This document shows positions 1 through 64,000 of a DNA stretch of 64,000 bases, piece after piece; the first letter of the stretch is position 1; the number at the start of each line of letters is the position of its first letter. Under the pieces are notes generated by a model. That model was not told the origin of the DNA and did no database searches. It was given only the letters and a program-made list of their open reading frames with translations. The position numbers and the translations under genes are program-made. The stretch comes from Ferrovibrio sp. MS7 (GTDB taxonomy: Bacteria; Pseudomonadota; Alphaproteobacteria; Ferrovibrionales; Ferrovibrionaceae), in the NCBI RefSeq assembly GCF_038404985.1, contig NZ_JBBKBA010000002.1:558001-622000 (forward strand). The letters run 5' to 3'.

Positions 1-1601
1 TTGGTCTTGAGCAGCTTGCCGGTAGCGGTATGCGGCAGTTCGGTGACGAACACCACATCGTCCGGCAGCCACCACTTGGCGATCTTGTCGTCGAGGAATT
101 TGAGCAATTCCTCCTTGGTGACCTCCTGGCCAGGCTTCTTGATCACCAGCAGCAGCGGGCGTTCCTGCCACTTGGCATGGAACACGCCGATCACGGCAGC
201 TTCCTGCACCGCCGGATGGCCGACAGCGGCATTCTCAAGGTCGATCGAGGAGATCCACTCGCCACCGGACTTGATCACGTCCTTGGCGCGGTCGGTGATC
301 TGCATGTAACCATCGGCATCGAGCGTCGCCACGTCGCCGGTGGTGAAATAGCCGTCGGCGTCGATAACGTTGCCGCCCTCGCCCTTGAAATAGCCCTTGG
401 TGATCCACGGGCCGCGCACCTTCACATTGCCGAAGGCGACGCCGTCGCGCGGCAATTCGCGGCCTTCGTCGTCGGTGATCTTGATATCAACGCCATAGAC
501 CGTGCGGCCCTGCTTGGCCTGCACATCCAGGCGCTTCTCCAGCGGCAGGTCGCCGTGCTTCTTCAGCAGGTTGCCGGTGGTGCCCAGCGGCGACATCTCG
601 GTCATGCCCCAGGCATGGATGACGAAGCAGTTGAACTGCTTGGCGAAGCGCTCGATCATTGCGCGCGGCGCCGCCGAGCCGCCGATGACGCAACGCTCCA
701 GCTTGATATCGGCCTTGGTGTCGAGCGACGGATTGGCATCGATATACTGGAAGAAGGCGAGCCACACGGTGGGTACGCCGAGCGAGAAATTGCACTTCTC
801 GTCGCGCAGCAGTTCATACACGCTCTTGCCGTCGAGCGCCGGGCCGGGGAAGACCAGCTTGGCGCCACTCATGCAGGCGCCGTAGGGCACGCCCCAGGCA
901 TTGGCATGGAACAGCGGCACGATCACCAGGGCCGAGTCAGCCGAGCCGAGATTGAGGCCGTCGCGCTGGCAGACGGCGTAGCTGTGCAGCACGGTGGAGC
1001 GGTGCGAATACAGCACGCCCTTAGGATTACCGGTGGTGCCGGAGGTGTAGCAAAGCGAGGAAGCCGTACGCTCGTCGAATTCCGGCCAGTCATAGTCGCT
1101 GCTCTCGGCGCCGATCAGGTCCTCGTAGCAATGCAGGTTGGGGATCTTGCTGTCCTTGGGCATATGCGCCGCATCGGTCATCAGCACAAAGCCCTTCACG
1201 GTCTTGAGCTGCGGCACCAGCTTTTCTACCAGCGGCAGGAAGGTCAGGTCGAAGAACAGGTAGCTGTCCTCGGCGTGATTGACGATGTAGTCGATCTGCT
1301 CCGGGAACAGGCGCGGGTTGACGGTATGCAGCACGGCGCCCATGCCGGACACGCCGTAATAGAGTTCAAAATGGCGGTAGGTGTTCCAGGCCAGGGTGCC
1401 GATGCGGTCGCCGAGCTTGACGCCCAGCCGGGTCAGCGCATTGGCGAGCTGCTTCGAGCGGTCGCGCAGGTCGCGGTAAGTACAACGGTGGATCGGCCCT
1501 TCGACCGACCGGGTCACGATCTCGGTGCGGCCATGGTACAGCGCCGCGAACTCGATCAGCGACGAAATCAGCAGCGGACGATCCTGCGTCAAACCAAGCA
1601 T
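1..1601 (-). CDS. Fatty acyl-CoA synthetase (AMP-binding), C-terminus cut by window edge
   Basis: This ANL-superfamily enzyme activates a fatty acid through an acyl-adenylate to acyl-CoA. The reverse-strand reading frame starts [10 protein letters not shown] at 1601 behind a strong GGAGGAAG ribosome binding site and runs 533 complete codons to the window edge without a stop. The adenylate-binding P-loop [11 protein letters not shown], the AWGMTE adenine-binding motif, the GYFxTGD motif and the C-terminal [11 protein letters not shown] hinge segment are all present. The last visible residues are HTATGKLLK, which holds the catalytic lysine motif, so only a handful of residues should be missing. 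It resembles AlkK-type medium/long-chain ligases. The substrate chain length cannot be read from sequence. It is transcribed away from the porin gene. Confidence 0.93.
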
Positions 1602-2058
1602 GCGCTTCCTCCCAAGGAACCAAATATTTGCAGTGCGCCGATATTATGGAGCAGGCATTTGCGTCGCAATGGTTGCACCCCTGGCTGCCCCCGCGGCAAG
1701 CGAGCTTCATCACACTTTTTCGGCGACATAATCCCGTTACGGGGCAGCGGAATGGCCTCGCCCCAGGGTTCGGTCGGTCAGATTCGGCCAAACCCAAGGG
1801 TGAGACAGGGAATCGATCCGATAGCCCTTGCATACATTCACCCCCAAAATCAGGCGTTTGGTGCATTTTTCGGCAGGGTCAAAAACTGCAACCAGAGGGT
1901 TTTTGCCCATAAATTAGACAACTTGACCAGTTCTTTACACCAGCGTGACTTTCGCGCCACAGGTTTGCGGCCTGATGTCTGGAGCAACGTGCAAGTGTTT
2001 GTTCGCCGACGGAGAATTTGCTTAATTCGCTGCGGGAAAAGTTTCTGGAGGTCTCCTT
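1602..2058. other. Intergenic region between divergent ligase and porin genes
   Basis: 457 bases with no credible gene. It must hold the promoters for the leftward acyl-CoA synthetase and the rightward porin. The last part (about 1990-2055) is relatively AT-rich and ends in a good GGAGG Shine-Dalgarno before the porin ATG. No clear -35/-10 pair or palindrome stood out. Confidence 0.6.
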
Positions 2059-2847
2059 ATGAAGACGAAGATTTTTGGCGCGCTGCTGGCCGCCGTGCTG
2101 TTTGCCGGTCCGGCCGTCGCGCAGGACAAGCCGGCTGACAAGTTGAACTTCACCGCCACCCTCGGCGGCGTGTCTGACTACCGCTTCCGCGGCCTGAGCC
2201 AGACCGACAATGAACCGGCGATCCAGGGCAGCATCGAAGCCGCCGTCACGATCTCCGACTACGTCACCGGCTACATCAATGCCTGGGGCAGCAACGTCAA
2301 GTTCGTGCCGCTGGTGCCGACCGACCAGGAAGCCAACGCCGAACTCGACTACACCGTCGGTTTGCGCGGCACCATCGGCAGCTTCGGCTACGACCTGAAG
2401 TACATCCTGTACACCTATCCGGGCGCCACCCGCGCTCTGAACTACGACTACACCGAATACGCCGCGGCCGTGAACTATGACTTCGGCTTCGTGATCCCGA
2501 CCATCGGCATCAACTGGTCGACCGGCTTCTTCGGCAACACCGGCTCCGCCACTTACGTCTACGGCGGCGTGAAGGTTCCGATCCCCTTCACCGAGTTCAG
2601 CCCGCGCGTGGTTGCCAACGTTGGCCGTCAGAAGGTCAAGGACAACACCACCTTCGGCGTGCCGGACTACACCGATTGGAACGTTGGCCTGTTCGCCACC
2701 TTCTTCGGCGCTCTCGATGTGGGCGTGCAGTGGGTCGACACCAACATCAAGGATGCCCAGTGCTTCCCGCAGGCTGGTGGCCGCAATCTTGGCGACCTCT
2801 GCTCCGGCGCCCTGGTCGGTTCGGTCGGTTACACCCTGACCTTCTAA
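2059..2847 (+). CDS. TorF family putative porin (TIGR02001-type outer-membrane protein)
   Basis: A 262-residue outer-membrane beta-barrel protein. Residues 1-22 are a clean Sec signal peptide ending in AVAQ. The mature part begins with the family hallmark LGGVSDYRFRGLSQTDNEPA (about residues 33-54). It continues with alternating aromatic/glycine strands, ends in VGYTLTF, and carries the C-terminal phenylalanine recognised by the Bam machinery. The length is normal for the family, often annotated as a porin-like conserved hypothetical protein. The role in uptake is inferred, because no substrate is known from sequence. The start is set by GGAGG 8 bases upstream, and a strong terminator follows, so the gene is monocistronic. 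Confidence 0.9.
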   Translation: MKTKIFGALLAAVLFAGPAVAQDKPADKLNFTATLGGVSDYRFRGLSQTDNEPAIQGSIEAAVTISDYVTGYINAWGSNVKFVPLVPTDQEANAELDYTVGLRGTIGSFGYDLKYILYTYPGATRALNYDYTEYAAAVNYDFGFVIPTIGINWSTGFFGNTGSATYVYGGVKVPIPFTEFSPRVVANVGRQKVKDNTTFGVPDYTDWNVGLFATFFGALDVGVQWVDTNIKDAQCFPQAGGRNLGDLCSGALVGSVGYTLTF

Positions 2848-2875
2848 TTCAGCCTCACCGGGCTGTGTTTCAGAG

Positions 2876-2910
2876 CCGCCGCTGCCTCCGGGCAGCGGCG
2901 GTTTCTTTTT
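2876..2910 (+). terminator. Rho-independent terminator of the porin gene
   Basis: Perfect 11-bp GC stem (2876-2886 with 2891-2901), a TCCG tetraloop, then TTTCTTTTT. It lies 29 bases after the porin stop. Confidence 0.95.
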
Positions 2911-2931
2911 GGCTTCAGCCGAACCCTGCCT

Positions 2932-3567
2932 TCAGTTGAAGCGCCCGATGCCGCCGCTGCCATCGGGCAGCAAGGGTGCCAGCCGGCGCCAGCTCGCCGC
3001 ATCGATGCCGCCAAGCGCGTAGACTTCCAATCCCCGCCGCCGCGCCGCCCGCAGCAGCGCCGCGAAACGTAACGGCCCCAGGCCAGCCGCACCGGGATGG
3101 CTGGCCGTGGCGAATACCGGCGAGATGAACACCCCCTTCACCCCCGCTTGTGCCGCGCGGTTGATGGCTGTCATGCCATGCGCGGCTGCGGTCACTGCCG
3201 GCAGGCCGTCGCGCCGGGGGCTTAGTAATGCGTGTTCCGGCAGATGCAGGCCATCGGCGCCGAGCCGCCGCGCCAGCCTTGCATCGCCGGCCACCAGCAG
3301 TATCTGCCCCAGGCGGCGTGTCAGCCTTCGCAGCCGGCGCCCGATCGCCTCGGCATCCTTGAGGCCATAGGGGCGGAAAACCACACCGCTGCCCGGCGGC
3401 AGCGCGGCCAGCAGCTTGGCCGGATCCGGCAGTCGCTGCGGATCGCTGAACAGCCATAGGCGCGGCTTGCCGCCCAAGGCTTTTTGCCCGGGCCGGGCCT
3501 TTCGCCGAAGCCAGACCTTTCGCCCGAGACTGGGCCTTGTTAGCGTGCCGCTCCGTTTCCGCATCAT
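2932..3567 (-). CDS. Thiamine-phosphate synthase / TenI-like protein
   Basis: A 211-residue TIM-barrel protein of the ThiE/TenI family. ThiE joins HMP-pyrophosphate to thiazole phosphate to make thiamine monophosphate, and TenI is a related thiazole tautomerase. Visible family segments are GADGLHLPEHAL, the ISPVFATASHPG pyrophosphate-loop region and the terminal VYALGGID. The usual K/T of the GPVF loop is replaced by SH, so ThiE versus TenI activity is open. The N-terminus (about 35 residues) is basic and non-homologous-looking. The start chosen is the first of two consecutive ATG codons at 3567, because longer frames run into the divergent yggS start. No other thi gene and no TPP riboswitch were seen nearby. 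Confidence 0.78.
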   Translation of the reverse strand: MMRKRSGTLTRPSLGRKVWLRRKARPGQKALGGKPRLWLFSDPQRLPDPAKLLAALPPGSGVVFRPYGLKDAEAIGRRLRRLTRRLGQILLVAGDARLARRLGADGLHLPEHALLSPRRDGLPAVTAAAHGMTAINRAAQAGVKGVFISPVFATASHPGAAGLGPLRFAALLRAARRRGLEVYALGGIDAASWRRLAPLLPDGSGGIGRFN

Positions 3568-3578
3568 GTGATCATGCC

Positions 3579-4238
3579 ATGTCCGATTCAGCTTCGACCA
3601 TAGCCGGGGCAATCCATGCCATCCGCGCCACCCTGCCGGCCAGCACCACGCTGATCGCGGTGGCCAAGACCTTCCCGGCCAGCGCCGTGGAAGCCGCCTA
3701 TGCCGCCGGCCAGCGCCATTTCGGCGAGAACCGGGTGCAGGAGGCGATGGAGAAATACCCTGCCCTGCGCGCCAGCCATCCGGGCATGGTGCTGCACCTG
3801 ATCGGGCCGCTGCAGACCAACAAGGTGAAGCAGGCGGTGGCACATTTCGATGTGATCCACACCCTGGACCGGCCAAAGCTGGCCGAGGAACTGGCCAAGG
3901 AATTCGCCCGGCAGGAGCGCCGCCTGCCCTGCTTCATCCAGGTGAATACCGGCGAAGAGCCGCAGAAGGCCGGCGTGGCGCCGCTGGAAGCCGATGCCTT
4001 CATCCGCGATTGCCGCGACCGCCTTGGCCTGCCGGTTGTGGGCCTGATGTGCATTCCGCCAGCCGACGAAGAGCCGGCGCCGCATTTCGCCCTGCTGCGC
4101 AAGATCGCCGAGCGCAACGGCCTGGCCGATCTCAGCATGGGCATGAGCGGCGATTACGAAATCGCCGCGGCCTTTGGCGCCACCTATATACGGGTCGGCA
4201 GCGCCATTTTTGGCGGGCGGAATTATCCCGCCGCCTGA
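3579..4238 (+). CDS. YggS family pyridoxal-5'-phosphate homeostasis protein
   Basis: A 219-residue PLP-binding protein of the YggS/PROSC family, which buffers and delivers PLP and has no known catalysis. PLP lysine K30 lies in LIAVAKTFP. HFGENRVQEA, HLIGPLQTNK, FIQVNTGEEPQKAG, LMCIPP and DLSMGMSGDYEIAA are the other family blocks, and GSAIFGGR closes the fold. The start at MSDSAST fits the normal family length. A longer frame begins at 3537 but would overlap the divergent thiamine gene. There is no clear Shine-Dalgarno, and the start lies only 11 bases from the divergent start codon. Confidence 0.93.
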   Translation: MSDSASTIAGAIHAIRATLPASTTLIAVAKTFPASAVEAAYAAGQRHFGENRVQEAMEKYPALRASHPGMVLHLIGPLQTNKVKQAVAHFDVIHTLDRPKLAEELAKEFARQERRLPCFIQVNTGEEPQKAGVAPLEADAFIRDCRDRLGLPVVGLMCIPPADEEPAPHFALLRKIAERNGLADLSMGMSGDYEIAAAFGATYIRVGSAIFGGRNYPAA

Positions 4239-4245
4239 AGCCTGC

Positions 4246-4509
4246 TTACTTCTTCGTGCCGCCGGAGGCGAGCATCACCTTGTCGCCAGTGATGGTGAAG
4301 CTGACCTGGCCGTCCTTGGTCTTGTAGGTCCACTGCTCAATCGGCCCGAGCTTGGAAATCTCGGTCGGGCGGCCGATGGCCTTTTCCAGTTCGGCCTTGG
4401 TGCCGGCCTTCTCGGCCTTCTTAATCACCTGTTCGCTGCTATCGGGACCGCAGGCAACGACGGCGAGCGGCAACAGCAGGATCAGCAGCAGACGGGCAAG
4501 GCGGGCCAT
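4246..4509 (-). CDS. Small lipoprotein of unknown function
   Basis: An 87-residue protein with a textbook lipoprotein signal: MARLAR, a hydrophobic core, then the lipobox LAVVAC with Cys about residue 20. The mature part is about 67 residues. It has a charged helix (SEQVIKKAEKAGTKAELEKA) followed by a short beta-like part with IEQWTYKTKDGQVSFTI. This resembles the fold of small SmpA/OmlA- or DUF4124-like periplasmic domains, but no family is recognised with certainty. The ATG at 4509 has GGAG 10-13 bases upstream; the longer reading frame lacks these signals. It converges with yggS with only 7 bases between the stops. Confidence 0.8.
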   Translation of the reverse strand: MARLARLLLILLLPLAVVACGPDSSEQVIKKAEKAGTKAELEKAIGRPTEISKLGPIEQWTYKTKDGQVSFTITGDKVMLASGGTKK

Positions 4510-4624
4510 GGCGGCGACTCCGTTGGGTGGGCTGGCACCAATAAAGCGTGAAGCCACGGGCGGCGTCCAGCCTTCAAGAGGGCCGACGCAATTCAATCAT
4601 GACGGGCCGGCCATAAACGAACCG

Positions 4625-4655
4625 GGGCCCCGCTTCATTCCTGAAGGCGGGGCCC
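4625..4655. terminator. GC-rich inverted repeat, probable serA terminator
   Basis: Perfect 9-bp arms (4625-4633 with 4647-4655) continue, past one bulged base, into TTC/GAA, leaving a small loop. It sits just downstream of the leftward serA stop. Neither side has a strong T-run, so it may end transcription inefficiently or with Rho. Confidence 0.5.
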
Positions 4656-4682
4656 TGGCGGAAAGACTTAATACAGATCGGC

Positions 4683-6257
4683 TTAGAACTTGAGCGGGGT
4701 CACCTGACGCACGCCGGGGATTTCCTTCACCTTGGCCGCCACTGCGGCCGGGATCGGGCCATCCACTTCGACGAGGCAGATGGCTTCCTGGCCCTTGGCG
4801 GCACGGCCCAGATGGAAGGTGGCAATGTTGATGCCGGCATCGCCGAGCACTGTGCCAAGCCGGCCGATGAAGCCCGGCTTGTCCTCGTTGGTGACGTAGA
4901 GCATGTTCGGACCAAGCTCGGCATCGATGTCGATGCCCTTGATCTCCACCACGCGCGGGTTCTTGTTGGCGAACAGCGTGCCCGAGAGATGGCGCACCTT
5001 GTCGGCGTGGATGGTTACGCGCATCAAAGTGGCATAATCACCCTCGCGGTCATGCTTGACCTCGGAGACCTCGATATTGCGCTCCTTGGCCACCAGCGGC
5101 GCGTTGACCATGTTGACGCTGGAAAGCTGGCGGCGCAGCAGGCCTTCCAGCACGATGGCCGTCAGCGGCCGGGTATTCAGCGTCGCGACATGGCCTTCAT
5201 ACTCGATCACCACCTTGGTCAGGTTGGCTTCCGCCAACTGGCCGACAAAGCTGCCGAGCTGCTCGGCGAGCTTCATATAGGGGCGCAGCTTCGGCGCGTC
5301 TTCCGCCGAGACCGACGGCATGTTCAGCGCGTTGGTGACAGCACCACTCAACAGGTAGTCCGAGATCTGCTCGGCCACCTGCAGCGCCACGTTCTCCTGC
5401 GCTTCGTTGGTCGAGGCGCCGAGATGCGGCGTGGCGACGAAGCGCTCATGGCCGAACAGCACGTTTTCCTTGGCCGGTTCGGTGACGAACACGTCGAAGG
5501 CAGCGCCGGCCACCTGGCCGGAATCGAGCGCTTCCTTCAGCGCCGCTTCATCCACCAGGCCACCACGGGCGCAGTTGACGATACGCACGCCCTTCTTCGC
5601 CTTGGCCAGCGCCTTGGCGTCGAGGATGTTCTTGGTCTGCTCGGTGAGCGGGGTATGCAGCGTGATGAAATCAGCCCGCGCAAGCAATTCGTCCAGTTCC
5701 ACCTTCTCGATGCCGAGCGCCTGGGCGCGTTCCGGGGTGAGGAACGGATCGAAGCCGACCACCTTCATCTTCAGCCCTTGAGCACGATCTGCAACGATGG
5801 AGCCGATATTGCCGCAGCCGATCAGGCCCAGCGTCTTGCCGTAAAGCTCGACGCCCATGAAGCGGTTCTTCTCCCACTTGCCGGCCTGGGTGGAGCGGTC
5901 GGCCAGCGGAATTTCGCGGGCCAGCGCCATCATCATGGCAATGGCATGTTCGGCGGTGGTGATCGAGTTGCCGAACGGGGTGTTCATGACACAGACGCCG
6001 CGCGCGGTGGCAGCCGGGATGTCCACGTTGTCGACGCCGATGCCAGCGCGGCCGACCACCTTCAGATTGGTGGCGGCTTCCAGCACCTTGGCGGTGACCT
6101 TGGTGGCCGAGCGGATGGCGAGGCCATCATACTGGCCGATGATGGCGATCAGCTCATCCGGCTTCAGGCCGGTCTTGATATCGACCTCGACGCCGCGAGT
6201 CTTGAAAATGTCGACGGCGGCCGGGCTCAACTCGTCGGAAATGAGAACCTTCACCAT
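4683..6257 (-). CDS. serA: D-3-phosphoglycerate dehydrogenase
   Basis: A 524-residue enzyme catalysing the first step of phosphorylated serine synthesis, 3-phosphoglycerate to 3-phosphohydroxypyruvate with NAD. The order is an N-terminal substrate half (RSATKVTAKVL), a Rossmann domain with GLIGCGNIGS, the catalytic NCARGGLVDE arginine region, the HLGAST histidine, then the intervening ASB domain and a C-terminal ACT domain (NMLYVTNEDKPGFIGRLG). This is the long, type-1-like form typical of alphaproteobacteria. The ACT domain suggests allosteric control by L-serine. Start 6257 has GAGG 7 bases upstream. It lies 76 bases downstream of serC and is presumably co-transcribed with it. Confidence 0.97.
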   Translation of the reverse strand: MVKVLISDELSPAAVDIFKTRGVEVDIKTGLKPDELIAIIGQYDGLAIRSATKVTAKVLEAATNLKVVGRAGIGVDNVDIPAATARGVCVMNTPFGNSITTAEHAIAMMMALAREIPLADRSTQAGKWEKNRFMGVELYGKTLGLIGCGNIGSIVADRAQGLKMKVVGFDPFLTPERAQALGIEKVELDELLARADFITLHTPLTEQTKNILDAKALAKAKKGVRIVNCARGGLVDEAALKEALDSGQVAGAAFDVFVTEPAKENVLFGHERFVATPHLGASTNEAQENVALQVAEQISDYLLSGAVTNALNMPSVSAEDAPKLRPYMKLAEQLGSFVGQLAEANLTKVVIEYEGHVATLNTRPLTAIVLEGLLRRQLSSVNMVNAPLVAKERNIEVSEVKHDREGDYATLMRVTIHADKVRHLSGTLFANKNPRVVEIKGIDIDAELGPNMLYVTNEDKPGFIGRLGTVLGDAGINIATFHLGRAAKGQEAICLVEVDGPIPAAVAAKVKEIPGVRQVTPLKF

Positions 6258-6295
6258 GGGTGTTCCTCACAGGAGATAGGAAAATGGGGAGAGCG

Positions 6296-6320
6296 GCAGG
6301 CACGGCGGCGCCGTGCCTGC
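6296..6320 (-). terminator. Hairpin between serC and serA
   Basis: Perfect 11-bp stem (6296-6306 with 6310-6320) and a 3-base loop in the serC-serA spacer. Read leftward it is followed by CGCTCTCCCCATTTTCC, a weak T-tract. It may therefore be a partial terminator setting the serC:serA ratio, or an mRNA processing/stability element. Confidence 0.5.
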
Positions 6321-6333
6321 GGAACGTGAGCGC

Positions 6334-7509
6334 TTAGGCGGCGGCAGCCGGCTTGAAGCTGGCCTTCACCTGGGCGAAGGCCCAGTCGAGCCAGGGCAGC
6401 AGGGCCGCGGTATCCTTGGGCTCGACGGTGGCGCCGCCCCAGATGCGCAGGCCCGGAGGGGCATCGCGATAGGCACCGATATCCAGCGCCACGCCTTCCT
6501 TCTCCAGCACCGAGGCGACCTGCTTGGCCGCCGCATCCTGATCCTTCGGACCCAGCGCGGTGAACCAGGGATCGACGATCTTGAGGCAGATCGAGGTATT
6601 GGAGCGGATCGCCTTGTCAGCGCAGAGGAAACCGGCCCAGTCGGACTTGGCCACCCAGGCCTCGATGGCGGCGAGGTTGGCTTCCGAGCGCGCCTTCATG
6701 CCGGCGAGGCCGCCGATCGACTGGCCCCATTTCAGCGCATCGATGATATCCTCGACGCAGAGCATGGAGGGCGTGTTGATGGTCTCGCCCTTGAAGATGC
6801 CGTCGATCAGCTTGCCGTCCTTGGCCATGCGGAAGATTTTCGGCAGCGGCCAGGCGGGCGTGTAGGTTTCGAGACGCTGCACGGCGCGCGGGCTGAGCAC
6901 GATCATGCCATGCGCGGCCTCGCCACCGGTCGCCTTCTGCCACGACCAGGTGGTGACATCCAGCTTGTCCCAGGGCAGGTCCATGGCGAATACGGCGGAG
7001 GTGGCGTCGCAGATGCTCAAGCCTTCGCGGTCGGCCTTGATCCAGTCGCCATTCGGCACGCGCACGCCCGAGGTGGTGCCGTTCCAGGTGAACACCACGT
7101 CGCGGCTCCAGTCGACCTTGGCAAGATCGACGATCTCGCCATAGCCGGCCTTCAGGCTACGCACGTCGGTGAGCTTGAGTTCCTTGGTGATGTCGGAAGC
7201 CCAGCCGGAGCCGAAGCTCTCCCAGCCGAGCACGTCGACGCCGCGCGCACCGAGCAATGACCACAGCGCCATCTCGACGGCGCCGGTATCGGACGCGGGC
7301 ACGATGCCGATCTTGTAATCCGCCGGGATGCCGAGGATCTGGCGGTGCAGCTCGATGGCTTCGACCAAGCGCGCCTTGCCCTCTTTGGAGCGATGCGAGC
7401 GGCCGAGCAGGGCGTTTTTGAGGATTTCGGGGGTCCAGCCGGGGCGCTTGGCGCAGGGGCCGGAGGAGAAATGCGCGACAGCGGGACGCGCGGTAGGCTT
7501 ACCAGTCAT
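6334..7509 (-). CDS. serC: Phosphoserine aminotransferase
   Basis: A 391-residue PLP enzyme converting 3-phosphohydroxypyruvate and glutamate to phosphoserine and 2-oxoglutarate (also used in PLP biosynthesis). The N-terminal [12 protein letters not shown] and GRSHRS blocks are typical of the alphaproteobacterial/archaeal-type Ser[17 protein letters not shown] holds the Schiff-base lysine. The ATG at 7509 is preceded by GGAAGGA; the longer frame has no support. It is first gene of a serC-serA operon. The Shine-Dalgarno lies in a small hairpin, described separately. Confidence 0.96.
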
Positions 7510-7917
7510 GTCTCTATCCTTCCAGATAGTAGCACTCCGTTGGGGGAGTGTGGCCCGCAGCCCTTCTACTCCGTCAGCCGGGTCCGCCGCAATGGGGGAA
7601 GCATGACAATTCGCCGCAGGGCTTGCCGGGTCAGCCAGGGAAAGTCCACTCTCCCTGTGGTTGCTGTTTACGCTAGGGCATGAACCCGACAACACAGGGC
7701 AAAGCTCTAGGGTTTTTTCCTGAAAACCAACAATCCCAGCGACACCGAGTGCATTAGCATTGGGTTATATTTCCGGATAAGTGCATGATCTTTGCAATAT
7801 TTTTTTGAATGATTCATGTGGATATTTTTGCTAAAGGCCAATCCAACCCTTTAAGTACGTCGTATCAAGATCATTCATAAACCAGCGCTCCCCAGCGCCC
7901 TGCCCTAAAGGTAATCC
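7510..7917. other. Intergenic region between divergent serC and chemoreceptor genes
   Basis: 408 bases without a gene. The right part (about 7690-7880) is AT-rich with runs such as GGGTTTTTTCC and CAATATTTTTTTG, and probably holds the chemoreceptor promoter. The left part is the serC leader. No promoter pair could be assigned with confidence. Confidence 0.5.
7514..7550 (-). promoter_or_regulatory. Two hairpins in the serC leader, the second holding the Shine-Dalgarno
   Basis: Read leftward, the 40 bases before the serC ATG form two consecutive hairpins. The first has a CACTCC/GGAGTG stem (7545-7550 with 7533-7538). The second has a CTATC/GATAG stem (7525-7529 with 7514-7518), whose loop and 3' arm contain the GGAAGGA ribosome binding site. 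A serC leader RNA motif is known in alphaproteobacteria; whether this matches its covariance model could not be tested. Confidence 0.45.
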
Positions 7918-9639
7918 GTGTCCATATTCAACTTTTCCGAGCGCCGAGACGATACGGCGAAGATCGCCGCCGTGAACCGGTCCTTCGCCGTAATCGAATT
8001 CTCCCTCGACGGCATGATCCTCTCGGCCAACGAAAACTTTCTCACCGCCATGGGCTATACGCTTGAGGAAGTGCAGGGCAAGCATCACTCGATCTTCGTC
8101 GAGACGAGCTATCGCAACAGCGCCGACTACAAGGCCTTCTGGGCCAAGCTGGGCCGCGGCGAATACGATGCTGCTCAGTATATGCGCGTCGCCAAAGGCG
8201 GCCGTGCAGTCTGGATCCAGGCCAGCTACAATCCGATCCTGGATGCCAGGGGCCGGGTCTACAAGGTGGTGAAATTCGCCAACGACATCACGGCACAGAA
8301 GCAGCGCGATGCGGAATTCGAGGGCCAACTCGCCGCGATCCACAAGTCGCAGGCGGTGATCGAGTTCACGCTCGACGGCACGATCTTGAAGGCCAACAGC
8401 AATTTCCTGGCCACGCTGGGCTATACGCTGGAAGAAGTGAAGGGCCAGCATCACGCGATGTTTGTCGAGCCGGGGTATCGCGATAGCGCCGAGTATAAAG
8501 CCTTTTGGGCCAAGCTGGGCCGCGGCGAATACGATGCCGCCCAGTATAAGCGCATCGCCAAGGATGGCCGCGAGGTGTGGATCCAGGCCAGCTACAATCC
8601 GATCATGGATGCCAGCGGACGGCCCTACAAGGTGGTGAAATACGCCACCGACATCACCGCCCAGATCAAGGCGGCGCAGATGACCGAACAGGCGGTGCGG
8701 CAGGTCGGCCGTGCGGTGGACGCGGCCAAGGCACATGATCTGACGCAGCGTATCCCGTTGGATGGCAAGAGCGGCGAAATCCGCACGTTATGCAGCGGCG
8801 TGAATGATCTGATGGACACCATGGCCGGGATCATCGGCAATATCCGCGAGGCTTCCGCCGCCATTGCCGCCGCATCGGCTGAGATTTCCGCTGGCAGCCA
8901 GGACCTGGCGCAGCGCACCGAAAGCCAGGCCGCCTCGCTGGAGGAAACCGCCGCCTCGATGCACGAAATCACCACCACGGTGCGGCAGAACGCGCAGAAT
9001 GCCCAGGCCGCCAACCGGATGGCCAGCGCAGCGCGCGACACCGCCGACAAGGGCGGCAGCATCGTTGCCGAAGCCGTGCAGGCGATGGGCCGCATCGAGA
9101 GCAGCGCAGACAAGATCGCCGAGATCATGGGCGTGATCGACGAGATCGCCTTCCAGACCAACCTGCTGGCACTGAATGCTTCCGTCGAAGCCGCCCGTGC
9201 CGGCGAAGCCGGCAAGGGCTTCTCCGTGGTGGCGCAGGAAGTGCGCAGCCTGGCGCAACGCTCCGCCGGCGCCTCGAAGGAAATCAAGACGCTGATCAGC
9301 CAGTCCAATGCTCAAGTGAAGGCCGGCTCGGATCTGGTGAACAGTGCCGGCGTCGCACTCAATGAGATTGTCGGCGAGATCAAGAAAGTGTCCGATATCG
9401 TCGCCGAAATCACGGCAGCCTCGGCAGAACAATCAAACGGCCTGGAGCAGATCAATACTGCCATCGGCAGCATGGATGAAACCACCCAGCGCAATGGCGC
9501 CCTGGTGGAGGAAACTTCGGCGGCCTCACAAGCCCTGTCCACCCAGGCCAGCGACCTCGCAGCCCTGGTACAGCGCTACCGCACCGAGGAAGGCCTTGCC
9601 ATCGACCGGCGCAACATTGTGCTGCGTAACGCCGCCTGA
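7918..9639 (+). CDS. Soluble methyl-accepting chemotaxis protein with two tandem PAS domains
   Basis: A 573-residue cytoplasmic chemoreceptor with no membrane segment. It has PAS1 (about 17-128) and PAS2 (about 139-250), each ending in a PAC-like WIQASYNPI...YKVVK segment and DITAQ. A short HAMP-like linker (256-305) follows, then the MCP signalling helices, with the tip [22 protein letters not shown] near residues 409-430. The two PAS copies are close duplicates at an offset of 122 residues; [10 protein letters not shown] recurs exactly. Such PAS-MCPs usually sense redox state or oxygen through heme or flavin, but the cofactor is unknown here. A GTG start at 7918 follows AAAGGT. No CheR-binding pentapeptide ends the protein. 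Confidence 0.94.
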
Positions 9640-9647
9640 TCCGGCTC

Positions 9648-9674
9648 GCTCCATCCCCGGCAAAGGGATGGAGC
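9648..9674 (+). terminator. Hairpin after the chemoreceptor gene
   Basis: Perfect 10-bp stem GCTCCATCCC/GGGATGGAGC with a 7-base loop, 9 bases after the stop. It is followed by a second small palindrome (CGGCATCATGCCG) and no T-run. It is probably the mRNA 3' end, but not a canonical intrinsic terminator. Confidence 0.5.
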
Positions 9675-9772
9675 GGCGCCGGCATCATGCCGCCCTGATT
9701 GCAGCAGGAATATTTTCCGATAGAGCTGCCTTGGTGCGTTGATCAAAAGCAATATTTCCAATCATTTAGCGA

Positions 9773-9887
9773 CTTAACTTTCCTTATTTCTTCTTATTTC
9801 TTCTTATTTCTTCTTATTTCTTCTTATTTTTCCTTATTGCGGCTTATCCCGCCTTATGGTGCCGTATTCTGGCTCATGCCGCAGTAT
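9773..9887. repeat. Helically phased CTTAT decamer array
   Basis: CTTAT occurs at 9783, 9793, 9803, 9813, 9823, 9833, 9843 and 9853, exactly every 10 bases. One- or two-mismatch versions occupy the next phase positions at 9773, 9863, 9873 and 9883. The central copies are nearly identical TTCTTATTTC decamers. In the outer copies the flanks become GC-rich while the CTTAT core and its phase persist. It lies in the 380-base gap between the chemoreceptor and SDR genes, which otherwise holds no gene. Confidence 0.9.
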
Positions 9888-10019
9888 GAAGCCTTTGATT
9901 TACAAGAACAATGATAGTACATTTTGGCTGGTCCGTAAACCCTGCTCTCGCCCCTCCCGCCCCCAAGCGAACTCCGCTAGCCTGCGGGGAATTCAGCGCA
10001 AGGGAGGCAAAAAGCGCAG

Positions 10020-10823
10020 ATGACCAGCACCAATGCGACCAGCAGCAAAGACAAAGTGGCGCTCATCACCGGCGCAGCCCGTGGCCTTGGCCTTGCGGCT
10101 GCGCGCAAGTTTCTCGCCGAGGGCTGGCGCGTGGCCATGCTGGATATCCTGGGTGACACCCTGCGCCAGGCGGAAGCCGCGCTGAACCAGCCCGAGGCCA
10201 CGTTGAGCCTGGAAGCGGATATCGCCGATCCGGCGGCGATCATTTCGGCGGTAGCGAAAGCGCATAAGCATTTCGGCCGCATCGACGCCTTGGTGAACAA
10301 TGCCGGCATCGCCGTGTTCAAGCCGATCCTGGAGGTGACGCTGGAGGACTGGAGCCGCGTCATGGCGGTGAACCTCACCGGCCCCTTCCTGATGACTCAA
10401 GCTGTCGCGCCGATCATGCGCGACCAGGGCGGCGGCGCGGTGGTGAACATCACCTCGATCTCCGGCCTGCGCGCCTCAACGCTGCGCGTCGCCTATGGCA
10501 CCTCCAAGGCCGGCCTCGCGCATCTCACCAAGCAGCAGGCGGCCGAATTCGGCGCGCTGAACATCCGCGTCAATGCCGTGGCACCGGGGCCGGTGAATAC
10601 CGCCATGGCGAAAGCCGTGCACACGCCGGAAATCCGCGCCGACTATCACGACCATATCCCGCTCAACCGCTATGGCCTGGAAGAAGAACTTGCCAACGCC
10701 ATCTATTTCCTGTGCAGCGACCAGGCCGGCTATATCACCGGCCAGGTGCTCTGCGTCGATGGCGGCTTCGACTCCACGGGCATCGGCCTGCCGACGCTCC
10801 GGGGCGAGCGACGGAATAGCTGA
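10020..10823 (+). CDS. SDR family NAD(P)-dependent oxidoreductase
   Basis: A 267-residue classical short-chain dehydrogenase. It has the nucleotide motif TGAARGLG (17-24), LVNNAG (about 91-96), catalytic Ser about 146, Y159 and K163 in AYGTSKAG, and the C-terminal ITGQVLCVDGGF. The Asp of MLDIL near the second beta strand favours NAD over NADP. Several related enzymes oxidise sugars or acyl-ACP. Its position tail-to-tail with a UxaA-type dehydratase makes a sugar or sugar-acid substrate plausible, but this is inference. GGGAGG lies upstream of the ATG. The stops of the two genes are 7 bases apart. Confidence 0.92.
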   Translation: MTSTNATSSKDKVALITGAARGLGLAAARKFLAEGWRVAMLDILGDTLRQAEAALNQPEATLSLEADIADPAAIISAVAKAHKHFGRIDALVNNAGIAVFKPILEVTLEDWSRVMAVNLTGPFLMTQAVAPIMRDQGGGAVVNITSISGLRASTLRVAYGTSKAGLAHLTKQQAAEFGALNIRVNAVAPGPVNTAMAKAVHTPEIRADYHDHIPLNRYGLEEELANAIYFLCSDQAGYITGQVLCVDGGFDSTGIGLPTLRGERRNS

Positions 10824-10830
10824 AGCGCGA

Positions 10831-12396
10831 CTACCCCACGATGCCGATCTGCCAGGGTACGAATTCGTGGTCGCCGACGCCGAGCAGCTCGCTCTTGCTC
10901 TTCTCGCCTGATGCTGTGCGCAGAATCTGTTCGAAAATCTCCTGCCCCATTTCCTGCATCGACTTGGTGCCATCGAGAATCTGGCCGCAATTGATGTCCA
11001 TGTCCTCTTCCAGGCGGCGATACATCGGCGAATTGGTGGCGAGTTTCAGCGAGGGCACCGGCTTGGCGCCGAAGGCCGAACCGCGCCCGGTGGTGAAGGC
11101 GATGATATTGGCGCCGCCAGCGATCTGGCCCGTGGCCGAGCATGGGTCGTAGCCGGGCGTGTCCATGATCACCAGGCCCTTGGCCGTCACCGGCTCGGCA
11201 TATTTGTACACTTCCATCAGCGGCCCGGTGCCACCCTTCATGGAGGAACCGAGCGACTTCTCGAAGATATTGGCGAGACCGCCGGCCTGGTTGCCGGGGC
11301 TGACCTTGCCGTTGATCTGCACATCGCGGCCGACGGCATAGTCTTCCTTCCACCAGCGGATACGCTCCACCAGTTTCTCGCCGACTTCGCGCGTCACGGC
11401 GCGGCGGGTCAGCGTATGCTCGACGCCGTAAAGCTCCGGGGTTTCGGAGAGGATCGCGGTGCCGCCATGGCGCACCAGGATATCCATTGCCGCCCCCAGC
11501 GCCGGATTGGCGGTAATGGAAGAAAAGCCGTCCGAACCGCCGCATTGCAGGCCGACGGTGATATGGCTGGCCGAAACCGTGCTGCGCGTCACGTCATTGG
11601 CCTTGGGCAGAATCTTCTTCACGGCCTCGATGCCGGCCTCGATGGTCTTGCGCGTGCCGCCGGTCTCCTGCATCACGAAGGTGACGAGGTTGTCGCTACG
11701 CTCCAGCCCCTGCTCCGCCATCATGCCGTCGAGCTGGTTGCGCTCGCAGCCCAGGCCGATCACCACCACGGCGGCCAGGTTGGCATGGCGGATATAGCCA
11801 CCCAGCGTGCGGCGCAGCAACGCCATCGCCTCGCCGGTCATCTCCATGCCGCAGCCGAGCGCATGGGCGAAGGCGACCACGCCATCGACATTGGGGAAAT
11901 CCGCCAGGCGTTCCTCGGTGAAATGCCGCGCCACCGCATGCACCACGGTGGCGGAGCAGTTCACGGTGGAGACGATGCCGATGAAGTTGCGCGTGCCGAC
12001 GCGGCCATCCGGGCGCACGATGCCCTGGAAGGTGGCGCGCTCGGCCTCGGGTAGCAGCTCGACCGGCTTGTAGAATTGCGCATGCTGGTAGTCGCGGTCG
12101 AATTCGCGGAATTCAGTGTTGTGGTTATGCAGCATCGAACCGGCGCGGATATCATCCGCCGCGAAGCCGACCGTGACATTGTATTTCAGGATCGGCTCGC
12201 CCTTCTTCAGGTCGCGGGCGGCAATCTTGTAGCCGGCCGGCGCCTTGTCGCGGATCAGGAAGCGCGGATGCTGGTTGTCGCCATCCACCGGCATGCCCGG
12301 CACCACATCGATGCGGGCGACGACGGTGTTGTCGTCCGGGTGCAGGCGGATCACGGGGCCAATCAGGCGCTTGGCGTGCAGGTCAATCATCGACAT
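10831..12396 (-). CDS. UxaA family sugar-acid dehydratase (altronate/galactarate dehydratase-like)
   Basis: A 521-residue enzyme of the UxaA/GarD family, which dehydrates aldonic or aldaric acids with a metal centre. An N-terminal SAF-type domain (about 1-105, IRLHPDDNTVVARIDV and GSMLHNHNTEF) is joined to the catalytic UxaA domain starting GIVRPDGRVGTRNFIGI. VIGLGCERNQ, LQCGGSDGFSSITANPALG and DTPGYDPCSATGQIAGG are conserved family blocks that include the cysteines. The length equals a complete two-domain enzyme. A 16-bp LacI-type palindrome lies 23 bases before the ATG and the divergent lacI-type gene, so it is almost certainly the regulator's target. The exact substrate is unknown. Confidence 0.92.
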   Translation of the reverse strand: MSMIDLHAKRLIGPVIRLHPDDNTVVARIDVVPGMPVDGDNQHPRFLIRDKAPAGYKIAARDLKKGEPILKYNVTVGFAADDIRAGSMLHNHNTEFREFDRDYQHAQFYKPVELLPEAERATFQGIVRPDGRVGTRNFIGIVSTVNCSATVVHAVARHFTEERLADFPNVDGVVAFAHALGCGMEMTGEAMALLRRTLGGYIRHANLAAVVVIGLGCERNQLDGMMAEQGLERSDNLVTFVMQETGGTRKTIEAGIEAVKKILPKANDVTRSTVSASHITVGLQCGGSDGFSSITANPALGAAMDILVRHGGTAILSETPELYGVEHTLTRRAVTREVGEKLVERIRWWKEDYAVGRDVQINGKVSPGNQAGGLANIFEKSLGSSMKGGTGPLMEVYKYAEPVTAKGLVIMDTPGYDPCSATGQIAGGANIIAFTTGRGSAFGAKPVPSLKLATNSPMYRRLEEDMDINCGQILDGTKSMQEMGQEIFEQILRTASGEKSKSELLGVGDHEFVPWQIGIVG

Positions 12397-12418
12397 GGGG
12401 CATTCTCGGGGCTGATTT

Positions 12419-12434
12419 ATGTTACCGGTAACAT
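12419..12434. promoter_or_regulatory. Perfect 16-bp operator palindrome for the LacI-type regulator
   Basis: ATGTTACCGGTAACAT is self-complementary over all 16 bases. It has the central CpG and the TGTTAnC half-sites typical of LacI/GntR-gluconate family operators (E. coli GntR and IdnR sites look very similar). It lies between the divergent dehydratase and regulator genes, and could control both. Confidence 0.88.
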
Positions 12435-12483
12435 GACAGAGCCAAGCCTACCCCGGAAAACCCGGCTTGGCTATACTGTTCCG

Positions 12484-13530
12484 GTGACGCGCGCCAAGAA
12501 ATCCCCTGCTGCACCTGCGAAAGAACCGGCGAAAAAGCCGGCGAAAGTGCCTACTTTGGCGGACATCGCCTCAACCGTGGGCGTCACCAAGATCACCGTT
12601 TCGCGCGCCTTCAACACGCCCGGCCAGCTTTCGCCCGACACGCTGGCGAAAATCCGCGCCACCGCGAAGAAACTCGGCTACACGCCGAACCTGCTGGCCG
12701 GCTCGCTCTCATCGGCGCGCAGCAGACTGATCGTCGCCCTGGTGCCCAGCATCAGCGGCGCCATGTTCACCAGCACCATGCAGCAGGTGGCGGCACATCT
12801 GCAGGATCAGGGCTATCAGCTCCTGATCGGCCAGGCCGGCTATGACGAAGCCAGCGAGGAAGCCCTGCTCGGCGCCGTGATCGGGCGCCGGCCAGATGGC
12901 ATCATCCTCACCGGCATCGTGCATTCCGAAGCCTCGCGGCGGCAGTTGCGCGCCGCGCGCATCCCGGTGGTGGAAACCTGGGACCTGACGCCGAAACCGA
13001 TCGACATGCTGGTCGGATTTTCGCATCCGGCCATCGGCAAGGCGGCGGCCGAGCATCTCTATGAGCGCGGCTGCCGCCGCGCCGCCGTGATTTCGCCGGA
13101 CGACCGCCGCGCCAGGCTGCGTGCCGCGGCCTTCGTGGCACGCTTCCGCCAGCTTTGCGGCTGGCGTGCGCCGGTGCTGGAGGCGCAAGCGCCGACACCG
13201 ATGGGCGATGGCCGCAGCTGCCTGGCGGAATTGCTGCACCGGCACGCCGATATCGACGGTGTATTCTGCGGCTCGGACAATCTGGCGCTCGGCGCGGCGA
13301 TCGAGGCCAAGGCGCGCGGCATCGCCGTGCCGCAGACACTCAAACTGATCGGCTATGGCGACCAGAGCTATGGCAAGGATGCCGACCCACCGCTGACCAG
13401 CCTGCGCATCGAGGGTGGCGAGATCGGCCGCCTGGCCGCCGCCATGCTGGTAGCGCGTGCCACCGGCCAGCCGGTCGCGCAACGTATCGTCGATGTCGGT
13501 TTCACCCTGGTGCAACGCGGCAGCAGCTAG
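12484..13530 (+). CDS. LacI family transcriptional regulator (GntR-gluconate-like)
   Basis: A 348-residue repressor with this start. An Ala/Lys/Pro-rich N-terminal tail (KSPAAPAKEPAKKPAKVP) precedes the LacI helix-turn-helix (TLADIASTVGVTKITVSRAF) and hinge helix (GYTPNLLAGSLSSARS). A periplasmic-binding-protein-like sensor domain follows, with VALVPSISGAMF, GCRRAAVISPDDRRARLRAAAF and DGVFCGSDNLALGA. The sensor probably binds the sugar acid consumed by the neighbouring dehydratase (inference). Two starts are possible: ATG at 12433, which overlaps the operator, or GTG at 12484. GTG is preferred because a TATACT box at 12472-12477 would place the transcript start at the codon itself. Neither has a Shine-Dalgarno. 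Confidence 0.88.
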   Translation: MTRAKKSPAAPAKEPAKKPAKVPTLADIASTVGVTKITVSRAFNTPGQLSPDTLAKIRATAKKLGYTPNLLAGSLSSARSRLIVALVPSISGAMFTSTMQQVAAHLQDQGYQLLIGQAGYDEASEEALLGAVIGRRPDGIILTGIVHSEASRRQLRAARIPVVETWDLTPKPIDMLVGFSHPAIGKAAAEHLYERGCRRAAVISPDDRRARLRAAAFVARFRQLCGWRAPVLEAQAPTPMGDGRSCLAELLHRHADIDGVFCGSDNLALGAAIEAKARGIAVPQTLKLIGYGDQSYGKDADPPLTSLRIEGGEIGRLAAAMLVARATGQPVAQRIVDVGFTLVQRGSS

Positions 13531-13538
13531 AGCGCGGC

Positions 13539-14102
13539 TTAAGCGTCCAGCTTCTTGGCCTGGCCCTCGGCCATTTCCAACAGGCGCGGCGCCCGCATCG
13601 CCACGTCGCTGAGAATGGTTTCCGCCACCGTGAGGCGCTTGCGGGCGTCCGGATCGAGTAGATGGCTCATCTGCGCGCGGTCGATATGCGCCACCGTCTC
13701 CTTCATTTCCCACAACGTGGCGAGGAACACCTTCTGCGCCCCCATCGGCAGCGTGGAAGCGCTTTCCAGCGCCGGAAAGACACGCAGGATCACATCGATC
13801 TTCATGCGCAGCAGGTTGGTGATCAGCTTGGTGTGATAGTCGCGCAGCTTCTCCAGCGCTGCCTTCTCGGCATGCGCCATGCGATCCTCGATCAGTACGA
13901 TCACGCCTTCGATTTCGGTCAGCGATTCGCGGTATTCGTAATACGGCTCGAAGGCCAGCTTGGAGATGCGCTCTATGGCGCTGTCCGCCTTCTTGGCGGC
14001 ACGGCGCGTCTGCTTCTCCAGTGCCTGCAGCAGCGACTGGATCTCGGCAAGGGTATAGGTCTTATGGGCGATACCGACCATGGCAGCGCCCATATTAACC
14101 AT
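13539..14102 (-). CDS. Conserved-looking helical protein of unknown function
   Basis: A 187-residue protein that is almost entirely alpha-helical and cytoplasmic-looking, with no signal or membrane segment. Charged helices alternate with hydrophobic ones (AIERISKLAFEPYYEYRESLTEIEGVIVLIEDRM). No catalytic motif is recognised and no function is proposed. It starts 21 bases after the UPF0016 exporter gene on the same strand and is probably co-transcribed, which places it behind the manganese riboswitch. The start could be the ATG at 14102 or a second in-frame ATG (codon 4 or 8). It converges with the LacI-type gene. Confidence 0.7.
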   Translation of the reverse strand: MVNMGAAMVGIAHKTYTLAEIQSLLQALEKQTRRAAKKADSAIERISKLAFEPYYEYRESLTEIEGVIVLIEDRMAHAEKAALEKLRDYHTKLITNLLRMKIDVILRVFPALESASTLPMGAQKVFLATLWEMKETVAHIDRAQMSHLLDPDARKRLTVAETILSDVAMRAPRLLEMAEGQAKKLDA

Positions 14103-14123
14103 GACTACCAGCCAATCCCATAG

Positions 14124-14690
14124 TCACCAACCGATCAACGTGACAACACCGACAATCGCGAAGGCCGCTGCCGCCAGCTTGCGCACCAGGTCAAGCGGCA
14201 GCCGCCGCATCAGCCTCTCGCCCATGAAAACCACCGGCGCATTGACCGCGAACAGGCCGAGCGTGGAGGCCGCCGTCACCGTCCAGACATCGCTGTAGCG
14301 GGCTGCCAGCGCCGTGGTGGCAACTTGAGTCTTGTCGCCGATCTCAGCCAGGAAGAATGCCACCAGGGTGCCCATGAAGGCGCCGAAGCGCCTCATTTTC
14401 AGCGGTGCGTCATCATCTTCCAGCGTATCGGGCTTGAGCGTCCAAAGCGCCATGGCGATGAAGGAGGCGCCCAGCGCCCAGCGCAGGTATTTCGGCTCCA
14501 CCAGATCGTCGAGCCACACCCCGGCCCAGGCGGCAAGGGCATGGTTGGCCACGGTGGCGACCAGGATGCCGGCCATGATCGGCCAGGGGCGGCGGAATTT
14601 CGCGGCAAGCAGGAGAGAGAGAAGCTGGGTCTTGTCGCCGATCTCGGCGATGGCAACGAGGCCGAACACAGTGAAAAAAGCTTCGAGCAT
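14124..14690 (-). CDS. TMEM165/GDT1 (UPF0016) family manganese exporter
   Basis: A 188-residue inner-membrane protein with about six hydrophobic segments arranged as an inverted repeat of two three-helix halves. Each half begins with the family signature E-x-G-D-K-T: AEIGDKTQLLSLLLAAKF near residue 15 and AEIGDKTQVATTALAARY near residue 115. Members of this family export Mn2+ (or move Ca2+/Mn2+ against H+). A yybP-ykoY manganese riboswitch precedes it, which supports Mn2+ efflux as its role. The start at 14690 gives the usual N-terminus (MLEAFFTVFGLVAIAEIGDK). No Shine-Dalgarno is visible, consistent with translation controlled by the leader. Confidence 0.95.
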   Translation of the reverse strand: MLEAFFTVFGLVAIAEIGDKTQLLSLLLAAKFRRPWPIMAGILVATVANHALAAWAGVWLDDLVEPKYLRWALGASFIAMALWTLKPDTLEDDDAPLKMRRFGAFMGTLVAFFLAEIGDKTQVATTALAARYSDVWTVTAASTLGLFAVNAPVVFMGERLMRRLPLDLVRKLAAAAFAIVGVVTLIGW

Positions 14691-14770
14691 TGGGGCGGCA
14701 CCATGGGATCAGGCATCGACAAGGCCAATGGCTTACCCACCGCGCCCGATCCCCGGTTGCGATGGATGAA

Positions 14771-14916
14771 GCCAAAGGTCTCGCCAAGCCTAAGGGTGAA
14801 CACCCTAAGGGCCGGAAGCGCCAAGGGTGCCGGCTGCTGGTCCGGCCATCCCTAGTCTGTTGACGCTTCCCCCGCTCGCGGTCCGAATCCGGGCCGGGCG
14901 GGAGGCTACTCCCCAA
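14771..14916 (-). ncRNA. yybP-ykoY manganese riboswitch
   Basis: Read leftward, the leader of the UPF0016 gene contains the invariant elements of this class in order. These are GGGGAGUAGCC (14914-14904), GUCAACA in the middle, and GAGACCUUUGGC near 14782-14771, with GC-rich stems between. The class senses Mn2+ and normally turns on Mn2+ exporters. An 80-base expression platform follows. In it 14742-14751 and 14704-14713 can form a 10-bp stem (one G-U pair) ending 14 bases before the start codon, suggesting translational control. A TATAGA box at 14929-14934 is a possible -10 for the transcript. Confidence 0.92.
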
Positions 14917-15142
14917 TGGAACGCTGCCTCTATAGCCTGCGGCGGCCAATCGCGCCAGAGCCTCTCTGACGGATAAACACAGCATATAACCAACTGGCTG
15001 CATATAAGGGTAATTTACACCAACACATTGGCAAGTTTAGACAAATTCCGTCATGTTGTTGCAGACCGGGCTTTTCCAGATTGGCCAAGGGTGCTATTCT
15101 ACGTTTCACATACTGAAACCGGCAGCCTGAACAGCCTGAGCC
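14917..15142. other. Divergent promoter region with XRE operator at 15103-15119
   Basis: Non-coding. It contains the promoter of the leftward riboswitch transcript and, at 15103-15119, the inverted repeat GTTTCA-N5-TGAAAC 24 bases before the XRE gene start. The palindrome is very like the one at 21404-21420 upstream of another XRE gene. No other feature is seen. Confidence 0.6.
15103..15119. promoter_or_regulatory. Candidate XRE operator (17-bp palindrome)
   Basis: GTTTCA and TGAAAC arms flank CATAC. It differs at only three of 17 bases from the palindrome core upstream of the XRE gene at 21438. Both follow GTTYCACATASTGRAAC. It is probably an autoregulatory site. Confidence 0.6.
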
Positions 15143-15670
15143 ATGCAGACCCCTCCGAACTACCTCAAAGCCTGGCGCCTCTATTCCAAGCTGACCCTGA
15201 CCGAGGCGGCAGAACGGGCTGATTGCACCCCTTCGGCATTGAGCAAACTGGAAAATAGCCGCCTGCGTGTGACCGACAAATGGCTGCATCGCTTGGCAGC
15301 AGTCTATGGCCGCAGCCCGGCCGCCCTGCTGAGCGCCCCCGGCCTTGGTGCCGATACCGACCTTGTGCCGGGCAATATCGATCCCGAGGATGCCGCCGGC
15401 GTGGCGAAGGCTTGGGCCAGGTTGTCGCCCAGCCACCGCACCCATCTGCTCGGGATCATCGAGGCGGTTGCTACCGGCGACCGCGAGGAACAAGCCTTCC
15501 TGGATGCCGATATTCATGCCCGCGATATCGGCTCGGCCCTCGGCCTCCAACTCAAGGCGGTGCAGCGTCTGCATCTGATTGAGCGGGCGCTGAAGCAGCG
15601 TGCCGAACGCGAAGCCACTGCCGGCCGCACCGGCGTTGTGGTCGAGCAGGGTTTGCCGGAAAACTACTGA
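15143..15670 (+). CDS. XRE family helix-turn-helix regulator
   Basis: A 175-residue DNA-binding protein. An N-terminal Cro/C1-type helix-turn-helix covers about residues 8-62 (LTEAAERADCTPSALSKLENSRLRVTDKWLHRLA). The C-terminal part (about 75-175) is helical, without a recognised ligand domain. The region DLVPGNIDPEDAAGVAKAWARLSPSHRTHLLGII suggests an oligomerisation module shared by many alphaproteobacterial XRE proteins. Its start is 23 bases after a palindrome that matches the one upstream of the XRE gene at 21438. No strong Shine-Dalgarno is visible. The regulated genes are unknown. Confidence 0.85.
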   Translation: MQTPPNYLKAWRLYSKLTLTEAAERADCTPSALSKLENSRLRVTDKWLHRLAAVYGRSPAALLSAPGLGADTDLVPGNIDPEDAAGVAKAWARLSPSHRTHLLGIIEAVATGDREEQAFLDADIHARDIGSALGLQLKAVQRLHLIERALKQRAEREATAGRTGVVVEQGLPENY

Positions 15671-15767
15671 ACATTCGTCCTATACCTGCAAATAAAGATA
15701 CCAACACAAGTTAAAAGTCGGTATTATTGCCCCTGGGACATGTCGTTTCGGGGTCGATTACAGGGCT

Positions 15768-16292
15768 ATGCTCACTTCGAGTAAGCGCCATACGATTCAC
15801 CACGAGGACAACTCAGTGGTGCAGATCGACTATACGGATATCAATGAGGCTGCCGTCAGTGACGGCAAGGCCTCGCTGGCGTTGGACATCTACCAACGCT
15901 TTGGCCACCGCCACAGCGAAGCCGCCGCCTTCCTGAAACGCGCCCGCTGGATATTTGCTCCGGACCCGGCGCATCTCGTCGATGTTTCCGCCGATCACTA
16001 CGACGACTTCGTGATGATCGACCAGGAATCCCATCCCTTCGTCATGGACGGCGAGAATTATGTCGGCCGCCCGGTCGGGTTGATCGAATCAAGCCCGGCC
16101 AAGAAAGTGGCGGTCCATACCTATTGCCAGGTGAAGGAAACCAGGCGCGCCTCCTTCTATACCGTGACGATGCCGGAACGCGTCTATCAGCGCCTGATGT
16201 TTCCGTTCTTCACCGGCGACAAGGTGACGCTGATCGTCACACTGGTACATCCGCTGCTCAGCCGCCGCCGTCTCAGCGAAGTGCTGCACTGA
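15768..16292 (+). CDS. Hypothetical protein, possibly PAS-like
   Basis: A 174-residue soluble protein of unknown function. The first half is helical (SLALDIYQRFGHRHSEAAAFLKRARWIF). The second half is beta-rich (KKVAVHTYCQVKETRRASFYTVTM) and ends MFPFFTGDKVTLIVTLVHPL. That pattern loosely recalls the end of PAS_5 domains, where a final strand follows a short acidic turn, but the resemblance is weak. There is no signal peptide. It stands alone between an XRE gene and a strong terminator. An in-frame start upstream is unlikely because the frame opens here. Confidence 0.65.
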   Translation: MLTSSKRHTIHHEDNSVVQIDYTDINEAAVSDGKASLALDIYQRFGHRHSEAAAFLKRARWIFAPDPAHLVDVSADHYDDFVMIDQESHPFVMDGENYVGRPVGLIESSPAKKVAVHTYCQVKETRRASFYTVTMPERVYQRLMFPFFTGDKVTLIVTLVHPLLSRRRLSEVLH

Positions 16293-16327
16293 TACCACTG
16301 CCCTGAAATTCCTTTGCCGTAAAAAGC

Positions 16328-16364
16328 AAAAGCCGCGCCGCAGGGCTGCTGCGACGCGGCTTTT
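16328..16364 (+). terminator. Strong bidirectional-type terminator
   Basis: AAAAGCCGCG (16328-16337) pairs with CGCGGCTTTT (16355-16364) around an inner CGCAG/CTGCG stem. The U-tract is part of the stem on both strands, so it can end the rightward gene and possibly leftward transcription from the GNAT-like gene. Confidence 0.9.
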
Positions 16365-16375
16365 GTATTCGTGCG

Positions 16376-16447
16376 CGGCTTTCCGGCTTGCGCGCGGCTT
16401 ACGCCGCGACACGGCTTTCCAGCTTGCGCGCGGCTTACGCCGCGACG
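16376..16447. repeat. 36-bp tandem duplication across the stop codon of the GNAT-like gene
   Basis: 16376-16411 and 16412-16447 are identical at 34 of 36 bases. Copy 2 contains the TAA stop of the leftward gene (16435-16437), and copy 1 repeats the same stop in frame 36 bases later. Each copy can form a GCGGC-TTAC-GCCGC hairpin. Confidence 0.9.
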
Positions 16448-17145
16448 CTGGCCTGCTTCGCTACGCTCGGCACATGCGGACCGGCGGCGATCTGCTTCAG
16501 CATGCCGGCACGCGAGATATAGGTGGTATAGAGCCGCGAATTCTGCCCCACGGTCTGCAGGAAACCTTCCATCGAGGCGTCCAGACGCTCGTAGCCGTAG
16601 CCCTCGGGGCGCAGCGGCAGGCCATTATTCTTCAGGCCCTCGAACACCACGCCGCAATGATGGTCGACATTGAAATATTGCAGGGAGCGGGCGCGCACCA
16701 GGCGGGTGAGGTAGAAGTTGAGATGCCGGCCGCGATGCTCGGGATGCACCCAGAGGCCGCCATGGTGACCGATCCGTCCCGTATAGTCGCGGTTGCTGGG
16801 ATGCACCACACGCGGGTAAGCCAGCGGCGGCATATATTGCGACCAGAGCCGGCCGGAGCGCAGGAAGGAGATCCAGCCGCCGGGCAGATCGAACAACCGA
16901 TAAGCGATACAGGCCACCGGGGTATCGCCTTGCATGACCCGGAGCCAGTAATTGTCGTCGCCGGGCGGCAACTCGTGGTGGCGTGGATTGAACGTGGCGT
17001 TGATGCCGATGGTTTTGGGCTGGTGCTGGAGGAAACTGACCCAGTCGCGCAAGTCTGGCTCGATATAGATGCTGTATTGCATCTCCTCCAGCTGGCCGAG
17101 AATCCCTTCAATATACGATTGTGACGTATAGGGGGTCTTGCGCAT
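16435..17145 (-). CDS. GNAT-like acyltransferase fold protein of unknown function
   Basis: A 236-residue soluble protein. The central segment GLWVHPEHRGRHLNFYLTRLVRARSL has the V-x-P-x-x-RG-x-x-L pattern of GNAT acetyl-CoA-binding motif A, and the remainder has alternating strands compatible with the fold. The family is not recognised and no substrate can be named. The start at 17145 has AAAGGA 12 bases upstream; the longer reading frame (to 17478) overlaps the divergent XRE gene and is rejected. The intergenic side holds an inverted repeat at 17225-17242. The stop codon lies in a 36-bp tandem duplication. Confidence 0.75.
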   Translation of the reverse strand: MRKTPYTSQSYIEGILGQLEEMQYSIYIEPDLRDWVSFLQHQPKTIGINATFNPRHHELPPGDDNYWLRVMQGDTPVACIAYRLFDLPGGWISFLRSGRLWSQYMPPLAYPRVVHPSNRDYTGRIGHHGGLWVHPEHRGRHLNFYLTRLVRARSLQYFNVDHHCGVVFEGLKNNGLPLRPEGYGYERLDASMEGFLQTVGQNSRLYTTYISRAGMLKQIAAGPHVPSVAKQASVAA

Positions 17146-17442
17146 GGCGTCGTGGTCCTTTCGCTTGAGTCCTTGGTGGCTGATTTCCGCTGGAGTGGTT
17201 GCATCCGGATACTGATTTTCTAATGCTGTTATGGTTAACAGCGGGTTTAAGGGGCGGTATTTGGCGACCGCAGAGGTTGTGAACCAGGAAAGTGCAGAAA
17301 TTTTCCATAAACGACATTTTTTCTTGCAAATTTTTCCAAAGCGGACAATTCTTGCGGACATACTGTTGGGAATGTGTCGGTGGAACGCTGATACACGCCA
17401 CATCAGGCGCAACATGCTGACACAACACTTTGGAGGGTATCC
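17146..17442. promoter_or_regulatory. Divergent promoter region with inverted and direct repeats
   Basis: AT-rich spacer between the GNAT-like gene and a PraR-like regulator. GCTGTTA/TAACAGC arms with a 4-base spacer lie at 17225-17242. A GCGGACA direct repeat at a 13-base interval lies at 17341-17347 and 17354-17360. Both are plausible regulator sites. No promoter pair is clear. Confidence 0.5.
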
Positions 17443-17892
17443 GTGTCCAAGCCACCGAAAACGAGTCCGAATCCCCATGACATCCTGGTCGGCGCGCGCC
17501 TGCGCGAGGCCCGCACCCTTGCCGGCATGAGCCAGACCGTGCTCGGCCAGGCGGTCGGCATCACCTTCCAGCAGATTCAGAAATACGAAAAAGGCTTGAA
17601 CCGTATCGGCGCCAGCCGCCTGATGCAGTTCTCCAATATCCTGAACGTCACCCCGTCATTCTTCTTCGAAGACATCAAGGGCAACTCGCCGCTCGGCCCG
17701 GTCGATTCCTCCGACCAGAACGAGACCCGCTTCGATTACGGCGATGCCTCGCGCCGCCAGGCCCTGGAATTGGTGCGCTATTTCGGCCGCATTCCGAGCG
17801 CCGATCTGCGCGCCACCATCTTCGAGCTGGTGAAGACCGCGGCGAAGAACCTGCAGCCCGGCACCGGCACCGCGCCGACCGCCGAAGCCTGA
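17443..17892 (+). CDS. PraR/SinR-like XRE family regulator
   Basis: A 149-residue regulator with the widespread alphaproteobacterial layout: short tail, PHDILVGARLREARTLAGMS, then helix-turn-helix with the signature ITFQQIQKYEKGLNRIGASRL (about residues 40-60). A C-terminal helical part follows (RRQALELVRYFGRIPSADLRATIFELVKTAA). Relatives regulate symbiosis, quorum sensing, motility or biofilm genes in rhizobia and are highly similar across the class. The GTG start is preceded by GGAGGG, a very good Shine-Dalgarno. Confidence 0.92.
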   Translation: MSKPPKTSPNPHDILVGARLREARTLAGMSQTVLGQAVGITFQQIQKYEKGLNRIGASRLMQFSNILNVTPSFFFEDIKGNSPLGPVDSSDQNETRFDYGDASRRQALELVRYFGRIPSADLRATIFELVKTAAKNLQPGTGTAPTAEA

Positions 17893-17904
17893 TCGACTCA
17901 AGCA

Positions 17905-17931
17905 GCGGGCGCCGGTCTAACCGGTGCCCGC
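17905..17931 (+). terminator. Hairpin after the PraR-like gene
   Basis: 12-bp arms (17905-17916 and 17920-17931, one G-T pair) with a 3-base loop lie 12 bases after the stop. There is no T-run, so termination may be Rho-assisted. Confidence 0.5.
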
Positions 17932-18042
17932 GCGCGTTGGCGGCGCATGAGCAGGGCGTCGCTTTCGCACTTGGCATGATTGCCAGCGGCGCATAGCATC
18001 CTATGCATGTGCCAACCTGCCATTTCTCCCCCATAGCGCTAG

Positions 18043-19569
18043 ATGGTCGCGCGTATCCAGACCGTCGCCTTCCAGGGCATCGATGTGCTGCCGGTGGATG
18101 TCCAGGTGCAGGTCAGCGCCGGCCTGCCGGCCTTCACCGTCGTTGGCCTCGCCGACAAGGCGGTGGCGGAAAGCCGCGAGCGGGTGCGCTCAGCCCTTGG
18201 CGCCATCGGCCTCGGCCTGCCGCCGAAACGCATCACGGTGAACCTCGCTCCCGCCGACCTGCCCAAGGAAGGCAGCCATTTCGACCTGCCGATCGCGCTC
18301 GCCCTGCTCGCCGCCATGGGCGTGCTGCCGGTCGACCTGTTGGATGAGCATGTGGCGCTTGGCGAACTGGCGCTGGATGGCGCCATCGGCGCGGTGGCCG
18401 GCGTGCTGCCCGCTGCCATCGCCGCCAATGCGCTCGGCAAAAGCCTGATCTGCCCTGGTGCGCAAGGCGGCGAGGCCGCCTGGGCCGGCGGCGCCGCCGC
18501 TGTGGTCGCGGCGCCGAGCCTGCTGGCCCTGGTCAATCACTTCAAGGGCAGCCAGGTGCTGCCGACGCCCCAGGCGGAAGCCGCCGAAGAAGCCCTGACG
18601 CACCTCGATCTGCGCGACATCAAGGGCCAGGAAAGTGCCAAGCGCGCCCTGGAAGTGGCGGCAGCCGGCGGCCACAACCTGCTGCTGATCGGCCCACCGG
18701 GTGCGGGCAAGTCGATGCTGGCGCAGCGCCTCCCTGGCCTGCTGCCGCCGCTCGATACGGCTGAAATCCTGGAGGTGAGCATGATCGCCTCGCTGGCCGG
18801 GCAGATCGAGAATGGCCGCCTCACCCGCCGCCGCCCGTTCCGCAACCCGCATCACTCCGCCTCGATGGCGGCGCTGATCGGCGGCGGCCATCGCGCCAAG
18901 CCCGGCGAAGTGAGCCTGGCGCATCTCGGCGTGCTGTTCCTGGACGAACTGCCGGAATTCGGCCGCAGCGTGCTCGATAGTCTGCGCCAGCCGCTGGAAT
19001 CAGGTCGCGCCGTGGTGGCGCGCGCCAATGCGCATGTCTCCTATCCGGCGCGTTTCCAACTCGTGGCGGCGATGAATCCCTGCCGCTGCGGCTATCTCGC
19101 CGATCCGGCGCAGGCCTGCTCGAAGGCACCGCGCTGCGGCCAGGATTACCAGACCCGCATCTCAGGGCCGCTGTTCGACCGCATCGACCTGCATCTCGAC
19201 GTGCCGGCGGTGGAAGCCGCCGACCTGGCCCTGCCTGCCCCCCGCGAAGGCTCTGCACAAGTTGCGGCACGGGTGCAGGCGGCGCGCGAGATCCAGCGCC
19301 AACGCTATGCCGATGCGACGCATGGCGACATGCCGGTGCGCTGCAACGCCGATGCCGATGGCGAATTGCTCGAACGTGTCGCCACACCCGATACTGCCGG
19401 CCGCACGCTGCTGACCGAAGCAGCAAGCGCCCTGCGCCTCACTGCGCGCGGCTATCACCGCGTGCTGCGTGTCGCCCGCACGCTCGCCGATCTCGAAGGC
19501 AGCGACGGCGTGCGCCGCCTGCATGTGGCGGAAGCACTCAGCTATCGCCGCATCGCTTTGGCGCGGTAG
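18043..19569 (+). CDS. YifB family Mg-chelatase-like AAA ATPase (ComM homologue)
   Basis: A 508-residue protein. An N-terminal Lon-substrate-like ChlI domain (about 20-145) is followed by an AAA+ Mg-chelatase domain with Walker A LLLIGPPGAGKSMLAQRLPG (about 213-232) and Walker B GVLFLDELPEF. The NPCRCGY cysteine loop and a C-terminal ComM/Mg_chelatase_C lid close the protein. ComM is a hexameric helicase that promotes branch migration during natural transformation and recombination. The length is standard. The start at 18043 gives the family N-terminus MVARIQTVAFQGIDVLPVDV. It converges with lysE directly after the stop. Confidence 0.95.
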   Translation: MVARIQTVAFQGIDVLPVDVQVQVSAGLPAFTVVGLADKAVAESRERVRSALGAIGLGLPPKRITVNLAPADLPKEGSHFDLPIALALLAAMGVLPVDLLDEHVALGELALDGAIGAVAGVLPAAIAANALGKSLICPGAQGGEAAWAGGAAAVVAAPSLLALVNHFKGSQVLPTPQAEAAEEALTHLDLRDIKGQESAKRALEVAAAGGHNLLLIGPPGAGKSMLAQRLPGLLPPLDTAEILEVSMIASLAGQIENGRLTRRRPFRNPHHSASMAALIGGGHRAKPGEVSLAHLGVLFLDELPEFGRSVLDSLRQPLESGRAVVARANAHVSYPARFQLVAAMNPCRCGYLADPAQACSKAPRCGQDYQTRISGPLFDRIDLHLDVPAVEAADLALPAPREGSAQVAARVQAAREIQRQRYADATHGDMPVRCNADADGELLERVATPDTAGRTLLTEAASALRLTARGYHRVLRVARTLADLEGSDGVRRLHVAEALSYRRIALAR

Positions 19570-20160
19570 CTAGAATGTCAGTATCAAGCTCAGCACCAAG
19601 GCCGCCGCCAGCACGCCATTGATCAGCCGCGCCATCCGGGCATCGCGCAGATGCCGCGCCAGCAGCGCGCCGAACAGGCCCCAGGCAAGATGGATCAGCA
19701 CCACCATCAGGCTGAGCAGCAGGCATTTCAGCGCCGCATCGGCGAGCGGCGCAGCGGGCAGCAGCATCTGGCCGGAATAGACCGCGCCGATGGCGAGGTA
19801 GGCTTTCGGATTGGCCAATGCCAGCAGATAGCCGGCAAGCCAGCCGGGTGCGCGGTCAGTACTATGCGCCATCTGCAAGGGCGGCCCGGTCGCGATGCGC
19901 CAGGCGAGATAGAGGCAATAGGCGAGGCCTGCGAGGCGCAGCGGCAAAGCCGCCTGCGGCCAGGCCAGCAGCAGCCCGGAAACGCCGGTCGTAACCAGCA
20001 GCAACACGGAGACCGTGCCCAGCACCAGTCCGGCACCATAGTTCAGCGATGCGCGCAGCCCGAGGCTGGCCGTCACTGCCGTAAGGCTGACTGTGGATGG
20101 CCCCGGACTGCCCATCACGATCAATGCCGCCAGAAGCAAGGATGCCGCCGCGCCGACCAT
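19570..20160 (-). CDS. LysE/RhtB family amino-acid exporter
   Basis: A 196-residue inner-membrane protein with about six hydrophobic helices. The family hallmark GSPGPSTVSLTAVTASLGLRA (about 17-37) is at the N-terminus, and LALANPKAYLAIGAV (about 110-125) is the second conserved block. Members export amino acids or related metabolites. The substrate cannot be predicted here. The stop codon abuts the yifB stop (0 bases between), so the two genes converge without any terminator. Confidence 0.92.
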   Translation of the reverse strand: MVGAAASLLLAALIVMGSPGPSTVSLTAVTASLGLRASLNYGAGLVLGTVSVLLLVTTGVSGLLLAWPQAALPLRLAGLAYCLYLAWRIATGPPLQMAHSTDRAPGWLAGYLLALANPKAYLAIGAVYSGQMLLPAAPLADAALKCLLLSLMVVLIHLAWGLFGALLARHLRDARMARLINGVLAAALVLSLILTF

Positions 20161-20232
20161 GCAAAACCTCCGCGATTACCTGGCAGAGATATGGCGCAGC
20201 ATCATGCCGCTATCTTGTAAGCATGTGACCTG

Positions 20233-20817
20233 TCAGCCGCTGAAGCCGCCGCCGGCGAGGAAGGCCGCTTCCTCAGGCGTCGTTGCACGGCCTAGAATTG
20301 CGTTGCGGTGGGGAAAACGGCCGAAGCGGCGAATGATGTCGCGATGGCCAAGGGCGTGACTGTAAGGCTCCGGCCCGAGCGAGTGCTGCAAGGCCACGGC
20401 ATGATCCTGGTCGGCAAGCGACTCGGAATGGGAAAACGGCAAATAGACGAAAAGCCGCAACGCTGGCTCGATGCGCAGGTCGAAACCTGCATCGATGACG
20501 CGTGCCGCCGCCGCCCGCGCCGCCGCATCGGTGGCATACATGCGGGCCGAGCCACGGAAACAGTTGCGCGGAAATTGATCGAGCAGCAGCAGCAGCGCCA
20601 GCGCGCTTTCCGGCGTATCCAGCCAGGCATCGAGTTCGCCGCGCGCTGCGCGCTCATGCAGGCTCAGGAAACGGGCACGGAAATCCTCGTCGAACGCTGC
20701 ATCCTTGGCGAACCAGCGCTCCGGCCCGGCCTGGCGCCAGAAAGCGATGACGTTTTCCGCCTCGGCAGCCTGGGCTTCAAGCTGCAAGGGAACGATCCAT
20801 CGGCAAAGGTTCGGCAT
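20233..20817 (-). CDS. DUF924 family protein
   Basis: A 194-residue protein with the full DUF924 pattern: VIAFWRQAGPERWFAKDAAFD, LALLLLLDQFPRNCFRGSARMYATD, FVYLPFSHSESLADQD and HRDIIRRFGRFPHRNAILGR. The family has a TPR-like helical fold and is often called a putative transmembrane or hydrolase-like protein, but no activity is established. The start is uncertain. ATG 20817 overlaps the end of the upstream PAS_5 gene by 41 bases, and a TTG at 20787 would give the usual family length with a shorter overlap. Translation is probably coupled to the PAS_5 gene. Confidence 0.88.
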   Translation of the reverse strand: MPNLCRWIVPLQLEAQAAEAENVIAFWRQAGPERWFAKDAAFDEDFRARFLSLHERAARGELDAWLDTPESALALLLLLDQFPRNCFRGSARMYATDAAARAAAARVIDAGFDLRIEPALRLFVYLPFSHSESLADQDHAVALQHSLGPEPYSHALGHRDIIRRFGRFPHRNAILGRATTPEEAAFLAGGGFSG

Positions 20818-21256
20818 GCACGCCGACAATGATGCGGTCGACGCTGCGGTCATCCTGACTTAAGGGCAGCAGCAGTTTCAGCATCTGCGGATAGAGCAGG
20901 CTGTTATGGGAATTGTCGTGCAGGAAACGCACCGGCTGGCGCGTCGCGACGCAGCAGCGGTAATGCGGTTCGGTGCTGGTACGGCCCCGGGTGAGATCGT
21001 CGAGATAGCGGTTGGTGACGCCGCCGCCGCGATAATCATCGATATGCATGCCGGACAGCGCGACACGGAAGCGCATAGCTGCGTCATCGCCTGCCGGCTG
21101 GCGCTCTACTGCGATCACCGCGATATGGCCGAGCCAGGGGCGCAATTCCAGCGGCCCGAAGCCGGAGCGATCCGGCAGCAGACGGCCGCGCCGCTTCAGG
21201 CACCAATACGCCTCCAACGCCTGCAAATGCTCTGGCAATTGCATCGACCTGTGCAT
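20777..21256 (-). CDS. PAS_5 (DUF1457) domain protein
   Basis: A 159-residue single-domain PAS_5 protein, a family almost confined to alphaproteobacteria. Blocks seen are YWCLKRRGRLLPDRSGFGPLEL, HIAVIAVE, MRFRVALSGMHIDDYRGG, RYLDDLT and LKLLLPLSQDDRSVDRIIVGV, in the order expected for this PAS variant. No effector domain is attached, so it is probably a sensor or adaptor whose partner is elsewhere. ATG 21256 follows GGGAGG by 7 bases. It is divergent from an XRE gene across a 23-bp palindrome and overlaps the DUF924 gene downstream. Confidence 0.88.
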   Translation of the reverse strand: MHRSMQLPEHLQALEAYWCLKRRGRLLPDRSGFGPLELRPWLGHIAVIAVERQPAGDDAAMRFRVALSGMHIDDYRGGGVTNRYLDDLTRGRTSTEPHYRCCVATRQPVRFLHDNSHNSLLYPQMLKLLLPLSQDDRSVDRIIVGVHAEPLPMDRSLAA

Positions 21257-21400
21257 CTTCCGGCCTCCCAGCCTGTTATGCAGCCGATATAGCCGCTGGC
21301 GCACCCGGCCGCTGTATCGACGGTCACAGCGCTTCATCGAAAGACGAAGCCGAACCCGAAGGCTCCAGTTGTATTTCCTCGCGCGATTTGCCACAGTGGC

Positions 21401-21423
21401 AGTGTTCCACATAGTGGAACACT
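21401..21423. promoter_or_regulatory. Perfect 10-bp inverted repeat upstream of the XRE gene
   Basis: AGTGTTCCAC (21401-21410) and GTGGAACACT (21414-21423) flank ATA. It lies 14 bases before the XRE start codon and in the upstream region of the divergent PAS_5 gene, so it is a likely autoregulatory operator. Its core matches the palindrome at 15103-15119. Confidence 0.85.
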
Positions 21424-21437
21424 TTAGGGGCGGCACG

Positions 21438-21830
21438 ATGGCGATGAATACACCAAAAACCCCGAATAGGTCGAAAACCAGGGCTAATCCTGAAGCCCAG
21501 GCCGATCTCGGACGCCGGATCCGGCTATTCCGCGAATTCCGCGAACTGAGCCAGGAACAACTGGCGCGGGCCTGCCGCTGCCGCGCCGCCACCCTGGCCG
21601 AATATGAATCCGGCCGCCGGCCGGTAGCGCCGCGCCTGCTCGGGCGCATCGCCGAGGTGCTGGGCTTCGAACAAGCTTCCTTCACCAGCCGCGCCCAGGA
21701 ACGTGCCGGCGATTTCGAACTCGAACGCCTCACCTTCCTGTTCGGCCAGATCGAATCCGAACGCGAACGCGGCAAACTGCTGCGCGCCGTGGCGCAACTG
21801 GCCGACGAGCATGGCGCCAAGCCACATTAG
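21438..21830 (+). CDS. XRE family helix-turn-helix regulator
   Basis: A 130-residue regulator. A Lys/Asn-rich tail precedes the Cro/C1 helix-turn-helix (LGRRIRLFREFRELSQEQLARACRCRAATLAEYESGRRPV, about residues 25-65), followed by a helical tail (ERLTFLFGQIESERERGKLLRAVAQLAD). There is no ligand domain. The start MAMNTPK at 21438 lies just after the perfect inverted repeat. The upstream reading frame (from 21048) would read antisense through the PAS_5 gene and is rejected. The stop lies in the first copy of a 17-bp degenerate tandem repeat. Confidence 0.87.
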   Translation: MAMNTPKTPNRSKTRANPEAQADLGRRIRLFREFRELSQEQLARACRCRAATLAEYESGRRPVAPRLLGRIAEVLGFEQASFTSRAQERAGDFELERLTFLFGQIESERERGKLLRAVAQLADEHGAKPH

Positions 21831-21884
21831 AGATTGGGCCGCATTAGAGGTTAGGCCGCACTAAACTGGGCCGCATTAAGCGGG
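21821..21884 (+). repeat. Degenerate 15-17-bp tandem repeats at the end of the XRE gene
   Basis: Four copies beginning GCCRCAYTA occupy 21821-21837, 21838-21854, 21855-21869 and 21870-21884. The first supplies the last two sense codons and the TAG stop of the XRE gene, and the others repeat the motif downstream. Confidence 0.8.
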
Positions 21885-21921
21885 AATCACCTCTCGGTTC
21901 ATTGCCAAGCAGCGCGAGCAT

Positions 21922-21949
21922 TGTTACGGTTTTATGACAAACCATAACA
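21922..21949. promoter_or_regulatory. Inverted repeat before the ABC transporter operon
   Basis: TGTTACGGTTT (21922-21932) and AAACCATAACA (21939-21949) pair over 11 positions with one mismatch (tolerated as G-U in RNA) around a 6-base spacer. The GGGAGGG Shine-Dalgarno and ATG follow within 16 bases. It may be an operator or a leader hairpin. Confidence 0.65.
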
Positions 21950-21965
21950 TCCCGGGAGGGAATCC

Positions 21966-23315
21966 ATGCGTCTCGCTCGCCGCCATCTGCTGGCCGCCGC
22001 CACATTCGCCCTGACCGCCGCGGCGGGCCTGCCGGGCCTCGCTCTGGCGCAAGCCCTGGAAGACAAGGTGGTGGTGATCACCTCCTTCCCGAAGGATCTC
22101 ACCGGCCCCTATGCCGCCGCCTTCGAGAAGAAATATCCCGGCACCAAGGTGGAAGTGCAGAACCGCAACACCACCGCTGCCGTCGCCTATATCCGCGAGA
22201 CCCAGAGCAATCCGCCGGACCTGTTCTGGGTGTCGGCGCCGGACGCTTTCGAGGTGCTGAAGAAGAACAAGCTGCTGAGCCCCTACAAGCTCAAGGCCAG
22301 CGGCATCCCGGAAAAGGTCGGTGCCTTCCCGATCAACGACCCCGAGGGGCATTTCTTCGGCTTCGCCGCGTCCGGCTACGGCATCATGTACAACACCCGC
22401 TATATGCAGGGAAACAAGCTGCCGCTGCCGAAGGAATGGGATGACCTGAAGAAGCCGATCTATGCCGGCCATGTCGGCATTTCGGCGCCCTCGCGCTCCG
22501 GCACCACGCATCTCACCGTCGAGACCATCCTGCAGGGCGAAGGCTGGACCAAGGGCTGGGCCACGCTGCTGGAAATCGGCGGCAACCTCGTCACCGTTTC
22601 CGACCGCAGCTTCGGCGTGCCGGACTCGGTGAATAGCGGCCAGTATGGCCTCGGCATCGTGATCGACTTCTTCGGCCTCGCCGCCAAGGCCAGCGGCTTC
22701 CCGGTGGAATTCGTCTATCCTGAACTCACCACCATCGTGCCGGCCAGCATCGGCATCATCAACAACGCCAAGAACCGCAAGGCCGCCGAGGCCTTCGTGG
22801 AATTCCTGATGTCGCCCGAGGGCCAGGAAATCCTGCTGGAGCCGAAAATCCGCCGCCTGCCAGTGCGCCCCGACACCTATGCCAAGGCGCCGGCGGATTA
22901 CCCGAACCCGTTCAAGAACACCAAGCTCGGCGCCAAGGTGGCGTTCGATTCCGATCTCTCGGAAGCGCGCTATGAGCTGGTGAACTCGCTCTACGACCGC
23001 CTGGTCACCTTCCGCCTCAAGGAACTGAACGAAGCCTGGAAGGCAATCCATGCCGCCGACGCGGCAGTGGCGAAGAAGAAGACGCCGCAAGCCGAGAAGC
23101 TGCTGGCGGATGCGCGCGCCAAAGCCACCGCGATTCCGCTCAGCGACAAGGAAGCCGCCGACCCGGCGATTGCCGGTGCCTTCCAGCCGACCTCGAAGGA
23201 GAAGCCGGCGCAGGCCCGCCAGGCGCAGTATGAAGAACAGTGGGATGCCTTCGCCAAGAAGAACTATGCCGAGGCCAAGGGGTTGGCCGAGCAGGCGGTG
23301 AAGGCGGCGAAGTAA
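21966..23315 (+). CDS. ABC transporter periplasmic substrate-binding protein
   Basis: A 449-residue periplasmic binding protein. A signal peptide with a twin-arginine-like start (MRLARRHLLAAATFALTAAA) ends near residue 29. The core (about 30-350) is of the iron/2-aminoethylphosphonate/polyamine type (cluster D): VVVITSFPKDLTGPYAAAFEKK, ASGYGIMYNTRYM, RSGTTHLTVETIL. After the core it carries an unusual Lys/Ala-rich helical extension of about 100 residues (350-449) that such proteins normally lack. It starts a five-gene operon, and the next gene begins 1 base after its stop. The ligand is unknown. Confidence 0.9.
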   Translation: MRLARRHLLAAATFALTAAAGLPGLALAQALEDKVVVITSFPKDLTGPYAAAFEKKYPGTKVEVQNRNTTAAVAYIRETQSNPPDLFWVSAPDAFEVLKKNKLLSPYKLKASGIPEKVGAFPINDPEGHFFGFAASGYGIMYNTRYMQGNKLPLPKEWDDLKKPIYAGHVGISAPSRSGTTHLTVETILQGEGWTKGWATLLEIGGNLVTVSDRSFGVPDSVNSGQYGLGIVIDFFGLAAKASGFPVEFVYPELTTIVPASIGIINNAKNRKAAEAFVEFLMSPEGQEILLEPKIRRLPVRPDTYAKAPADYPNPFKNTKLGAKVAFDSDLSEARYELVNSLYDRLVTFRLKELNEAWKAIHAADAAVAKKKTPQAEKLLADARAKATAIPLSDKEAADPAIAGAFQPTSKEKPAQARQAQYEEQWDAFAKKNYAEAKGLAEQAVKAAK

Positions 23316-23316
23316 G

Positions 23317-25014
23317 GTGCCGGCATTGTCGTTCGGGCGCGGGGGCGGCTTCGCCCTCGCGCTAGCCGCCCTGGTCGGGCTGTTCCTGCTGCTGTTCCTG
23401 GTGCTGCCGGTGCTGAGCGTGGTGCTCACCGCTTTCCGTGCTCAGGATGGCGGCTTCACCCTGGTGCATTTCGCCGACTTCTTCGGCACCTCGCTGTTCC
23501 GCGAAAGCTTCTTCAATTCCTTCTATGTCGCGGTGATGAGCGTGATCTGGGCGACGCTGATCGCCGTGCCGCTGGCCTATCTGCTGGCCCGCTTCCGCTT
23601 TCCCGGCGCCGGCCTGATCCAGGCGTTGGGCGTCATCCCCCTGGTGATGCCGCCCTTCGTCGGCGCCGTGGCGATGCAGCTGATCTTCGGCCGCAACGGC
23701 AGCGTCAACCTGCTGCTGAACGACTGGTTCGGCTTCCGCATCGGCTTCATGGAAGGGCTGAACGGCGTCGTCTTCGTCGAGGCGCTGCATTACTTCCCCT
23801 TCATCCTGCTCAACCTCACCGCAGCGCTGAACAACATCGATAGCGCCATGGAGGAAGCAGCGCAGAATCTCGGCTCGCACGGCTTCGGGCTGTTCCGCCG
23901 CATCGTCTTCCCGCTGGCTTTGCCGGGCTATATCGCCGGTGCCTCGCTGGTCTTCGTCAAGGTGTTCGACGATCTCGGCACGCCGCTGCTGCTCAGCGTC
24001 ACCAACATGCTGGCGCCGCAGGCTTACCTGCGCATCACCTCGGTCGGCATGGGCGACCCGATGGGCTATGTCATCGCCGTGATCCTGGTCGGCTTCTCGC
24101 TCGCCGCCATGGCACTCTCGGCGCTAGCCTTGCGCGGCAAGGAATACTCCACGCAGCAGCGCGGCGGCGGCGGCCTCGGCCGGCGGCAATTGAGCCGGCC
24201 GCAGATGCTGCTGGCCTGGGGCTTCATCGTGGTGGCGCTGCTGGTGGCGCTCAGCCCGCATATCGGCATCCTGCTGCTCTCGCTCGGCACTATCTGGAGC
24301 TTCAGCGTGCTGCCCGATGCCTTCACCTTCCAGCATTACATCACCGCCTGGAATGAATCCGCGCATCAGATCGGCAACACCGTGCTCTATTGCGGCCTGG
24401 CGGCCCTGATCGACCTGGTGCTGGGCACGGCAATCGCCTGGCTGATCCTGCGCACCAAGCTACCGGCGCGGCAATTGCTGGATCAGATCGCCACCGCAGC
24501 CTTGGCCGTGCCCGGCCTGGTGCTCGGCATCGGCCTGCTCAGGCTCTATTTCGAAGTGAAGCTGCCCGATGGCTCGTCGCTCGCCACCTTCTGGGGCATG
24601 TTGGTGATCGCCTATGCCATCCGTCGCCTGCCCTATGCCTTGCGCGCCTGCGTCGCTGCCTTGCAGCAGTTGCATGTCAGCTTGGAGGAAGCCGCCGAGA
24701 TGCTCGGCGCCGGCAAACTCACCACCTTGCGCCGCATTGTCGTACCGCTGATGACCGGCGGCCTCGCCGCCGCCTTCGTCACCAGCTTCGCCACCGCCGC
24801 CGTGGAATTGTCGGCGACGCTGATGCTGGTGACGCGCGATGTCTCGGCGCCAATTTCCTATGGCATCTACACCGCGATGCAGACCCCGGCGGGACGCGGC
24901 CCCGGTGCGGCTCTCGGCATCATAGCCGTGCTGCTGGTGGCTTTGGGCAGCTTCGTCTCGTATCGCATCGCCGAGCACGACCGGGCCAAACGTGGATTGA
25001 GGGGGACCGAATGA
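23317..25014 (+). CDS. ABC transporter permease, two fused membrane domains
   Basis: A 565-residue inner-membrane permease with about 12 hydrophobic segments. It consists of two homologous BPD_transp_1 halves in one chain, as in FbpB-type iron permeases. Each half has its EAA loop: MEEAAQNLGSHGFGLFRRIV (about 175-195) and LEEAAEMLGAGKLTTLRRIV (about 455-475), the contact points for the ATPase. GTG start at 23317, 1 base after the binding-protein stop. It overlaps the ATPase start by 4 bases (ATGA), so the three genes are translationally coupled. Confidence 0.94.
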   Translation: MPALSFGRGGGFALALAALVGLFLLLFLVLPVLSVVLTAFRAQDGGFTLVHFADFFGTSLFRESFFNSFYVAVMSVIWATLIAVPLAYLLARFRFPGAGLIQALGVIPLVMPPFVGAVAMQLIFGRNGSVNLLLNDWFGFRIGFMEGLNGVVFVEALHYFPFILLNLTAALNNIDSAMEEAAQNLGSHGFGLFRRIVFPLALPGYIAGASLVFVKVFDDLGTPLLLSVTNMLAPQAYLRITSVGMGDPMGYVIAVILVGFSLAAMALSALALRGKEYSTQQRGGGGLGRRQLSRPQMLLAWGFIVVALLVALSPHIGILLLSLGTIWSFSVLPDAFTFQHYITAWNESAHQIGNTVLYCGLAALIDLVLGTAIAWLILRTKLPARQLLDQIATAALAVPGLVLGIGLLRLYFEVKLPDGSSLATFWGMLVIAYAIRRLPYALRACVAALQQLHVSLEEAAEMLGAGKLTTLRRIVVPLMTGGLAAAFVTSFATAAVELSATLMLVTRDVSAPISYGIYTAMQTPAGRGPGAALGIIAVLLVALGSFVSYRIAEHDRAKRGLRGTE

Positions 25015-26042
25015 CTGGTGGCGTTGATATTGCCGGCGTGCGCTTCAGCTATGGCGCCCAGACCATCCTCGATAACGTGAGCCTGGATATTGCGCGCGGC
25101 GAATTCTTCGCCTTCCTCGGGCCGTCCGGCTCGGGCAAGACGACTTTGCTGCGCCTTGTTGCCGGCTTCGGCCAGCCGGATCAAGGCAGCATCCGCGTCA
25201 ATGGCCGCGACATCACCCGCCTGCCGCCCTGGCAGCGCAATGTCGGCATGGTGTTCCAGTCCTATGCCCTGTGGCCGCATATGACGGTGGCGGAGAATGT
25301 CGCCTTCGGCCTGGAGCAGCGCAAAGTGCCGCGTGCCGAGATCGCGACACGCGTGCAACAGGCGCTGGATCTGGTCGGCCTGAAAGCCTATGGCGCACGG
25401 CGCCCCAGCCAGCTTTCCGGCGGGCAGCAGCAGCGCGTGGCGCTGGCGCGCACCCTGGTGGTGCAGCCGGAAGTACTGCTGCTGGACGAGCCGCTCTCGA
25501 ATCTCGACGCAAAGCTGCGCGAGGAAATGCGCGAGGAATTGCGCGACCTGCAGCGCCGCACCGGACTGACCACGATCTTCGTCACCCATGACCAGGAAGA
25601 AGCCAACGCCGTCTCCGACCGCATGGCTTTGCTGGATGGCGGCCGCATCCAGCAGATCGGCCGCCCTGTGGACCTCTATGACCGCCCGGCGAACCGCTTC
25701 GTCGCCGGCTTCCTCGGTTCCGCCAACCTGATCGAAGGCAATGTGCGCGACGGCCGCTTCGAGGCCGAGGCCATCATCTTGCCCATGACGGCACAGGATG
25801 GCCCGGCCTGCCTGGCCCTGCGGCCGCAGAGCCTGGGCCTTGGATCGGACCAGGCCGGTGCCCTCAATGGCCAGGTGACGAGCCGGCAATTCCTCGGCGG
25901 CATGGTGCGCTATGCCGTGCAGGTCGGGCCGCACCGGCTGCATATCGACCGCCTGCACCGCCCCGGCGAGGCGGTTTTCGATCCCGGCCGGATTGTATCG
26001 GTACAAGTGCCCGACGAGGCGGTTTTGCTGCTGCGGGACTAG
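25011..26042 (+). CDS. ABC transporter ATP-binding protein
   Basis: A 343-residue ATPase. It has Walker A GPSGSGKT, Q-loop FQSYALWPHMTV, signature LSGGQQQRVALAR, Walker B VLLLDEPLSNLD and the switch HD in FVTHDQEEA, followed by a C-terminal TOBE-type domain (about 245-343). It belongs to the CUT1/spermidine/Fe3+ importer group (PotA/FbpC-like). The ATG overlaps the permease stop. It powers import of the unknown substrate bound by the first gene product. Confidence 0.95.
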   Translation: MTGGVDIAGVRFSYGAQTILDNVSLDIARGEFFAFLGPSGSGKTTLLRLVAGFGQPDQGSIRVNGRDITRLPPWQRNVGMVFQSYALWPHMTVAENVAFGLEQRKVPRAEIATRVQQALDLVGLKAYGARRPSQLSGGQQQRVALARTLVVQPEVLLLDEPLSNLDAKLREEMREELRDLQRRTGLTTIFVTHDQEEANAVSDRMALLDGGRIQQIGRPVDLYDRPANRFVAGFLGSANLIEGNVRDGRFEAEAIILPMTAQDGPACLALRPQSLGLGSDQAGALNGQVTSRQFLGGMVRYAVQVGPHRLHIDRLHRPGEAVFDPGRIVSVQVPDEAVLLLRD

Positions 26043-26095
26043 GCTCGCCCTGCCTGCTCCGCTAATCTGCGGCCAAGCAGAGGAAACGAACCAGC

Positions 26096-27328
26096 ATGTC
26101 CACATCATCCCTTCCCGCGCTCGCCCAGGGCGTCAACGATCTGCGCGCCTCCGAGATTCGCGAGTTGCTCAAATTGATCAACCGCCCGGAGATCATCTCG
26201 TTCGCCGGCGGCATTCCCGACCCGGCGATGTTCCCGCTGGAAACCATCTCGAAGGCCTATGCCGAGATCATGGGCGACCCGGCACGCGCCGCCGATGCCT
26301 TCCAGTATTCGATCAGCGAGGGCTACCTGCCCTTGCGCGAATGGATCGCCGGCTACCTGCAGGGCCATGGCATCGAAGCCGCGCCCGACCGCATTCTGAT
26401 CACCAGCGGCGCGCAGCAGGCACTCGATTTCCTCGGTCGCGCCTTCATCAATGCCGGCGACGGCTTGGTGGTGACGGATCCGAGCTATCTCGGCGCCATC
26501 CAGGTGTTCGGCACCTACCAGCCGGATTTTATCGCCGTGCCGATGGACTCGGAAGGCGCCAAGCTGCCGGAACTGGAAGCCGCCTTCGCCCGGAAGCCGA
26601 AATTCTTCTATCTCACGCCGGATTTCTGCAATCCGGCCGGCATAACCACCTCGCTCAAGCGCCGCGAGGCGATCCTCGATCTCGCCTACAAATACAATGT
26701 CGCGATCCTGGAAGATTCGCCCTACGAGGAACTGCGCTATGACGGCCAGCGCATCCCGAGCTTCGCCGCGCTGGAAGCCAAGCGCGCCGATAACAAGAAT
26801 CTGGTGATCTATGTCGGCAGCCTCTCAAAGGTGCTGACCCCGGCTTTGCGCATCGGTTGGATCGCGGCGGATGCCTCGCTGATCAACAAGCTGGTGCTGC
26901 TGAAGCAGGCATCCGACCTGCATTGCTCGACGGTGAACCAGATCATCGCCAACGAACTGGCGCGTTCCTCGCACACCACCCAAGTGGCGAAGCTGCGCCC
27001 GACCTACAAGGCGCGGCGCGATGCCATGCTGGCGGCGCTGAACCGCAGCTTCCCCAAGGAAGTGACCTGGAACGTGCCCGATGGCGGCATGTTCATCTGG
27101 CTGGAATTCCCGGAAAGCGTCGATGCCACCGCCCTGCTGGAGCGCGCCATCAAGGATACCAATGTCGCCTTCGTGCCCGGCTCGGCCTTCTATGCCACCG
27201 AGCCGAAGCGCAACACCGCGCGCCTGAGCTTCTCGCTCGGCCAGCCGGAGCGCATCGAGGAAGGCATCGAGCGCCTCGCCGCCCTGGTGCAGAACACGCT
27301 GCGGGCCAACAGCGCCGCGGCGGAATGA
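26096..27328 (+). CDS. PLP-dependent aminotransferase, fold type I (LysN/ARO8-like)
   Basis: A 410-residue class I/II aminotransferase. Substrate-recognition FAGGIPDPAMFP, cofactor blocks GAQQALDFLGRAF, YLTPDFCNPAGI, ILEDSPYEEL and the Schiff-base YVGSLSKVLTPALRIGW (Lys near residue 245) are all present. The closest types are 2-aminoadipate and broad-range aromatic or branched-chain aminotransferases. It follows the ABC genes by 53 bases with GAGGAAA upstream, so it probably acts on the imported compound or its product (inference). The next gene overlaps it by 4 bases. Confidence 0.92.
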   Translation: MSTSSLPALAQGVNDLRASEIRELLKLINRPEIISFAGGIPDPAMFPLETISKAYAEIMGDPARAADAFQYSISEGYLPLREWIAGYLQGHGIEAAPDRILITSGAQQALDFLGRAFINAGDGLVVTDPSYLGAIQVFGTYQPDFIAVPMDSEGAKLPELEAAFARKPKFFYLTPDFCNPAGITTSLKRREAILDLAYKYNVAILEDSPYEELRYDGQRIPSFAALEAKRADNKNLVIYVGSLSKVLTPALRIGWIAADASLINKLVLLKQASDLHCSTVNQIIANELARSSHTTQVAKLRPTYKARRDAMLAALNRSFPKEVTWNVPDGGMFIWLEFPESVDATALLERAIKDTNVAFVPGSAFYATEPKRNTARLSFSLGQPERIEEGIERLAALVQNTLRANSAAAE

Positions 27329-28332
27329 GCGAAGCACACGGCAGCGACGTAACGATCATCGGCGGCGGTCCGGTCGGGCTGTTCGCGGTGTTTCAGTGCG
27401 GCATGCTCGGGCTTTCCTGCACGCTGGTGGATGCGCTGCCGGAACTCGGCGGGCAATGCAGCGCGCTCTATCCGGAAAAGCCGATCTACGACATTCCGGG
27501 TTACCCGCGGATTGCCGCCGCCGACCTGATCCAGCAACTCGAAGCGCAGGCAGCGCCCTTCGCGCCACGCTATCTGCTCGGCCGCCGCATCGAGAACTGC
27601 CGCCGCGCGGGTGACGGCTTTCTGCTCGGCACCGACAAGAGCGATACGATCCAGACACGTGCGGTAATCATCGCTGCCGGTGCCGGCGCCTTCGGCCCGA
27701 ACCGGCCACCGCTCGCTGGCATCGAGGCCTATGAAGGCAAGGCGGTGCATTACCTGGTGCGCAGGGCAGAGGATTTTCGCGGGGCCAGCGTGGCGATTGC
27801 AGGCGGCGGCGATTCCGCCGTCGACTGGGCTTTGGCGCTGCATGGTGTGGCGGCCCGCATCCATATGATCCACCGCCGGGCGCAATTCCGCGCCGCGCCG
27901 GAAAGCGTCGCCCGGTTGCAGGCGCTTCAAGGCAACGGAGTCGAATTCGTGGTGCCATATCAGTTGAGCGGCCTGGAAGGCGATGGCAGCAGGCTCAATG
28001 CCGTGCTGGTGCAATCGCTGGAGGGCGAGGCCCGCCGGCTGGAAGCGCAGCATCTGCTCGCCTTCTTCGGGCTGAAAAGCGATCTCGGGCCGCTGCAGCA
28101 TTGGGGGCTCGATCTCGAACGGCACCAGCTCCGCGTCGATCCCGCCACCTGTGCCACATCAGAGCCCGGCATCCATGCCATCGGCGATGTGGCGAGCTAC
28201 CCCGGCAAGCTGAAGCTGATCCTCACCGGCTTCGCAGAAGCGGCATCGGCCGCGCATGCGCTCTATCCCCGCCTCAAGGGCAAGGCGCTGCATTTCGAAT
28301 ACTCCACCACCAAGGGCGTGCCGGGGCAGTAG
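27325..28332 (+). CDS. Ferredoxin-NADP+ reductase-type flavoprotein (TrxR-like)
   Basis: A 335-residue two-dinucleotide-domain flavoenzyme. FAD-binding VTIIGGGPVGLFAVFQCGM with LVDALPELGGQC is at the N-terminus. NAD(P)-binding VAIAGGGDSAVDWALAL sits in the middle and GIHAIGDVASYPGKLKLILTGFAEA at the C-terminus. The redox CxxC of thioredoxin reductase is absent, which marks the YumC-type ferredoxin/flavodoxin-NADP reductase group. ATG overlaps the aminotransferase stop (ATGA). Its place at the end of the operon suggests it supplies or removes electrons for a step in the same pathway, but the partner is not in the window. Confidence 0.92.
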   Translation: MSEAHGSDVTIIGGGPVGLFAVFQCGMLGLSCTLVDALPELGGQCSALYPEKPIYDIPGYPRIAAADLIQQLEAQAAPFAPRYLLGRRIENCRRAGDGFLLGTDKSDTIQTRAVIIAAGAGAFGPNRPPLAGIEAYEGKAVHYLVRRAEDFRGASVAIAGGGDSAVDWALALHGVAARIHMIHRRAQFRAAPESVARLQALQGNGVEFVVPYQLSGLEGDGSRLNAVLVQSLEGEARRLEAQHLLAFFGLKSDLGPLQHWGLDLERHQLRVDPATCATSEPGIHAIGDVASYPGKLKLILTGFAEAASAAHALYPRLKGKALHFEYSTTKGVPGQ

Positions 28333-28348
28333 GCTTGTGAAGCCATAC

Positions 28349-28418
28349 TGTCATTCCCGCGCACGCGGGAATCCCATTGATCAAATCAAATGGGATGCTC
28401 GCCTTCGCGAGCATGACA
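28349..28418. repeat. REP-like three-hairpin palindromic element
   Basis: TGTCA and TGACA ends enclose three consecutive hairpins (TTCCCGCG/CGCGGGAA, TCCCATT/AATGGGA, TGCTCGC/GCGAGCA), a cloverleaf-capable layout. Elements of this look are dispersed in many alphaproteobacterial genomes. It sits after the ABC operon, between convergent genes. Confidence 0.75.
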
Positions 28419-28420
28419 CA

Positions 28421-28430
28421 GGGGGGGGGG
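28421..28430. repeat. Homopolymer of ten G
   Basis: Ten consecutive G between the two REP-like elements. It could be length-variable by slippage. It is not inside a gene. Confidence 0.9.
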
Positions 28431-28457
28431 CACCCACCTCATACTCGCCCCCCACTG

Positions 28458-28533
28458 TCGTCATGCGCGGACTTGATCCGCGCATCTCAGGCCGGATTGC
28501 CAAAGACCGCCGGATCAAGTCCGGCGGTGACGA
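28458..28533. repeat. Second REP-like palindromic element
   Basis: TCGTCA and TGACGA ends enclose two hairpins (TGCGCGGA-region and CCGCCGGA/TCCGGCGG). It is the same general architecture as the element at 28349, but with a different sequence. It may act as a transcription end for the convergent genes. Confidence 0.7.
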
Positions 28534-28546
28534 CGTGAAGAATAGT

Positions 28547-30091
28547 TCACACGATCCGGCTGGTCTTGTTGCCCCAGTAGCGGTCCTTGATCAGGCGCTT
28601 GTAGAGCTTGCCGGTTTCATGGCGGGGAAGCGCCGGGTCGAAATCGATGCTGCGCGGGCATTTGATCGCCGCCAGATGCTGGCGGCAATAGGCGATGAGA
28701 TCGGCGGCCAGGGCTGGTGAAGCCGAGGCCGGATCGACAAGCTGCACCACCGCCTTCACCTCTTCGCCGAAATCCTCGTTCGGTACGCCGATCACCGCCA
28801 CATCGGCGACCAGCGGATGATTGATCAGCACATTCTCGGCTTCCTGCGGATAGATATTCACGCCGCCGGAAATGATCATGAACGCCTTGCGGTCGGTAAG
28901 GTAGAGATAGCCCTCGGCATCGAGATAGCCGATATCGCCGAGCGTCGACCAGCCCTTGTCGTTGAAGGCACCTTCGGTCTTTTCCGGGTCGTTATGATAG
29001 GCGAAAGGCAGACCGCCCTCGAAATACACCACGCCGGCCTGGCCCAAAGGCTGCTCGGCGCCGGTTTCTTCATTCACGATATGTGGCTTGCCGATCACCG
29101 CGCGGCCGACCGAGCCGCGCCGCTCAAGCCATTCCGGTGAAGTAATGATCGTGGTGCCATTGCCCTCGGACGCGGCATAATACTCATAAAGGATCGGCCC
29201 CCACCAATCGATCATGCGCTGCTTGGTCTCGATGGAAATCGGTCCGGCGCCATGGATGGCGACGCGGTGCGTGCCGAGGCGGTATTTGGTCCGTACTGCG
29301 TCGGGCAGTTTCAACATCCGCACGAACATGGTCGGCACCCAGTTGGAATGGGTGACACCATGCTGCTCGATCAATGCCAAAGCCCGTTCGGCATCGAAAT
29401 GCTGCATCACCACCAGGGTGCCGCCGACCCGGCTGACCACCATGGTGTAGCGCAAGGGTGCGGCGTGGTAGCCGGGCGCTGGCGAGAGATAGACCATCTC
29501 CTGGCCATATCCATAAATCTTCAGCGCATTCTCGAAGAACGGCGTCGAGACACCGACCGGGTCGCCGGCCAGCGGCCGTTTCACGCCCTTGGGCTTGCCG
29601 GTAGTGCCGGAGGAGTAGAGCATGTCGCGGCCCTGCACTTCGTCAGGGATAGGCTCCGTCGGCATCGCGGCCACCGCCGCATCCCAGGATTCGAAGCCAC
29701 CGGCCACAGCGCCAACGATGAAAAAGCGCTCGACCTTGGGGCAGAGGCTGCGCAATTCCGCAGCCATGTCGGCGAAGGCCGGGGCGATTACCAGCAGCCG
29801 GGCGCCGCAATCGTTGACGATATAGGCGACTTCCGGCGCCGTGAGCCGGGTGGAAATGGCGGTGTAGTACAGGCCGGCGCGGTCGGCACCGAAGCAGACA
29901 TCATAGAATTCGAGGCTGTTCTCAAGCAGCAAGGCCATATGGTCGCGGAAGCCGAGGCCGCATTGCCGGAAGAGCTGCGCGGCACGGTTCGACATCGCTT
30001 CAAGCTGGGCATATGTGCGCGCGGCGCCGGTTTCGGCTATGACAATGGCCGTCTTGCCAGGCAGTTTTGCCGCCCACTGGGTAATATACAT
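28547..30091 (-). CDS. Acyl-CoA synthetase (AMP-binding)
   Basis: A 514-residue ANL enzyme of the fatty-acid/carboxylate-CoA ligase group. P-loop YSSGTTGKPKGVKR, EYYAASEGNGTTI (in place of the usual GxTE motif), STLGDIGYLDAEGYLYLTDR and the C-terminal PRHETGKLYKR with the catalytic lysine are all present, so it is complete and should be active. It belongs to the group of ligases with a serine-rich adenine pocket seen in steroid/short-acyl catabolism clusters, but the substrate is not predictable. The AGGGAGAG Shine-Dalgarno lies within the hairpin described at 30099. It follows olsB on the same strand. Confidence 0.92.
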   Translation of the reverse strand: MYITQWAAKLPGKTAIVIAETGAARTYAQLEAMSNRAAQLFRQCGLGFRDHMALLLENSLEFYDVCFGADRAGLYYTAISTRLTAPEVAYIVNDCGARLLVIAPAFADMAAELRSLCPKVERFFIVGAVAGGFESWDAAVAAMPTEPIPDEVQGRDMLYSSGTTGKPKGVKRPLAGDPVGVSTPFFENALKIYGYGQEMVYLSPAPGYHAAPLRYTMVVSRVGGTLVVMQHFDAERALALIEQHGVTHSNWVPTMFVRMLKLPDAVRTKYRLGTHRVAIHGAGPISIETKQRMIDWWGPILYEYYAASEGNGTTIITSPEWLERRGSVGRAVIGKPHIVNEETGAEQPLGQAGVVYFEGGLPFAYHNDPEKTEGAFNDKGWSTLGDIGYLDAEGYLYLTDRKAFMIISGGVNIYPQEAENVLINHPLVADVAVIGVPNEDFGEEVKAVVQLVDPASASPALAADLIAYCRQHLAAIKCPRSIDFDPALPRHETGKLYKRLIKDRYWGNKTSRIV

Positions 30092-30098
30092 CCCGTTG

Positions 30099-30153
30099 CT
30101 CTCCCTGAGCGGGAGAGTTTGGGCCTTGCCGCTTCTCTCCCTTGTCGGGAGAG
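30099..30153 (-). repeat. Two consecutive CTCTCCC/GGGAGAG hairpins at a 36-bp interval
   Basis: CTCTCCC (30099-30105)/GGGAGAG (30111-30117) and the same arms at 30135-30141/30147-30153, each with a 5-base loop. Read leftward they fill the olsB-ligase spacer, and the second one carries the ligase's Shine-Dalgarno. Confidence 0.8.
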
Positions 30154-30154
30154 T

Positions 30155-31021
30155 TTAGGCGTGGCCCTCGACGTGGATCAAGCCATCCTCGGGCAGGAAG
30201 CGGTTCTGGTATTTGGGGGCGATACGCGATACCGGCAGCAGGATGAATACGTCGGTGGTACCGAACTGCTCGTCGATCACCGCGCCATCGCCGATATAGG
30301 CACCAAGCCGCAGATACGCCTTGATCAGCGGCGGCAGGGCATGGATCGCAGCCTTCGCGCTGACCTGCTCGGGCGGCAGCAGGTTCATCGCCTCGTAGCG
30401 TGCCGGCAGGGCGCGCACGCGCCAGGCTTCCGGCGGCAGATGGTTATGGTGCAGGTAGCTCAGCGCCAGGGCATGGCGGCTGGGATCGGTGCCGGCCAGC
30501 GAGGCGCAGCCGAACATGAACTCGATGCCATGGTCGTCGATATAGGTGGAGATGCCGCGCCACAGCAACTGGATGATGGCGTTGGAGCGATAGTCGCGAT
30601 GCACGCAGGAGCGGCCAAGCTCCAGCAGGCCGCCCTGCGGGCCGACCTGGTTCAGCATCGGCGAAATATCGTACTCGGACGCCGAGTAGAAACCGCCATG
30701 GCGCTCGGCGACCGAGCGACGCAGCAGCCGGTAGGTACCCACGGCCTGCTCGGCGCGGGGCAGCGAGCGGTCGAACACCATCAGGTGGTCGCAGAGATCA
30801 TCGAACTTGTCGAAGTCGAGTTGCAGGCGCGCCATCTCGGGCGTCGGCTGCGCTGCCATCTCCTCGTAGAAAACCTGGTAGCGCAGGCGCTGTGCGGCCC
30901 GGATATCTTCCGCGCGGCGGGTGAGACGCACCTCGAAACGGCCATCCGCCGAGGCGCACTGCCAGCCATGCAGTGCCGGGTTGAGGGCGACTGCGGGGGC
31001 GAGGCCGAGAGGGACTTGCAT
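30155..31021 (-). CDS. olsB: OlsB-type L-ornithine N-alpha-acyltransferase
   Basis: A 288-residue GNAT-fold acyltransferase that transfers a 3-hydroxyacyl chain from ACP to ornithine, forming lyso-ornithine lipid, a phosphorus-free membrane lipid precursor. Family segments are FEVRLTRRAEDIRAAQRLRYQVFYEEM, VGTYRLL, GGLLELGRSCVHRDYR, MFGCASLAGTDPS and LPPLIKAYLRLGAYIGDGAVID. The ATG at 31021 has GGAG with 7-base spacing; an ATG 6 bases upstream is too close to it. OlsA is not adjacent. A palindromic site with PHO-box-like character lies 40-57 bases upstream, which would suit phosphate-starvation control (inference). Confidence 0.87.
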   Translation of the reverse strand: MQVPLGLAPAVALNPALHGWQCASADGRFEVRLTRRAEDIRAAQRLRYQVFYEEMAAQPTPEMARLQLDFDKFDDLCDHLMVFDRSLPRAEQAVGTYRLLRRSVAERHGGFYSASEYDISPMLNQVGPQGGLLELGRSCVHRDYRSNAIIQLLWRGISTYIDDHGIEFMFGCASLAGTDPSRHALALSYLHHNHLPPEAWRVRALPARYEAMNLLPPEQVSAKAAIHALPPLIKAYLRLGAYIGDGAVIDEQFGTTDVFILLPVSRIAPKYQNRFLPEDGLIHVEGHA

Positions 31022-31060
31022 GTTCATGCTCCGACTATCCCGCCACACTGTTGAGGGACG

Positions 31061-31078
31061 ATGTCAATTTTGTGACAT
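31061..31078 (-). promoter_or_regulatory. Candidate operator / PHO-like box upstream of olsB
   Basis: ATGTCA and TGACAT arms flank six bases. Read leftward this is ATGTCAC-AAAA-TTGACAT, 10 of 14 matches to the CTGTCAT-N4-CTGTCAT PHO box. The TTGACA within could also be a -35. Confidence 0.4.
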
Positions 31079-31173
31079 ATAGGTGAAAGCGGTCGTCTTG
31101 GTAAGATGCGGCCGTCATCAACATAAACTGCACATAAATTCAGCAGATATATTGCCCGATTTCCAGCAGAAAG

Positions 31174-32514
31174 TTAGCCCAGGCGGGTGGCCGCGCCGCG
31201 CCGTGTAAGCCAGGCGAGCAATGCCAGGCCGGGGATGGCCGCCAGGGTGGTGGCGACGAAAAACAGCGGCCAGCCGAGCGAATCGGCCATGTAGCCGGCG
31301 AAAGATGACAGCAGCGTGCGCGCAACCGCAGTCAGTGAGGACAGTAGCGCATATTGCGTGGCCGTGTAGGCGACATTGCAAAGCGCGGACAGATAGGCGA
31401 CGAGCGCCGCCGTGCCCATGCCGCCGGCAAGGTTTTCCACTCCCACGGTCAGCGCCAGGAAAGCGGTATCCGGGCCGCGCAAAGCCAGAACGGCGAACAG
31501 CAGGTTGGAGCCCATCTGCAACAGGCCGCAGAACCACAGCGACCGGTAGAGCCCCACTGCCTGCATCAGCCAGCCGCCCAGGAACAGGCCCAGCATGGTG
31601 GCGGCGAAGCCATAGAGCTTGCCGATCTCGGCGATGTCCTCGCGGGCGAAGCCAAGCTTGAGATAGAAGCTGGTGGCGAGCGCACCGGCCAGGCTGTCGC
31701 CGAGCTTGAACAGCATCACGAACAGCAGCACGGCGACCCAGCCGGGCCGGCTCATGAATTGCGCGAAGGGTCCGGCGACGCTGACATAGAGCCATGCCGC
31801 AAGACGGGCTGGCGCACCGCGCAGATTGGGCCGCTGTTCCAGCCAGGTGGCGACCTCGCGGAAGCGGCGCTCGGCATCCTCGCGCGGACGGGAGGCCGGT
31901 TCGCCAACAAGCAAGACCGTGAGGGTACCGAGCAGCAGCAGGCAGGCCAGCCCGAGGTAAACGACGGGCCAGGAGAAGTAGGCGCTGGCATAAAGCGCGC
32001 CGGCCGACGAGACCAGCATGCCGACGCGGTAGCCGAACACTATTGTTGCGGCACCGGCGGCAAGCTGCCGCTCCTCCAGGATCTCGACACGCCAGGCATC
32101 GATCACGATATCCTGCGTCGCGGAGGCGAAGGCCACACCGATAGCGCAAAGCGCGGTGATATGCAGCGCCGTGGCCGGATCGGTGCTGGCCAGACCGGCG
32201 ATGGCGGCGATCAGCAGAATCTGCGCGAAGATCAACCAGCCGCGTCGGCGGCCCAACGTGGCGGTAAGCCAGGGCAATTCCAGGCGATCGATCAGCGGCG
32301 CCCAGAGGAATTTCAGTGTGTAGGGCGTGCCGACGGCGGCGAACAGGCCGATGGCTTTGAGCGAGGTGCCGCTATCGGTGAGCCAGGCCTGCAAGGTCTG
32401 CCCGGTCAGCGCCAGCGGCAGGCCGGACGCAAAGCCGAGCACCAGGATCGCCAGCACCCGGCGGTCGCGATAGACCGCGAAGGCCAAGAGCCAGTCGCGG
32501 ATCGCCTGGTTCAT
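31174..32514 (-). CDS. AmpG-like MFS permease
   Basis: A 446-residue major-facilitator protein with about 12 to 14 membrane segments. The N-terminal part FASGLPLALTGQTLQAWLTDSG and FLWAPLIDRL and the ATQDIVIDAWRVEIL motif are typical of AmpG permeases, which import anhydromuropeptides for cell-wall recycling. A second half with LKLGFAREDIAEIGKLYGF and LQMGSNLLFAVLAL is consistent. It starts 21 bases after smc and may be co-transcribed. Whether it serves beta-lactamase induction cannot be judged, since no ampC/ampR is near. Confidence 0.9.
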   Translation of the reverse strand: MNQAIRDWLLAFAVYRDRRVLAILVLGFASGLPLALTGQTLQAWLTDSGTSLKAIGLFAAVGTPYTLKFLWAPLIDRLELPWLTATLGRRRGWLIFAQILLIAAIAGLASTDPATALHITALCAIGVAFASATQDIVIDAWRVEILEERQLAAGAATIVFGYRVGMLVSSAGALYASAYFSWPVVYLGLACLLLLGTLTVLLVGEPASRPREDAERRFREVATWLEQRPNLRGAPARLAAWLYVSVAGPFAQFMSRPGWVAVLLFVMLFKLGDSLAGALATSFYLKLGFAREDIAEIGKLYGFAATMLGLFLGGWLMQAVGLYRSLWFCGLLQMGSNLLFAVLALRGPDTAFLALTVGVENLAGGMGTAALVAYLSALCNVAYTATQYALLSSLTAVARTLLSSFAGYMADSLGWPLFFVATTLAAIPGLALLAWLTRRGAATRLG

Positions 32515-32535
32515 GCCACCCGCATCATGGCTGGA

Positions 32536-35500
32536 TCAAGCCGTCTGACGCATCGCCTCGGCGCCGGCCAGATCGACCGAGACCAGGGTGGAGACGCCGC
32601 GCTCGGCCATGGTGACGCCGAACAGGCGGTCCATGCGCGCCATGGTGATCGGGTGGTGCGTCACCACCACGAAGCGGGTGCCCTCGGCGAGTTCGGCGGT
32701 TTCCTTCGCCATCGCTTCCATCAGATTGCAGAGCCGCTCCACGTTGGCATCGTCCAGTGGCGCGTCGACCTCGTCGAGCACGCAGATCGGCGCCGGGTTG
32801 GTGAGGAACACGGCGAACAGCAGGCTCAGCGCGGTCAGCGCCTGCTCGCCGCCCGAAAGCAGCGACATCACCTGCAAACGCTTGCCCGGCGGCGACGCCA
32901 TGATCTCGAGACCGGCCTGCAGCGGATCGTCGCTTTCGACGAGCTGCAGATAGGCCTTGCCGCCGCCAAATACCTGCACGAACAGCTTCTGGAAATGCGC
33001 GTCCACCTTCTTGAAGGCTTCGAGCAGGCGCTCGCGGCCTTCCTTGTTCAAGGAGGCGATGGCTTGGCGCAGCTTCTCGATGGCGGCGACCAAATCGTTC
33101 TGCTCGCCCTGCAAGGTGTTCAGCTTCTCCTCGACCTCCTGCGCCTCAAGCTCGGCGCGGAGATTGACCGGACCCATATTGTCGCGTTCCTTGCGCAGCC
33201 GTTCGAGCCGGTTCTCGACCTGCGGCAGTGCCGGGAATTCCTCGCCATCCTCGACTTCGCCGGCCTTCAGCACGTCTTCCGGCGCGCATTCCAGCACTTC
33301 GCGAATGCGGATCGCCAGTTCATCCAGGCTCTGGCGCTGGTGGTCCAGTTCGGACTCGGCGCGCACGCGGCTTTCACGGCCCTGGCCGAGAAGCTGTTCC
33401 AGTTCGCGCGCGGTCTTGGCCGCCAGCGCCTGCGCCGCTTCGGCATTGGCGAGATGATCGGCCATTTCCTGGCGTGCGGCTTCCGCCTTGGCCAGTTCGT
33501 CCAGCAGGCCGCTACGCTTGGCTTCGATGCCGGCAGGGATTTCGTTGAGGCGCTGCAGCTCAGTGGCGGCTTCCTCGCGACGCTTCAGCAACTGCTCAAG
33601 CTGGCGGCCGGCATCGGCGGCGCGGTTCTCGGCAGCCTGACGCTCGGCGGCAATCGCTTCCAGGCGGTTGGCGCGGGCAACGGCATCGCGGCGAAGCTGC
33701 TCCAGGGCGGCGCGGGCTTCGGCCAGCTTCTGGCGCAGCGTATCGACTTCCTGGCGCAGCGCGCCAATCGCTTCGCGCGCCAGTTCCTCCGCCGGCAGGG
33801 CCGCCAGGGCTTCGCCAAAGGCCAGCCAGGCGGCTTCGCCTTCGGTGATCTCCTGGCCCAGTTCGGCGATCTGGGTGCCGAGCGAGGCCAGCTTCGACTG
33901 GCGCTCGGCCTCGCGGCGCACCACTTCCGCCTGGCGCACGCGCGCGGCTTCCAGTTCGCGGTCGGCCCGCGCGATATCCTGGCTGGCGATCTCGCGCGCT
34001 GACTGGCGTTCGCGTTCGGCCTGAGCCAATGCCTGCGTCGCCCGCTGGCGGGCTTCGTTGCGCTCACGCTCCACAGCACCGAGCGCCGACTGGGCGCGGT
34101 CTCGGGCTTCGTTGCGCTCCCGCTCGGCGCTGGCGATCAGGCCCTGGCCCTGCTCACGCGCCCCTGCCCGCTCGCGCTCGGCCTGCTGCACGCCCTGCTC
34201 CGCCACTTGGCGGGCTTCCTGGCGCGCACGCTCGGCCAGCACCACCACCTGCTCGGCGGCCTTGCGGGCATCGAGGCGGTCGCGCTCGGCCTGGGCCAGC
34301 ACCTGACCGGCACGCTCGCGTGCCTCGCTGCGCTGGCGCTCGACTTCCGTCACCGCCTTGCCGGCTTCCTGGCGCGCGGCATCGCGACCGGCCTCGGCCT
34401 GGGCCACACCGGCGCGGGCTTCGCGCTCGGCCTGCACGCCGGCCTCGGTGGCCTGGCGCGCTTCGGCATAGGCAGCCTGGGCATCGGCAAGCTTGGTTTC
34501 CAGTTCGCGCAGTTCCTCCCGCAGATCGGCGAGGCGGTTGCGCTGTTCCAGCTTGATCGAGGCAGCGGTGGGCGCACCGGCCTTAACGGTGAAGCCATCC
34601 CAGCGCCACAGCGCACCGGACTTCGACACCAGCCGCTGGCCCTGGCGCAGTTGGCCGCGCAGACGCAAACCGTCCGCATCCTCGACTATGCCGATCTGGC
34701 CCAGGCGGCGGGCAAGCGCCGCCGGCGCCGTCACCTGGCTGGCCAGCGACTGCACGCCTTCCGGCAGAGCCGGCGCATCGGAGAGCGGCGGCAACGCTTC
34801 CCAATGCATCGGCGCGCCGCTGTCGATGGCGGAATTCAATTCATCGCCGAGCGCGGCACCCAGCGCCTTCTCATAACCCGGCGCCACCGTCACCTGATCG
34901 ATGACCGGCGCGAACATGTTGTTGTCGTCGGCCTTGAGCAGACGCGCCAGACCAGCCTCTTCCGCCTTCAAGCGGGTAAGCTCGCCCTGTACGCCCTGCC
35001 AGGCATCGCGCGCCGCCTGTTCGGCGGCGGCAAGGCCCTGGCGCTCGGCTTCCGCCGCTTCCAAAGCTGCGCGGGCAGCGGCGATCAACTGCGCCTGTTC
35101 GGCCTCGGCGGCAGCAACCACGCCGCGGGCCGCTTCCAGCTTCTCGGCATATTCGGCATCAACGGCAGCAACACCGGCACGGGCCGCCTCGATGCGGCTG
35201 GCATGGTCGGTCTCGACGCTGGCAATGCCGGCACGAGCCGCCTCGATCTTCGCCGCCTGCTCGGCTTCCACCTGGTTCAGCGCGGCACGGGCGGCTTCCA
35301 CCTTGGTCGCCTGCTCGGCCTCGATGGCACTGAGCGCGGCGCGGGCGGCATCCAGCTTGCCGGCATGTTCGGCTTCAATGGCTTCCAGGGTGGCACGGGC
35401 GGCATCGATGCGGCCGGTGAAATCGCTCTCCACATTTTCCAATGCGGCACGGGCGGCTTCCACAAGCTGCGCCTGCTGCTGCTCGGCAAGATCGAGCGCG

Positions 35501-36873
35501 GCGCGCGCGGCCTCGACAGCGGCCAGCTTGGCCTCGATCTCGGCACCCGCTTCATCGGCGGCGGCCTGGGCAGTGACATCGCCTTCAAGCCGCGCATGTT
35601 CTTCGGTGAGTTCGGCAACTCGGCTGCGCAGCCGCTCCAGCCGGCGCTCGGATTCCTGGATCGCCTGGGTCAGGCGGGTGCGCTCGGCATGTTCGGCGGC
35701 GGCGCGCTCGGTGGCGGCATCCAGTTCCTGCTGGCGGGCCACCACCTGATCCTGCGCGGTCTGCGCGGCTTCGGCGGCTTCAGTCTCCAGCGCCGGGGCG
35801 GCTTCGGCCTGCTGGCTGAGCAGTGCGGCCTCTTCCGACAGGCGCTGCAACAAAGCGGCGGCATCCTGGCTCAGATTCTGTTCGCGGCCAGCGTCAGAGT
35901 CGATCTGCGCCAGACGCTGCTCGACCTGCGCCGCTGCCTCGCGGGCGCGGGCTTCCTCGGCATCCAGACCGTCGCGGGCCACGGCCAGGCGATGCAGACG
36001 GGCGCCGGCCTCGGCTTCGGCCTGGCGCAGCGGCGGCAGCGCTTCGGCGGCGATGCGCTCGGCGCCATGGGCTTCGGAAACCTGCAGCGTGCGGTCGGCA
36101 ACCTCGCGCTCGGCTTCATGCAAAGCCGCCTCGGCCTGGGCCAGGGCTTCCTGCAAAGCCTGATGGCGCAGATGGAACAGGATCGCCTCGGTGCGGCGGA
36201 TCTGGCCGGCGATGTTGCGGTAGCGGCTGGCCTGACGCGCCTGGCGCTTCAAGCCCTGCAATTGCTGATCGAGCTGGCCGATGACATCGACGACACGCTC
36301 AAGATTGGTTTCCGCCGCCTTGAGGCGCAGTTCGGCCTCATGCCGGCGCGAATGCAGGCCGGAAATGCCGGCCGCCTCTTCCAGCAGCATGCGACGGTCG
36401 GTCGGCTTGGCATTGATGATGGCACCAACGCGGCCCTGGCTGACCATGGCCGGCGAATTGGCGCCCGATGCCAGATCGGCGAAAAACAACTGAACATCGC
36501 GGGCGCGCACATCCTGGCCGTTGATGCGGTAATCCGAACCGCGCTCGCGCTCGATGCGGCGGACGATCTCCAGGTTCTCATGCTCGTTGAAGGCGGCAGG
36601 CGCGGTGCGGGTCTTGTTGTCCAGCACCAGCGACACTTCGGCGACATTCCGCGCCGGCCGCGTGGCCGTGCCGGCGAAGATCATGTCGTCCATCCCTGAG
36701 CCGCGCATGCGCTTGGCCGAGTTTTCGCCCATCACCCAGCGCAACGCCTCGACCAGGTTCGACTTGCCGCAGCCATTCGGCCCGACAACGCCCGTGAGGC
36801 CCGGATGGATGACGAATTCGGTCGGCTCCACGAAGGACTTGAAGCCGGAAAGGCGCAACTTGGTGAACTGCAC
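32536..36873 (-). CDS. smc: Chromosome segregation SMC protein with expanded coiled coils
   Basis: A 1445-residue condensin ATPase that compacts and segregates the chromosome with ScpA/ScpB. Walker A GVVGPNGCGKSNLVEAL is near residues 28-44, with the R-loop and SSKMRGS-like region following. The left coiled coil (about 170-640) leads to the hinge (about 648-780). The right coiled coil (about 785-1240) leads to the C-terminal head with signature SLLSGGEQALTALSLLFA and Walker B CVLDEVDAPLDDANVERL. Alphaproteobacterial SMC is usually near 1150 residues. The extra length lies in two 18-residue tandem repeat arrays at 454-615 and 832-975, one on each arm beside the hinge. The start at 36873 gives the normal head N-terminus (MQFTKLRLSGFKSFVEPTEF). 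Confidence 0.97.
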   Translation of the reverse strand: MQFTKLRLSGFKSFVEPTEFVIHPGLTGVVGPNGCGKSNLVEALRWVMGENSAKRMRGSGMDDMIFAGTATRPARNVAEVSLVLDNKTRTAPAAFNEHENLEIVRRIERERGSDYRINGQDVRARDVQLFFADLASGANSPAMVSQGRVGAIINAKPTDRRMLLEEAAGISGLHSRRHEAELRLKAAETNLERVVDVIGQLDQQLQGLKRQARQASRYRNIAGQIRRTEAILFHLRHQALQEALAQAEAALHEAEREVADRTLQVSEAHGAERIAAEALPPLRQAEAEAGARLHRLAVARDGLDAEEARAREAAAQVEQRLAQIDSDAGREQNLSQDAAALLQRLSEEAALLSQQAEAAPALETEAAEAAQTAQDQVVARQQELDAATERAAAEHAERTRLTQAIQESERRLERLRSRVAELTEEHARLEGDVTAQAAADEAGAEIEAKLAAVEAARAALDLAEQQQAQLVEAARAALENVESDFTGRIDAARATLEAIEAEHAGKLDAARAALSAIEAEQATKVEAARAALNQVEAEQAAKIEAARAGIASVETDHASRIEAARAGVAAVDAEYAEKLEAARGVVAAAEAEQAQLIAAARAALEAAEAERQGLAAAEQAARDAWQGVQGELTRLKAEEAGLARLLKADDNNMFAPVIDQVTVAPGYEKALGAALGDELNSAIDSGAPMHWEALPPLSDAPALPEGVQSLASQVTAPAALARRLGQIGIVEDADGLRLRGQLRQGQRLVSKSGALWRWDGFTVKAGAPTAASIKLEQRNRLADLREELRELETKLADAQAAYAEARQATEAGVQAEREARAGVAQAEAGRDAARQEAGKAVTEVERQRSEARERAGQVLAQAERDRLDARKAAEQVVVLAERARQEARQVAEQGVQQAERERAGAREQGQGLIASAERERNEARDRAQSALGAVERERNEARQRATQALAQAERERQSAREIASQDIARADRELEAARVRQAEVVRREAERQSKLASLGTQIAELGQEITEGEAAWLAFGEALAALPAEELAREAIGALRQEVDTLRQKLAEARAALEQLRRDAVARANRLEAIAAERQAAENRAADAGRQLEQLLKRREEAATELQRLNEIPAGIEAKRSGLLDELAKAEAARQEMADHLANAEAAQALAAKTARELEQLLGQGRESRVRAESELDHQRQSLDELAIRIREVLECAPEDVLKAGEVEDGEEFPALPQVENRLERLRKERDNMGPVNLRAELEAQEVEEKLNTLQGEQNDLVAAIEKLRQAIASLNKEGRERLLEAFKKVDAHFQKLFVQVFGGGKAYLQLVESDDPLQAGLEIMASPPGKRLQVMSLLSGGEQALTALSLLFAVFLTNPAPICVLDEVDAPLDDANVERLCNLMEAMAKETAELAEGTRFVVVTHHPITMARMDRLFGVTMAERGVSTLVSVDLAGAEAMRQTA
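33949..34464 (-). repeat. 18-residue (54-bp) tandem repeats, right SMC arm
   Basis: Residues 832-975 form eight consecutive 18-residue units of the type EARxxAxxxLAxAERERx, and 804-831 hold two shortened ones. The units are Arg/Glu-rich. The array begins about 50 residues after the hinge. Confidence 0.92.
35029..35514 (-). repeat. 18-residue (54-bp) tandem repeats, left SMC arm
   Basis: Residues 454-615 form nine consecutive 18-residue units of the type EAARAALxAIEAEQAxKI. The units are Ala/Glu-rich and more acidic than those of the other arm. The array ends about 33 residues before the hinge. Confidence 0.93.
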
Positions 36874-36915
36874 AGGCTTTCCCTTTCGAAAACCGCCCTG
36901 AACTTGAAGCCTGCT

Positions 36916-37683
36916 TCAGCGTTTGCGGAGCAGGAAGATCACAATGCCGCCGACCACCAGCACCACGATGCCGATGGCGATATAGGTCTTGCTATTGCCG
37001 CCGAACCAGTTGCCGGCGCTTGCCGCCTGCGACGCATTGCTGCCACCGGCGGGGGCGTTGGCAGCCAGGCCGTCGATCAGCTTGCGCAGCTCATCGATGC
37101 TCGGCACGCCAGCCAGCGTCTTGCCGTTGACGATCAGCGTCGGCGTCGAATTGACGTTGAACTTCTGATTGCCTTCTAGGCGGGAATTCAGGATGTAGTC
37201 GTTGACCGCCTGATCATTGAAGCAATTCTCCACCTGCTCGGTGGACATGCCGCCGAGGCGGGCGATCTGGGCCAGCGCGGCGCGCGGATCGGCCGCCGTG
37301 GCCCAGGCGCGCTGCTGGCTGAACATCACTTCCAGGAAGCTGTAGTAGCGTTCCGGCCCGGCGCAGCGCGCGACGGCGGCACCGGCCAGCGCGAGCTGGT
37401 CCAGCGGGAAGTCGCGGAAGATCAGCTTCACCTTGCCGGTATCGATGTATTCGGTCTTCAGCACCGGCAGAACGCTGGCGTGGAAATTGGCGCAATGCGG
37501 GCAGGTCAGCGAGGCATACTCGATGAGGGTGACTGGCGCATCGGCCTTGCCGAGCACCATGTCCTGCAGCCGCGGATCGGTGGATTGCGCACGCGCCACA
37601 CCGCTCACAGTCACAAGGCCACCCAGGCCCACAAGCCCGGCGGCGAAAAACAGAATGGCGGCAAGACGCTGTATATAGTTCAT
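36916..37683 (-). CDS. DsbA family thiol-disulfide protein with C-terminal membrane anchor
   Basis: A 255-residue periplasmic thioredoxin-fold protein. A signal peptide (1-33, ends ARAQ) is followed by a DsbA_2/BdbD-type domain with the redox motif C61-P-H-C64 and the cis-proline loop STPTLIVNG. After a Ser/Gly/Ala linker, a C-terminal transmembrane segment (about 231-252, AIGIVVLVVGGIVIFLL) ends in RKR, so the domain should be tethered to the inner membrane from the periplasmic side. Classical DsbA lacks this anchor. ATG 37683 has GGGAG upstream; the longer frame from 37731 is not supported. It lies 42 bases before smc on the same strand, as in many alphaproteobacteria. Confidence 0.88.
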   Translation of the reverse strand: MNYIQRLAAILFFAAGLVGLGGLVTVSGVARAQSTDPRLQDMVLGKADAPVTLIEYASLTCPHCANFHASVLPVLKTEYIDTGKVKLIFRDFPLDQLALAGAAVARCAGPERYYSFLEVMFSQQRAWATAADPRAALAQIARLGGMSTEQVENCFNDQAVNDYILNSRLEGNQKFNVNSTPTLIVNGKTLAGVPSIDELRKLIDGLAANAPAGGSNASQAASAGNWFGGNSKTYIAIGIVVLVVGGIVIFLLRKR

Positions 37684-37792
37684 GAAGAGGCTCCCACCCC
37701 CAATATCCAGGGGGTATTTTATGGATTTCAACGACGGGCCTTCAACCCAACTCGTTTCTTATCCACAGGAATCTGGCACCAATAAGGCGCAG

Positions 37793-38293
37793 CTAGCCTT
37801 GCTTCAGAAGAGATCGGCCAAGAGTCTCAAGTGCTTGGCGGAGGTTTTTATCCTCGATTGCGGAGAGCAGTTCGGACAGCCTGGCAGCCTCCTCCGGCCC
37901 GAGTCGGCGCGGAACGCGACTCGGACGCGCCTGGCTCGGCTTGGGCCGAATCGGCATCTGCTTGAGTTTCAGTCCGGCGACAACCTGATACCCGAAATAG
38001 CTGTTGATGCGCTCCACCACCAGCGGCGCCAGATGCTGCAATTCCAGCGCCTGGGCGCCGTTCACACCGACTTCCAGCGTCGCGCCATGGCCATCGCGCG
38101 CGCCGTAGAGCAGGCGTTCCGGCTGCGTGTCAGGACTGAGCAACGGCCCGACGATTTCCGGCCAGCGCGACAGGATGTCGCCGAACACCGCGCCGCGCTG
38201 CTTCACCAGCGGTTTGGTCAGCCGCCCAAGCGCGACATTGAGGCCGCGCGGCGCGTTGAAACGCTGAAAGGGTTTTTCCGGCTTGTCGGCCAT
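37793..38293 (-). CDS. DUF721 (DciA-like) protein
   Basis: A 166-residue DUF721 protein. It opens MADKPEKPFQRFNAPRGLNVALGRL, and its core (about 20-115) includes FGDILSRWPEIVGPLLSPDTQPERLLYG and LQHLAPLVVERINSYFGY, the KH-like fold of DciA, the helicase-loader replacement of many bacteria. The C-terminal 45 residues are Pro/Arg-rich and then helical. In alphaproteobacteria this gene is usually between mutY and dsbA-smc. Here dsbA and smc follow, but mutY is not the upstream neighbour. The role in DnaB loading is from family knowledge. Confidence 0.87.
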   Translation of the reverse strand: MADKPEKPFQRFNAPRGLNVALGRLTKPLVKQRGAVFGDILSRWPEIVGPLLSPDTQPERLLYGARDGHGATLEVGVNGAQALELQHLAPLVVERINSYFGYQVVAGLKLKQMPIRPKPSQARPSRVPRRLGPEEAARLSELLSAIEDKNLRQALETLGRSLLKQG

Positions 38294-38329
38294 GGGTTGA
38301 GCATAGCCGTTGCCACTGAAGCGGAACAG

Positions 38330-38800
38330 CTATGCCGGGCGGAATTTACGCACCGCCTGCAGGCCAAGCGCGAGGAAAATCAGCAACACGATGCCTTGGG
38401 TGATAGCGAAAGGCGGTTCGGCCTTTTCCGCCGCCTGGCGCAACGCCGGGGTTTTCATGAATATCTGCACGATCAGCACGAAGACGATGAAATACAGGCT
38501 GGCGACCGCACCGCCGGCATAAACCCAGCGCCAGGCGCCGAGCAGCCGGAAGCGATAGCGCGCGGACCAGGTCGGCAGCAGCACCAGCAGGGCAATCACT
38601 GCCGTGATATGGGACGGCAGTATCTCCGTGACGGGAAACAGGAAGCCGCTGGCCGAGGTGAGAAATGCCGTCAGCAGGAACAGCTTCACCATTGCCGGGC
38701 GATCATCTTTGCGCAGCAGGTCCAGCAGCACCGCCAGGCCGGCGGCAAGCGCAGCGAAGCTGATCAGCGAGTGAACGATGGTGGGGACAATGACATACAT
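38330..38800 (-). CDS. Small integral membrane protein, unknown function
   Basis: A 156-residue membrane protein with four to five hydrophobic segments (about 5-25, 37-55, 64-84, 97-118, 132-150). Charged residues between helices (LLRKDDRPAMVKLF) indicate topology, but no catalytic motif is evident. Families of similar small proteins are annotated as DUF2231-like or hypothetical. ATG 38800 has AAAGGTG 10 bases upstream. The long upstream frame reads antisense to nothing and lacks a start signal. It stands upstream of the DUF721-dsbA-smc genes on the same strand and may be transcribed with them. Confidence 0.7.
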   Translation of the reverse strand: MYVIVPTIVHSLISFAALAAGLAVLLDLLRKDDRPAMVKLFLLTAFLTSASGFLFPVTEILPSHITAVIALLVLLPTWSARYRFRLLGAWRWVYAGGAVASLYFIVFVLIVQIFMKTPALRQAAEKAEPPFAITQGIVLLIFLALGLQAVRKFRPA

Positions 38801-38873
38801 GGCGTGGGGCACCTTTGCTGACGGATGCCGCCACTCTGCCGCTTCCCAAGCGGCTACGCCATCATATCTTGGT

Positions 38874-40694
38874 TTAGACGAACCACTCGGGACGCATTTC
38901 CAGCGTCGCCGGCTCCAGCCGCGCCAGCAACGGCAGCCAGTAATCCAGCTTGCCCAGTTCATAGGCGTAGAAGTAGCGCGCCGTCGCCAGCTTGCCCTGG
39001 TAGAAATCCGCTTCCGTGCCACTCTGGCCGGCGGCCAGCGCCTGGGCGGCGACCCGCGCCTGACGCAGCCACATCCAGGCGACAACGACATGACCCATCA
39101 TGTCGAGATACAGGGTCGCATTGGCGAGATAGAGCGCGATGCGGCCATCTTTCGCCGCCGGCTGCATCGCCTGGGTGGTCTCCGCCACGCGGGCCAGGGC
39201 GGTTTCCAGCGCAGCCGCCAGGCCGGCGGTTTCCGCCACAGCTTTAGCCAAGGCGCAATCGGCCTGGATGGTTTCGAACAGCAGCTTGAAGCCGGCACCG
39301 CCCTGCATCGTCACCTTGCGGCCCAGCAGGTCCATGCCCTGCACGCCGTGGGTGCCTTCATGGATCGGGTTGAGGCGGTTGTCGCGGTAATACTGCTCCA
39401 CCGGATAATCACGGGTATAGCCATAGCCGCCGAGTACCTGGATGGCATGCTTGTTGGCCTCGAGGCAGAATTCGCTGGGCCAGGATTTCACCATTGGCGT
39501 GAGCATATCCAGCAGCAGCGACACGCGCTGCTTTTCCGCCGCATCCTTTGCCGCATGCTGCAGATCGACCAGATACGCGGCATAGAGGCAGAGCGCCAGC
39601 GCGCCTTCTGTCGCTGCCTTCTGTGCCAGCAGCAGGCGGCGGATATCGGCATGCTGGATGATCGGCAGCGGCGGCGAGGCCGGGTCCTTGTTGTCCGGCG
39701 CGCGGCCCTGCAGGCGCTGGCGCGCGTAATCCAGGCTGTAGCGGTAGCCGGCGATGCCGAGCGAAGTGGCGCCGAGGCCGACACCGATGCGCGCCTCGTT
39801 CATCATCATGAACATGTAGTCGAGGCCGCGATGCGGCTCGCCGACCAGATAGCCGATGCAGGCGCCATTCTCACCGAAGGACAGCAACGTGTTGGTGGTG
39901 CCGCGATAGCCCATCTTGTGATTCAGCCCGGCAAGCTGCACGTCATTGCGCTGGCCGATCGAGCCATCCTCATGCACATGACGCTTGGGCACGATGAACA
40001 GCGAGATGCCGCGCACGCCGGCCGGCGCGCCCTCGATCTTGGCCAGCACCAGATGCACGATGTTTTCCGCCAGTTCATGCTCGCCGCCGGAAATCCACAT
40101 CTTGCTGCCGCTGATCGAATAGCTGCCATCGGGCTGCGGCACGGCGCGGGTGCGGATATCGGCGAGGCCGGAACCGGCCTGCGGCTCGGACAGGCACATG
40201 GTGCCGAAGAAACGGCCCTCGGTCATCGGCTTGAGATAGCGCCGCTTCTGCTCATCGTTGCCGAAGGCACCGATCAGGTTGGAAGCGCCGATGGTGAGGA
40301 AGGCATAGGCGATGGTGCCGATATTGGCGGCGTTGAAACAGGCGAAGCAGCCCTGCATCACGCTCCAGGGCAATTGCTGGCCGCCCTCGTCATAGCCGCG
40401 ATGCGCCGCCATGAAGCCGGCAGCGATGAACTGATCCAAAGCCGCGCGCACTTCCGGGATGATATGCACGGTCGCGCCATCGAAATGCGGCTCGTTCAGG
40501 TCGTTCTTGCGGTTATGGGTCTGGAAATGCGCCGCCGCGATGCTCTGGGCGGTATCCAGCGCGGCGCCGAGCGTCTCGCGGTCATGGTCGGCGAAATAGG
40601 GCCGCTCGGCCAGGGCGGCCACATCCAGCACCTCGAAAAGCTGAAAATCCAGGTCGCGGCGGTCGATGGTCGGAACAGTATTCTCAGCAGCCAT
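38874..40694 (-). CDS. Acyl-CoA dehydrogenase, long C-terminal-extended type (DmdC-like)
   Basis: A 606-residue FAD-dependent acyl-CoA dehydrogenase. N-terminal helical extension (DFQLFEVLDVAAL), FAD/substrate blocks MCLSEPQAGSGLADI and ISGSKMWISGGEHEL, the C-terminal helical domain with QVLGGYGYTRDYPVEQYYRDNRLNPIHEGTHGVQ containing the base-region residues, then an extra helical domain (PF12806 type, about 475-606). This architecture is shared with DmdC (methylmercaptopropionyl-CoA dehydrogenase) and other 600-residue homologues. The acyl substrate is unknown. ATG 40694 is preceded by GGGGAGG, a very strong Shine-Dalgarno. Confidence 0.94.
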   Translation of the reverse strand: MAAENTVPTIDRRDLDFQLFEVLDVAALAERPYFADHDRETLGAALDTAQSIAAAHFQTHNRKNDLNEPHFDGATVHIIPEVRAALDQFIAAGFMAAHRGYDEGGQQLPWSVMQGCFACFNAANIGTIAYAFLTIGASNLIGAFGNDEQKRRYLKPMTEGRFFGTMCLSEPQAGSGLADIRTRAVPQPDGSYSISGSKMWISGGEHELAENIVHLVLAKIEGAPAGVRGISLFIVPKRHVHEDGSIGQRNDVQLAGLNHKMGYRGTTNTLLSFGENGACIGYLVGEPHRGLDYMFMMMNEARIGVGLGATSLGIAGYRYSLDYARQRLQGRAPDNKDPASPPLPIIQHADIRRLLLAQKAATEGALALCLYAAYLVDLQHAAKDAAEKQRVSLLLDMLTPMVKSWPSEFCLEANKHAIQVLGGYGYTRDYPVEQYYRDNRLNPIHEGTHGVQGMDLLGRKVTMQGGAGFKLLFETIQADCALAKAVAETAGLAAALETALARVAETTQAMQPAAKDGRIALYLANATLYLDMMGHVVVAWMWLRQARVAAQALAAGQSGTEADFYQGKLATARYFYAYELGKLDYWLPLLARLEPATLEMRPEWFV

Positions 40695-40828
40695 GGCGGC
40701 ACCTCCCCGGAAGTTGCCCGGACGCTGCCCTAATCGCACGGAAGCGTCAATCCGCCCGTTCCGATGCGTTGAATTGGCCGGCCCGGGGGAGTAAAACCGC
40801 CTCGCTTCCCGCCGCAGACGAGGCCCGC

Positions 40829-42208
40829 ATGATTCCCCGCTATACCCGCCCTGAAATGGCTGCCATCTGGGAGCCGGAAATGAAGTTCCGGCTGTGGTTC
40901 GAGATCGAGGCCCATGCCTGCGATGCCCAGGCCAAACTGGGCGTGATCCCGAAATCCGCCGCCAAGGAGGTGTGGAAGAAGGGCAAGTGGGAGATCGCGC
41001 GGATCGACGCCATCGAGCGCGAGACCAAGCATGACGTGATCGCCTTCCTCACCAACCTGGCGGAATATGTCGGCCCGGCGGCGCGCTTCGTGCACCAGGG
41101 CATGACCTCGTCGGACGTGCTGGATACCTGCTTCAACCTGCAGCTTGTGAAGGCCGCCGACCTGCTGCTGGCCGGCTGCGACCGGGTGCTGAAGGCACTG
41201 GAAGAGCGCGCCTTCGAATACAAGCTGCTGCCCACCATCGGCCGCAGCCACGGCATCCATGCCGAGCCGGTGACCTTCGGCCTGAAGCTGGCCGGCTACC
41301 ATGCCGAATTCCAGCGTGCCCGCCGCCGCCTGGAACTGGCGCGCGAGGAAGTGGCCACCTGCGCGATTTCCGGCGCTGTCGGCACCTTCGCCAATATCGA
41401 CCCGCGCGTGGAAGAGCATGTCGCCAAGCAGCTTGGCCTGAAGCCGGAGCCGGTGAGCACCCAGGTGATCCCGCGCGACCGCCATGCCGCCTATTTCGCG
41501 CATCTCGCCGTGGTCGCGTCCTCCATCGAGCGGCTGGCGACCGAGATCCGTCACCTGCAGCGCAGCGAGGTGATGGAAGCCGAGGAATATTTCTCGCCCG
41601 GCCAGAAGGGCTCCTCGGCGATGCCGCACAAGCGCAACCCGGTGCTGACCGAGAATCTCACCGGCCTGGCGCGCTTGGTGCGTTCGGCCGTGATTCCGGC
41701 ACTGGAGAATGTGGCTTTGTGGCATGAGCGCGACATCAGCCACTCTTCCGTCGAGCGCGGCATCGGGCCCGACGCCACCATCCATCTCGATTTCGCGCTG
41801 CATCGCCTGGCTGGCGTGATCGAGAAGCTTGTGGTCTATCCCGAAAACATGATGAAGAACCTGGACCGCTTCGGCGGCCTGGTGCATTCGCAGCGTATCC
41901 TGCTGGCGCTGACCCAGGCCGGGCTGTCGCGTGAGGACAGCTACCGCCTGGTGCAGAAGCACGCCATGACCATCTGGCGCCAGGGCGGCGACTTTCTCAA
42001 GCTGCTGCAAAGCGAGCCGGAAGTGACCGCCAAGCTGAAGCCGAAGCAGCTCGCCGAGCTGTTCGACCTCGGCTACCACCTCAAGCATGTGGATACCATC
42101 TTCCGCCGCGTCTTCGGCCCCAAGGCGATGGCCGCCCATGCCAAGGCGGTGCGCGCCAAGCCGGGCAAGGCGCGCCCCAAGGTGAAGAAGAAGAGCAAGA
42201 AGAAATAA
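40829..42208 (+). CDS. purB: Adenylosuccinate lyase
   Basis: A 459-residue homotetrameric lyase that releases fumarate from SAICAR and adenylosuccinate in purine synthesis. It has the aspartase-superfamily fold with MTSSDVLDTC, GRSHGIHAEP and the signature GSSAMPHKRNPV (about residues 265-276), plus DISHSSVERGIGPDA. It is about 25 residues longer than usual because of a Lys/Arg-rich tail (AHAKAVRAKPGKARPKVKKK). Start MIPRYTRPEM at 40829 has GAGG 6 bases before; an upstream in-frame ATG at 40769 would add an unconserved segment. It is divergent from the acyl-CoA dehydrogenase gene. Confidence 0.97.
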   Translation: MIPRYTRPEMAAIWEPEMKFRLWFEIEAHACDAQAKLGVIPKSAAKEVWKKGKWEIARIDAIERETKHDVIAFLTNLAEYVGPAARFVHQGMTSSDVLDTCFNLQLVKAADLLLAGCDRVLKALEERAFEYKLLPTIGRSHGIHAEPVTFGLKLAGYHAEFQRARRRLELAREEVATCAISGAVGTFANIDPRVEEHVAKQLGLKPEPVSTQVIPRDRHAAYFAHLAVVASSIERLATEIRHLQRSEVMEAEEYFSPGQKGSSAMPHKRNPVLTENLTGLARLVRSAVIPALENVALWHERDISHSSVERGIGPDATIHLDFALHRLAGVIEKLVVYPENMMKNLDRFGGLVHSQRILLALTQAGLSREDSYRLVQKHAMTIWRQGGDFLKLLQSEPEVTAKLKPKQLAELFDLGYHLKHVDTIFRRVFGPKAMAAHAKAVRAKPGKARPKVKKKSKKK

Positions 42209-42209
42209 G

Positions 42210-42226
42210 GCTGCCGTAACGGCAGC
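42210..42226 (+). terminator. Small hairpin after purB
   Basis: GCTGCCG/CGGCAGC with a TAA loop, followed by AAGCAAATTT. A weak candidate terminator. Confidence 0.4.
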
Positions 42227-42316
42227 AAGCAAATTTGGCACCCGGGCCGGCCATTGACTTGGCCGCCCGGAGGTTCAGTCTTTCTCCCATAAAGATAAAC
42301 AAGGGAGAGAGACGCC

Positions 42317-43198
42317 ATGATCGAAGCCTTGCGCACGCCGGACGAGCGGTTCGAGAACCTGCCCGGCTATGCCTTCAAGTCGCATTACCTCGATCAGGCC
42401 AATGGCCTGCGCATGCATTACCTGGACGAAGGCAAGCATGGCGGCAAGACCTTCCTCTGCCTGCATGGCCAGCCGACCTGGAGCTATCTCTACCGCCGCA
42501 TGATCGGGCCGCTGGTGGCGGCCGGCCACCGGGTGGTGGCGCCGGACCTGTTCGGCTTCGGCAAATCCGACAAGCCGCGCGAAGATGCGGTCTATACCTT
42601 CGATTTCCACCGTGACAGCCTGATCGCGCTGATCCGGGCGCTGAACCTGCAGAACGTGGTGCTGGTCTGCCAGGATTGGGGCGGGCTGCTTGGCCTCACC
42701 ATTCCGATGAAGATGCCGGAACGCTTCAGCGGCCTGTTCGTGATGAACACGGCGCTGGCGACCGGCGACCGGCCGCTGACGCAAGGCTTCCTCGACTGGC
42801 GCGCCTGGAACAACAAGAATCCGGACATGGCGATTGGCAAGCTGATCGCGCGCGGCTGCCCGCACCTGACGCCGGCGGAAACCGCCGCCTATGACGCGCC
42901 CTATCCCGATCTGCACTACAAGGGCGGCGTGCGCCGCTTCCCCAACCTGGTGCCAGACAATCCGCAGGCACCGGGCACCGAGCATTCGCGCCGCGCGCTG
43001 GAATTCTGGAAAAACGACTGGCAGGGCAAGAGCGTGATGGTGATCGGCATGGCCGATCCGGTGCTGGGCGCCCCGGTGATGCAGGGCCTGCACAAGGTGA
43101 TCCGCAACTGCCCGCCGCCCATTGAAGTGCCCGATGGCGGCCATTTTGTGCAGGAATGGTCGGAGCAATTCCTGGAGCGGGCGCTGGCCCACCTATAA
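42317..43198 (+). CDS. Haloalkane dehalogenase, HLD-I type
   Basis: A 293-residue alpha/beta hydrolase that should hydrolyse carbon-halogen bonds of haloalkanes. The nucleophile D120 is in VCQDWGG with halide-binding W121, and a second tryptophan for halide lies in FLDWRAW (161 or 164). The acid D247 is in VIGMADPVLG and H276 in GGHFVQEW, giving the DhlA-type (HLD-I) Asp-Asp-His triad. The oxyanion motif is HGQPTWSYLYR, with Gln instead of Glu. YAAPFPD-like AYDAPYPDLHYKGGVRRFP is also HLD-I. Start at 42317 with GGGAGAG upstream. Substrate spectrum and in vivo role are unknown. Confidence 0.9.
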   Translation: MIEALRTPDERFENLPGYAFKSHYLDQANGLRMHYLDEGKHGGKTFLCLHGQPTWSYLYRRMIGPLVAAGHRVVAPDLFGFGKSDKPREDAVYTFDFHRDSLIALIRALNLQNVVLVCQDWGGLLGLTIPMKMPERFSGLFVMNTALATGDRPLTQGFLDWRAWNNKNPDMAIGKLIARGCPHLTPAETAAYDAPYPDLHYKGGVRRFPNLVPDNPQAPGTEHSRRALEFWKNDWQGKSVMVIGMADPVLGAPVMQGLHKVIRNCPPPIEVPDGGHFVQEWSEQFLERALAHL

Positions 43199-43220
43199 GA
43201 AAAACATAGATCGGCGGAAC

Positions 43221-43263
43221 AATACCTCCTATAAGAGGCGAATTAGCCCTTATAGGAGGTATT
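43221..43263 (+). promoter_or_regulatory. SD-occluding hairpin before the lipoprotein gene
   Basis: The arms 43221-43235 and 43249-43263 are perfectly complementary over 15 bases, and an inner GGC/GCC extends the stem. The right arm contains the complete AGGAGG Shine-Dalgarno, and the ATG begins two bases after the stem. A third copy of the left-arm core (CCTATAAG) lies at the dehalogenase stop, 43192-43199. Confidence 0.92.
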
Positions 43264-43264
43264 T

Positions 43265-43783
43265 ATGCATAATATTCCCGTATTCAGGGCGAATATCCGA
43301 CATCGCCTTCGGGTGCCCTTCCTCGCCCTCTTGGCCCTGCTGTTTCTCGGCGGCTGCCAGGCCCAGCTCGCCCCGGCCTATGACCAGAGCATCGTGCAGG
43401 CGCTCGGCACCGCCAACACCAATGGCATGGCGCTGTTCGACCAGGTGGCACAGAACCCGAGCAATCCGCAGGGCTATGCCGCGGCACAGACCAACTACAC
43501 GGCACTGATCGCGCTGCTGGAAGCCACCAAGGTGCAGATCGACAGCCGCCCGATGCCCTCGACGCCCAGCGGCACCAACCTGCTCGGCAAGGCGATCAGC
43601 GACATCCAGGCAATGCCGGCACCGAGCTCCGGCGTGGTGGCCTTGCTGGCACAGACGATCTCGACCATGCGCAGCACCCACGCCACCCGCGCGCTCAGCC
43701 TGATCGAGGTGCAGGCCTTCAAGGGCCAGTATGTCATCTCGATGCAGCAGGCCCTGATCTACGAAAAGGCGCTGGCGCGCTGA
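43265..43783 (+). CDS. Lipoprotein of unknown function
   Basis: A 172-residue protein. A long positively charged start (MHNIPVFRANIRHRLRV) and hydrophobic core end in the lipobox FLGGC, with Cys about residue 31. The mature part is Ala/Gln/Thr-rich and mostly helical (SIVQALGTANTNGMALFDQV, ALIALLEATKVQIDSR), with no recognised family. The AGGAGG Shine-Dalgarno is excellent but is locked in the hairpin at 43221-43263, so translation should need unfolding or coupling. It is followed 31 bases later by a second unknown gene with its own GGAGGA site, suggesting a two-gene unit. Confidence 0.8.
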   Translation: MHNIPVFRANIRHRLRVPFLALLALLFLGGCQAQLAPAYDQSIVQALGTANTNGMALFDQVAQNPSNPQGYAAAQTNYTALIALLEATKVQIDSRPMPSTPSGTNLLGKAISDIQAMPAPSSGVVALLAQTISTMRSTHATRALSLIEVQAFKGQYVISMQQALIYEKALAR

Positions 43784-43814
43784 TAGCCGCTGGCTGATCA
43801 TTGGAGGACGCAAC

Positions 43815-44150
43815 ATGCCCGCAATCGATGTGAATGCCCTCGTCGGCCAGCTCACCGGCGCCGTGAACACCGCCATCGGCCAGGATGTGACCCAGGTGCA
43901 AGGTTTCGCGCAGGCGCAGATGCAGGCCCTGGCGCAGCAAGGCGCCCTGGTGGCCTCCGGCATCGCCTCGGGCCAGATCGGGCCGGACCTTGAGCCCTTC
44001 TTCCTCGACAGCCTCAAGACCATGGCGCGCAATCTGGTCAACGTGCTGAAAGGCTTGGCCGCAGTGATGCTGGAAAAAGCCTGGAACGCCCTGGTTGGCG
44101 CGCTGTGGAGCGCCATAGGCGGCGCCATCGGCAGGGTATTGCCAGCCTAG
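43815..44150 (+). CDS. Small helical protein of unknown function
   Basis: A 111-residue protein without signal peptide. The N-terminal half is Gln/Ala-rich (QDVTQVQGFAQAQMQALAQQ). The C-terminal half is an amphipathic to hydrophobic helix (LKGLAAVMLEKAWNALVGAL) ending in glycine-rich ALWSAIGGAIGRVLPA, which could associate with membranes. No family recognised. GGAGGA lies 6 bases before the ATG. It follows the lipoprotein gene on the same strand and ends at the terminator of the convergent VOC gene. Confidence 0.72.
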   Translation: MPAIDVNALVGQLTGAVNTAIGQDVTQVQGFAQAQMQALAQQGALVASGIASGQIGPDLEPFFLDSLKTMARNLVNVLKGLAAVMLEKAWNALVGALWSAIGGAIGRVLPA

Positions 44151-44191
44151 AAAAAAAATGCAGCCGCTGGCACGGGAGCCAACGGCTGCAT
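44151..44191 (-). terminator. Rho-independent terminator of the VOC gene
   Basis: ATGCAGCCG (44158-44166) pairs with CGGCTGCAT (44183-44191) around an inner TGGC/GCCA. Read leftward it ends in eight U. It serves the leftward VOC gene; on the + strand it has no T-run. Confidence 0.93.
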
Positions 44192-44223
44192 CTGGAGAAC
44201 AGCTTATGGGGCTGCTGTAGAAC

Positions 44224-44703
44224 TTACTTGGCGAAGATCATCTCGTCATGGGCGAAGGCCTTGAACTCCAGCGCGTTGCCCGAGGGATCGAGGAAGAACA
44301 TGGTGTATTGCTCGCCGACTTCGCCCTCGAAGCGCACATAAGGCTCGATCACGAACTTGGTGCCGACGGCAGTCATCTTCTCGGCCAGCGCCTTCCATTC
44401 CGGAATGGTCAGCACCACGCCGAAATGCTTCACCGGCACGGCATGGTCATCGACATCGCTGGTCTTGGCATGGCCGCATTCTTCCGGCGCCAGATGCGCC
44501 ACGATCTGATGGCCGAAGAGATCGAAATCGACCCAGTTATCGGCCGAGCGGCCTTCCGGGCAGCCGAGCAGCTCACCATAGAAGCGGCGCGCTTCGGCAA
44601 TATCATGCACCGGGAAGGCAAGATGGAAGGGGCGGATCGGGCGGCCGCCATTCGGCAGCGTGCTGGCGCCGGCTGGCTTCTGGGTCGGGGTCAGTGCGTT
44701 CAT
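44224..44703 (-). CDS. VOC family (glyoxalase/dioxygenase fold) protein
   Basis: A 159-residue vicinal-oxygen-chelate protein with two paired beta-alpha-beta-beta-beta modules. [23 protein letters not shown] starts module 1, with its metal His about residue 27. [20 protein letters not shown] and [18 protein letters not shown] form module 2 with its Glu/His ligands. These small VOC proteins include glyoxalases and extradiol-type enzymes, and the activity cannot be chosen. It is divergent from the LysR-type gene at 44799 and could be under its control. A strong terminator follows. Confidence 0.9.
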
Positions 44704-44798
44704 GGGGCGGCTCCTGGCAATCGCTGGGCTTGAGGATTGTTATGGCAGCGATCTTAGCCGCTGGCGCCGCCGCGACAATCGATTTAAACTCCGGTGTT

Positions 44799-45701
44799 AT
44801 GAGTTTTTCTCATAGTGAAGCCCTCCCCTCGCTGAACGCCCTGCGCGCCTTCGCCGCCGCTGGGCGGCATTTGAGCTTCACCCGCGCCGCCCAGGAACTG
44901 CATGTCACCCAGGGCGCGGTGAGCCGGCTGGTGAAGCAGCTGGAGGCCGATCTCGGCGTGCAGCTTTTCCAGCGCGGCCCACGCGGCCTGGAACTGACCG
45001 CGATGGGCGCGGCCTACCTGCCGGCGCTGACCGATGCCTTCGACCGTCTGACTGCTGCCACCCGCCTGGTGGCGCGCGCTGGACGGCCGGCCAACCGCCT
45101 CACCATTACCACGCTGCCAACCTTCGCCATGCGCTGGTTCATGCCACGCCTGGCGGAATTCCAGCGCCTCCACCCGGAAATCGCCGTGGACGTGACCAGC
45201 GCCGACCGCCGCATCGACTTCGCCCGCGAGGCCATCGATGTCGGGCTGCAATACGGCGCCGGCGACTGGCCCGATGAACTGGAAGCCACCTTCCTGTTTC
45301 CCGAAACCGTGATCCTGGTCGGCGCCCCCGCGCTGCTGAAAAGCCGCCCGGTGAAACGGCCCGAGGATATCCGCCGCCATGCCTTGCTGACCCATTCGAC
45401 CCGGCCCGAGGCCTGGGCGGAATGGTTCGGCCAGGCCGGTCTGAAACAGCCGATGGCACAGCAGGGCCCGGCCTTCGAACATTTCTTCATGTCGATCGAA
45501 GCGGCGGTGAACGGGCTTGGCCTCGCCCTGGTGCCGGATTTCTTCGTGGCGACGGAGTTACGCGACGGCCGCCTGGTGGAGCCACTGCCCAGTCAGCGCG
45601 TGCGCCGACCTGGCGGCTATTACCTGCTGCACCTGAAAGGCCGCACCCGCGAACCGGCGATCGGCGCCTTCCGCGACTGGCTGCTCAGCCTGCCCAGCTA
45701 A
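44799..45701 (+). CDS. LysR family regulator, GcvA-like
   Basis: A 300-residue regulator with the GcvA-type N-terminus PSLNALRAFAAAGRHLSFTRAA and helix-turn-helix ELHVTQGAVSRLVKQLEADLGVQLFQRGPRGLELT. A LysR substrate-binding domain covers about 90-300 (TTLPTFAMRWFMPRLAEFQRLHPEI, GLALVPDFFVATEL). GcvA relatives regulate glycine cleavage, but many paralogues control other genes. The start at 44799 sits directly after GGTGTT; the longer frame from 44694 overlaps the VOC gene's coding start and is rejected. It is divergent from the VOC gene. Confidence 0.9.
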   Translation: MSFSHSEALPSLNALRAFAAAGRHLSFTRAAQELHVTQGAVSRLVKQLEADLGVQLFQRGPRGLELTAMGAAYLPALTDAFDRLTAATRLVARAGRPANRLTITTLPTFAMRWFMPRLAEFQRLHPEIAVDVTSADRRIDFAREAIDVGLQYGAGDWPDELEATFLFPETVILVGAPALLKSRPVKRPEDIRRHALLTHSTRPEAWAEWFGQAGLKQPMAQQGPAFEHFFMSIEAAVNGLGLALVPDFFVATELRDGRLVEPLPSQRVRRPGGYYLLHLKGRTREPAIGAFRDWLLSLPS

Positions 45702-45704
45702 CGT

Positions 45705-47507
45705 TCAATGCTTGCCGGGATCTCCGCGCCCGATATTGCCATACATCAGCTCGCGTGCCGCATCTCCCATGTCGCCGCCGGCAATCTCGACATTCAGCCG
45801 CTCCAGATCGCGCCGCCGTATATCGGCCAGGACATCGTTGATCGCGCTTTCCTCGACCTGCAACACCGTCAGCGCCTGCTGCCCCATGGCCAGTGCGGAT
45901 TCAAAAGTCTCGCGGATCTGGTAATCCACGCCGGCTTCGATCAGCTCCTTGGCATGCTCGCGGTCGAAGGCGCGCGCCAGCACCGGCACCAGCGGAAATT
46001 CCGCCTTCACCATCTTCACAATCTTCAGGCTGGCCTCGCGGTCGTTCAGCGCCACGACCACCAGCCGCGCGCGGTCGGCACCGGCGGCGCGCAGGATATC
46101 CAACCGGCCACCATCGCCGTAATAGATCTTGAAGCCGAACTGCCGGGCATCGCGGATCGAATCCGTATCCGTGTCGATGATCGAGATCGAGCATTGGTTG
46201 GCTAGCAGCGGCTGGCTGACGATCTGGCCGAAACGGCCGAAGCCGATCAGCAGCACGCTGGCCTCCAGGCCCTCCGCCATCTCGACACCATCCATGGAGG
46301 CATCATCGGCGGCCGGCATCAGGCGGTCATGCAGAATAGTCATCACTGGCGTCAGCACCATCGAGATGATGATGATGGCGGTGAGCATGGCATTGGCTTC
46401 GGCGTTGATAATGCCGACGCTGGCGGCGGTGGCGTAGAGCACGAAGGCGAATTCGCCGCCTTGCGCCATCAGCACGGCACGTTCCACCGCTTCGCGATGC
46501 TTGGCGCGGAACAGCCGGGCTATGATGTAGATGCCGATGGTCTTCAGCACCATGTAGGCCGCCACCGCGATGATGATCAGGCGCCAGTTATTCGCCACCG
46601 TGGCGAGATCCAGCGCCATGCCGACGCCAAGGAAGAACAGCCCGAGCAGCACGCCACGGAAGGGTTCGATATCGGCTTCGAGCTGGTGCCGGAAGGAGGA
46701 TTCGGAAAGCAGCACGCCGGCCAGGAAAGCGCCCATCGCCATGGACAGCCCGGCGGCCTGCATCGCCAATGCCGCACCCAGCACCACCAGCAATGCCGCC
46801 GCCGTCATCACCTCACGCGCCCGCGTCTTGGCCAGCAGGCGGAACATCGGATCGAGCAGCCAGCGCCCGGCGGCGATCAGACCGACGATGGCGGCAAGCC
46901 CGACGGCGATGCCGGCCAGGCGATCCATCAGGCTCATGCTGCCGCCGCCCGGCGCCAGGAAGGCAACCAGCGCCAGCAGCGGCACGATGGCAAGGTCTTC
47001 CAGCAGCAGGATGGCGATGATGCGCCTGCCCTTGGGCAGGCCCATGGATTTGCGCTCTTCCAGCATCTGCATGACGATGGCGGTGGAGGTAAGCACGAAG
47101 CCGGTGCCGGCGACGAAGCTCTGCGCCACCGGATAGCCGAGCGCCAGGCCGACGCAGATCAGCAGGCCGATGCAGGCGCCAACCTGGGCCAGGCCAAGGC
47201 CGAAAATCTCGCCGCGCATCGCCCACAGCCGGGAGGGCTGCATTTCCAGGCCGATGATGAACAGGAACATGACAACACCGAGTTCGGCGACATGCAGGAT
47301 CGCCTGCGGATCGGAAAACAGCCCTGCACCATAGGGGCCGATGGCAAGCCCGGCGGCGAGATAGCCGAGCACCGAGCCAAGCCCGAGCCGCCGGAACAGC
47401 GGCACCGCCACCACGGCCGCCGCCAGCAGGATCACCACCGGCAGCAGATCGAAGCCGCCATGATGCGCGGCAGCCTCGGCGGCGCGGGCGGTGGTGTCAG
47501 CAGCCAT
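45705..47507 (-). CDS. KefB/KefC-type monovalent cation:proton antiporter-2
   Basis: A 600-residue CPA2 antiporter. About 12 membrane segments lead (LGLGSVLGYLAAGLAIGPYG, FVLTSTAIVMQML, ILLLEDLAIVPLLALVAFL), and LAQGGEFAFVLYA carries the conserved motif. A cytoplasmic RCK_N domain follows with VLLIGFGRFGQIVSQPLL and GDGGRLDILRAAGADRARLVVVALND. KefB/C exports K+ during electrophile stress, gated by glutathione adducts. The start is the ATG 6 bases after AGGAAAGGA. The auxiliary KefF/KefG gene is not adjacent. Confidence 0.92.
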   Translation of the reverse strand: MAADTTARAAEAAAHHGGFDLLPVVILLAAAVVAVPLFRRLGLGSVLGYLAAGLAIGPYGAGLFSDPQAILHVAELGVVMFLFIIGLEMQPSRLWAMRGEIFGLGLAQVGACIGLLICVGLALGYPVAQSFVAGTGFVLTSTAIVMQMLEERKSMGLPKGRRIIAILLLEDLAIVPLLALVAFLAPGGGSMSLMDRLAGIAVGLAAIVGLIAAGRWLLDPMFRLLAKTRAREVMTAAALLVVLGAALAMQAAGLSMAMGAFLAGVLLSESSFRHQLEADIEPFRGVLLGLFFLGVGMALDLATVANNWRLIIIAVAAYMVLKTIGIYIIARLFRAKHREAVERAVLMAQGGEFAFVLYATAASVGIINAEANAMLTAIIIISMVLTPVMTILHDRLMPAADDASMDGVEMAEGLEASVLLIGFGRFGQIVSQPLLANQCSISIIDTDTDSIRDARQFGFKIYYGDGGRLDILRAAGADRARLVVVALNDREASLKIVKMVKAEFPLVPVLARAFDREHAKELIEAGVDYQIRETFESALAMGQQALTVLQVEESAINDVLADIRRRDLERLNVEIAGGDMGDAARELMYGNIGRGDPGKH

Positions 47508-47624
47508 TTCCATTCCTTTCCTGCAACAGGCCAGCACTATGCCGCGTCACGCCGGCAATCGCCAGAACCGCCTGCCCCGATACCGCAACTTACGCTATGA
47601 TCGATTCAAACATCGGAGCCTCCC

Positions 47625-48533
47625 ATGCGCCCTCTGCTGCTTGCCCTGCTGCTGATTTTCACCTTCCCGCTACAGGCTGCCGAGCGGCTGGACCCGCTGC
47701 CGCGCATTGCGGTGATCTCCGCCTTCGCGCCGGAATGGGTGAAACTGAAAGCCGCCGCCAATGACGCGAAAAGCCATGACGTGAACGGCATCGAATTCGT
47801 CACCGCGACACTGTCAGGCCGCAAGGTGGTGCTCTTCCTGAGTGGCATTTCCATGGTCAATGCCACCATGGCGACGCAGATCGCGCTCGACCGTTTCGAC
47901 ATCACCGGCATCGTGTTCAGCGGCATTGCCGGCGGCGTCGATCCGGCGCTTCATATCGGCGATGTGGTGGTGGCGGAACAATGGGCACAATATCTGGAAG
48001 CCACCTTCGCGCGCGATTTGGGCGGCGGCAAATACGCGCTGCCGCCGTGGAAAAAACCCGAACAGCCGAATTACGGCATGATCTTTCCAAGCAGCGTGGA
48101 AGTGCGCCGCGCCGGGCTGAAACAGCCGGAAGAGAAATTCTGGTTCGCTGCCGATGCCGGTATGCTGGCGGCGGCGCGCAGGCTGCATGATGTGCCGCTG
48201 GCACATTGCACGACGGCGAATGTCTGCTTGGAGCAAAAACCGCGCCTGCTGGTTGGCGGCAACGGCGTCTCGGGCCAGGCCTTTGTCGATAATGCCGATT
48301 TCCGCCGCTATGTGTTCGCCAGCTTCAAGGCGCAGGTGCTGGACATGGAAAGTGCTGCGGTGGCGATGGTGGCCTATGCCAACGGCGTGCCGTTCATCGC
48401 CTTCCGCAGCCTGTCCGATCTGGCGGGCGGTGAATCAGGCGCCAACGAGATGGCAACCTTCATGGCGCTGGCTTCCGACAATTCCGCCAGCGTGGTGCAG
48501 CGCTTCTTAAGCCTCTGGCAGCCGCCGCGCTAG
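47625..48533 (+). CDS. Secreted MTA/SAH nucleosidase-like protein
   Basis: A 302-residue member of the phosphorylase/MTAN superfamily with a Sec signal peptide (1-18, ends LQA). Domain blocks are RIAVISAFAPEWVKLKAAA, GIVFSGIAGGVDPALHIGDVVVA, GGNGVSGQAFVDN, VLDMESAAVAMVAYANGVPFIAFRSLSDLAGGE. The ME and SD residues match the ribose- and base-binding pocket of 5'-methylthioadenosine/S-adenosylhomocysteine nucleosidase, normally cytoplasmic. The export signal places it in the periplasm, where it might salvage nucleosides. GGAG lies 7 bases before the ATG. It is divergent from the antiporter and convergent with argB. Confidence 0.88.
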   Translation: MRPLLLALLLIFTFPLQAAERLDPLPRIAVISAFAPEWVKLKAAANDAKSHDVNGIEFVTATLSGRKVVLFLSGISMVNATMATQIALDRFDITGIVFSGIAGGVDPALHIGDVVVAEQWAQYLEATFARDLGGGKYALPPWKKPEQPNYGMIFPSSVEVRRAGLKQPEEKFWFAADAGMLAAARRLHDVPLAHCTTANVCLEQKPRLLVGGNGVSGQAFVDNADFRRYVFASFKAQVLDMESAAVAMVAYANGVPFIAFRSLSDLAGGESGANEMATFMALASDNSASVVQRFLSLWQPPR

Positions 48534-48546
48534 AAGCCGCGCGCCG

Positions 48547-49479
48547 CTAGTCCTTGCGCGGCTGCACCGCCGGACGTTCCAGCATGGTGCCGACGCCATG
48601 CGCGGTGAACAGCTCCAGCAGCAGCACATGCGGGATGCGGCCATCCAGGATATGCGCCGCGCCAACGCCGCCGCGCACCGCATCCAGGCAGGTTTCCAGC
48701 TTCGGGATCATGCCGCCGGAAATCGTGCCGTCGCCCATCAGCATCAGCGCGTCTTTCGGCGTCAGCTTCGGGATCAGGTGCTTTTCCTTGTTCAGCACGC
48801 CCGGCACATCGGTAAGCATCAGCAACTTGGCGGCGCCGACGGCGGAGGCAATGGCGCCAGCAGCCGTATCGGCGTTGATGTTGTAAGTCTCGCCATTCTC
48901 GCCGACGCCAATCGGCGCCACCACCGGGATGATGTCGGAATTCTGCAGCGTGCGCAGGATATCCGGGTTCACCCGCACCGGCTCGCCGACAAAGCCGAGA
49001 TCGAGCAGCTTCTCGATATTGGAGCCGGGATCGCGCACGCTACGGCGCAGTTTGCGCGCCTCGATCAGCCGGCCATCCTTGCCCGAGATGCCGATGCCGA
49101 TGCCGCCCACCGTGTTGATCGCAGTGGCAACCTGCTTGTTGATCGAGCCGGCCAGCACCATCTCGACGATCTCGACGGTGGCCTGGTCGGTGACGCGCAG
49201 GCCATCGATGAATTCGCTCTTGATCTTGAGCCGCTCCAGCATGGCGCCGATCTGCGGCCCGCCGCCATGCACCACGATGGGATTGATGCCGACCTGCTTG
49301 ATCAGCACCACGTCGCGGGCGAATTCCAGCGCCAGATGCTCGTCGCCCATGGCATGGCCGCCATACTTGATCACCATGGTCTGGCCATGGAAACGGCGCA
49401 TATAGGGCAGCGCCTCGGAAAGTACCTTGGCGGTATCCTGCAGATGCGCTTCCAGGGGCTTCGGGCCGGCGGTTTTCAT
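48547..49479 (-). CDS. argB: Acetylglutamate kinase
   Basis: A 310-residue enzyme phosphorylating N-acetyl-L-glutamate in arginine synthesis. It has the amino-acid-kinase fold with [81 protein letters not shown]. The N-terminal helix (residues about 1-25) present here is the one linked to arginine-feedback-sensitive hexameric enzymes. It follows engB by 67 bases on the same strand and may be the end of the yidC-engB-argB transcript. Confidence 0.96.
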
Positions 49480-49546
49480 GGGCGTTTCCGTGTCAGGCTT
49501 TCAGTCTCGAGCTCAGTCGCGGAATTTTATAAAGGGTAACGGAGCC

Positions 49547-50182
49547 TTAGGCCAGCGCCGCCAGTTCGGCGCGCAACTCGGGAATGCCGGTGCCATTCTC
49601 GCTGGACGTGAACAGCACATCGGGATGCGCCGCTACCCGGCGGGCCACCTTGGCCTTGGTTTCCGCCAGTCTTGCTGCCGCTTCCGCCGGCTTCACCTTG
49701 TCCGCCTTGGTCAGCACCACCTGGTAGACCACCGCCGAGAGATCGAAGATTTCCATGATCTCGAAATCGCTGTCCTTGAGGCCATGGCGGCCATCCACCA
49801 GCAACAGCACGCGGCGCAGGTTGGGCCGGCCTTTGAGGAAATCGATGGCCAGCCCGGTCCATTCCGCGGCCACCTGCTTGCCGGCCTGGGAATAGCCATA
49901 GCCCGGCAGGTCGACCAGCATCAGCTTAGTCCCCAGCGCGAAGAAATTGAGCTGCTGTGTGCGGCCCGGCGTGTTCGACACGCGGGCCAGGGTCTTGCGG
50001 CCGGTCAGCGCGTTGACCAAGCTGGACTTGCCGACATTGGAGCGCCCGGCGAAGGCGATTTCCGGCACACCGGGGCCGGGCAGCATCTCCGCGCGCTGCG
50101 CCCCGGCGACAAAATCGCAAGGGCCGGCGAATAGCAGCCGGCCCTTCTCGATCTGTGCCGCGGTATACGGCGTTTGTGTCAT
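49547..50182 (-). CDS. engB: Ribosome-biogenesis GTPase YihA/YsxC (EngB)
   Basis: A 211-residue GTPase required for late 50S assembly. G1 AFAGRSNVGKSSL, G2 region TPGRTQQLNFFAL, G3 VDLPGYGYSQAG, G4 VLTKADKVKP, G5 FTSSENG. Length and order match the family. It begins 1 base after the yidC stop, within the typical yidC-engB-argB order of alphaproteobacteria, so it is probably co-transcribed with the ribosomal protein genes. Confidence 0.96.
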   Translation of the reverse strand: MTQTPYTAAQIEKGRLLFAGPCDFVAGAQRAEMLPGPGVPEIAFAGRSNVGKSSLVNALTGRKTLARVSNTPGRTQQLNFFALGTKLMLVDLPGYGYSQAGKQVAAEWTGLAIDFLKGRPNLRRVLLLVDGRHGLKDSDFEIMEIFDLSAVVYQVVLTKADKVKPAEAAARLAETKAKVARRVAAHPDVLFTSSENGTGIPELRAELAALA

Positions 50183-50183
50183 C

Positions 50184-52028
50184 TTATTTCTTCGCGGCTT
50201 CCGGATCGGCGCCGCCGCCGATCTTCACACCCATGCGCCGCATGATGATGATCTGCTGCACGATGCTGAGCAGGTTGTTCCACGACCAGTAGATCACCAG
50301 GCCGGAAGCGAACGAGCCGAGCATGAAGGTGAAGACCACCGGCATGAGGGCGAAGATCTTCTGCTGCACCGGATCCGGCGGCTGCGGGTTGAGGCGCATC
50401 TGCAGCCACATGGTGACACCCATGATGATCGGCCAGATGCCGAGCGACAGGATATGCAGCAGGCCGCCAACCGCGAAGATCGCCGGAATATCATAAGGCA
50501 GCAGGCCGAACAGATTGATCCAGGACGTCGGGTCCGGCGCCGAAAGATCGTGGATCCAGCCATAGAACGGCGCATGGCGCATTTCGATGGTGATGTAGAG
50601 CACCTTGTAGAGCGCGAAGAAGACCGGGATCTGCAGCAGGATCGGCAAGCAGCCGGCGGCCGGATTGACCTTCTCCTTCTTGTACAGCTCCATCAGCTCC
50701 TTCTGCATCGCCTCGCGATTCTCGCCATGGCGCTCGCGCAGGCGCTGCATTTCCGGCTGCAGCTTCTTCATCGCGCTCATCGCCACGTAGGACTTGTAGG
50801 CGAGCGGGAAGAACAGCAGCTTCACGACCACGGTGAGGATCAGCATGGCGATGCCGATATTGCCGACCGCGCCATAGAGCCAGTGGATGCCGAAGAACAT
50901 CGGCTTGGTGAGATACGGGAACCAGCCCCAGTCGATGGCCAGGTCGAAGCGCGGAATCTGGTGGCGCTCCTCGTAGCGGTTGATCAGTTCGGTCTGCTTG
51001 GCGCCGACGAACAGCAGGCTGGAGGAAGCAGCCTTGCCGCCGGCCGGCACGGTGACACCGCCGCCGAGCCAATCGACCTGGAAACGCTCGGCCGGCGCCG
51101 CACCGGCATGGGTGAAGCGCGCCTTCACATTCTGCTCCACGCCCGGCACCAGGGCGGCGAGCCAATACTTGTCGGTGAAGCCAACCCAGCCGCCGACGGA
51201 ATCAAATTCCGAAGTCTTGTCCTTGGCGAGATCGCCATAGGGCACTTCCTTCAGCGTGCCCTTCTCGTCCGCCTTGGGACGGAACACGCCGAGCGGGCCT
51301 TCATAGAGGATGTAGAGGCCATCGGTCTTGGGCAGGCCATGGCGCGACAGCAGCGCATAGGGGAACAGCGTCAGCGGCTTGCCGGCGCTGTTCTCGACGC
51401 CCTGCACGACGTTGAACATAAAATTGTCGTCAAGCGAAATGGCGCGGGTGAACACCACGCCCTCGCCGTTGTCCCAGCGCAGGTTCAGCGTCTCGCCTGG
51501 CTTCAGCACCTCGCGGTCGGCGGTCCAGCGGGTCTGGCCGCCGGGCAGTTTGGTGGTGTCGCCTGGTGCTGCGGTCCAGCCGAACTCGGCGTAATAGGCA
51601 TGCGGCGAACCGGCTGGCGAGAGCAGCGTGATCGCCGGGCTGTCCGGCGCCAGCGTCTCCTTGTAATCCGGCAGGATCACATCATCGATGCGGCCACCGA
51701 CCAGATTGATCGAACCGCGCAGCCGCTTGCCGTCGATGGTGACGCGCGGGGTCTGGTTCACCACCGCTTCGCGGGCAGCACCCGGCACCACCGGCGCACC
51801 CGGTACGCTCGGCATTGCTGAAAGGCCCGGCGCCTGCCCCGGCACCTGACCCGCAGCGGTCGGCGCGCTGGAGCCATCAGGCGTCGTCACCTGCGTGGTG
51901 GCGGCCTTCTGTGCCGCCTGCTCGGCGCGCATGCGCTCCTGGCGCGGCGCATCCACGAAAAACTGGAAACCCAGCATGATCGCGAGCGACAGCGCGATGG
52001 CGATGATGAGGTTCTTCTGATCAGACAT
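50184..52028 (-). CDS. yidC: Membrane protein insertase YidC
   Basis: A 614-residue Oxa1/YidC insertase that places proteins into the inner membrane with or without SecYEG. An N-terminal transmembrane segment (NLIIAIALSLAIMLGFQFFV) precedes a Gln/Ala/Thr/Pro-rich linker of about 65 residues. A periplasmic beta domain (about 110-370) follows, then the conserved five-helix core with NIGIAMLILTVVVKLLFFPLAYKSYVAMSAMKKLQPEM. The end is basic, with ILMIIIMRRMGVK-like residues (QQIIIMRRMGVKIG). ATG 52028 overlaps the yidD stop by 8 bases. The gene is in the normal rpmH-rnpA-yidD-yidC order. Confidence 0.97.
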   Translation of the reverse strand: MSDQKNLIIAIALSLAIMLGFQFFVDAPRQERMRAEQAAQKAATTQVTTPDGSSAPTAAGQVPGQAPGLSAMPSVPGAPVVPGAAREAVVNQTPRVTIDGKRLRGSINLVGGRIDDVILPDYKETLAPDSPAITLLSPAGSPHAYYAEFGWTAAPGDTTKLPGGQTRWTADREVLKPGETLNLRWDNGEGVVFTRAISLDDNFMFNVVQGVENSAGKPLTLFPYALLSRHGLPKTDGLYILYEGPLGVFRPKADEKGTLKEVPYGDLAKDKTSEFDSVGGWVGFTDKYWLAALVPGVEQNVKARFTHAGAAPAERFQVDWLGGGVTVPAGGKAASSSLLFVGAKQTELINRYEERHQIPRFDLAIDWGWFPYLTKPMFFGIHWLYGAVGNIGIAMLILTVVVKLLFFPLAYKSYVAMSAMKKLQPEMQRLRERHGENREAMQKELMELYKKEKVNPAAGCLPILLQIPVFFALYKVLYITIEMRHAPFYGWIHDLSAPDPTSWINLFGLLPYDIPAIFAVGGLLHILSLGIWPIIMGVTMWLQMRLNPQPPDPVQQKIFALMPVVFTFMLGSFASGLVIYWSWNNLLSIVQQIIIMRRMGVKIGGGADPEAAKK

Positions 52029-52302
52029 GCTTTTGACTATCCGCCTTGTTGGCCGGCGCCTCCACGGGAGGCACCGGATCGAAACCGCTGGCACCGAACG
52101 GCTGGCAGCGCGCCAGGCGCCGCACGGTGAGATAGGAGCCGCGCACGGCACCATGGCGCTCCAGCGCCTCGAGTGCATAGCACGAGCAGGTCGGCTGGAA
52201 GCGGCAGTTATGCCCCACCCAGGGGGAGAGAAACAACCGGTAGGCCTGGATCGGCAGAGCCACCAGGCGGGCCGCCACGGAATATGACGGTTCGGCGCTC
52301 AT
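52021..52302 (-). CDS. yidD: Membrane protein insertion efficiency factor YidD
   Basis: A 93-residue YidD protein that assists YidC. The family hallmarks YRLFLSPWVGHNCRFQPTCSCYALEALERHGAVRGSYLTVRRLARCQPF are present with the three cysteines. Start at the ATG giving MSAEPSYSV, 4 bases after the rnpA stop. An upstream ATG at 52317 would overlap rnpA. The end overlaps yidC by 8 bases. Confidence 0.95.
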   Translation of the reverse strand: MSAEPSYSVAARLVALPIQAYRLFLSPWVGHNCRFQPTCSCYALEALERHGAVRGSYLTVRRLARCQPFGASGFDPVPPVEAPANKADSQKHV

Positions 52303-52306
52303 TGCA

Positions 52307-52678
52307 TTACGCCGCACGCCACAGTTTCAGCCGCTTCAGCGCCGCTTCGAGATCCCGGCGCAGATCGCCATAGGCGCGTTCCGGCGTCGCCTGGCGCGCC
52401 ACCAGCACATAATCATGGCCGGGCTGGGCATGGGCCTGCAGCAGCTCGCGCGCCAGCGCCTTCAGGCGGCGGCGGGCACGGTTGCGCAACACCGCGTTGC
52501 CAACCTTGCGCGACGCGGTGAATCCGATGCGAATACCTTGGAATTCCGGGGGGCCTGGAAGATCCACGGCAGGCGCGGCCTGCAGCAACAGGCCGGGCTG
52601 GGCCGAGCGCCGTTCGGCGCCCTGCACCCTTAGGTAATCCGCCCGGCGGCGGAGCCGTTCGAGGCCACCCGTCGCCAT
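52307..52678 (-). CDS. rnpA: Ribonuclease P protein component
   Basis: A 123-residue protein subunit of RNase P. The characteristic RNA-binding segment RKVGNAVLRNRARRRLKALARE (about 57-78) and the LERLRRRADYLRVQ N-terminus are clear. It starts 20 bases after rpmH and is in the standard rpmH-rnpA-yidD-yidC operon. The frame is preceded by GGTCC-type spacing without a strong Shine-Dalgarno, suggesting coupling to rpmH. Confidence 0.96.
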   Translation of the reverse strand: MATGGLERLRRRADYLRVQGAERRSAQPGLLLQAAPAVDLPGPPEFQGIRIGFTASRKVGNAVLRNRARRRLKALARELLQAHAQPGHDYVLVARQATPERAYGDLRRDLEAALKRLKLWRAA

Positions 52679-52698
52679 GAGCGTTCGGTCCTAAAGGA

Positions 52699-52833
52699 TC
52701 AGGCCGACAGCTTCTTGCGGCCAGCGGCGCGGCGCGAAGCCACTACCTTGCGGCCACCCACGGTGGCCATGCGGGCGCGGAAACCATGGCGGCGCTTGCG
52801 CACCAGCTTGCTGGGTTGATAAGTCCGTTTCAC
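52699..52833 (-). CDS. rpmH: Ribosomal protein bL34
   Basis: A 44-residue large-subunit protein, read leftward from a GTG start at 52833. It begins with the family [17 protein letters not shown], continues [20 protein letters not shown] and ends RKKLSA. It is shorter than most gene-finding cut-offs. GGAGAG lies 6 bases upstream. First gene of the rpmH-rnpA-yidD-yidC-engB-argB series, preceded by a strong promoter and a leader hairpin. Confidence 0.98.
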
Positions 52834-52856
52834 AACCGCTCTCCGTCGAAAAGCGT

Positions 52857-52879
52857 AAAAAGGGCCCCAACGGGGGCCC
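52857..52879 (-). terminator. Terminator-like hairpin in the rpmH leader (possible attenuator)
   Basis: Read leftward, GGGCCCC (52868-52862 side) pairs with its complement at 52873-52879 over 7 bp with a 4-base loop, followed by five U. It lies between the promoter and the rpmH start codon, so it could stop transcription early. Confidence 0.75.
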
Positions 52880-52896
52880 GGTCAAAAGGGTGCCGC

Positions 52897-52925
52897 TGTA
52901 TACGGGCTTGGGCTCCCGGAGTCAA
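52897..52925 (-). promoter_or_regulatory. Sigma70 promoter of rpmH
   Basis: Read leftward, TTGACT (52925-52920), a 17-base spacer, then TATACA (52902-52897). Near-consensus. The transcript would start about 52890. Confidence 0.9.
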
Positions 52926-52963
52926 CGATATAACCAAGATCGGCTTTTCAGGCCTGAATCTGG

Positions 52964-52992
52964 TTGACGGGCGGCCCCAGCCCCCCTATAAC
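52964..52992 (+). promoter_or_regulatory. Sigma70 promoter of rpmB
   Basis: TTGACG (52964-52969), a 17-base spacer, TATAAC (52987-52992). Near-consensus, about 50 bases before the rpmB ATG. It is back to back with the rpmH promoter. Confidence 0.9.
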
Positions 52993-53042
52993 CCGGCCCG
53001 ATTTTGGATTTGTTGGGCAATTTTGCCAGAAAGAGGTCTGTC

Positions 53043-53333
53043 ATGGCTCGTCGCTGCGAAGTGACCGGCAAGGGTGTTCAGTTCGGCCACAATGTGAGCC
53101 ACGCGAACAACAAGACGCTGCGTCGTTTTATGCCGAATCTGCATGCTGTTACGCTGATTTCGGAAGCCCTTGGCCGCAATGTGAAGCTGCGCCTCTCGGC
53201 GCAGGGCCTGCGCTCCGTGGAGCATAATGGCGGCCTCGACAACTGGCTGGTCAAGACCACCGACTCGAAGCTGTCGGATGACGCCAAGAAGCTGAAGCGC
53301 CAGGTGAAGAAGGCGCTGGCCAAGGCCGCCTAA
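53043..53333 (+). CDS. rpmB: Ribosomal protein bL28
   Basis: A 96-residue large-subunit protein. [33 protein letters not shown] is the family N-terminus. The C-terminus is rich in lysine ([15 protein letters not shown]), as in alphaproteobacteria. Start at the ATG with AGAGGT 7 bases upstream; a longer frame from 53004 lies inside the leader. It is monocistronic, with a promoter at 52964-52992 and a terminator at 53356-53390. Confidence 0.97.
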
Positions 53334-53355
53334 GGCCGCAGCCGAACAGGTTTCG

Positions 53356-53390
53356 CGCCCGCCCTGGGAAACCCGGGCGGGCGTTTGTTT
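53356..53390 (+). terminator. Rho-independent terminator of rpmB
   Basis: CGCCCGCCC (53356-53364) pairs with GGGCGGGCG (53375-53383), with an inner GGG/CCC and AAA loop, then TTTGTTTTT. The leftward gene stops just at its end. Confidence 0.95.
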
Positions 53391-54413
53391 TTACTGATTT
53401 TCCGGCAATCTGAACACCAGCAGCAGCGTCCGCTGGAAGCGGCTGTGGTTGTCATCGGACATCAGATAGAGCCAGGGCCGGCCATCCGGCCCCGGCCGCA
53501 GGTCCAAGGCTTCCAGATTGTCGTTGGCATAGGGTCTGGCCCATTCCGCCAGCAATGCCGGCACCAGCAGGGTTCCCGGCCTGGCCTTCAAATCCTCTGG
53601 TCCGACCCGGCTGAGCCGTGCCGCCCAGCCCGCCGCCCAGCGAAAATCCCGCTCCAGCACCAGCAATCCGCCATCCGGCAAGGCCACCGCATCGGTGGGC
53701 CGGAACCCCTGATACTGCGGCCAGCCAAGCTGGCGCCATGCCGACTCAGCGCCGATCCACACGGGCGAAACAGCATCCTGGACCGACAGCGCCTCCTCGC
53801 CGATCAGCACCAAACGGCCATCGGGCAGCATAGCCAGCGATTCCAGGCCGCCATTGGACGGTAATTCGTTCACCTCCCTGGGAATCGGCACCGGCTCCGG
53901 CTTTTCCTGCGGGCTGGCATAGCGCCAGACCCGGTGTTCGCGCTCGAAACTGACCAGGAAGCCGCCGCTGCGGTCGCGGCGCAGCGCCTCGGCATCCGCC
54001 CTGCGGCCGGTGAGCGGCTTGCCGGCCTGATCCAGCAACGGCGCCAACGTGGCAGAGGCAATACCCGTGGGAATGCCGGCGGCATCGCGGGCGAAATCCA
54101 GCCGCAGCCAATGGCCGCGATCCGACACCGCCCAGAGGCCGGCTCCATCGGCATCGACACTGAGGCCGGAATAGCCGCCGAAGCGGCCATCCCCGCTGGC
54201 CAGTACCAGCCCGCCGAGATACTCCAATACCCCCAGCCGGTGCTCTGCAGGCGCCTCCGGGTTGAGTTCAAGCGCAAGGCTCTTAACCAGCAATGGATCC
54301 CGGCCCGGCACCTGCGCCGAGGCCGGTGCAGCCCAGGTCACAACCAGCACCACAACTGCAAGCAGGCCGATTGCACTAAACCGCGATAATTCTGCTAGTC
54401 TCGACACACCCAT
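53391..54413 (-). CDS. Phytase-like (esterase-like activity) domain protein
   Basis: A 340-residue secreted protein. A signal peptide (about 1-34, ends SASA) is followed by the beta-propeller 'esterase-like activity of phytase' domain. Blocks are GGYSGLSVDADGAGLWAVSDRGHWLRLDF, NNGLESLA-type NGGLESLAMLPDGRLVLIGEE, YQGFRPTDAVALPDGGLLVLERDF and ANDNLEALDLRPGPDGRPWLYLMSDDNHSRFQRTLLLVFRL. Members are periplasmic or secreted, and most have untested activity despite the name. It is divergent from the histidine kinase with only 30 bases between the starts, so their promoters overlap the coding sequences. Confidence 0.9.
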   Translation of the reverse strand: MGVSRLAELSRFSAIGLLAVVVLVVTWAAPASAQVPGRDPLLVKSLALELNPEAPAEHRLGVLEYLGGLVLASGDGRFGGYSGLSVDADGAGLWAVSDRGHWLRLDFARDAAGIPTGIASATLAPLLDQAGKPLTGRRADAEALRRDRSGGFLVSFEREHRVWRYASPQEKPEPVPIPREVNELPSNGGLESLAMLPDGRLVLIGEEALSVQDAVSPVWIGAESAWRQLGWPQYQGFRPTDAVALPDGGLLVLERDFRWAAGWAARLSRVGPEDLKARPGTLLVPALLAEWARPYANDNLEALDLRPGPDGRPWLYLMSDDNHSRFQRTLLLVFRLPENQ

Positions 54414-54443
54414 TCCTCATCTGGCGGCAGTACCGCCCGGCGC

Positions 54444-57400
54444 ATGCAGAAGCGTAGCAATATATCCCTGGTCTTGTCCGCGTTTCTCGGCCTGGTGCTG
54501 TTCATGCTCGCCATCTCGGTGGCGCTGCAACTGCACCGCCAGCGCGATGAAGATCTCAACGCGGCGCAAGCACAGGCGCAGGCATTGGCGCGTGTTCTGG
54601 ATGAACATGCTGCGCGCACCTTTTCCGGGGTCGACCTGTTCCTGCAGTATTTCACCGATGCGGTAACCGATGCCGGCGTGCTGCAGGCGGCGCCTCTGAG
54701 CGAAGTCCGGCGGCGCATGCTGAACATGATAGCCGACCTGCCGCAGATCCGGTCCTTCATTGTATTCGATACAGAAGGCAACCTGATCCTGGATAGTGGC
54801 GCCGATCCGCCGCGCCCGATCAATCTCGCCGACCGCGACTATTTCCGGGCCCATGTCGAGCGCAACGACACCGGATTATTCATCGGCGCGCCGATGCTGA
54901 GCCGCCTTACCGGACAATGGCTGATCAGCGCCAGCCGTCGCATTGATCGGGCCAATGGCGGTTTCGGCGGTGTCATCGCCGTGGCGGTGGCGCCGGAATA
55001 TTTCTCTAATGTCTATGCCAAACTGCAGCCGCAGAAGCATTCGCTGCTGTCGCTCTACCGCACTGACGGCCTGCGTCTGATGCGCCATACGCCCCAGGGC
55101 ATCGATATCGGCTCCAGCGATGCCGGGCTGAAACTGTTCACCGAGATGCTGCCGCAGCATGGCGAAGGCGTCTATCTTTCGTCTGGCCGCAGCGACGGCA
55201 GGGCGCGCTATGTCGCCTATCGCCGCGTCGCCAATTACCCGCTGGTGGTAGCCGCCGGTCTGGCGCCGGAAGATGCCTTGAGCAACTGGCGGCGCAATGT
55301 GATAGCGGATTTCTCGTTGCTGGCGGCGGCTTTGCTGGTAGCCATCGGGCTTGGCCTGATGCTACGTCGGCAGATGCTGGCGACGCGACGCGCTGAGCAA
55401 CGCCTGACCGCCGCCCTGCAGCACATGCCGGACGGCTTCGTGCTATACGACGAACAGGATCGCGTGGTGCTGCACAATACCCGCAGCACCGAGTATTTCG
55501 GCATCGATGGCAATAGCAGCCTGATCGGTCGCGATCATGCCGAGCTGATCCGCCGCGCGATAGCGCATGACGGGAAACCATCCCATGCCGCCGACCTTGC
55601 CGCCTGGGAGGAGTTGCGCGAACAGAAGCTGCATGTCGAAAAGACCGGCTATTCGGTGGAACGGCAATTGCCCGATGGCCGCTGGCTGCGCATCTCGGAA
55701 GCGCCGACCGGCGATGGCGGCATGGTGTCCATCACCTCCGACATCACGGCGCTGAAACAGGCGGAGCACCGGCTGCGCGACGCCATCGAAACCATCGACG
55801 AAGGCTTCGCGCTCTACGATGCCGATGGCTATCTGGTGCTGGCCAACCGGCGTTTCTACGATTTCTCCGGCCATGATCCGGCCTTGGCCAAGCCCGGCAT
55901 GCATGGCCTTGACCTGATCCGCATGGTGGTGGAGCGCAATCTCTGGGGCGTGCCGCCTGAACTGCAGGCCGGCATGCGCCGCCAGGCCGAGCAGGATTTC
56001 CTCAATCCCTCCGGTCAGCCTCAGGATATCGAATACCGGCCCGGCCGCTGGCTGCGCGTCACCCGCCAGCGCATCGCTCAAGGCGGCATGATCGCCACCT
56101 TCGCCGATATCTCGGACATCAAGCGCGCCGAACAGCGCCTGCGTGATTCGATCGAGAGCCTGCCTGACGGCTTCCTGCTTTATGGCCCCGACGAACGCAT
56201 GGTGATGGCGAATAGCCGTTTCTACGAGATCAGCGGCCATGATCCGGCCATCGTGCGGCCCGGCGTGCATCTGGAATTGCTGTTCGAGGAAATCCTGCGG
56301 CAGCGGCTGGTCGACAATCCCGCCCTGGACGCCCAGGCCTTCCGCCATGAATTGCGGCAATCGCTGCATCAGCCCGATGGCCGGCCGATGATCGCCGAGC
56401 CGCGGCCTGGATTCTGGCTGCGCATCACGCGCCACCGCATCGCCGATGGCGGCGTGATCTCGATCTTTTCCGACATCAGCGAACTGAAGCGCGCCGAGAC
56501 GCAGCTTGCCGATGCCATCGAGAGCATTTCCGATGGCTTCGTGCTCTACGACCGCGATCACCGCCTGGTGTTGTGCAACAGCCGTTTCCGCGATTTCCAT
56601 GCCGAGATCGGCCATCTGCTGGTGCCCGGCATGGCCTTCGCCGACATCCTGCGCGCCTCCATCGCCGGCAAGCTGGTGGATGTGGCGCCCGGCGAGGTGG
56701 ACGCCTGGCTCACCGAGCGCGAACAGATGATGCCGGCGAATGGCAGCACCGAATTGCGGCTGGCCGATGGCCGCTGGCTGCGCACCGCCGAGCGCCGCAC
56801 CGCCGATGGCGGCCTGGTCGGCATCGCCACCGATATCACGGCGCTGAAACAACAGCAGCGCGCGCTGGAAACCAACCTGGTCGACCTCGCCGCCGCCAAG
56901 CGCCAAGTGGAAGACCAGGCAGCCCGCTTGAGCGATCTCGCCGACCGCTATGCCCAGGCCAAGGACCGCGCCGAGGCCGCGAACCGCGCCAAGGGCGATT
57001 TCCTGGCCATGATGAGCCACGAAATCCGCACGCCGCTGAACGGCGTACTCGGCTCGGTCGGTCTGCTTGGCGACACCGCGCTGGACGAGGAGCAGCGCAA
57101 GCTGCTGGGCGCGGCGCGTGAATCGGCCGAGCATCTGCTGGTGCTGCTGAACGACATCCTCGACTTCTCCAAGCTGGAAGCCGGCAAGGTGCGGCTGGAC
57201 GAAGTGGATTTCGACCTGCCGCGCCTGATCGAAAGCATCGTGTTCATGATGGGCCCGCGCGCCACCACCAAGGGCGTGGCGCTCACCGTGCGCATGGCTG
57301 AGGACACGCCCCGCTACCTGCGCGGCGATCCCAGCCGCATCCGCCAGGTGCTTTTCAACCTGGTCGGCAATGCGATCAAGTTCACCGATCATGGCAGCGT

Positions 57401-58265
57401 CACCATCGCGGTGACGGCGGCGCATAGCAGCGATGGCCAGATCGACCTCACTGTCGGCGTCGAGGATACCGGCATCGGCATCGCCGCCGACAAGATTTCC
57501 GACCTGTTCACTCATTTCACCCAGGCTGACCGCTCGATCAGCCGGCGCTTCGGCGGCACCGGCCTCGGCCTCGCGATTTCGCGCCAGCTTGTCGAACTGA
57601 TGGGCGGGCAGATCGGCGCCGAGAGCGAGGAATGGAAAGGCAGCCGCTTCTGGTTCCAGCTCACCCTGCCGGAGGGCATCGCGCCGAGCCAGGCGGAATT
57701 GCCGCGTGCCGAGGATCTGCGCCGTTCCGCGCTTGGCCGCCCGCTGCGGGTGCTGGTGGCCGAGGATAATCAGGTGAACCAGATGGTGATCGCCACCATG
57801 CTGCGCCGCCTCGGCCATCATGTCGACATGGTGAACAATGGCGTCGAAGCCTGCACCGCCGTGCAGACGGCGCCCTATGACGTGGTGCTGATGGATGTGC
57901 AGATGCCGGAGATGGATGGCATGGCCGCCACCCGCGCCATTCGCCGGCTGCCGCCGCCGGTCGGCCAGTTGCCCATCGTGGCACTGACCGCCAATGCCAT
58001 GGAAGGCGACCGTGCGATCTATCTCGGCGCCGGCATGAATGCCTATGTGGCGAAGCCTATCGACCTGACGCAACTGGTCGGCACGATCAACACGCTGCTT
58101 GGCACGCCGGAAGACATGGCAGAGACGCCGGAAGCCGCCAATGCCGACCCTGCATCGACAGCTTCCGATGCCCAGAGTTCGAATGACCCGGGCCCAAATA
58201 GTTTGAGCAATGCGACCCGGGCAAAGCTCGGGTCGCTGCTCGATAGCATCAAGAAGATCAGTTAG
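54444..58265 (+). CDS. Membrane-bound hybrid histidine kinase with four PAS domains
   Basis: A 1273-residue sensor kinase. Transmembrane segment (8-30), periplasmic Cache-type sensor (about 40-280, IRSFIVFDTEGNLILDS and DRDYFRAHVERNDTGLFIG), second transmembrane segment (286-306). Four PAS domains of one type follow (about 315-435, 440-560, 565-685, 690-803), each ending in the pattern LPDGRWLR-DGG-DI-LK. HisKA has H859 in MSHEIRTPLNG. HATPase has N976, DTGIGI (1008-1013) and FGGTGLGL (1036-1043). A receiver domain (about 1102-1220) has D1108 and D1151, and K1204 in YVAKP. There is no HPt domain, so phosphate must pass to a separate protein. The signal is unknown. Confidence 0.95.
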   Translation: MQKRSNISLVLSAFLGLVLFMLAISVALQLHRQRDEDLNAAQAQAQALARVLDEHAARTFSGVDLFLQYFTDAVTDAGVLQAAPLSEVRRRMLNMIADLPQIRSFIVFDTEGNLILDSGADPPRPINLADRDYFRAHVERNDTGLFIGAPMLSRLTGQWLISASRRIDRANGGFGGVIAVAVAPEYFSNVYAKLQPQKHSLLSLYRTDGLRLMRHTPQGIDIGSSDAGLKLFTEMLPQHGEGVYLSSGRSDGRARYVAYRRVANYPLVVAAGLAPEDALSNWRRNVIADFSLLAAALLVAIGLGLMLRRQMLATRRAEQRLTAALQHMPDGFVLYDEQDRVVLHNTRSTEYFGIDGNSSLIGRDHAELIRRAIAHDGKPSHAADLAAWEELREQKLHVEKTGYSVERQLPDGRWLRISEAPTGDGGMVSITSDITALKQAEHRLRDAIETIDEGFALYDADGYLVLANRRFYDFSGHDPALAKPGMHGLDLIRMVVERNLWGVPPELQAGMRRQAEQDFLNPSGQPQDIEYRPGRWLRVTRQRIAQGGMIATFADISDIKRAEQRLRDSIESLPDGFLLYGPDERMVMANSRFYEISGHDPAIVRPGVHLELLFEEILRQRLVDNPALDAQAFRHELRQSLHQPDGRPMIAEPRPGFWLRITRHRIADGGVISIFSDISELKRAETQLADAIESISDGFVLYDRDHRLVLCNSRFRDFHAEIGHLLVPGMAFADILRASIAGKLVDVAPGEVDAWLTEREQMMPANGSTELRLADGRWLRTAERRTADGGLVGIATDITALKQQQRALETNLVDLAAAKRQVEDQAARLSDLADRYAQAKDRAEAANRAKGDFLAMMSHEIRTPLNGVLGSVGLLGDTALDEEQRKLLGAARESAEHLLVLLNDILDFSKLEAGKVRLDEVDFDLPRLIESIVFMMGPRATTKGVALTVRMAEDTPRYLRGDPSRIRQVLFNLVGNAIKFTDHGSVTIAVTAAHSSDGQIDLTVGVEDTGIGIAADKISDLFTHFTQADRSISRRFGGTGLGLAISRQLVELMGGQIGAESEEWKGSRFWFQLTLPEGIAPSQAELPRAEDLRRSALGRPLRVLVAEDNQVNQMVIATMLRRLGHHVDMVNNGVEACTAVQTAPYDVVLMDVQMPEMDGMAATRAIRRLPPPVGQLPIVALTANAMEGDRAIYLGAGMNAYVAKPIDLTQLVGTINTLLGTPEDMAETPEAANADPASTASDAQSSNDPGPNSLSNATRAKLGSLLDSIKKIS

Positions 58266-58343
58266 GCATCGCCCCAGTTTGGGCCGGCGCCAGCATGCGG
58301 CAAGGCGTGTAAAAAAGTCGCGGGCTCCATGGAACCCGACATT

Positions 58344-60224
58344 TCAGGCGGCGCGCGAACGTCCGCGACCGCGGCCAGCGCCGGCACCCTTGGCGCCGGG
58401 ATCGTCCTCGAACAATTCCGCCAGACGCTCCATCATCACGCCACCGAGTTGCTCGGCGTCCACGATAGTAACAGCGCGGCGGTAGTAACGCGTCACGTCA
58501 TGGCCGATGCCGATGGCGGTGAGTTCGACCGGCGAGCGGCGCTCGATCCATTCGATGGTCTCGCGTAGATGGCGGTCGAGATAATTGCCGGGATTGACCG
58601 AGAGCGTGGAATCATCCACCGGCGCGCCATCCGAAATCACCATCAGGATACGGCGCTGCTCCGGGCGACCAAGCAGGCGGTCATGCGCCCACATCAGCGC
58701 CTCGCCATCGATATTTTCTTTCAGCAGGCCCTCGCGCAGCATCAGGCCGAGATTGCGCCGGGCGCGGCGCCAGGGCGCATCGGCGCCCTTGTAGACAATG
58801 TGGCGCAGATCGTTGAGGCGGCCCGGGGCTGCCGGCTTGTTCTCGTTCAGCCACTTCTCGCGGCTCTGGCCGCCCTTCCAGGCGCGGGTGGTGAAGCCGA
58901 GGATTTCGACCTTCACGGCGCAGCGTTCCAGCGTGCGCGCCAGGATATCGGCACACATCGCCGCCACCGTGATCGGGCGACCGCGCATCGAACCGGAATT
59001 GTCGATCAGCAGCGACACGACCGTATCGCGGAAATCGGTTTCCTTCTCTTCCTTGTAGGAAAGCGAGAGCGTGGGGTTGGCAACGATGCGCGCCAGCCGC
59101 GCCGCATCGAGAATGCCTTCCTCGAGGTCGAAATCCCAAGAGCGGGTCTGTTTCGCCAGCAGTCGGCGCTGCAGCCGGTTGGCCAGCCGGCCGACCACGC
59201 TTTGCAGGTGATTGAGCTGCTGGTCGAGATGATGGCGCAGGCGGGCCAGTTCCTCGGCATCGCAAAGATCGTCGGCTTCCACCACCTCGTCGAACTGCTT
59301 GGTGAAGGCCTTGTAGGTCTGCTCGCGGTTGGCGCCGTAATTATCGCCCATCGGCGGGCGGCGGCCCTTGCCGGCCTCCTCGCCCGCGCCAGCGACCTGC
59401 TGCTCCATGCCGGCTTCGGCTTCCATCTCGGCGGCCTCGCCGCCGCCGGCATCGGAGGCTTCCGCCTGCTGTTCGCCGGAGGCGGAGGATTCGCCATCCT
59501 GGCTGTCCTCGCCTTCAGACTGGCTCTGCGGCTGCTGGCCCTGGCTATCCTGGTCGGAATTCTCGTCATCCTCCGACATGTCGCCGCTCTCTTCGTCGGC
59601 GAGGTCGAGGTCCTTGATCAGCTTGCGCGCCAGCTTGGCGAAGGCGCGCTGGTCATGCAGCGAGCCGAGCAGGCGGTCGAGATCGCTGCCGCCCTTCTCC
59701 TCGATGAAGCCGCGCCACATCTCCACCATGGTGCGCGCGGTTTCCGGCACGGCCTGGCCGGTAAGACGTTCGCGCGCCATCAGGCCCACGGCCTCGGCCA
59801 GCGGTGCCTCGGAACGGTCCTTGACCTTCTGGAAGCCGCGATTCTTGCAGCGATCTTCCAGCGCGGCGGTGAGATTCTGCGCCATGCCCGGCATGCGGTT
59901 GGAGCCGATGGCTTCCACCCGCGCCTGTTCCACGGCATCGAACACCGCGCGCGCGGTGCCGCCCTGAGGCAGCAGCTTGGAATGCAGCTTGTCGTCGTGA
60001 TGCTTCAGCCGCAAAGCCATGGAATCGGCCAAGCCGCGCAACTGCGCCACCTCGGCCGCCGGCAGATCGCGGCCCGGCACCGGCAGGCGGGCGCGCAGGC
60101 CGCGCAGGCCCGGGGTTTCCGGCCCGAACGTGACCTGCAATTCGCGCTCGCCCGAAATCGAGCGCGTGGCATTGCCAAGCGCCCGTTTGAACGGCTCGAT
60201 GGGCGATTCCGGCTTGCCGGCCAT
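58344..60224 (-). CDS. cobT: Aerobic cobaltochelatase subunit CobT
   Basis: A 626-residue subunit of the CobNST complex, which inserts Co2+ into hydrogenobyrinate a,c-diamide in the late-cobalt route to vitamin B12. The N-terminal half (about 1-210) has the CobT domain, the middle (about 215-300) is very acidic ([20 protein letters not shown]), and the C-terminal VWA domain has the MIDAS DNSGSM (about residue 405) and [17 protein letters not shown]. Typical length. It starts 15 bases after cobS on the same strand. CobN is not in the window. Confidence 0.96.
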
Positions 60225-60239
60225 GCTACGCGCGTCCCG

Positions 60240-61256
60240 TTACTTCAGGTCGACCTTCGCCGCCGTCTCCGGCAGTTCCTCGCCAAAGCAGCGCTGGTAG
60301 TATTCCGCCACCGTGGCGCGCTCCAGTTCGTCGCACTTATTGAGGAATGTGACGCGGAAGGCGAAACCGACACCGCCGAAGATGCGCGCATTCTCGGCCC
60401 AGGTGATCACGGTGCGCGGGCTCATCACGGTGGAGATATCGCCGTTGATGAAGCCGGCGCGGGTCAGTTCGGCCACCGCCACCATCTGCGACAGGGTCTT
60501 GCGGCCCGCCGCATCCTGGTAGCTCGGCGACTTCGCCGCCACGATGGCGACTTCATCCTCGGCCGGCAGGTAGTTCAGCGTGGTGACGATCGACCAGCGG
60601 TCCATCTGGCCCTGATTGATCTGCTGCGTGCCATGATAGAGCCCGGTGGTGTCGCCAAGGCCGATGGTGTTGGCGGTGGAGAACAGACGGAAGGCCTTGT
60701 GCGGACGGATGACGCGGTTCTGGTCGAGCAGGGTGAGCTTGCCCTCTACTTCCAGCACACGCTGAATCACGAACATCACGTCCGGGCGGCCGGCATCGTA
60801 TTCGTCGAACACCAGGGCGACCGGCGATTGCAGCGCCCAGGGCAGAATGCCTTCGCGGAACTCGGTCACCTGCTTGCCGTCGCGCAGCACGATGGCATCC
60901 TTGCCGACGAGATCGATACGGCTGATATGGCTGTCGAGGTTGACGCGCACGCAGGGCCAATTGAGGCGGGCGGCAACCTGCTCGATATGAGTGGATTTGC
61001 CAGTACCATGGTAACCCTGAACCATGACGCGGCGGTTATAGGCAAAACCGGCCAGGATGGCGAGGGTGGTCTCGCGGTCGAAGCGGTAGGTGCTGTCGAG
61101 GTCGGGCACATGCTCCGAGCGATGCGAGAAGCCCGGCACCGTCATGTCGCTGTCGATGCCGAATACATCGCGCACGGAAATCTTCACATCGGGCATGTCC
61201 GGCATGCCGGCGGCAGCAAAGGGCGAAGAAACTGGCTTGGTCTGAATGGCCGTCAT
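60240..61256 (-). CDS. cobS: Aerobic cobaltochelatase subunit CobS
   Basis: A 338-residue AAA+ ATPase that forms the ring complex with CobT and drives cobalt insertion. Walker [16 protein letters not shown], Walker [22 protein letters not shown], and sensor blocks [21 protein letters not shown]. Start at MTAIQTKP gives the family N-terminus before the [16 protein letters not shown] segment; the longer upstream frame is not conserved. In the order J-protein/cobS/cobT common in this class. Confidence 0.96.
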
Positions 61257-61324
61257 CGTGACTCTCGTTTCGGGTAATTTCTTGTCGTCTGGGCGGAGGG
61301 CTGCGGCTTCCCGGGTCGATGGCT

Positions 61325-61945
61325 CTAAGTATAGCCCCGGGATTCCAGGTACGCATAGGCTTGGTTGATGCTTTTCAGCCGCTCTTCTGCCTCGCGGTCG
61401 CCGCCATTGGCGTCCGGGTGGTAGCGTTTCACCATGAGCTTGTATTGCGCCTTGATGTCGGCCCAGCGCAGCGGCGGTTTCAGCGCCTGCAGGTCGAAAT
61501 CCAGCTCCTGCAGGGCCTCGCGCTCGCGCGGCTCGAAAACCGGCTCCGGCCCGGGGCGGCGCCGGCCGCCATTCAGCACGATGCCGACATCGGCCAGGAT
61601 GCCGAGATCGTCCTTGACCCAGACCTGCGGTTCCTCGCCGCTGGGCGCCTTGGTGCCGAAGGTCCAGGTCGGGCGGTGGCCCAGCATGTCCTCGCGCTGA
61701 TAATCCTCGACTTCTTCCGGCGTCATGCCGCGGAAGAAATCCCAGCCGAGATTGTATTGCCGCACATGTTCGAGGCAGAACCAGAAGCGGCCATCGCGTG
61801 GCTCGCGGCTTTTCGGCGCCGGAAAACGCCCTTCGCGGCGGCATTCCGGATGGTCGCAGGTGCGCAGATGCGTACCGAGACCCTCGGCGGATTCCGCCTC
61901 GTGCTCGATGAAATGCGTCTGCCGTGCCGATCGTGCCCGTGCCAT
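61325..61945 (-). CDS. C-terminal J-domain (DnaJ-like) protein
   Basis: A 206-residue protein with a J domain at the extreme C-terminus (about 140-206, [32 protein letters not shown]), with the HPD motif intact, so it can stimulate DnaK. The N-terminal part has a [19 protein letters not shown] segment with two Cys and a His that could bind a metal, and a conserved [27 protein letters not shown] block. This architecture is found between bolA and cobS in many alphaproteobacteria. Its client is unknown. Start at MARARSARQ with no strong Shine-Dalgarno. Confidence 0.9.
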
Positions 61946-62029
61946 GGCGCAAGAGTATGGGAGCGCCCGGGGGCAAGGCAAGGCGAAGCCGCGCTTGACA
62001 GGGCGGCGAACGCCACTTAAGCGGGTCAC

Positions 62030-62323
62030 ATGGGCGCGATCCAGGACCGTATCCGACACAAGCTGACCGAGGCGCTGGCGCCGCTGGCCCTCGAAATCGA
62101 GGACCAGTCGAGCCGCCATGCCGGCCATGCCGGCATGAAGGGGCTGAAGCCTGAGGAAACCCATTTCGAGGTGCGGGTGGTATCGGCGGCTTTCCAGGGC
62201 CAGAACCGCGTGGCGCGGCAGCGGCTGATCTACAAGCTGCTGGCGGCAGAGCTGGCCGATGGCGTGCACGCCCTGGCGCTGACCGCCCTCACCCCGGACG
62301 AAGCGGGAAAAAGCCTGTCATAA
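62030..62323 (+). CDS. BolA family protein
   Basis: A 97-residue BolA-like protein. The fold motif [20 protein letters not shown], then SHFEVRVVS-like [32 protein letters not shown], matches the family's class II hairpin and FVSF-like strand, ending in GVHALAL. BolA proteins partner with monothiol glutaredoxins in iron-sulfur handling and stress response. It is divergent from the J-domain gene by 84 bases. Confidence 0.94.
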
Positions 62324-62423
62324 CAAAACTTTAGGGTTGCTATTTGCGCTCATAAGAGGATTTGCGCGTCAATCAACAACTTTTTGTTTGCATCATGCAC
62401 GTATATGTACTAAACGTATACCC

Positions 62424-62834
62424 ATGAACGAGATTAAAAACCCTCCAAACACAACCGAAACCCCGGTGGCACCGCTTCGCCCGGTGCGCCCCAGCCTGGT
62501 CACCCGCAATATCCGGCTCGGCCTGATGCGGACCAGCGTGCGGCTGGAGCAGCAGGAATGGCAGGCGCTGGAGCATATCTGCCTGTTGGAGGGCCTCGAC
62601 CGCCATGGCTTCGCGGCCCGGGTGCAGGCCGATCCGGCGCGGCGCGAGAACACACTCACCTCGCGGCTGCGCTGCGCCATCCTGGCCTATTGCATGAAGG
62701 CCGCCGGCTTCGGCGGTAGCTCGCTAGGCAGCCACTATCCCAGGGCGATCAGCAGCAACAGCGGCAAGGTGGCGAACGAGACCAGGGTGGAAACCACCAC
62801 CAGGCCGGCCACGGCGGTGGCATCGCGGGCATAG
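62424..62834 (+). CDS. Ribbon-helix-helix domain protein (RHH_4-like)
   Basis: A 136-residue small DNA-binding-type protein. The core is about residues 26-95: SLVTRNIRLGLMRTSVRLEQQEWQALEHICLLEGLDRHGFAARVQ, then LTSRLRCAILAYCM, as in the RHH_4 family (Pfam PF13467) common in alphaproteobacteria. The last 45 residues (from GFGGSSLGSHYPR) are low-complexity and lie antisense over the 3' end of the AEC transporter gene, so they may not be native. Two ACGTATA repeats at 62399-62405 and 62414-62420 could be its binding site. The start ATG at 62424 has no Shine-Dalgarno. Confidence 0.75.
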   Translation: MNEIKNPPNTTETPVAPLRPVRPSLVTRNIRLGLMRTSVRLEQQEWQALEHICLLEGLDRHGFAARVQADPARRENTLTSRLRCAILAYCMKAAGFGGSSLGSHYPRAISSNSGKVANETRVETTTRPATAVASRA

Positions 62835-63619
62835 CGCACCGCGAAGATCACGTTGATCACCGCCACCGGCATGGCGCATTGGATGATCAGCACGCCGCGC
62901 GCCACGCCGGTCATGCCGAAGGCCCAAGTCAGCGCCAGACCGACCGCGAAGCCCATGCCGAGACGCAAAGCCGTGAGGGTAAGCGCGTTGCGCAGATCCT
63001 GCACCCGCAGGCTGGCGAGCGAGACGCCGAGCGTTAGCAGCATCAGCGGGATGGTGATGGCGCCCGCGGTTTCCAGGCTGCGCATCAGGAACAGTGGCAA
63101 TTCGACCTGGAACTGGTTGCCGAGCACGCCAATCGGCACGGCATAGATCACCGGCGCGCGCAGCAGCCCGATCCAGTTGCCGCGCCCGGCATAGAGCGCC
63201 TGGCCGATGGAGAAATTGCAGAACGAGTTCAGCGCGAAGCAGACCAGACCCAGCGCCAGGCCCGGTGCGCCGAAGGCGAACAGGCAGAGCGATAGCCCGG
63301 CATTGCCGCTATTCGGGAAGGCCATCGGCGCCAGATAGCTGCGCCAGGGCAAACCCAGCAGCCGCAGCGCGAAGAAGCCGATGACCACGAAGCATAGGGT
63401 GGCGGAAACCGCCGACAGCGCCATCCAGCCCAATTCGGCGCGCGGCAATTCCGCCTTCAGCAGGGTGGAAATCACCAGGCAGGGCGTGCCGATATGGGTG
63501 GCGAGCTGGCCGATGGCATCCATCGGAAAGGCCAGGCCGCGCTTGGCCCAGATGAAGCCCAGGCCGGCCAGCACGAAGATCGGTGCGATGACGGCGAAGA
63601 TTTCCGCGAACATCGCCAT
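62735..63619 (-). CDS. AEC family (auxin efflux carrier-like) transporter
   Basis: A 294-residue inner-membrane protein with about ten hydrophobic segments. The domain pattern is VLAGLGFIWAKRGLAF, HIGTPCLVISTLLKAELPR and MAFPNSGNAGLSLCLFAFG with the conserved Asn-Ser-Gly-Asn-Gly of the unwound helix, followed by PLMLLTLGVSLASL and IIQCAMPVAVINVIFA. AEC proteins export small organic acids or ions, and the substrate is unknown. The last 100 bases overlap the RHH gene on the other strand. Confidence 0.92.
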   Translation of the reverse strand: MAMFAEIFAVIAPIFVLAGLGFIWAKRGLAFPMDAIGQLATHIGTPCLVISTLLKAELPRAELGWMALSAVSATLCFVVIGFFALRLLGLPWRSYLAPMAFPNSGNAGLSLCLFAFGAPGLALGLVCFALNSFCNFSIGQALYAGRGNWIGLLRAPVIYAVPIGVLGNQFQVELPLFLMRSLETAGAITIPLMLLTLGVSLASLRVQDLRNALTLTALRLGMGFAVGLALTWAFGMTGVARGVLIIQCAMPVAVINVIFAVRYARDATAVAGLVVVSTLVSFATLPLLLLIALG

Positions 63620-63624
63620 GGCCG

Positions 63625-64000
<376 letters not shown>

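Follow-up and report, generated by a model that had tools for sequence, protein, structure and literature searches.

Helically phased short-word arrays beside SOS-type boxes in Ferrovibrio

Direct repeats spaced by one helical turn are known as binding sites of oligomerising proteins. BldC of Streptomyces oligomerises head to tail on direct repeats whose number varies; the four protected tracts of 5 bp at smeA-sffA lie one helical turn apart, and the repeats, given as AATTXXXX(C), take up 9 bp per subunit in one site, with up to four subunits (PMC5859096, in the parts drawn on here). According to parts of PMC3323433 and PMC9578287, the alphaproteobacterial LexA/SOS box is a GTTC-N7-GTTC direct repeat. 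Winged-helix oligomers of the RdfS/Xis type read long regions with little sequence consensus, and their filaments act at the attachment and excision sites of ICEs (PMC11963761, in part).

The arrays of short words described here for Ferrovibrio resemble the BldC operators, as far as the quoted parts present them, in having direct repeats one helical turn apart, in variable number and of one polarity, and the smeA-sffA geometry is that of CTTAT-N5; unlike those operators, they comprise 3 to ~20 words with other letters (CTTAT, GTTCG, GCCAAT) and adjoin an SOS-type box. Low-consensus reading of the kind described in that part of the RdfS/Xis work could tolerate different array words. MraZ operators likewise consist of short direct repeats spaced by 10 bp, to which a ring or an oligomer binds; unlike the Ferrovibrio arrays, they have few repeats and another word and occur at few promoters. 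Bacterial minisatellites (VNTR) share with the arrays their head-to-tail 10-bp units, whereas the units of an array have only a short core in common, differ in their linkers, recur at unlinked sites and tend to a fixed side of a box. No description of modules of array and box was found among the titles and abstracts listed for open-licence PMC papers on the Ferrovibrio genome, phased or direct repeats, LexA with repeats, MraZ and BldC. The frequent occurrence of the arrays beside SOS-like promoters suggests a type of control element not described before.

The CTTAT array of the window and its family

The window, i.e. the whole 64-kb stretch analysed, carries a helically phased CTTAT array at 9773..9889 on the plus strand, between a gene for a PAS-PAS methyl-accepting chemotaxis protein (MCP; 7918..9639, +) and one for an SDR oxidoreductase (adh_short_C2; 10020..10823, +), both assigned by gene call and Pfam. 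Eight exact CTTAT words follow each other at 10-bp steps (9783-9857), accompanied on the same phase by near copies with one mismatch (CTTAA at 9773, CGTAT at 9863, CTCAT at 9873) or two (AGTAT at 9883). The eight exact and four near copies of the preliminary description are thus present: CTTAT-N5 triples occur six times in the window and in none of 100 dinucleotide shuffles. Its remark that the outer copies have GC-rich linkers but intact phase is borne out from 9838 onward, where the linkers read tgcgg, cccgc and ggtgc and the phase is unbroken. TRF calls a 10-bp repeat at 9783-9838 and one of 30 bp at 9783-9847. A coding repeat was ruled out, because a period of 10 shifts the frame and the array is intergenic, sitting between two clear genes. 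The single Rfam match in 9500-10200, a sub-threshold eukaryotic lncRNA (E 0.27), was taken as chance. The SDR gene is followed by a galactarate/altronate dehydratase gene and a LacI-family regulator (10831-12396 and 12076-13530), as in a sugar-acid catabolic locus.

A DNA search of the window's genome (G000) revealed further copies, and a pattern search found eight CTTAT arrays at unlinked intergenic sites (C1:64415+, C1:1290358-, C1:1892586-, C1:2439687+, C2:567783+, C2:756147+, C3:455354+ and C4:177769+), each with 6-8 exact cores and varying linkers, mostly TYYNN. The window array (C2:567783+) is therefore one member of a family. The genes beside the arrays are ndk and a FitA-type antitoxin plus PIN gene; recO, a gyrase/topoisomerase IV A gene and a MazE-type antitoxin plus PIN gene; lon, an ABM-domain gene and clpX; Mrp and a glyoxalase; and, at the remaining sites, DsbA, a PfkB-type kinase, a zinc ADH, and the MCP with the SDR. 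A shared neighbour function was looked for and none was evident in the Pfam assignments of 26 G000 proteins or, by eye, in those right-hand proteins that were read. Two of the eight arrays (L042, L044) lie upstream of antitoxin and PIN-domain pairs (FitA-like RHH, MazE-type). Intergenic status rests on in-house codon-bias gene calls, and 7 of the 75 clusters gathered from all genomes fall inside such calls; the minus-strand cluster at L042, inside a predicted gene, is probably a chance match.

Arrays were found in six of nine congener genomes (G000, G001, G002, G004, G005 and G008; G001-G008 being the congeners of the window's genome) and not in G003, G006 and G007, of which G003 and G007 are 83% and 87% complete. 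Their words are CTTAT, GTTCG, GTTCGATCC, GCCAAT and CCNGTT, mostly 10 bp apart or at 10/11-bp steps with a mean of ~10.6. Triples of CTTAT with gaps of 4-6 bp number 72 in G002, 63 in G001, 40 in G000 and 29 in G004, with lower counts in G005 (10), in the same-species genome G061 (10), in G009 of another genus (6) and in G008 (1); none occur in G003, G006, G007 and seven other genomes of the family. The reversed pattern gives 5 in G000, 2 in G005, 1 each in G061 and G001 and 0 in the others. At least 26 array regions are present in G002. Since GTTCG stands next to CTTAT at two loci, GTTCG arrays were predicted, and GTTCG triples were found in G005 (85), G008 (57), G001 (18), G004 (16) and G002 (12), with one each in three other genera of the family and none in G000, G061, G003, G006, G007 and G009; the reversed control gave 1 in the array-less G006 and otherwise 0. 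Among 385 genomes of the class, a sample with four Ferrovibrio genomes only, GTTCG x4 at exact 10-bp steps is found in two (G005, G008), as many as with the reversed control. From the triple counts in the family and the class scan, the phased arrays are a Ferrovibrio feature, with weaker signs in G009.

Four arrays of G009 (L046, L052, L056, L063) have an identical order of units, the fourth being CTTAC, and a TTGATTTCG-like motif ~35 bp upstream, by eye. In GTDB, CTTAT arrays occur in at least 118 stretches; among the 80 loci listed, those of Ferrovibrio are L182 (G001), L218 (Ferrovibrio sp. Gw_Bodden_bin_214, with an array of the C4 type) and L238, and the others belong to other taxa, many with simple tandem units. 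Among these listed matches, CTTAT also recurs every 10-11 bp, between linkers that vary, in unrelated taxa (Omnitrophota, Lachnospiraceae, Bacteroidota groups; L196, L188, L195, L201, L243, L172, L215, L237, L242); L196 has many CCCTTAT repeats between apparent pseudopilin genes, by eye. A phage origin was rejected. IMG/VR holds 85 stretches with GTTCG x4, 80 of them read, and five with strict CTTAT x4; 51 of the loci thus read (85 in total) fall within an open frame, as do all four with a box-like match, and the five CTTAT loci have one or two linkers each and no box.

The MCP-SDR locus of G061 has neither array nor box. Its flanks match those of the window (MCP 92%, SDR 96%), and the unaligned stretch between the two genes measures 167 bp vs 410 bp in the window's genome. 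Upstream of the SDR orthologues of G001-G005, G007 and G008, where the sequence differs from that of the window, no array or box was seen within 430 bp by eye and word marking (G006 yielded weak matches only in the orthologue search). The fact that the same-species genome is without array and box at the locus leaves the proposed tie to the SDR gene unsupported. The window copy is thus recent, or was lost in G061, or is dispensable, and it stands outside any conserved SDR promoter. Joint absence of array and box at this locus speaks for a non-autonomous mobile element in which both travel together as a short insertion, as do the number of copies in G000 and G002 and the fixed order of array and box. 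We consider such an element very unlikely: common ends or target duplications were not seen in an unsystematic look, the distance between array and box varies from 3 to >200 bp (roughly 3-210), several copies are orthologous between species, and G061 differs over the entire MCP-SDR intergenic stretch, hence offers no clean empty site at this one locus compared.

Phase, core retention and exchange of words

In the loci read, neighbour pairs at 10 bp dominate, with few exceptions, for CTTAT in G000 (48 pairs) and for GTTCG in G005 (71) and G008 (41). CTTAT steps are of 10 or 11 bp in G002 (34 and 68) and in G001 (19 and 26), and the distances in G002 cluster at 10-11, 20-22, 31-33, 42-44, 52-55, 63-66 and 74, i.e. 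with a period of ~10.6; consecutive 10-10 steps are fewer than in permutations (8 vs 13.5, P 0.026, orthologous loci included). The reversed word TATTC is also periodic, with 11 pairs at 10 bp in G000 and, weakly, six at 11 bp in G002, because CTTATTC contains TATTC; control distances in G001, and those of GCTTG in G005 and G008, stayed below three occurrences each. Sites that share one face of B-DNA would show just such a 10/11 mixture with a mean of ~10.6. The proposal that all motifs share a helix face thus agrees with the mixed arrays but not fully with those of G000, G005 and G008, which step mostly by exactly 10 bp and drift off one face of 10.5-bp B-DNA over at least eight units.

The words seen bring an AT or a TT/AA step once per turn, which speaks for intrinsically curved DNA that would shape a promoter region. 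In a wedge model, with shuffles, flanks and phased A5 as controls, 50 arrays bend by 35 degrees, slightly above their shuffles (29) and flanks (21), with a mean z of 0.46 and four arrays with z>2; the window array bends by 37 degrees vs 34 for shuffles (z 0.18) and phased A5 by 118 degrees. The intrinsic curvature considered in the preliminary description is therefore predicted to be weak, and strong curvature was rejected, the bend being not well above the composition control. As curvature also does not account for the retention of a single word at eight loci, we regard it as a highly improbable explanation of the arrays.

Comparison of orthologous arrays separates cores from linkers. In the two arrays shared by G000 and G061, 0 of 80 core positions have changed against 6 of 80 in linkers and 3 of 259 in flanks; in five arrays orthologous between G002 and G001 (those noticed), 26 of 155 core, 99 of 262 linker and 159 of 414 flank positions differ, gapped columns excluded. 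These counts apply to cores defined on one of the two sequences and to loci picked for having arrays in both. Cores are retained and linkers drift like flanks or faster. This upholds the view that the array is not a decaying simple repeat, since there is no even decay across the unit. The expectation that relatives would keep CTTAT above its flanks holds in part: the core changes less than the linkers, but some arrays of the genus have exchanged CTTAT for another word.

This exchange was followed at two orthologous loci. Upstream of a tfoX-type gene (TfoX_N) the array consists of CTTAT in G001, G002 and G005, of GTTCGATCC in G004 and of GCCAAT, a third word at 10-bp steps, in G008 (L285/L312), with the box GAACATATAAWGAAC retained in all five genomes. 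At the second locus, upstream of the gene of a 90-aa protein without a Pfam match, the word is CTTAT in G001, G002 and G005 and GTTCG in G004, with the box in all four; G008 has only a distant match to the protein, with GAAC-N7-GTAC but no array upstream.

One of the two main rivals to a function in control is minisatellite turnover, in which 10-bp units would grow by slippage, or be spread by recombination among hot spots between genes, and would serve little if any function. Words are alike within an array, arrays come and go, as the absence of the window-locus array from G061 illustrates, and between the same-species genomes linkers change faster (6/80) than flanks (3/259). Turnover of this kind accords poorly with one word standing among differing linkers at the eight unlinked G000 sites, with cores that outlast linkers, with place, orientation and box kept across species at two loci despite the change of word, and with the linkage to the box, which is seen from both directions (see below). 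We therefore hold it to be unlikely.

The box 3' of the arrays and its promoters

In the window the array is followed by the box GAACAATGATAGTAC (GAAC-N7-GTAC; 9906..9920, +), which has the skeleton of an SOS/LexA-type operator and was recognised by both strict pattern and PWM; besides one match inside the array it is the sole site with PWM>13 in 64 kb. Across the genomes, the sequence that comes 3' of the arrays in their own orientation is GAACATATANNG[AT]ACA. A PWM>12 box occurs on the same strand within 300 bp 3' of 42 of 75 clusters (the PWM having been trained on 28 of the sites later scored), in reverse orientation on that side at 5 of 75 and on the 5' side, on either strand, at none of 75; 33 of the 75 are without such a box on the same strand 3'. 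With the strict pattern GAAC-N7-G[AT]AC, 31 of 78 clusters have a box within 350 bp 3' (29 on the same strand, two reversed) and 2 of 78 have one 5', the background being 0.033 per 350 bp. The 78 clusters of the strict count were merged to 75 for the PWM count; as many loci are orthologous, neither the cluster nor the box counts are independent, and because clusters were gathered by the words CTTAT and [GC]TTCG, other words are under-counted. Among the eight arrays of G000, three have a strict same-strand box and five a PWM box, and at one the box is reversed.

The linkage is also found in the converse direction. Allowing up to one mismatch, the box pattern occurs 43 times in G000, G002, G005 and G008. 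Thirteen of these boxes lie at arrays already known and, L311 being masked, 29 of the other 30 could be judged: 15 have a best period of 10, with a self-match of 0.60-0.82, on the expected side, L328 has CTTAT at 10/11-bp steps by eye, and 13 have no array. Hence 29 of 42 boxes have an array on the expected side and 13 of 42 have none. The opposite side of the tested boxes shows no period-10 self-match of at least 0.60 (L314 reaches 0.62 at period 11), and none of the seven boxes in the array-less genomes has an array (box vs control matches: G003 3 vs 2, G007 1 vs 1, G006 3 vs 0). Further words, CCNGTTNNRN, GCCAAT and NNTATCGNCG, were encountered at boxes located in this way, independently of arrays.

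The box is called SOS-type because it has the LexA-site skeleton, because sites of this kind stand at lexA loci and because a closely similar block is found in the recA promoters of Ferrovibrio. GAAC-N7-GAAC is present upstream of lexA at all four loci compared (G000, G002, G005 and G009, three of them Ferrovibrio), with differences from the array box inside the spacer. The recA promoters have AGAACATAT in all seven of the eight genomes that yielded a full recA (G003 gave none), with a second half that is GTCA or absent; the block ATGAGAACATAT[AG]GGGTCA occurs in five of the seven, reading ATGAGAACATATGGGGTCA in G001, G002, G004 and G005 and ATGAGAACATATAGGGTCA in G008, and G000 and G006 have TAGAACATATACGG. 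Compared with the LexA box as given in the cited parts of the literature, the array box prefers, in GTTC orientation, an inner ATATANN and a T before the second GTTC, and among 28 distinct strict sites the second half is GAAC in 18 and GTAC in 10. Unlike the sites of a LexA regulon, array boxes are tied to arrays, and the genes next to them do not form a class of repair genes. Binding of LexA and control by the SOS response are thus predictions from sequence likeness.

A motif ATTCACGATG has 67 matches within one mismatch in 596 kb, ten of them between array words and box, at loci that include L304, L313, L318, L146 and L322. In L146 and L322 it starts short ORFs running through the box (..MRTYRVQ*, ..MRTYSVH*). 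That the motif marks the beginning of a conserved small protein was weighed as a possibility but could not be established.

Read on the strand that faces the array, the box often has a TTGA-type -35 some 15 bases ahead of it and contains a -10 like TATAAT or TATATG, from which the preference for ATATANN and T perhaps derives. Promoters directed towards the array (at least 9/12) overlap the box at 16 of 47 sites vs 1.3 expected with flanks shuffled, and rightward ones at 7 of 47 vs 1.4. The promoter scan of 9600-10060 in the window gave one site only (0.4 expected in shuffles), TTTACG-17-TATCAT at 9911..9939 on the minus strand, over the box and reading leftward into the array.

The enrichment of such promoters is in line with the other main rival, that the array acts as RNA: the SOS-type promoter would drive leftward transcription of a short, unstructured repeat RNA, whose role would be to titrate an RNA-binding protein or to pair with targets. 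Where array and box co-occur, the array is nearly always on the promoter-facing side; the array stretch of the leftward window transcript folds unpaired; and 25 of 75 clusters have a convergent left gene (rough gene calls), so that a leftward transcript would be non-coding or antisense there. On the other hand, a 10/11 mixture with a mean of ~10.6 fits the DNA helix and not an RNA, the words are wholly different between loci, no terminator-like site is present in 9600-10060 and the fold of the transcript is ordinary (z -0.75), for which reason a structured RNA was rejected. We judge an action as RNA to be doubtful.

A possible control element and its readers

Phase, polarity, the constraint on the core and the preferred side of an SOS-type promoter lead us to favour, tentatively and as something short of an even chance, a control module dispersed in Ferrovibrio, composed of an SOS-type promoter and a helically phased array that is read by an oligomerising DNA-binding protein. 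Its first part would be the array, in which a short word recurs 3 to ~20 times, roughly once per helical turn; its second, ~3-210 bp 3', would be the SOS/LexA-type operator GAAC-N7-G[AT]AC on a promoter that more often reads towards the array. We propose that a small DNA-binding protein may occupy each word from the same side of the helix, its subunits lined up head to tail in a polar oligomer, in the manner of BldC or Xis. The filament beside the operator would silence or gate the promoter, and DNA damage would release LexA from the operator.

Several findings stand against such a module: the 33 of 75 clusters without a PWM>12 box and the 13 of 42 boxes without an array, the fact that the threshold for an array-ward promoter is reached in 16 of 47 boxes only while 7 of 47 point the other way, the departures of the lexA and recA sites from the array box, the exact 10-bp steps of many arrays, the lack of array and box at the window locus of a same-species genome, and neighbouring genes without an evident common function. 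The exchange of words at fixed loci is hard to reconcile with a single sequence-specific protein; it therefore calls for several readers, or for one that reads shape and rhythm. A family of exchangeable words, each read by a matching oligomerising protein, would accommodate this: word and reader would turn over together, and place, phase and damage-responsive promoter would stay. We put this extension forward as rather improbable; if true, it would describe a control system that inherits a helical rhythm and not letters.

Neither phased direct repeats nor SOS boxes are new in themselves, but their coupling throughout a genus, with position and phase preserved at orthologous loci while the word is exchanged, offers a natural experiment on the evolution of cooperative operators. 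Should the promoters respond to DNA damage, a regulatory or non-coding layer for which the papers searched gave no description would form part of the SOS regulon in Ferrovibrio.
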